A stretch of 10,845 bases of DNA from Dethiosulfatibacter sp. (GTDB lineage Bacteria; Bacillota; Clostridia; Tissierellales; Dethiosulfatibacteraceae), in contig JAUVAG010000013.1 in the NCBI GenBank assembly GCA_030591825.1, forward strand, positions 1 through 10,845, in the 5' to 3' direction. Within the stretch, counting starts at the first letter, position 1. Each line of letters opens with the position of its first letter. Position numbers and translations under genes: made by a program. The notes beneath the pieces were generated by a model. The model was not told the DNA's origin. It worked only from the letters and a program-made list of their open reading frames with translations, and did not search any database. This document shows positions 1 to 10,845 of this stretch, one piece after another.

Positions 1-444
1 AAAAAAAAGGAATATATTACCAAGGATTATATTGTAAACTACGAAGGTACCGGAATAAACAACAAGAAATTCGTATCATCCACATTTTTCATCAAAGACG
101 AAAACAATAAGCTGCAAGGTTTTCTCTGTGTAAACAAAGATATAACAGAGTTTCTTGAGTTCAAAAACCAGTTTGAAAAGATTGAAACCTTTTTCAGCAA
201 ATCTGCAAATCAATACAAGGAGTCAATTTCCACAACTGTATCCTCCCTTGCCGAAAACATAATCGCAGAGACCATAAAGAAAAACAATATTCCAGTTGGC
301 AGAATGAAGAAAAGTGAAAAAATCGAAATAGTAAGGGAACTAAATAAAAAGGGTGTATTTGACATAAATGGAGGCATGTCAGAAGCTTCTGCAATGCTTC
401 AGATTTCAGAAACAACCCTCTACAGATACTTAAAAGAAATTTGA
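1..444 (+). CDS. YheO/DauR-type PAS-HTH transcriptional regulator, 3' part
   Basis: This reading frame is open from the left edge and ends with TGA at 442-444. It gives the last 147 residues of a protein whose start lies outside the window. The first 55 or so residues (reading ...FFIKDENNKLQGFLCVNKD) match the end of a YheO-like PAS domain. After a helical linker, residues about 80-145 form a YheO-type C-terminal helix-turn-helix: KKSEKIEIVRELNKKGVFDI, then GGMSEASAMLQISETTLYRY. Known members such as E. coli DauR are DNA-binding regulators of small-molecule catabolism, about 210-240 residues long, so roughly a third is missing. The target genes are probably to the left. A strong terminator follows 13 bases after the stop. 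The family call is confident; the ligand and targets cannot be read from this fragment. Confidence 0.8.
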   Translation, partial: KKKEYITKDYIVNYEGTGINNKKFVSSTFFIKDENNKLQGFLCVNKDITEFLEFKNQFEKIETFFSKSANQYKESISTTVSSLAENIIAETIKKNNIPVGRMKKSEKIEIVRELNKKGVFDINGGMSEASAMLQISETTLYRYLKEI

Positions 445-456
445 AATAGTATAACC

Positions 457-498
457 ATAAAATGGAAAACCACTCAATCTAGTGGTTTTCCATTTTAT
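457..498. terminator. Bidirectional Rho-independent terminator between convergent genes
   Basis: A perfect 18-bp inverted repeat has arms at 457-474 and 481-498 and a 6-base loop, CAATCT. The stem core is TGGAAAACCACT/AGTGGTTTTCCA, with TTTTAT on each outer end in the reading direction of each strand. It lies between the YheO-type gene on + and the XRE-cupin gene on -, so it can end transcription from both sides. Confidence 0.85.
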
Positions 499-556
499 AT
501 TCTCATATATTCAATTTTTCATGAATAAATCTCAAAATCAACATTCATATTGTAAA

Positions 557-1114
557 CTAGGATTCAGGATAGTATATTACCATAGCTATGCGAGCTGTTT
601 CGCTGCCATTGTTATGATATGAATGCATCCTGTCTGCCCTAAATTCAAAGGCATCATCCTTGCTAATTATGTAATCCTCACCTTCAAAAGATATTTGAAT
701 CTGTCCATCAAAGACTATTACCATTTCAAGGGTATCCTTGTTGTGTGCCTCAGCATCGATGCCGCTGCCTGCTTCTATTTCAACCTGGTACATTTCAAAA
801 TTTCTTCCTTCCTCAAATGGGAAAAAAGGATGAATTCTGCACCGTCCCTCGTCGCTTTCTATTGTTGCAACATCAATTTTAAGTATAACCTTGTTTTCCT
901 GAACAGGCTTTTGTACAAGAGTTGTAAAAGATACTTTTAGTCCATTTACAATCTTCCACACAGTAGCTATTGTAGGATTTGACTCCCCTCTTTCTATCTG
1001 TCCAAGCATGCTCTTGCTAACTCCCGACAATTCTGACACCTTATCAAGACTAAGTCCTCTTTTAGTTCTTATAGCTTTTAAATTGTCGGCAATAATACCG
1101 TTAAGTTCTTCCAC
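557..1114 (-). CDS. XRE-family transcriptional regulator with C-terminal cupin domain
   Basis: The 185-residue protein has an N-terminal XRE/Cro helix-turn-helix at about residues 9-64 (LSLDKVSELSGVSKSMLGQI, then ERGESNPTIATVWKI). A C-terminal cupin_2 barrel spans about residues 105-182 and contains the EAHNKDTLEMVIVFDGQI and MHSYHNNGSETARI strands. This architecture (SutR/PuuR-like) normally means a repressor or activator that senses a small molecule in its cupin pocket; the ligand is unknown here. I chose GTG at 1114 because AGAGGAG (1121-1127 on the complement) sits 6 bases ahead of it. A frame extension to a TTG at 1171 adds 19 residues (…TLITQRNCFLEEKD) encoded by repeat copy A and has no ribosome binding site, so it is unlikely to be translated. 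The gene is single and bounded by a shared terminator downstream. Its leader carries repeat A. Confidence 0.85.
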   Translation of the reverse strand: MEELNGIIADNLKAIRTKRGLSLDKVSELSGVSKSMLGQIERGESNPTIATVWKIVNGLKVSFTTLVQKPVQENKVILKIDVATIESDEGRCRIHPFFPFEEGRNFEMYQVEIEAGSGIDAEAHNKDTLEMVIVFDGQIQISFEGEDYIISKDDAFEFRADRMHSYHNNGSETARIAMVIYYPES

Positions 1115-1116
1115 AT

Positions 1117-1133
1117 CTTTCTCCTCTAGAAAG
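1117..1133 (-). promoter_or_regulatory. Ribosome binding site of the XRE-cupin gene, placed in a hairpin loop
   Basis: On the minus strand the sequence is CTTTCT-AGAGG-AGAAAG, a perfect 6-bp stem with the Shine-Dalgarno core in its 5-base loop, 3 bases before the GTG start. One arm (1128-1133, AGAAAG on +) is the 5' end of repeat copy A and the other is spacer. The repeat end therefore helps shape the initiation site. The pairing is seen; an effect on translation is inferred. Confidence 0.5.
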
Positions 1134-1246
1134 CAGTTTCGCTGCGTTATCAGCGTAAGTTGATATTCCAAATACGAAAGAAAGTTATCTTAAATGCATA
1201 AAACCAACACTTCAAGGGTTTATGAACTTCTACTTTCTTAAGCTAG
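1126..1246 (+). repeat. Structured repeat, copy A
   Basis: A complete 121-bp copy running from CTAGAAAGCAG to CTTAAGCTAG. Parts in order: hairpin 1 at 1133-1145 (GCAG...CTGC); hairpin 2 at 1149-1164 (ATCAGC-GTAA-GTTGAT, one G-T pair); closing stem 1178-1185 with 1232-1239 (AAGAAAGT/ACTTTCTT); inner hairpin 1197-1202 with 1219-1224 (CATAAA/TTTATG) around the loop ACCAACACTTCAAGGG. It abuts the ribosome binding site of the XRE-cupin gene and lies between that gene and its likely promoter, so it would be transcribed as the complement in the leader. Confidence 0.85.
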
Positions 1247-1298
1247 AATCACTTGTGTCATATAACGCACAAATATACTGTATAATACACATCACCTG

Positions 1299-1307
1299 AT
1301 TATACCA
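1299..1307 (-). promoter_or_regulatory. Probable extended -10 promoter of the XRE-cupin gene
   Basis: On the minus strand TGGTATAAT fits the extended -10 consensus TGnTATAAT. No good -35 is present at the usual spacing, which is acceptable for extended -10 promoters. It would give a leader of roughly 180 nt including the complement of repeat A. A second A/T-rich palindrome (TATACTGTATA, 1275-1285) lies just downstream and could hold a weaker promoter or an operator. Confidence 0.5.
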
Positions 1308-1351
1308 CAATCAACTTGGCTATTGCGGACGAATATATGAACTTTTCTTAA

Positions 1352-1472
1352 CAAGAAAGCAGCTTTGCTGCGTTAAATGCACAAGCATTTATTAAGACGC
1401 GAAGGAAAGTTTCCTTAATAGCATAACACCAACGCTTCAAGGGATTATGTATATTTTAACTTTCCTAAGCTA
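1352..1472 (+). repeat. Structured repeat, copy B
   Basis: A complete 121-bp copy. Hairpin 1 is at 1359-1371 (GCAGC-TTT-GCTGC). Hairpin 2 is at 1375-1390 (AAATGC-ACAA-GCATTT, perfect, unrelated in sequence to hairpin 2 of the other copies). The closing stem is 1404-1411 with 1458-1465 (GGAAAGTT/AACTTTCC). The inner hairpin is 1421-1426 with 1445-1450 (GCATAA/TTATGT) around a loop containing ACCAACGCTTCAAGGG (1428-1443). Just after it, CAAGAAAGC (1473-1481) repeats the unit's own first nine bases, like the truncated start of another tandem unit. Bases 1335-1351 before it resemble a unit's 3' end. It lies between the end of the TAXI-manC operon and the XRE-cupin promoter. Confidence 0.85.
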
Positions 1473-1484
1473 CAAGAAAGCTAT

Positions 1485-1512
1485 AAAAAGACGGCCTCAA
1501 AAGAAACCGTCT
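1485..1512 (-). terminator. Rho-independent terminator of the TAXI-manC operon
   Basis: On the minus strand the stem is AGACGG/CCGTCT (1507-1512 with 1489-1494), with a 12-base loop, followed directly by a T run (complement of the A run 1485-1489) and TATAG. It lies about 80 bases past the manC stop and is the natural end of the leftward operon. There is no T run on + beyond the stem. Confidence 0.75.
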
Positions 1513-1541
1513 CCAAAATTAAAATTACTAGATTCAAATAT

Positions 1542-1578
1542 CAAAAATACAAAAAGAACCGTCCCTTTTGTATTTTTG
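1542..1578. repeat. REP-like hairpin with GAACCGTCCC loop
   Basis: A perfect 13-bp inverted repeat, CAAAAATACAAAA (1542-1554) with its complement (1566-1578), closes an 11-base loop AGAACCGTCCC. It lies 14 bases past the manC stop. Hairpins with a constant GGGACGGTTC core and copy-specific arms are, from memory, scattered in many bacterial genomes and resemble REP elements mobilised by RAYT/IS200-type transposases. No transposase is in the window. It could also serve as an additional 3' hairpin for the operon. Confidence 0.55.
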
Positions 1579-1592
1579 GGTTTTATATATTA

Positions 1593-2633
1593 CTACAGCT
1601 TGTCTTGAACATTTTTGATATTCTGTACACAGTCCTTACTACAGATGAGGATGTTTCCATCCTTCTCCACAACCACTGCATTTTCAATTCCCACAAGGGC
1701 AACTGTCTGATTTGATATTACTATATTGTTCTTTGAGTCTATCTCAATCAGTTTTTCAGCCTTGTTTATGGAACCGTTCTGGTTTTTCTCAAATATTTCT
1801 TCAAGAGCAGTGAAATTCCCAATATTATTCCATCCGAAATCTACAGGAATAGTCTTGATCTTGTCAGTTTTCTCCATTACACCATAGTCTATGGATACCT
1901 TCTCAAACTTGTCAAAATGTGATTTCAAGTTCACATCGTCATTTTTAAGTATGCTCTTAATCTCCATAAGTATCTTGTAGTGTTCCGGCAAATGCTTTTC
2001 AAATTCAGTAAGAATCATGTTTGTGGTAAATACGAACATGCCGCTGTTCCACAGGAACTTTCCTGAATTTATATATTCCTTAGCCATTGTTATATCAGGC
2101 TTTTCCCAGAATTTAACTACATCAATCGATGTGGATTTGAACAAATCAACAGACACCGTGGAATTAGTCTCGATATATCCATATCCAGTATCAGGCTTAT
2201 TTGGCTTGATTCCAAGAGTTATGATATTTCCTCGTTTTGATTCTTCAACAGCCTTCAATAATATATGCCTGAAGCCTATCTCGTCCTTAATTATATGGTC
2301 GGCTGGCAGTACAATCATTGGAATATTTCCATGCTTTTGTTTTATCACAAGGGCTCCGTATCCTATGGCAGCCGCAGTGTCCTTGAACTCAGGCTCTACA
2401 ATTATATTTTCCGCAGGTATATCACCAAGTTCTTTCCTAATATCATCCGCCTGAAGAATGTTTGTTCCAATATATATGTTTTCCGGTCTTATTATTGGCA
2501 GAATCCTATCTACAGTTTCCCTTATCATTGATTTTTCAGATGCCAGATTCAACAACTGCTTTGGTCTTTTCTTAGTTGACAATGGCCAAAATCTACTTCC
2601 CGATCCGCCTGCCATAATATATGTAGTAATCAT
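1593..2633 (-). CDS. manC: Mannose-1-phosphate guanylyltransferase (GDP-mannose pyrophosphorylase)
   Basis: This 346-residue enzyme of the cytoplasmic sugar-nucleotide transferase family would make GDP-mannose from mannose-1-phosphate and GTP, for polysaccharide or glycoprotein synthesis. Motifs in order: MAGGSGSRFWPLS (7-19) with KRPKQ (22-26), the nucleotide-binding start; LPADH (109-113); GYGYIE (150-155); FWEKPD (175-180); WNSGMF (195-200); IDYGVMEK (248-255). It has the length of the single-domain form and lacks the phosphomannose isomerase half of bifunctional ManC/AlgA. The motif usually read as GW-x-D-x-G is GWNNIG here (268-272), with Asn270 in place of the usual Asp. The ATG has GGAGG 9 bases upstream and starts 23 bases after the TRAP permease stop, so it is co-transcribed with a transporter it has no obvious link to. 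Confidence 0.88.
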   Translation of the reverse strand: MITTYIMAGGSGSRFWPLSTKKRPKQLLNLASEKSMIRETVDRILPIIRPENIYIGTNILQADDIRKELGDIPAENIIVEPEFKDTAAAIGYGALVIKQKHGNIPMIVLPADHIIKDEIGFRHILLKAVEESKRGNIITLGIKPNKPDTGYGYIETNSTVSVDLFKSTSIDVVKFWEKPDITMAKEYINSGKFLWNSGMFVFTTNMILTEFEKHLPEHYKILMEIKSILKNDDVNLKSHFDKFEKVSIDYGVMEKTDKIKTIPVDFGWNNIGNFTALEEIFEKNQNGSINKAEKLIEIDSKNNIVISNQTVALVGIENAVVVEKDGNILICSKDCVQNIKNVQDKL

Positions 2634-2656
2634 TCCCTATCCTCCATGGTGTATAT

Positions 2657-4378
2657 TTACTCTGTCATTCTTTTCATTTTAACAATATTATATATCTTGT
2701 GGAGCATAAATACCAACAAAATACTTATTGAAACTACAATTATTATTTCCAAAGGGCTTCCATCGATAAGTGGTGTATAGACAATAAGCAGTGGTACAAC
2801 GTATATTATCTTTGCATATTTAAGGGCAGCCACTCCCGTTTTAAGAGGATCTGCTCCTGCTATTCCTGCTGCTGCGTAGGCAGCCAGACATACTGGAGGC
2901 GTAATATTGGCATCCTGGCTTAGCCAGAAAATAATCATATGTGCCCCAAGAACGCTTACACCCTTATCAATGAATGCTGGTGCTGCAAGCACTGCAAGTA
3001 TTATATATGAAGAGGTGACAGTAAGTCCCATTCCAAGAACATAGGAAGCCATTGCGACGAAGAGTATCATGAGAGGTAAAATTCCATTGGAAGCTCCCAG
3101 TATTACGCTTGAAAACTTAAATCCAAGTCCCGTCAGATATACCGTTCCGATTATTATTCCTATTGAACCTGCGGTGATTCCTATGAATGCTATGTTTTTC
3201 CCACCTTCTTCAAGAGAATCCAGTAGCTTTTTGATTCCAATCTTTTCTTTAGAAAACACTAAATTAGTCACAAGGGCTGCTATCATCGACCAGAATGAAG
3301 CAAACACGGGAGAAAATCCTCTAACAAGGAGGAAAAATATCATTACAAGAGGTATGAAATGATGCCAGTTATTTTTGATCAAGTCAGCCACTTGCGACTT
3401 GTCTACTACAGTTTTTTTCGAGGGGTCCCTTTTCATATCTATCATTATATAAATACTTGCAAAATACAGAAATGCCGGTGCTACTGAAACAAGTATTATC
3501 CTTGAATATGGTATCCCCGTAAGTTCTGCCATTACGAAAGCTCCTGCTCCCATAATTGGAGGCATAAGCTGTCCTCCAGTGGATGCAGCGGTTTCTATGG
3601 CCGCCGCCTCATGACTTTCAAAGCCTGCCCTTTTCATTAGGGGTATTGTGAAAGTCCCCGTAGTCATTACATTGGCAACGGCGCTTCCAGTAACTGATCC
3701 CAACAGGGCGCTTGCCACTACTGCAGCTTTTGCTGAGCCCGTCTTTGATTTCCCTGTCATGAGATAAGGAAGCTGGGTAAAAAACTCAGCCCCGCCGGTC
3801 ATCCTTAAAACGGCGCCAAAGAGTACAAACATGAATACATAGGTGGAAAATATTCCAGCAACGCTTCCGTAAATACCAAAAAGGGAGGTATATAAAAATC
3901 CAATTGTCCTTCCCAGACTCAGTCCTCCATGTCCCAATAAACCTGGAAAAAATCTCCCGCCCAGATTATAGATGAAAAAAAACAAGGCAATTAACGTTAG
4001 AGTTGGTCCGTTTTTTCTTCTGTTTGTTTCAAGACAGACAACAACCATGCTTAGTCCGAAAAATATATCAAAACTATTTACCAAGCCAGCCCTCTGTCCT
4101 AGATTTGAGTATTCCAAAATGAAGTATATGGTTGATGCTACAGTCATTATAAGTAGAATAACATCCACTGCTAGGTTCAGTTTGTAGTTGGTACTAAATC
4201 TGGATTTGGAAAATTTCTTTCCAGTAACTATATTTTCAATTATTGCAATAAAAGAAACTCCACCTATAAATAAGCCTCTTGTTATCTGTGGAGCAAAAAT
4301 TCCGAACTTTCCAGCCGTAATGAAAAACAGCGAAAAAGCTATATAACATATCCTTAAAATCTGTTTTTTATACTTCAT
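2657..4378 (-). CDS. TRAP transporter fused permease, TAXI type (4TM-12TM, DctQM-like)
   Basis: This 573-residue integral membrane protein is very hydrophobic, with many membrane segments. The first 150 or so residues correspond to the small 4TM (DctQ-like) part and the rest to the large DctM-like part; the two are fused in most TAXI systems. Diagnostic motifs are GSVTGSAVANVMTTG (227-241), AASTGGQLMPPIMGAGAF (264-281), and a second repeat-like region with GMGLTVTSSY and QDANITPPVCLAAYAAAGIAG near the C-terminus. It would import an organic acid, probably a C4/C5-dicarboxylate or amino acid such as glutamate, driven by an ion gradient. It works with the TAXI lipoprotein encoded just upstream. 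The ATG at 4378 has TGAGG 8 bases ahead and a closer GAGG. The 65-base gap to the binding-protein gene is mostly repeat F. It is somewhat short for a fused TAXI permease (commonly above 600 residues). Confidence 0.92.
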   Translation of the reverse strand: MKYKKQILRICYIAFSLFFITAGKFGIFAPQITRGLFIGGVSFIAIIENIVTGKKFSKSRFSTNYKLNLAVDVILLIMTVASTIYFILEYSNLGQRAGLVNSFDIFFGLSMVVVCLETNRRKNGPTLTLIALFFFIYNLGGRFFPGLLGHGGLSLGRTIGFLYTSLFGIYGSVAGIFSTYVFMFVLFGAVLRMTGGAEFFTQLPYLMTGKSKTGSAKAAVVASALLGSVTGSAVANVMTTGTFTIPLMKRAGFESHEAAAIETAASTGGQLMPPIMGAGAFVMAELTGIPYSRIILVSVAPAFLYFASIYIMIDMKRDPSKKTVVDKSQVADLIKNNWHHFIPLVMIFFLLVRGFSPVFASFWSMIAALVTNLVFSKEKIGIKKLLDSLEEGGKNIAFIGITAGSIGIIIGTVYLTGLGFKFSSVILGASNGILPLMILFVAMASYVLGMGLTVTSSYIILAVLAAPAFIDKGVSVLGAHMIIFWLSQDANITPPVCLAAYAAAGIAGADPLKTGVAALKYAKIIYVVPLLIVYTPLIDGSPLEIIIVVSISILLVFMLHKIYNIVKMKRMTE

Positions 4379-4390
4379 CCTCTAATCCTC

Positions 4391-4459
4391 AAGAAAGTCA
4401 TCCTTATCGCATAAAGCCAACGATTCACGGGTTTATGCATATTTTATCTTTCCTTAGCT
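4391..4459 (+). repeat. Structured repeat, 3' part (copy F)
   Basis: This copy aligns base for base with the second half of copy D. The closing stem is GAAAG (4393-4397) with CTTTC, and the inner hairpin GCATAAA/TTTATGC (4409-4415 with 4432-4438) is a perfect 7-bp stem around GCCAACGATTCACGGG. The tail is TATCTTTCCTTAGCT. Hairpins 1 and 2 are absent. It fills the gap between the TAXI binding-protein and permease genes. Its 3' end overlaps the last codons of the binding-protein gene, supplying most of the C-terminal Ser-Ala-Lys-Glu-Arg and the stop. In the operon mRNA it gives an intercistronic hairpin. Confidence 0.75.
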
Positions 4460-5412
4460 GAAATAAACCTTACTGCACCCTGGTGCATTGGTATTCCAAG
4501 TATGTCAACCATCTTCTCAATGGAATCCATAGAAAGCTCTGATGCCCTTGTATGTACCGAATGCATATGGTCCAGTCCTTCCTCTGAGTACAGAGCTTTT
4601 AAAAATTCATAGACAGTTTCTTCAGGTACATCCTTGTTGGCTATTATATAAGTAAGGTTTGAATAAGACACTACATCTTCCGCTTGTCCCTCGTAGGTTC
4701 CTGCAGGTATGATGCTTGTTTTGTAAAATGGATATTTTTCACTGAATCCGAACTCGTCTCCCAGTATTCCAATGTCAAGAAGCTTCACATCCTTGACAGA
4801 AGAAAGATCCATTATGAGTGATAGGGGAAGTCCACTGAAATAGCCGAATACATCAAGGTTTCCATCCTTCATGGCCGAAACCTGATCTCCAGGTGGAAGA
4901 TATACGGGGGAAACTTCATTCCACACTCCTCCTTCACTGAGAAGTATTTTATTGAAAATTGCTGCAGCAGACCCCTGGGGACCCACACCTATATTCTTTC
5001 CCTTGAAATCCTCAAAGTTGTTAATTCCCGACTTTTCAAGTACTACACAGTGATAGATGTTTGTCCATCCAAAGCCCACTATCCTAATATCTTCAATATT
5101 TTGTCCCTGAAAAACACCTTCATCATTCCAAGCCCAATAAAGCTCCGATCCATTTGCCAGACCCATATCTGTTTCACCACTGTTCACAAGTCTTATGTTT
5201 TCAGCTGACCCTGCTGTTGTTTGAACGTTCAAGCTGTATCCATCCATGATTTCTCCAAAAATGGTGCTGAAACCTCCACTCATTGCATAGTATGTTCCTC
5301 CTGGAGATGCCGCTGCAAAGGTGTAGTTTTTAACATCCTTCGCGGAGCATCCCGTTGAAACTGATAATATCATTATGGCTATTATTAAGCACATTGCTTT
5401 TTTTAACTTCAT
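4444..5412 (-). CDS. TRAP transporter solute-binding lipoprotein, TAXI family
   Basis: This 322-residue protein is the extracytoplasmic receptor of the TAXI-TRAP system. Residues 1-22 are a lipoprotein signal: KLKK, a hydrophobic stretch and a lipobox-like STGC with Cys22 as the lipid anchor. The mature part opens with YTFAAASPGGTYYAMSGGFS, typical of TAXI binding proteins, and contains TTAGSAENIRLVNSGETDMG and KGKNIGVGPQGSAA, both family signatures. Two ATGs stand in tandem; I chose the second (5412) because GGAGG (5418-5422) is 5 bases ahead of it and only 2 bases ahead of the first. It is the first gene of the operon. The last residues (SAKER) are encoded inside repeat F, so the original C-terminus may have been replaced. 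The ligand is unknown; characterised relatives bind glutamate or other small carboxylates. Confidence 0.93.
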   Translation of the reverse strand: MKLKKAMCLIIAIMILSVSTGCSAKDVKNYTFAAASPGGTYYAMSGGFSTIFGEIMDGYSLNVQTTAGSAENIRLVNSGETDMGLANGSELYWAWNDEGVFQGQNIEDIRIVGFGWTNIYHCVVLEKSGINNFEDFKGKNIGVGPQGSAAAIFNKILLSEGGVWNEVSPVYLPPGDQVSAMKDGNLDVFGYFSGLPLSLIMDLSSVKDVKLLDIGILGDEFGFSEKYPFYKTSIIPAGTYEGQAEDVVSYSNLTYIIANKDVPEETVYEFLKALYSEEGLDHMHSVHTRASELSMDSIEKMVDILGIPMHQGAVRFISAKER

Positions 5413-5457
5413 CATTTCCTCCGTTTTTCAAACAAATAAGTAAAATACATCCTATCC

Positions 5458-5486
5458 ATTATATTAGAAATACATAGCATTATCAA
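5458..5486 (-). promoter_or_regulatory. Sigma-A type promoter of the TAXI-manC operon
   Basis: On the minus strand TTGATA (5481-5486) and TATAAT (5458-5463) are separated by 17 bases, one mismatch from the full consensus. It lies about 46 bases upstream of the binding-protein start. Repeat copy C begins about 11 bases upstream of the -35 box. Confidence 0.8.
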
Positions 5487-5496
5487 ATCTTTTGTT

Positions 5497-5633
5497 CAAT
5501 AAAGCAGCTTTGCTGCGTTAACCGGGTCACGCTTCATGTGACCATAGCGGTTATTAAGAGGTCGTAGAAAGTTTCCTTAACCGCGTAATACCAAGGCTTC
5601 AAGGAATTACGCATTTTTAACTTTCTTAGACTA
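5497..5633 (+). repeat. Structured repeat, copy C (first of three in tandem)
   Basis: A 137-bp copy. Hairpin 1 is at 5504-5516 (GCAGC-TTT-GCTGC). Hairpin 2 is at 5520-5552, a long two-part stem: AACCG, GGTCAC, 7-base loop, GTGACC, ATAG, CGGTT. The closing stem is 5566-5573 with 5619-5626 (AGAAAGTT/AACTTTCT). The inner hairpin is 5583-5589 with 5606-5612 (GCGTAAT/ATTACGC, perfect), loop ACCAAGGCTTCAAGGA. The first seven bases (TTCAATA instead of CAAGAAA) have diverged. Confidence 0.9.
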
Positions 5634-5771
5634 CAAGAAAGCAGCTATGCTGCGTTAACCGGGTCACGCTTCATGTGACCATAGCGGTTATTAAGATGCG
5701 AAAGAAAGTTCTCTTAACCGCATAACACCAACGCTTCAAGGGGTTATGTATATTTTAACTTTCTTAAGCTA
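5634..5771 (+). repeat. Structured repeat, copy D (second of three in tandem)
   Basis: A 138-bp copy directly joined to copy C. Hairpin 1 is at 5641-5653 (GCAGC-TAT-GCTGC). Hairpin 2 at 5657-5689 is identical to that of copy C. The closing stem is 5702-5710 with 5757-5765 (AAGAAAGTT/AACTTTCTT). The inner hairpin is 5720-5726 with 5743-5749 (GCATAAC/GTTATGT), loop containing ACCAACGCTTCAAGGG. It is the clearest example of the full unit. Confidence 0.9.
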
Positions 5772-5893
5772 CAAGACACAGCAACTATGTTGCGTTAGAC
5801 GCGCAAGTGGATAGTGTCGCCGTTGAAAGTTTACCTTGTAAATAAAATTACAACGCTTTAAGTGATTTTGTATTTATTTAATTTTCTTAGGCA
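5772..5893 (+). repeat. Structured repeat, copy E (third of three in tandem, diverged)
   Basis: A 122-bp copy joined to copy D and the most diverged complete one. Hairpin 1 is at 5781-5793 (GCAAC-TAT-GTTGC), with a paired change from GCAGC/GCTGC. Hairpin 2 is GACGC/GTGTC (5798-5802 with 5814-5818), short and unrelated in sequence to those in C and D. The closing stem is GAAAGTT/AATTTTC (5825-5831 with 5880-5886). The inner hairpin is ATAAAAT/ATTTTGT (5842-5848 with 5865-5871), loop TACAACGCTTTAAGTG. All four helices survive despite many substitutions. Confidence 0.8.
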
Positions 5894-6108
5894 AAGACGC
5901 ATCAATAATGAATTTTTAGGGTAATGATACAAGATTCACTTTTCCATATATTCTTTACTTCATGGATGTTTTATACTCTCGCATAATATTTATCCAAATA
6001 TCATCACTCGTTAACAACAGCTACAGCCATTGAATTATCAACAATTCATTATTCTCGAACATACATTTGTAAATTATACAAAATATTGTATACATTGGTT
6101 TTCCTAAG

Positions 6109-6138
6109 TTGTACACATTGTCCACAGAGTTATCCACA
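6109..6138 (+). promoter_or_regulatory. Cluster of three DnaA boxes
   Basis: Three 9-mers on the same strand fit TTnTnCACA: TTGTACACA (6109-6117), TTGTCCACA (6118-6126) and, after GAG, the perfect box TTATCCACA (6130-6138). The first two are directly abutting. Three matches in 30 bases are unlikely by chance. A fourth, one-mismatch site (TTATCAACA, about 6035-6043) lies 65 bases upstream. Roles could be DnaA binding or titration, DnaA-controlled transcription, or part of an origin. Confidence 0.65.
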
Positions 6139-6190
6139 TATTATCTATGCCATGTTAACTAACTGTTAAATGTATATTTACTCATTATAT

Positions 6191-6240
6191 ATCAGCTCTG
6201 CTACGTTAGACGCCTTAATTAATAAGGAAATTATTAAGGA
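6191..6240 (+). repeat. Decayed 5' fragment of the structured repeat (G)
   Basis: CAGCTCTGCTACGTTAGACG resembles the hairpin 1 region of copy E (…GTTGCGTTAGACGCGC). It is followed by CCTTAATTAATAAGG, a palindrome in the place of hairpin 2, and then by TTATTAAGGAAAA. The conserved loop and 3' half are missing. Confidence 0.45.
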
Positions 6241-6258
6241 AAAAATCACGAACACCTA

Positions 6259-6288
6259 TTCAAATTTATAGTATAATAGACTTATAAT
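6259..6288 (+). promoter_or_regulatory. Likely promoter area of the UMF1 permease gene
   Basis: Two TATAAT hexamers lie at 6272-6277 and 6283-6288. The second has TTCAAA (6259-6264) 18 bases upstream, a weak -35. The first has no convincing -35. Both lie within 45 bases of the start codon. Confidence 0.4.
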
Positions 6289-6312
6289 AAATATAAAGTA
6301 AAGGATGGTTTT

Positions 6313-7560
6313 ATGGAAAAGCTTACGAAAACTGAAAAGAGCTGGATTCTTTACGACTGCGGAAATTCCGCCTATTCCATGGCAATAACCACAGCCCTTC
6401 TTCCAATCTATTTTGGTATGTTCAAGTCCGGTGACAGTATGGATCTAGGCTACTTCAACTCCCTGGCCAGCATATTAGTTGCAATACTAAGCCCTATCCT
6501 TGGAACAATCGCCGACTACAAGGACAAGAAAAAAAGATTCTTCATATTCTTCTTCCTAATGGGAATTATATTTACAAGCGCCCTGGCAATTGTACCACAG
6601 GGACAGTGGAAGATTCTCATATTCTTCTACATACTAAGTGCTTTAGGATTTGCAGGTGCAAATATCTTTTATGATTCATTTCTTGTAGATACAACTGAAG
6701 ATGACAGGATGGACTATGTGTCCTCAAGCGGATTTGCCTTTGGATATATAGCAAGCATAATCCCTTTCGGAATAAGCCTTGGGGTAGTGTATTTTATAGG
6801 AATGGACCAACTACTTGGTTATAAGCTGGGTTTTGTAATCACAGCTCTTTGGTGGGGACTTTTAACGATACCACTCATAAGAAATGTTCATCAGAAACAC
6901 TATATCAATCCTGAACCCCATTATGTAACGAAAAGTTTTGTAAGACTTGGAAAGACATTCAAGAATATAAGAAAACATAAGACGGTGTTTACTTTCCTTC
7001 TTGCCTATTTTCTATACATAGACGGTGTAGGTGCCATAATAAAGATGGCAGTACCATATTCCCAAAGCGTTTTGGGAGGAAATTCCTTCGACATGTTTGT
7101 GTTACTCGGAATACTTCTAATAATACAGATTATAGCCTTTCCCTGCGCCCTTATTTATGGACGACTTGCAAAGAAATTCACTGCCAAAGGAATGATTTTC
7201 TTTGGAATATTCACCTATATAATAGCCTGCATCTTCGCCTACAGCATCGATGAAATAAAAGACATCTTTGTACTTGGTGCAATGATAGGATCGGCCCAGG
7301 GAGGAGTTCAAGCTCTTAGCAGGTCTTATTATGCAAAAATCATACCCAAACAGAATTCAAATGAATTTTTCGGATTCTACAATGTTTTCGGGAAGTTTGC
7401 AGCAATCATCGGTCCTTTCATAATGGCTTTTATTGCAGACATTACAGGACAAGCACGATATTCAATATTGGGAATAATACCCCTCTTTGTTTTAGGATTT
7501 CTGGTACTGCTAATGGTTCCAAAGGATACAGAAAAAGTCAGCGTTTATGTGGAGAGATAA
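6313..7560 (+). CDS. UMF1-family MFS permease (Atg22-like)
   Basis: This 415-residue membrane protein has about 12 transmembrane segments. The N-terminus EKSWILYDCGNSAYSMAIT matches the W-x-x-YD-x-x-NSA opening of the UMF1 family. A loop with GTIADYKDKKKR gives the MFS motif A after segment 2. The second half contains the family signature IGSAQGGVQALSRSYYAKII, then NEFFGFYNVFGKFAAIIGP. Members are exporters or permeases related to yeast vacuolar Atg22; bacterial substrates are mostly unknown. AAAGGA (6300-6305) precedes the ATG by 7 bases. It stands alone, divergent from the TAXI operon and convergent with the BASS gene, with a shared terminator at its end. Confidence 0.88.
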   Translation: MEKLTKTEKSWILYDCGNSAYSMAITTALLPIYFGMFKSGDSMDLGYFNSLASILVAILSPILGTIADYKDKKKRFFIFFFLMGIIFTSALAIVPQGQWKILIFFYILSALGFAGANIFYDSFLVDTTEDDRMDYVSSSGFAFGYIASIIPFGISLGVVYFIGMDQLLGYKLGFVITALWWGLLTIPLIRNVHQKHYINPEPHYVTKSFVRLGKTFKNIRKHKTVFTFLLAYFLYIDGVGAIIKMAVPYSQSVLGGNSFDMFVLLGILLIIQIIAFPCALIYGRLAKKFTAKGMIFFGIFTYIIACIFAYSIDEIKDIFVLGAMIGSAQGGVQALSRSYYAKIIPKQNSNEFFGFYNVFGKFAAIIGPFIMAFIADITGQARYSILGIIPLFVLGFLVLLMVPKDTEKVSVYVER

Positions 7561-7599
7561 TCCAGACATTGTTCTTAACTTACTGATCCCCTTTAATCT

Positions 7600-7646
7600 A
7601 AAAAAGACTGAATCCTTTGACATCTGTCTAGGATTCAGCCTTTTTT
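7600..7646. terminator. Terminator between convergent UMF1 and BASS genes
   Basis: The core stem is CTGAATCCT (7608-7616) with AGGATTCAG (7630-7638). After one A-C mismatch it extends through a G-C pair and six A-T pairs, ending in a T run on + (7641-7646); the matching A run at 7600-7605 gives a T run on -. The right arm overlaps the last codons and stop of the BASS gene. It can therefore end both transcripts. Confidence 0.85.
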
Positions 7647-8620
7647 ATTGCAGAATCTTCAGCCTTGCCGAAGATCCTGTCTGTAAATTTCACATACCAG
7701 GCTCCTGCCTGTACCTGAACTACATATGCCACCGCGATTATAAGCGCTATTTCCGATCCCTTATCTCCAAATGCAGTCATTGCTATTGCTAGTGCTATAG
7801 AAAGGTTTCTCATTACTGTTCCGTATACCAAAGCCAGTGCGTCTTCCCTGTTGAAAAATATCTTCGCCACCAAGGTGCTGAGAGTAAAGTTAACCACATA
7901 GAGAAGTATCAGTGGCACAAGAAGCTTGATCAGTATTGAAGGGTCGGACATTATAGTCTTAGCCTTTAGAGCCATTGCTATGAATACTATGGCTAAAACT
8001 CCAAGAGTTGAAAGCATTGGGAACTTCGGTTTGAAATTCGCATTGAATTTCTTTTGACCATATTTCCCAACGAGAAGCTTTTTCGTTGCTATTCCTCCAG
8101 CCATTGGTAGGAATACCACTACTGCTATCTGGGTGAATATCTTTCCCAATGGTATTTCAACAACTGTGCCCATTAGATACTTGAGATAGAAAGGAGTCAG
8201 TACACTGCCCAATGTAAGTCCTATTATCGTCATTTTTATAGCAGCTGAAATGTTTCCCTTTGAAAATCCAGTCCATGATATAGTCATTCCTGATGTAGGA
8301 AGAAGTGCCGTCAACAATAATCCCAGAATCACAAAGTTGTTTCCTTTGAAAAAAATATTTCCTATGAGCAGTCCAATAAATGGCATTACAAGAAAGTTAA
8401 TTGCCTGTGCTGTGATTTGAAGCTTGGGGTTTCCCTTGCTCATTAGCTCCTTCACATTCAAATTCACCATCATTGGATAAACCATTAGAATTGTAAATGG
8501 AGTAATAAGACTCTTAAGACTTACCGTATCAAAAAGACTTCCAAATACCAATCCAGCCACCATAAACATAGGTATACTTATTGTAAGGTTTTTTTTCAAG
8601 TATTCAATAATTTTCCACAT
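7628..8620 (-). CDS. BASS-superfamily permease, Acr3/arsenic-resistance-like
   Basis: This 330-residue protein has about ten hydrophobic segments, in the bile acid:sodium symporter fold. Clostridial homologues are often annotated as arsenic resistance proteins. The segment LLPTSGMTISWTGFSKGN (106-123) and the following NISAAIKMTIIGLTLGSVLT correspond to the unwound crossover helix of the first repeat. The Acr3 hallmark cysteine in the equivalent Cys-x-x-Met-x-x-x-W region is replaced: here it reads SGMTISW. This argues against a classical arsenite exporter. ATG at 8620 has AAAGGA 8-9 bases ahead. It is a single gene with its own strong promoter and a palindrome at the transcription start. No arsR or arsC is nearby. 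Substrate unknown; an inorganic anion, metal(loid) or organic acid is possible. Confidence 0.75.
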   Translation of the reverse strand: MWKIIEYLKKNLTISIPMFMVAGLVFGSLFDTVSLKSLITPFTILMVYPMMVNLNVKELMSKGNPKLQITAQAINFLVMPFIGLLIGNIFFKGNNFVILGLLLTALLPTSGMTISWTGFSKGNISAAIKMTIIGLTLGSVLTPFYLKYLMGTVVEIPLGKIFTQIAVVVFLPMAGGIATKKLLVGKYGQKKFNANFKPKFPMLSTLGVLAIVFIAMALKAKTIMSDPSILIKLLVPLILLYVVNFTLSTLVAKIFFNREDALALVYGTVMRNLSIALAIAMTAFGDKGSEIALIIAVAYVVQVQAGAWYVKFTDRIFGKAEDSAIKKAES

Positions 8621-8641
8621 AATATCATTCCTTTCAATTTC

Positions 8642-8660
8642 GATACCCTCTCGGGGTATC
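8642..8660. promoter_or_regulatory. CsoR-like palindrome at the BASS transcription start
   Basis: GATACCC-TCTCG-GGGTATC is a perfect 7-bp inverted repeat beginning 10 bases downstream of the BASS -10 box, at the expected start of transcription. The ATACCC…GGGTAT form with flanking A/T resembles operators of the CsoR/CstR/FrmR repressor family. No gene for such a repressor is in the window. It could also fold as a hairpin in the mRNA leader. Confidence 0.6.
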
Positions 8661-8670
8661 TCTAGGTTGA

Positions 8671-8699
8671 ATTATATATTATTTGATAATGTTTGTCAA
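8671..8699 (-). promoter_or_regulatory. Consensus sigma-A promoter of the BASS gene
   Basis: On the minus strand a perfect TTGACA (8694-8699) and a perfect TATAAT (8671-8676) are separated by 17 bases. A promoter this strong is likely to be kept in check by a repressor at the palindrome just downstream. Confidence 0.9.
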
Positions 8700-8747
8700 T
8701 TACATATTGTTATTATTTGGTTCATGGCTGATGTGATTAATAAACCA

Positions 8748-8776
8748 TTGTAATAATTAAAAAAATTTGATACAAT
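8748..8776 (+). promoter_or_regulatory. Promoter of the tetR gene
   Basis: TTGTAA (8748-8753) and TACAAT (8771-8776) are spaced 17 bases apart, and a palindrome begins 9 bases after the -10 box. A second possible -10, TATAAT at 8783-8788, overlaps the palindrome. Confidence 0.6.
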
Positions 8777-8785
8777 ACAATATAT

Positions 8786-8803
8786 AATTCAGACGTATGA
8801 ATT
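8786..8803. promoter_or_regulatory. Probable TetR operator 1 (autoregulatory)
   Basis: AATTCAGACGTATGAATT is an 18-bp palindrome with two mismatched positions and an ACGT centre. The half-site AATTCAGACGT recurs as its exact complement in the palindrome before plsC. Its place between the tetR promoter and start fits autorepression. Confidence 0.65.
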
Positions 8804-8823
8804 AATTGTAAATAAAAAAAGAT

Positions 8824-9405
8824 ATGATGGAGGTAATTAAGATTAATCAATCCGAAAAAATATTAATGGCAGCTTTTAACTGTATATCAACAAAAGGTTA
8901 TGCGAATGTATCTTTACGAGATATAGCTAATGAAGCTGATGTAGTCTTAAGTCAACTGAACTATTATTATAAAAATAAAGAAGGTCTTTTTACAGAAGTA
9001 ATTAAAATGATGATTAAAAGGTATCTAAAAGAATTCGAAAAATGTTTAGATGCTGAACAAACATCTCATAATAAAGTAGACTTTTTTGTGGATTTTTTAA
9101 AAGAAATTTTAGAAAATAATCCCAACCTTTTCTATTTGTTATATGATTTTATCAGTTTAGCACTTTGGTCGCCTTCTTTTAAAAAGTTGTTATCTGATTT
9201 ATTCAAAGATTTGTCAATTGTTATAGAAAATACAATTTTAGAAGATAGTCCTCTCAAAGAATACTTTAAAGAGTATGATATAAATTCTTTAGCTAGAATG
9301 ATGTTAGGGGTAATGCTTGGTACTGCAATACAAGTGATAGTGGACCCAGAAAATGAATCTTTGTTTGAATCATTAAATGTTATTAAAATAGCATTTAATG
9401 ATTAA
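8824..9405 (+). CDS. TetR/AcrR-family transcriptional regulator
   Basis: The 193-residue protein has an N-terminal TetR helix-turn-helix: EKILMAAFNCISTKGYANVS (11-30), then LRDIANEADVVLSQLNYYYK (31-50) and NKEGLF. An all-helical ligand-binding and dimer domain follows, of normal family length. It most likely represses itself and the downstream plsC-adaptor genes through two matching palindromes, being released by a membrane-active or lipid-like compound; the ligand is inferred only. The ATG at 8824 has no good ribosome binding site before it. GGAGGT (8829-8834) lies inside the frame, 8 bases ahead of an in-frame ATT (8843), leaving a rare non-ATG start possible; the two options differ by only six residues. 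Base composition is more A/T-rich than in the genes to the left. Confidence 0.88.
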   Translation: MMEVIKINQSEKILMAAFNCISTKGYANVSLRDIANEADVVLSQLNYYYKNKEGLFTEVIKMMIKRYLKEFEKCLDAEQTSHNKVDFFVDFLKEILENNPNLFYLLYDFISLALWSPSFKKLLSDLFKDLSIVIENTILEDSPLKEYFKEYDINSLARMMLGVMLGTAIQVIVDPENESLFESLNVIKIAFND

Positions 9406-9461
9406 TCTAACATAAGCAGGTTGATACATAAATAAGTGTTATTAAATAAAAAAATTTACAC

Positions 9462-9485
9462 CAATTCGGACGGACGTCTGAATTG
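9462..9485. promoter_or_regulatory. Probable TetR operator 2, upstream of plsC
   Basis: Two 11-bp arms, CAATTCGGACG and CGTCTGAATTG, flank a central GA and match except at one position. The right half ACGTCTGAATT (9474-9484) is the exact complement of the half-site before tetR. It lies 92 bases before the plsC start, next to a TTTACA that could be a -35 (9455-9460). I see no convincing -10 at the matching distance. Confidence 0.65.
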
Positions 9486-9576
9486 AATGAGTTTATAGTA
9501 TTTAAAAGTAAATTTGAAATGATTTTAATAATTGTTTTATTTACTGATCATTTGAAGATGGATAAGGAGATAATGG

Positions 9577-10281
9577 ATGTCATTAATATTAAGAGGTTTA
9601 GCTTCAACATCAAGCTTGATACCAAAAAAAATCAGAATGAAATTGACTGATAAAACAATATGCAATATATTAGATAAACACGCAAATATTGAATTAGTAA
9701 ACAATGAAATAATAAGCAAAAGGTCAGAAAAACCAACTATTTATATAGGAAATCATCTTAGTAATATAGATGGTGTGATTTTAAATAGTCTTCTTAAAAA
9801 TAATAATGTTGCTTTTATGGCAGGAGAAAAACTTAGTGAAAATTCATTTACTAGCTTAGTTTTAGAAACTATTAATACAAATTCAATAAAACCAAATACA
9901 GCTGATAGAGTAGCTATAAGAAAAGCTATTAAGCATCTAAAAGAAAATAAATCAATATTTATTTTCCCTGAAGGTACAAGAAGTAGAAGTGGATCTATGA
10001 TTGCTGGAAAAAAAGGATTCCTGCTTATTGCAAAAAAAGCAAATGTTAAAGTAGTACCTGTGGGAATTGAGGGTACTGAAAAATTGATGCCTATTAAAAG
10101 TGATCTGGATAAAGAAACTTTTAATAATGCAGATGTAAAAATTACTTTTGGAGAACCATTTTCACTTCCTGAAAGAGCGGATAAAAATAATAAAGATTGG
10201 AAGGATTATGCTTTAGAATATTCTATGAAAAAAATAGCAGAACTTCTCCAACCTAAATATCAAGGGGTATACAGAAAATAA
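9577..10281 (+). CDS. 1-acyl-sn-glycerol-3-phosphate acyltransferase family protein (PlsC-like)
   Basis: This 234-residue member of the LPLAT/PlsC family would transfer an acyl chain to lysophosphatidic acid or a related lysolipid at the inner face of the membrane. Motif I is NHLSNID (Asn59, His60, Asp65: the catalytic His-x4-Asp). Motif III is FPEGTRSRSG (130-139). A motif IV-like VVPVGIEG spans 159-166. There is an N-terminal hydrophobic patch but no clear signal peptide. AAGGAG (9564-9569) lies 7 bases before the ATG. It is followed after 22 bases by an efflux adaptor gene and preceded by a putative TetR operator. It is therefore more likely a lipid-remodelling or detoxification accessory of that system than the housekeeping PlsC. 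Strongly A/T-rich codon use, like tetR. Confidence 0.87.
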   Translation: MSLILRGLASTSSLIPKKIRMKLTDKTICNILDKHANIELVNNEIISKRSEKPTIYIGNHLSNIDGVILNSLLKNNNVAFMAGEKLSENSFTSLVLETINTNSIKPNTADRVAIRKAIKHLKENKSIFIFPEGTRSRSGSMIAGKKGFLLIAKKANVKVVPVGIEGTEKLMPIKSDLDKETFNNADVKITFGEPFSLPERADKNNKDWKDYALEYSMKKIAELLQPKYQGVYRK

Positions 10282-10303
10282 TGGATGTAAGAGGCGAGTG
10301 TAT

Positions 10304-10845
10304 ATGAAAAGAAATGTATGGATATTATGTGTGATCTTTATGCTATCTGGTTGCAGTAGTACTAATACTCAAACAAAAGAGAGTATTCCTCTAGTAGAGT
10401 CAGAAGTGGTCAGGACAGAAAGTTATGCAATACAGTTGAATTATCTGGGTGTCGTTAATTCAGACAACATAAAGAATTATGGCTTCAAAAGTGATGGTAA
10501 ACTTGAAAATATTTTTGTTAAAGAAGGTGATCAAGTCAAAAAGGGCATGCTTTTGGCAAGTTTAGATGATTCAGATCTTAAATTGACCCTAGATGTAGTT
10601 AAGGGAAAAGTCGAGGTGGCAGAATCTCAGTATAACATCACTCTCAAAGGCGCAAGGAAAGAGGACTTGAACAGTATTTTGTCCGCTTATAATTTGGCAA
10701 AATCCACTTATGAATTCAACAATGACAACCATGAAAAGATGAAAGCTCTGTATGATGCTGAATCGATTTCTAAACACGAGTATGATTACTCGGAATTAAA
10801 TCTTAATATAGCGAAAGAGCAGATGAATCAAGCCAATCAAGAATA
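10304..10845 (+). CDS. RND-type efflux periplasmic adaptor (HlyD/MFP family) lipoprotein, 5' part
   Basis: The frame starts at ATG 10304, with GAGG (10291-10294) 9 bases ahead, and is still open at the right edge after 180 codons. Residues 1-17 are a lipoprotein signal ending in the lipobox LSGC (Cys17). Residues 65-88, GKLENIFVKEGDQVKKGMLL then ASLD, form the first half of the biotinyl/lipoyl-like domain of membrane fusion proteins. From about residue 95 comes a long helical, coiled-coil hairpin (VEVAESQYNIT..., LAKSTYEFNNDNHEKMKALY) with the DAESISKHEYDYSEL turn typical of these adaptors. Such adaptors link an inner-membrane RND or ABC exporter to export. The pump gene is expected just beyond the window. 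It lies 22 bases after plsC and is probably in the same TetR-controlled operon. Confidence 0.88.
   Translation, partial: MKRNVWILCVIFMLSGCSSTNTQTKESIPLVESEVVRTESYAIQLNYLGVVNSDNIKNYGFKSDGKLENIFVKEGDQVKKGMLLASLDDSDLKLTLDVVKGKVEVAESQYNITLKGARKEDLNSILSAYNLAKSTYEFNNDNHEKMKALYDAESISKHEYDYSELNLNIAKEQMNQANQE

What the first reader, a model, noticed from the sequence alone, without database searches (positions are those of the whole stretch)
1126..5893. An unrecognised family of structured repeats: five complete copies and two parts in 5 kb
Copies A-E share an order of four helices and near-constant blocks: GCAGC…GCTGCGTTA, a GAAAGTT block, ACCAACGCTTCAAGGG and CTTTCTTAAGCTA. Two fragments, F and G, share part of this. 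They lie only in non-coding DNA or at gene ends. I do not know them as a named element. A non-autonomous mobile element or a dispersed RNA element are both possible. The density suggests a genome with many copies.
Basis: partly seen in the sequence, partly recalled or inferred. Interest (0 to 1): 0.8.

Follow-up and report, generated by a model that had tools for sequence, protein, structure and literature searches.

The report
Genus-specific folded miniature mobile element
The repeats are copies of a small, strongly folded piece of DNA that carries no gene and has inserted itself at many places in two species of one bacterial genus (Dethiosulfatibacter), mostly just in front of a short A-rich sequence and without duplicating it; which enzyme moves it is still unknown.

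Summary
The window has five full-length copies, one shortened copy and small remnants of one 120-164 nt element. A covariance model of it finds at least 120 matches in the window's own draft genome and at least 83 in Dethiosulfatibacter aminovorans. There is no Rfam match, and none was found in 197 other genomes of the order or 390 others of the class. The fold is real: in 41 D. aminovorans copies 177 cells show changes on both sides of a pair, against 51 in shuffles. It is mobile: the six copies of the window are absent at the syntenic D. aminovorans locus, and empty sites fix the ends at CAAGAAAG...AAGCTA without target duplication. Insertion is directly 5' of YAARAAA, which resembles the element's own start; the other flank has no motif. 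One-sided target, near-terminal hairpins, tandem copies and no duplication are how non-autonomous HUH single-strand transposons behave (PATE-like; IS91-type tetranucleotides enriched). A partial census does not support the RNA-copy model. No autonomous partner with matching ends was found, so the mover is inferred. New variant of a known kind.

The parts
1126..1245 (+). Full-length copy (short hairpin-2 form). It abuts a reverse-strand Shine-Dalgarno-like CTCCT before the XRE/cupin-like regulator gene; absent from the syntenic D. aminovorans locus
   Evidence: CM 96.3 bits; empty site read by eye from the alignment: CTCCT|GAAATC in G001 against CTCCT|element|GAATCAC here (the automatic breakpoint chose another solution)
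1352..1472 (+). Full-length copy (short hairpin-2 form), between two genes
   Evidence: CM 133.2 bits; absent from G001, though the right side of the site is rearranged
1473..1483 (+). CAAGAAAGCTA, taken as the remnant of a further tandem copy after an internal deletion
   Evidence: direct reading; that it is a remnant is inference
4390..4460 (+). Shortened copy with hairpins 1 and 2 deleted and both tips kept (CAAGAAAG...GCTG). It supplies the last codons and the stop codon of the TAXI-type protein gene (4444-5415, -)
   Evidence: nhmmer E 3e-14, CM 45.1 bits; empty site TTTCTTG|AGGAATAA (- strand) in G001
5497..5633 (+). Full-length copy (long hairpin-2 form), first of a head-to-tail array
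   Evidence: CM 159.1 bits
5634..5771 (+). Full-length copy (long hairpin-2 form), second of the array, no spacer
   Evidence: CM 168.6 bits
5774..5894 (+). Diverged copy (AGACACAGC left end) closing the array; the whole array is absent from the syntenic G001 site
   Evidence: CM 67.4 bits
6193..6213 (+).
   Evidence: repeat family D6, 81% identity to 5782-5802

Best explanation
A non-autonomous miniature transposable element (about 120, 137 or 164 nt according to the hairpin-2 form) that inserts in one orientation at A/T-rich sites. Read on the - strand it is 5'-TAGCTTAAGAAAG ... GCAGC-NNN-GCTGC-TTTCTTG-3' and enters directly 3' of a TTTYTTR target, which resembles its own 3' end. SHOWN: mobility, ends, no target duplication, one-sided target motif, head-to-tail arrays without spacer, near-terminal hairpins kept by compensatory change. 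INFERRED: an HUH-type tyrosine transposase supplied in trans (IS91-type Y2 or IS200/IS605/REP-type Y1) cuts single-stranded DNA after the TTTYTTR motif at the target and at the element's own copy of it. Because the element ends in the sequence it targets, new copies can land against old ones, giving tandem arrays.
For: Empty orthologous sites: 9 places where the copies of one species are missing in the other (4 in the window; L075, L094, L100, L013 pair, L091). Junctions are clean to within a base or two at L091, L100 and window 4390-4460, and consistent at L094 and, by eye, at window 1126. No target duplication (66 single copies: 4.12 of 7 bases shared between element start and right flank, 4.10 in shuffles, p=0.41). 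Right-flank motif YAARAAA in 91 single copies, none in 107 left flanks beyond A/T richness. IS801-type tetranucleotides directly at the right end in 17 of 92 copies against a mean of 1.1 at control offsets, maximum 4. Flank bases 1 and 4 complementary in 50 of 93, 29.7 expected, 0 of 1000 shuffles reach it. Hairpins: 13 of 26 pairs and 19 of 29 pairs with compensatory changes; 177 two-sided cells against 51.5 (SD 6.9) in shuffles and at most 31 with the partners slid. Y1 transposase genes in both genomes, a Y2/IS91 transposase in G001.
Against: No autonomous element with the same ends was found: the IS91-like element of G001 does not score with the end profiles, and the IS200-like copies of G001 look unrelated (by inspection; no model match). 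The conserved Y1 gene next to a comM-like gene has no element beside it, and proteins of its presumed subclass are reported not to be REP-flanked (passages of PMC6006769). No Y2 hit in the window's genome (it is only 68% complete). The most frequent target, TAAA, is not an IS91-type tetranucleotide. A guide-target covariation expected for IS200/IS605 was not seen: 1 of 28 copies with TTTCC has the predicted G at flank position 3; the weak associations found at positions 3 and 4 (p 0.014 and 0.027 among 21 uncorrected tests) are not the predicted ones. G-U versus A-C counts lean to the + strand as the folded one (34:14 over the union of pairs in A5, 23:15 in A1), opposite to the strand that this model makes active.
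Confidence: 0.55

Rival explanations
1. SINE-like retroelement: the + strand RNA is reverse transcribed from a nicked - strand end TTTYTTR-OH (target-primed), giving insertion directly 5' of YAARAAA.
For: Geometry fits target-primed reverse transcription; no target duplication; conserved 10-nt loop and RNA-like fold with a + strand lean; many of the 16 right-end places read have only the right end plus, mostly, an A-rich flank (that set was chosen because the ends had no listed full copy).
Against: In 742 kb taken without selection, left-only copies are at least as common as right-only ones: 9 left-only sites score above 20 (a tenth, at 346098, is a full copy with a diverged right end), one of the 9 being a decayed near-full copy and four keeping the AGCTA tip, with 0 reversed-control hits at thresholds 8-14; 4 right-only sites score above 17 with 1 control hit, 7 above 12 with 5. 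Caveat: the right-end profile is weaker, so right-only copies may be undercounted. Several short copies keep both tips, which points to internal deletion. Reverse transcriptase genes: none found in G000 (68% complete); in G001 one with an internal stop and one 1141-aa frame.
Confidence: 0.12
2. Dispersed functional RNA (5' leader or attenuator-like element) that was spread by transposition and is now kept for regulation.
For: In D. aminovorans 30 of 43 copies precede a co-oriented gene, 21 of them within 60 nt; one site is filled in both species at about the divergence of its flanks with most stems intact; the loop AACGCTTCAA is highly conserved.
Against: In the window's genome 43 of the 68 copies whose right neighbour could be called face the tail of an opposite gene instead; the six copies of the window are missing next to the same genes in D. 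aminovorans; of the two copies at the shared site one has lost the conserved loop.
Confidence: 0.15
3. Ordinary MITE moved by a DDE transposase.
For: Small, repeated, non-coding, mostly intergenic.
Against: No target duplication (empty sites), no terminal inverted repeat at the very ends (by reading), one-sided target.
Confidence: 0.03
4. Local duplication or assembly artefact.
For: Many copies lie at contig ends of the draft genome.
Against: At least 83 matches in a second genome with long contigs; copies at different loci with different flanks.
Confidence: 0.01

Closest known systems
PATEs (palindrome-associated transposable elements) of Haloquadratum (passages of PMC3119063)
   Same: No terminal inverted repeats, palindromes near both ends, no target duplication, too short for a transposase, high copy number, core deletions
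   Different: PATE palindromes were tied to IS605-type transposons; no such tie was found here. This element has four helices and a conserved loop, and forms spacer-free tandem arrays
IS91/IS801-type rolling-circle elements and their miniature derivatives (passages of PMC3189936)
   Same: The element begins with the tetranucleotide type found as target at its right end (CAAG, GAAC, also GCAC and CGAC); stem-loop at the left end
   Different: TAAA is the commonest target here; no sequence match to the one IS91-type element found in D. aminovorans
REP elements with TnpA-REP/RAYT (passages of PMC8266576 and PMC6006769)
   Same: Dispersed extragenic palindromic repeats; a Y1 protein scoring just under the NCBIfam REP-transposase cut-off (72.2 against 80 bits) is present
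   Different: REPs are 20-40 bp (abstract in the search listing of PMC3733652) and the studied ones carry GTAG (PMC8266576); this element is 120-164 nt, has no constant GTAG, and is not beside the gene
BOX elements of pneumococcus (recalled) and bcr elements of Bacillus cereus (recalled; search listing only)
   Same: Abundant structured intergenic repeats limited to close relatives; BOX is modular (recalled)
   Different: No sequence comparison was made here; their ends and targets were not examined

Membership tests
PATE (IS200/IS605-related) | No target duplication and no terminal inverted repeat | tested here: met
   absence of terminal repeats by reading
PATE (IS200/IS605-related) | Palindromes close to both ends | tested here: met
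   hairpin 1 starts 7 nt from the left end; hairpin 4 ends about 22 nt from the right end
PATE (IS200/IS605-related) | Terminal palindromes similar to those of an IS605-type transposon | tested here: not met
   only the two IS200-like copies found in G001 (L155, L157) could be compared: no model match at E 1 and no resemblance on inspection; their own ends were not fully mapped
IS200/IS605 (Y1) mechanism | Target motif at one flank only, cut after the motif, related motif at the element's other end | tested here: met
   positions of the motifs; cutting itself is not testable here
IS200/IS605 (Y1) mechanism | Target read by base pairing with a guide in the element | tested here: inconclusive
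   AAGAAAG near the end could pair with TTTCTT, but the predicted covariation was not seen
IS91 family derivative (Y2) | Left end and right-flank target share a GAAC/CAAG-type tetranucleotide | tested here: inconclusive
   17 of 92 copies in the IS801 set against 1.1 background, but TAAA is commonest (20 of 92)
IS91 family derivative (Y2) | Ends shared with an autonomous IS91-type element of the host | tested here: not met
   for the single Y2 locus found
REP/RAYT | Copies flank the transposase gene | tested here: not met
   no match at E 1 in L155-L159, the five Y1 loci found
REP/RAYT | 20-40 nt palindrome with GTAG | tested here: not met
DDE MITE | Terminal inverted repeats and target duplication | tested here: not met
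Any Rfam family | Score at the gathering threshold | tested here: not met
   window; three further loci, listed to E 10
Named ISfinder or MITE entry | Sequence match | not testable with these tools
   ISfinder is not held

The most novel reading that the evidence does not exclude
A bacterial SINE-like element: a structured RNA copied into DNA at nicked T-rich ends by a reverse transcriptase supplied in trans, with the + strand fold and conserved loop as its recognition signals.
Probability: 0.1. Interest if true: 0.85.

Novelty: new variant of a known kind. Interest (0 to 1): 0.46.

Why it matters
Two species carry at least 120 and at least 83 matches of a folded element that seems limited to one genus, with ends, target and several empty sites defined. 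That makes a little-studied group, transposase-less single-strand elements in Bacillota, testable: the ends predict the cut sites, the target shows a 1-4 complementarity that calls for an explanation, and only a few candidate enzymes were found in the hosts. The copies also reshape gene edges: one supplies a stop codon, and many sit shortly before start codons.

Tried and rejected
Known RNA family: rejected (in one search, three loci listed to E 10, the only match above its threshold was an unrelated M-box riboswitch).

Retrotransposition with 5' truncation: looked attractive, but that set had been chosen for right ends without a listed full copy. The scan of two whole contigs from both ends showed no such asymmetry, with the caveat that the right-end profile is the weaker one.

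Replication-strand preference: the - strand lies on the G-rich strand in 57 of 77 skewed copies of the own genome (p 3e-5) but in only 15 of 37 in D. aminovorans (p 0.32). Gene context may explain it, so it is not used.

Derivation from the IS91-like element of G001: the GAAC plus stem-loop upstream of its integrase looked similar by eye, but scored -4.5 against the profile of the similar-looking subfamily.

Relatives in plasmid and phage records: none by blastn. In viral contigs the 14-base pattern was too short (120 stretches, capped; 80 listed); those 80 gave no model match.

Pseudoknot between GCGUU after hairpin 1 and AACGC in the last loop: seen by eye, no covariation noticed when reading, not counted.

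Larger autonomous copy with the same two ends: comparing by eye those G001 ends that belonged to no listed copy showed no pair within 5 kb; the own genome was not compared in this way.
Full report
What was checked. The window is contig C290 of a 1.77 Mb draft genome, 68% complete. Repeat finding, blastn, iterative profile search and a covariance model (R1, from 33 copies aligned) confirm the family. In the window the full-length copies are 1126-1245, 1352-1472, 5497-5633, 5634-5771 and 5774-5894; a shortened copy is at 4390-4460; remnants are at 1473-1483 and 6193-6213. Nothing in Rfam reaches threshold.

How many and where. Model R1 gives 120 matches in the own genome and 83 in the other species of the genus at E 0.01. 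In each genome only 150 candidates (of 743 and 1464) were scored, so both are lower bounds. The other species is Dethiosulfatibacter aminovorans DSM 17477: a pattern of 25 positions, two of them free, in 84,980 species genomes hits three of its contigs and nothing else (the window's own genome may be left out there), and the contig lengths agree with G001. It was not found in the other 58 of 60 relatives by blastn, in 197 of 199 genomes of the order (the two with matches are the genus itself), or in 390 of 391 genomes of the class (the exception is the own genome, model R2). These samples overlap, and searches used stricter filters. Plasmid and phage records have none by blastn. In 742 kb of D. 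aminovorans read without selection, R2 gives 26 rows at E 0.1, 21 of them at 0.001 or better; three of the five weaker rows are opposite-strand matches to copies already listed. R2 was built from copies that include some of these.

Anatomy (+ strand). CAAGAAA; hairpin 1 GCRGC-NNN-GCYGC; GTTA; hairpin 2, of three main lengths; TTAAG.GCG; hairpin 3 (AAGAAAGTT with AACTTTCTT) enclosing CCTTAA and hairpin 4 (GCATAAC-ACC-AACGCTTCAA-GG.GTTATGC); ends ...TTAAGCTA...TTAGACTA or ...CTAAGCTG. RNAalifold on 33 own-genome copies finds 26 pairs, 13 with compensatory changes; an alignment of 41 D. aminovorans copies, independent of the first, gives the same helices with 19 of 29. Counted formally on the latter, 96.0% of cells pair (82.4% in shuffles) and 177 cells change on both sides (51.5, SD 6.9, in shuffles; 6 to 31 with partners slid by 1-3 columns); 0 of 500 shuffles reach either. 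The structure counted is the consensus of these same sequences, which favours it over slid versions. G-U against A-C at these positions leans to the + strand: A5 23:12 for pairs common to both strands (p 0.09) and 34:14 for the union (p 0.006); A1 9:4 and 23:15, neither significant. Consensus energies are -27.2 against -14.5 kcal/mol for A5 and -18.9 against -15.7 for A1. Cells are related copies, so these p values are optimistic.

It moves. The window is syntenic with G001:C31, blocks 76-79% identical. The six copies of the window are not there; the fragment at 6193-6213 lies in an aligned block whose counterpart differs, so its case is undecided. Further filled/empty pairs come from comparing fetched loci: L075/L041, L094/L016, L100/L013, L013/L100, L091/L148. 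That makes nine sites, counting the four in the window (1126, 1352, 4390, and the 5497-5894 array). The clearest are L091 (TTGGA|element|TAAATAATC against TTGGG|TAAATAATC), L100 (TTTTCAAG|element|AAAAACTCG against TTTTCAAG|TAAACTCG) and window 4390. L094 is consistent; window 1126 is read by eye and the automatic optimum differed. Four sites have blurred junctions: L075 keeps an 11-nt remnant, L013 is exact only on the right, and window 1352 and the 5497-5894 array are rearranged or decayed on the right. A tenth comparison, L084 2440-2559 against L129, was not usable because L129 seems to hold a related fragment there. One site, L084 1567-1679 and L129 1514-1633, is filled in both species and about as diverged as its flanks, so some insertions predate the split.

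Target. The left flank has no motif beyond A/T richness (107 copies). The right flank of 91 single copies is YAARAAA, like the element's own first seven bases. It is not a target duplication: left and right sevens are no more alike than in shuffles (66 copies, p 0.41). Tetranucleotides reported as IS801 targets or fragment ends (GAAC, GGAC, CAAG, CGAC, GCAC; passages of PMC3189936) stand directly at the right end in 17 of 92 copies (10 CAAG, 5 GAAC, 1 GCAC, 1 CGAC) against 1.1 on average and at most 4 at offsets 7-49; TAAA is commoner (20). Flank bases 1 and 4 are complementary in 50 of 93 (29.7 expected, 0 of 1000 shuffles; by species 18 of 39 and 32 of 54). This is unexplained; mixtures of two or three preferred tetranucleotides would produce it. 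The element's last base also goes with flank base 1 (p 0.004, one of 21 uncorrected tests). The three filters differ slightly, hence 91, 92 and 93 copies.

Arrays and decay. Copies stand head to tail without spacer (window 5497-5771 and several loci), as expected if the element's own CAAGAAA start serves as a target. Several short forms keep both tips and seem to arise by deletion between short repeats such as AGCTA or CAAG (by reading). In the 742-kb scan 12 left ends pair with a right end. Fifteen are left-only: five below score 20, one (346098) a full copy whose right end is diverged, and nine others above 20, of which one is a decayed near-full copy and four keep the AGCTA tip. Seven are right-only above score 12, four of them above 17. 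The reversed control gives 0 left ends, and 5 right ends above 12 with 1 above 17. The right-end profile is thus less specific, and right-only copies may be undercounted.

Setting. In D. aminovorans 30 of 43 copies precede a co-oriented gene, 21 of them within 60 nt; in the own genome 43 of the 68 copies whose right neighbour could be called face the tail of an opposite gene (simple ORF calling, 75 copies examined). A-rich ground before start codons and T-tracts after terminators would both supply the target, so this may be site supply rather than function (inference). The window copy at 4390-4460 supplies the final codons and stop of the TAXI-type gene.

Who moves it. Y1 proteins: one in the own genome and four in D. 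aminovorans, of which one is orthologous in both and lies upstream of a comM-like gene (name recalled); none has the element within its locus. That protein scores 72.2 against a cut-off of 80 for the REP-transposase model. Its assignment to subclass 2.1 is my inference from its C-terminal HTH-like part; members of that subclass are reported without REPs nearby (passages of PMC6006769). A Y2/IS91-family transposase stands next to a tyrosine recombinase gene in D. aminovorans only; its ends do not match. Reverse transcriptases: none found in the own genome; in D. aminovorans one with an internal stop and one in a 1141-aa frame. The mover is therefore inferred from the insertion pattern, not identified.

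Judgement. The insertion pattern fits HUH single-strand transposition better than DDE, target-primed or recombinational spread. By the descriptive definition in PMC3119063 (passages) it is PATE-like, but the link to an IS605-type transposon was not met for the copies that could be compared, so it is not filed as a PATE. It is a genus-limited variant with an elaborate conserved fold. Literature: 'Dethiosulfatibacter' gives 45 papers, of which the 10 listed titles and abstract beginnings were seen, none about repeats; other searches were made, seen as listings, with passages of five papers (PMC8266576, PMC6006769, PMC3189936, PMC5934647, PMC3119063) and of PMC13393415. I found no description of this element in those, and most subscription papers are not held.

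Noticed in passing
window 4444-5415 and 4390-4460: The TAXI-type solute-binding protein gene ends inside the shortened copy, which supplies its last codons and stop; the D. aminovorans orthologue ends differently, at the empty site.
   Followed up: yes
L232 1381-3265 (G001:C63): Single IS91-family transposase gene next to a XerC/D-like tyrosine recombinase in D. aminovorans, with a GAAC plus G+C-rich stem-loop upstream that may be its left end.
   Followed up: partly
L156 and L159 1036-1869: A Y1 (REP-transposase-like) gene conserved upstream of a comM-like gene in both species, without the element beside it.
   Followed up: partly
right flanks of the element family: Bases 1 and 4 of the target are complementary far more often than expected (GAAC, CAAG, TAAA); unexplained.
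   Followed up: partly
L105, L107, L127, L134, L137 and others: A subfamily begins RRACAAAG-like instead of CAAGAAAG (18 of 125 left ends have C at position 4); it looks older and its right-flank motif weaker, not tested.
   Followed up: no
L021 2726-2888 (own genome): M-box (magnesium) riboswitch, 131 bits.
   Followed up: no
G001:C27:113218-113784 (L192): Reverse transcriptase domain in an 1141-aa open frame, nature not examined.
   Followed up: no
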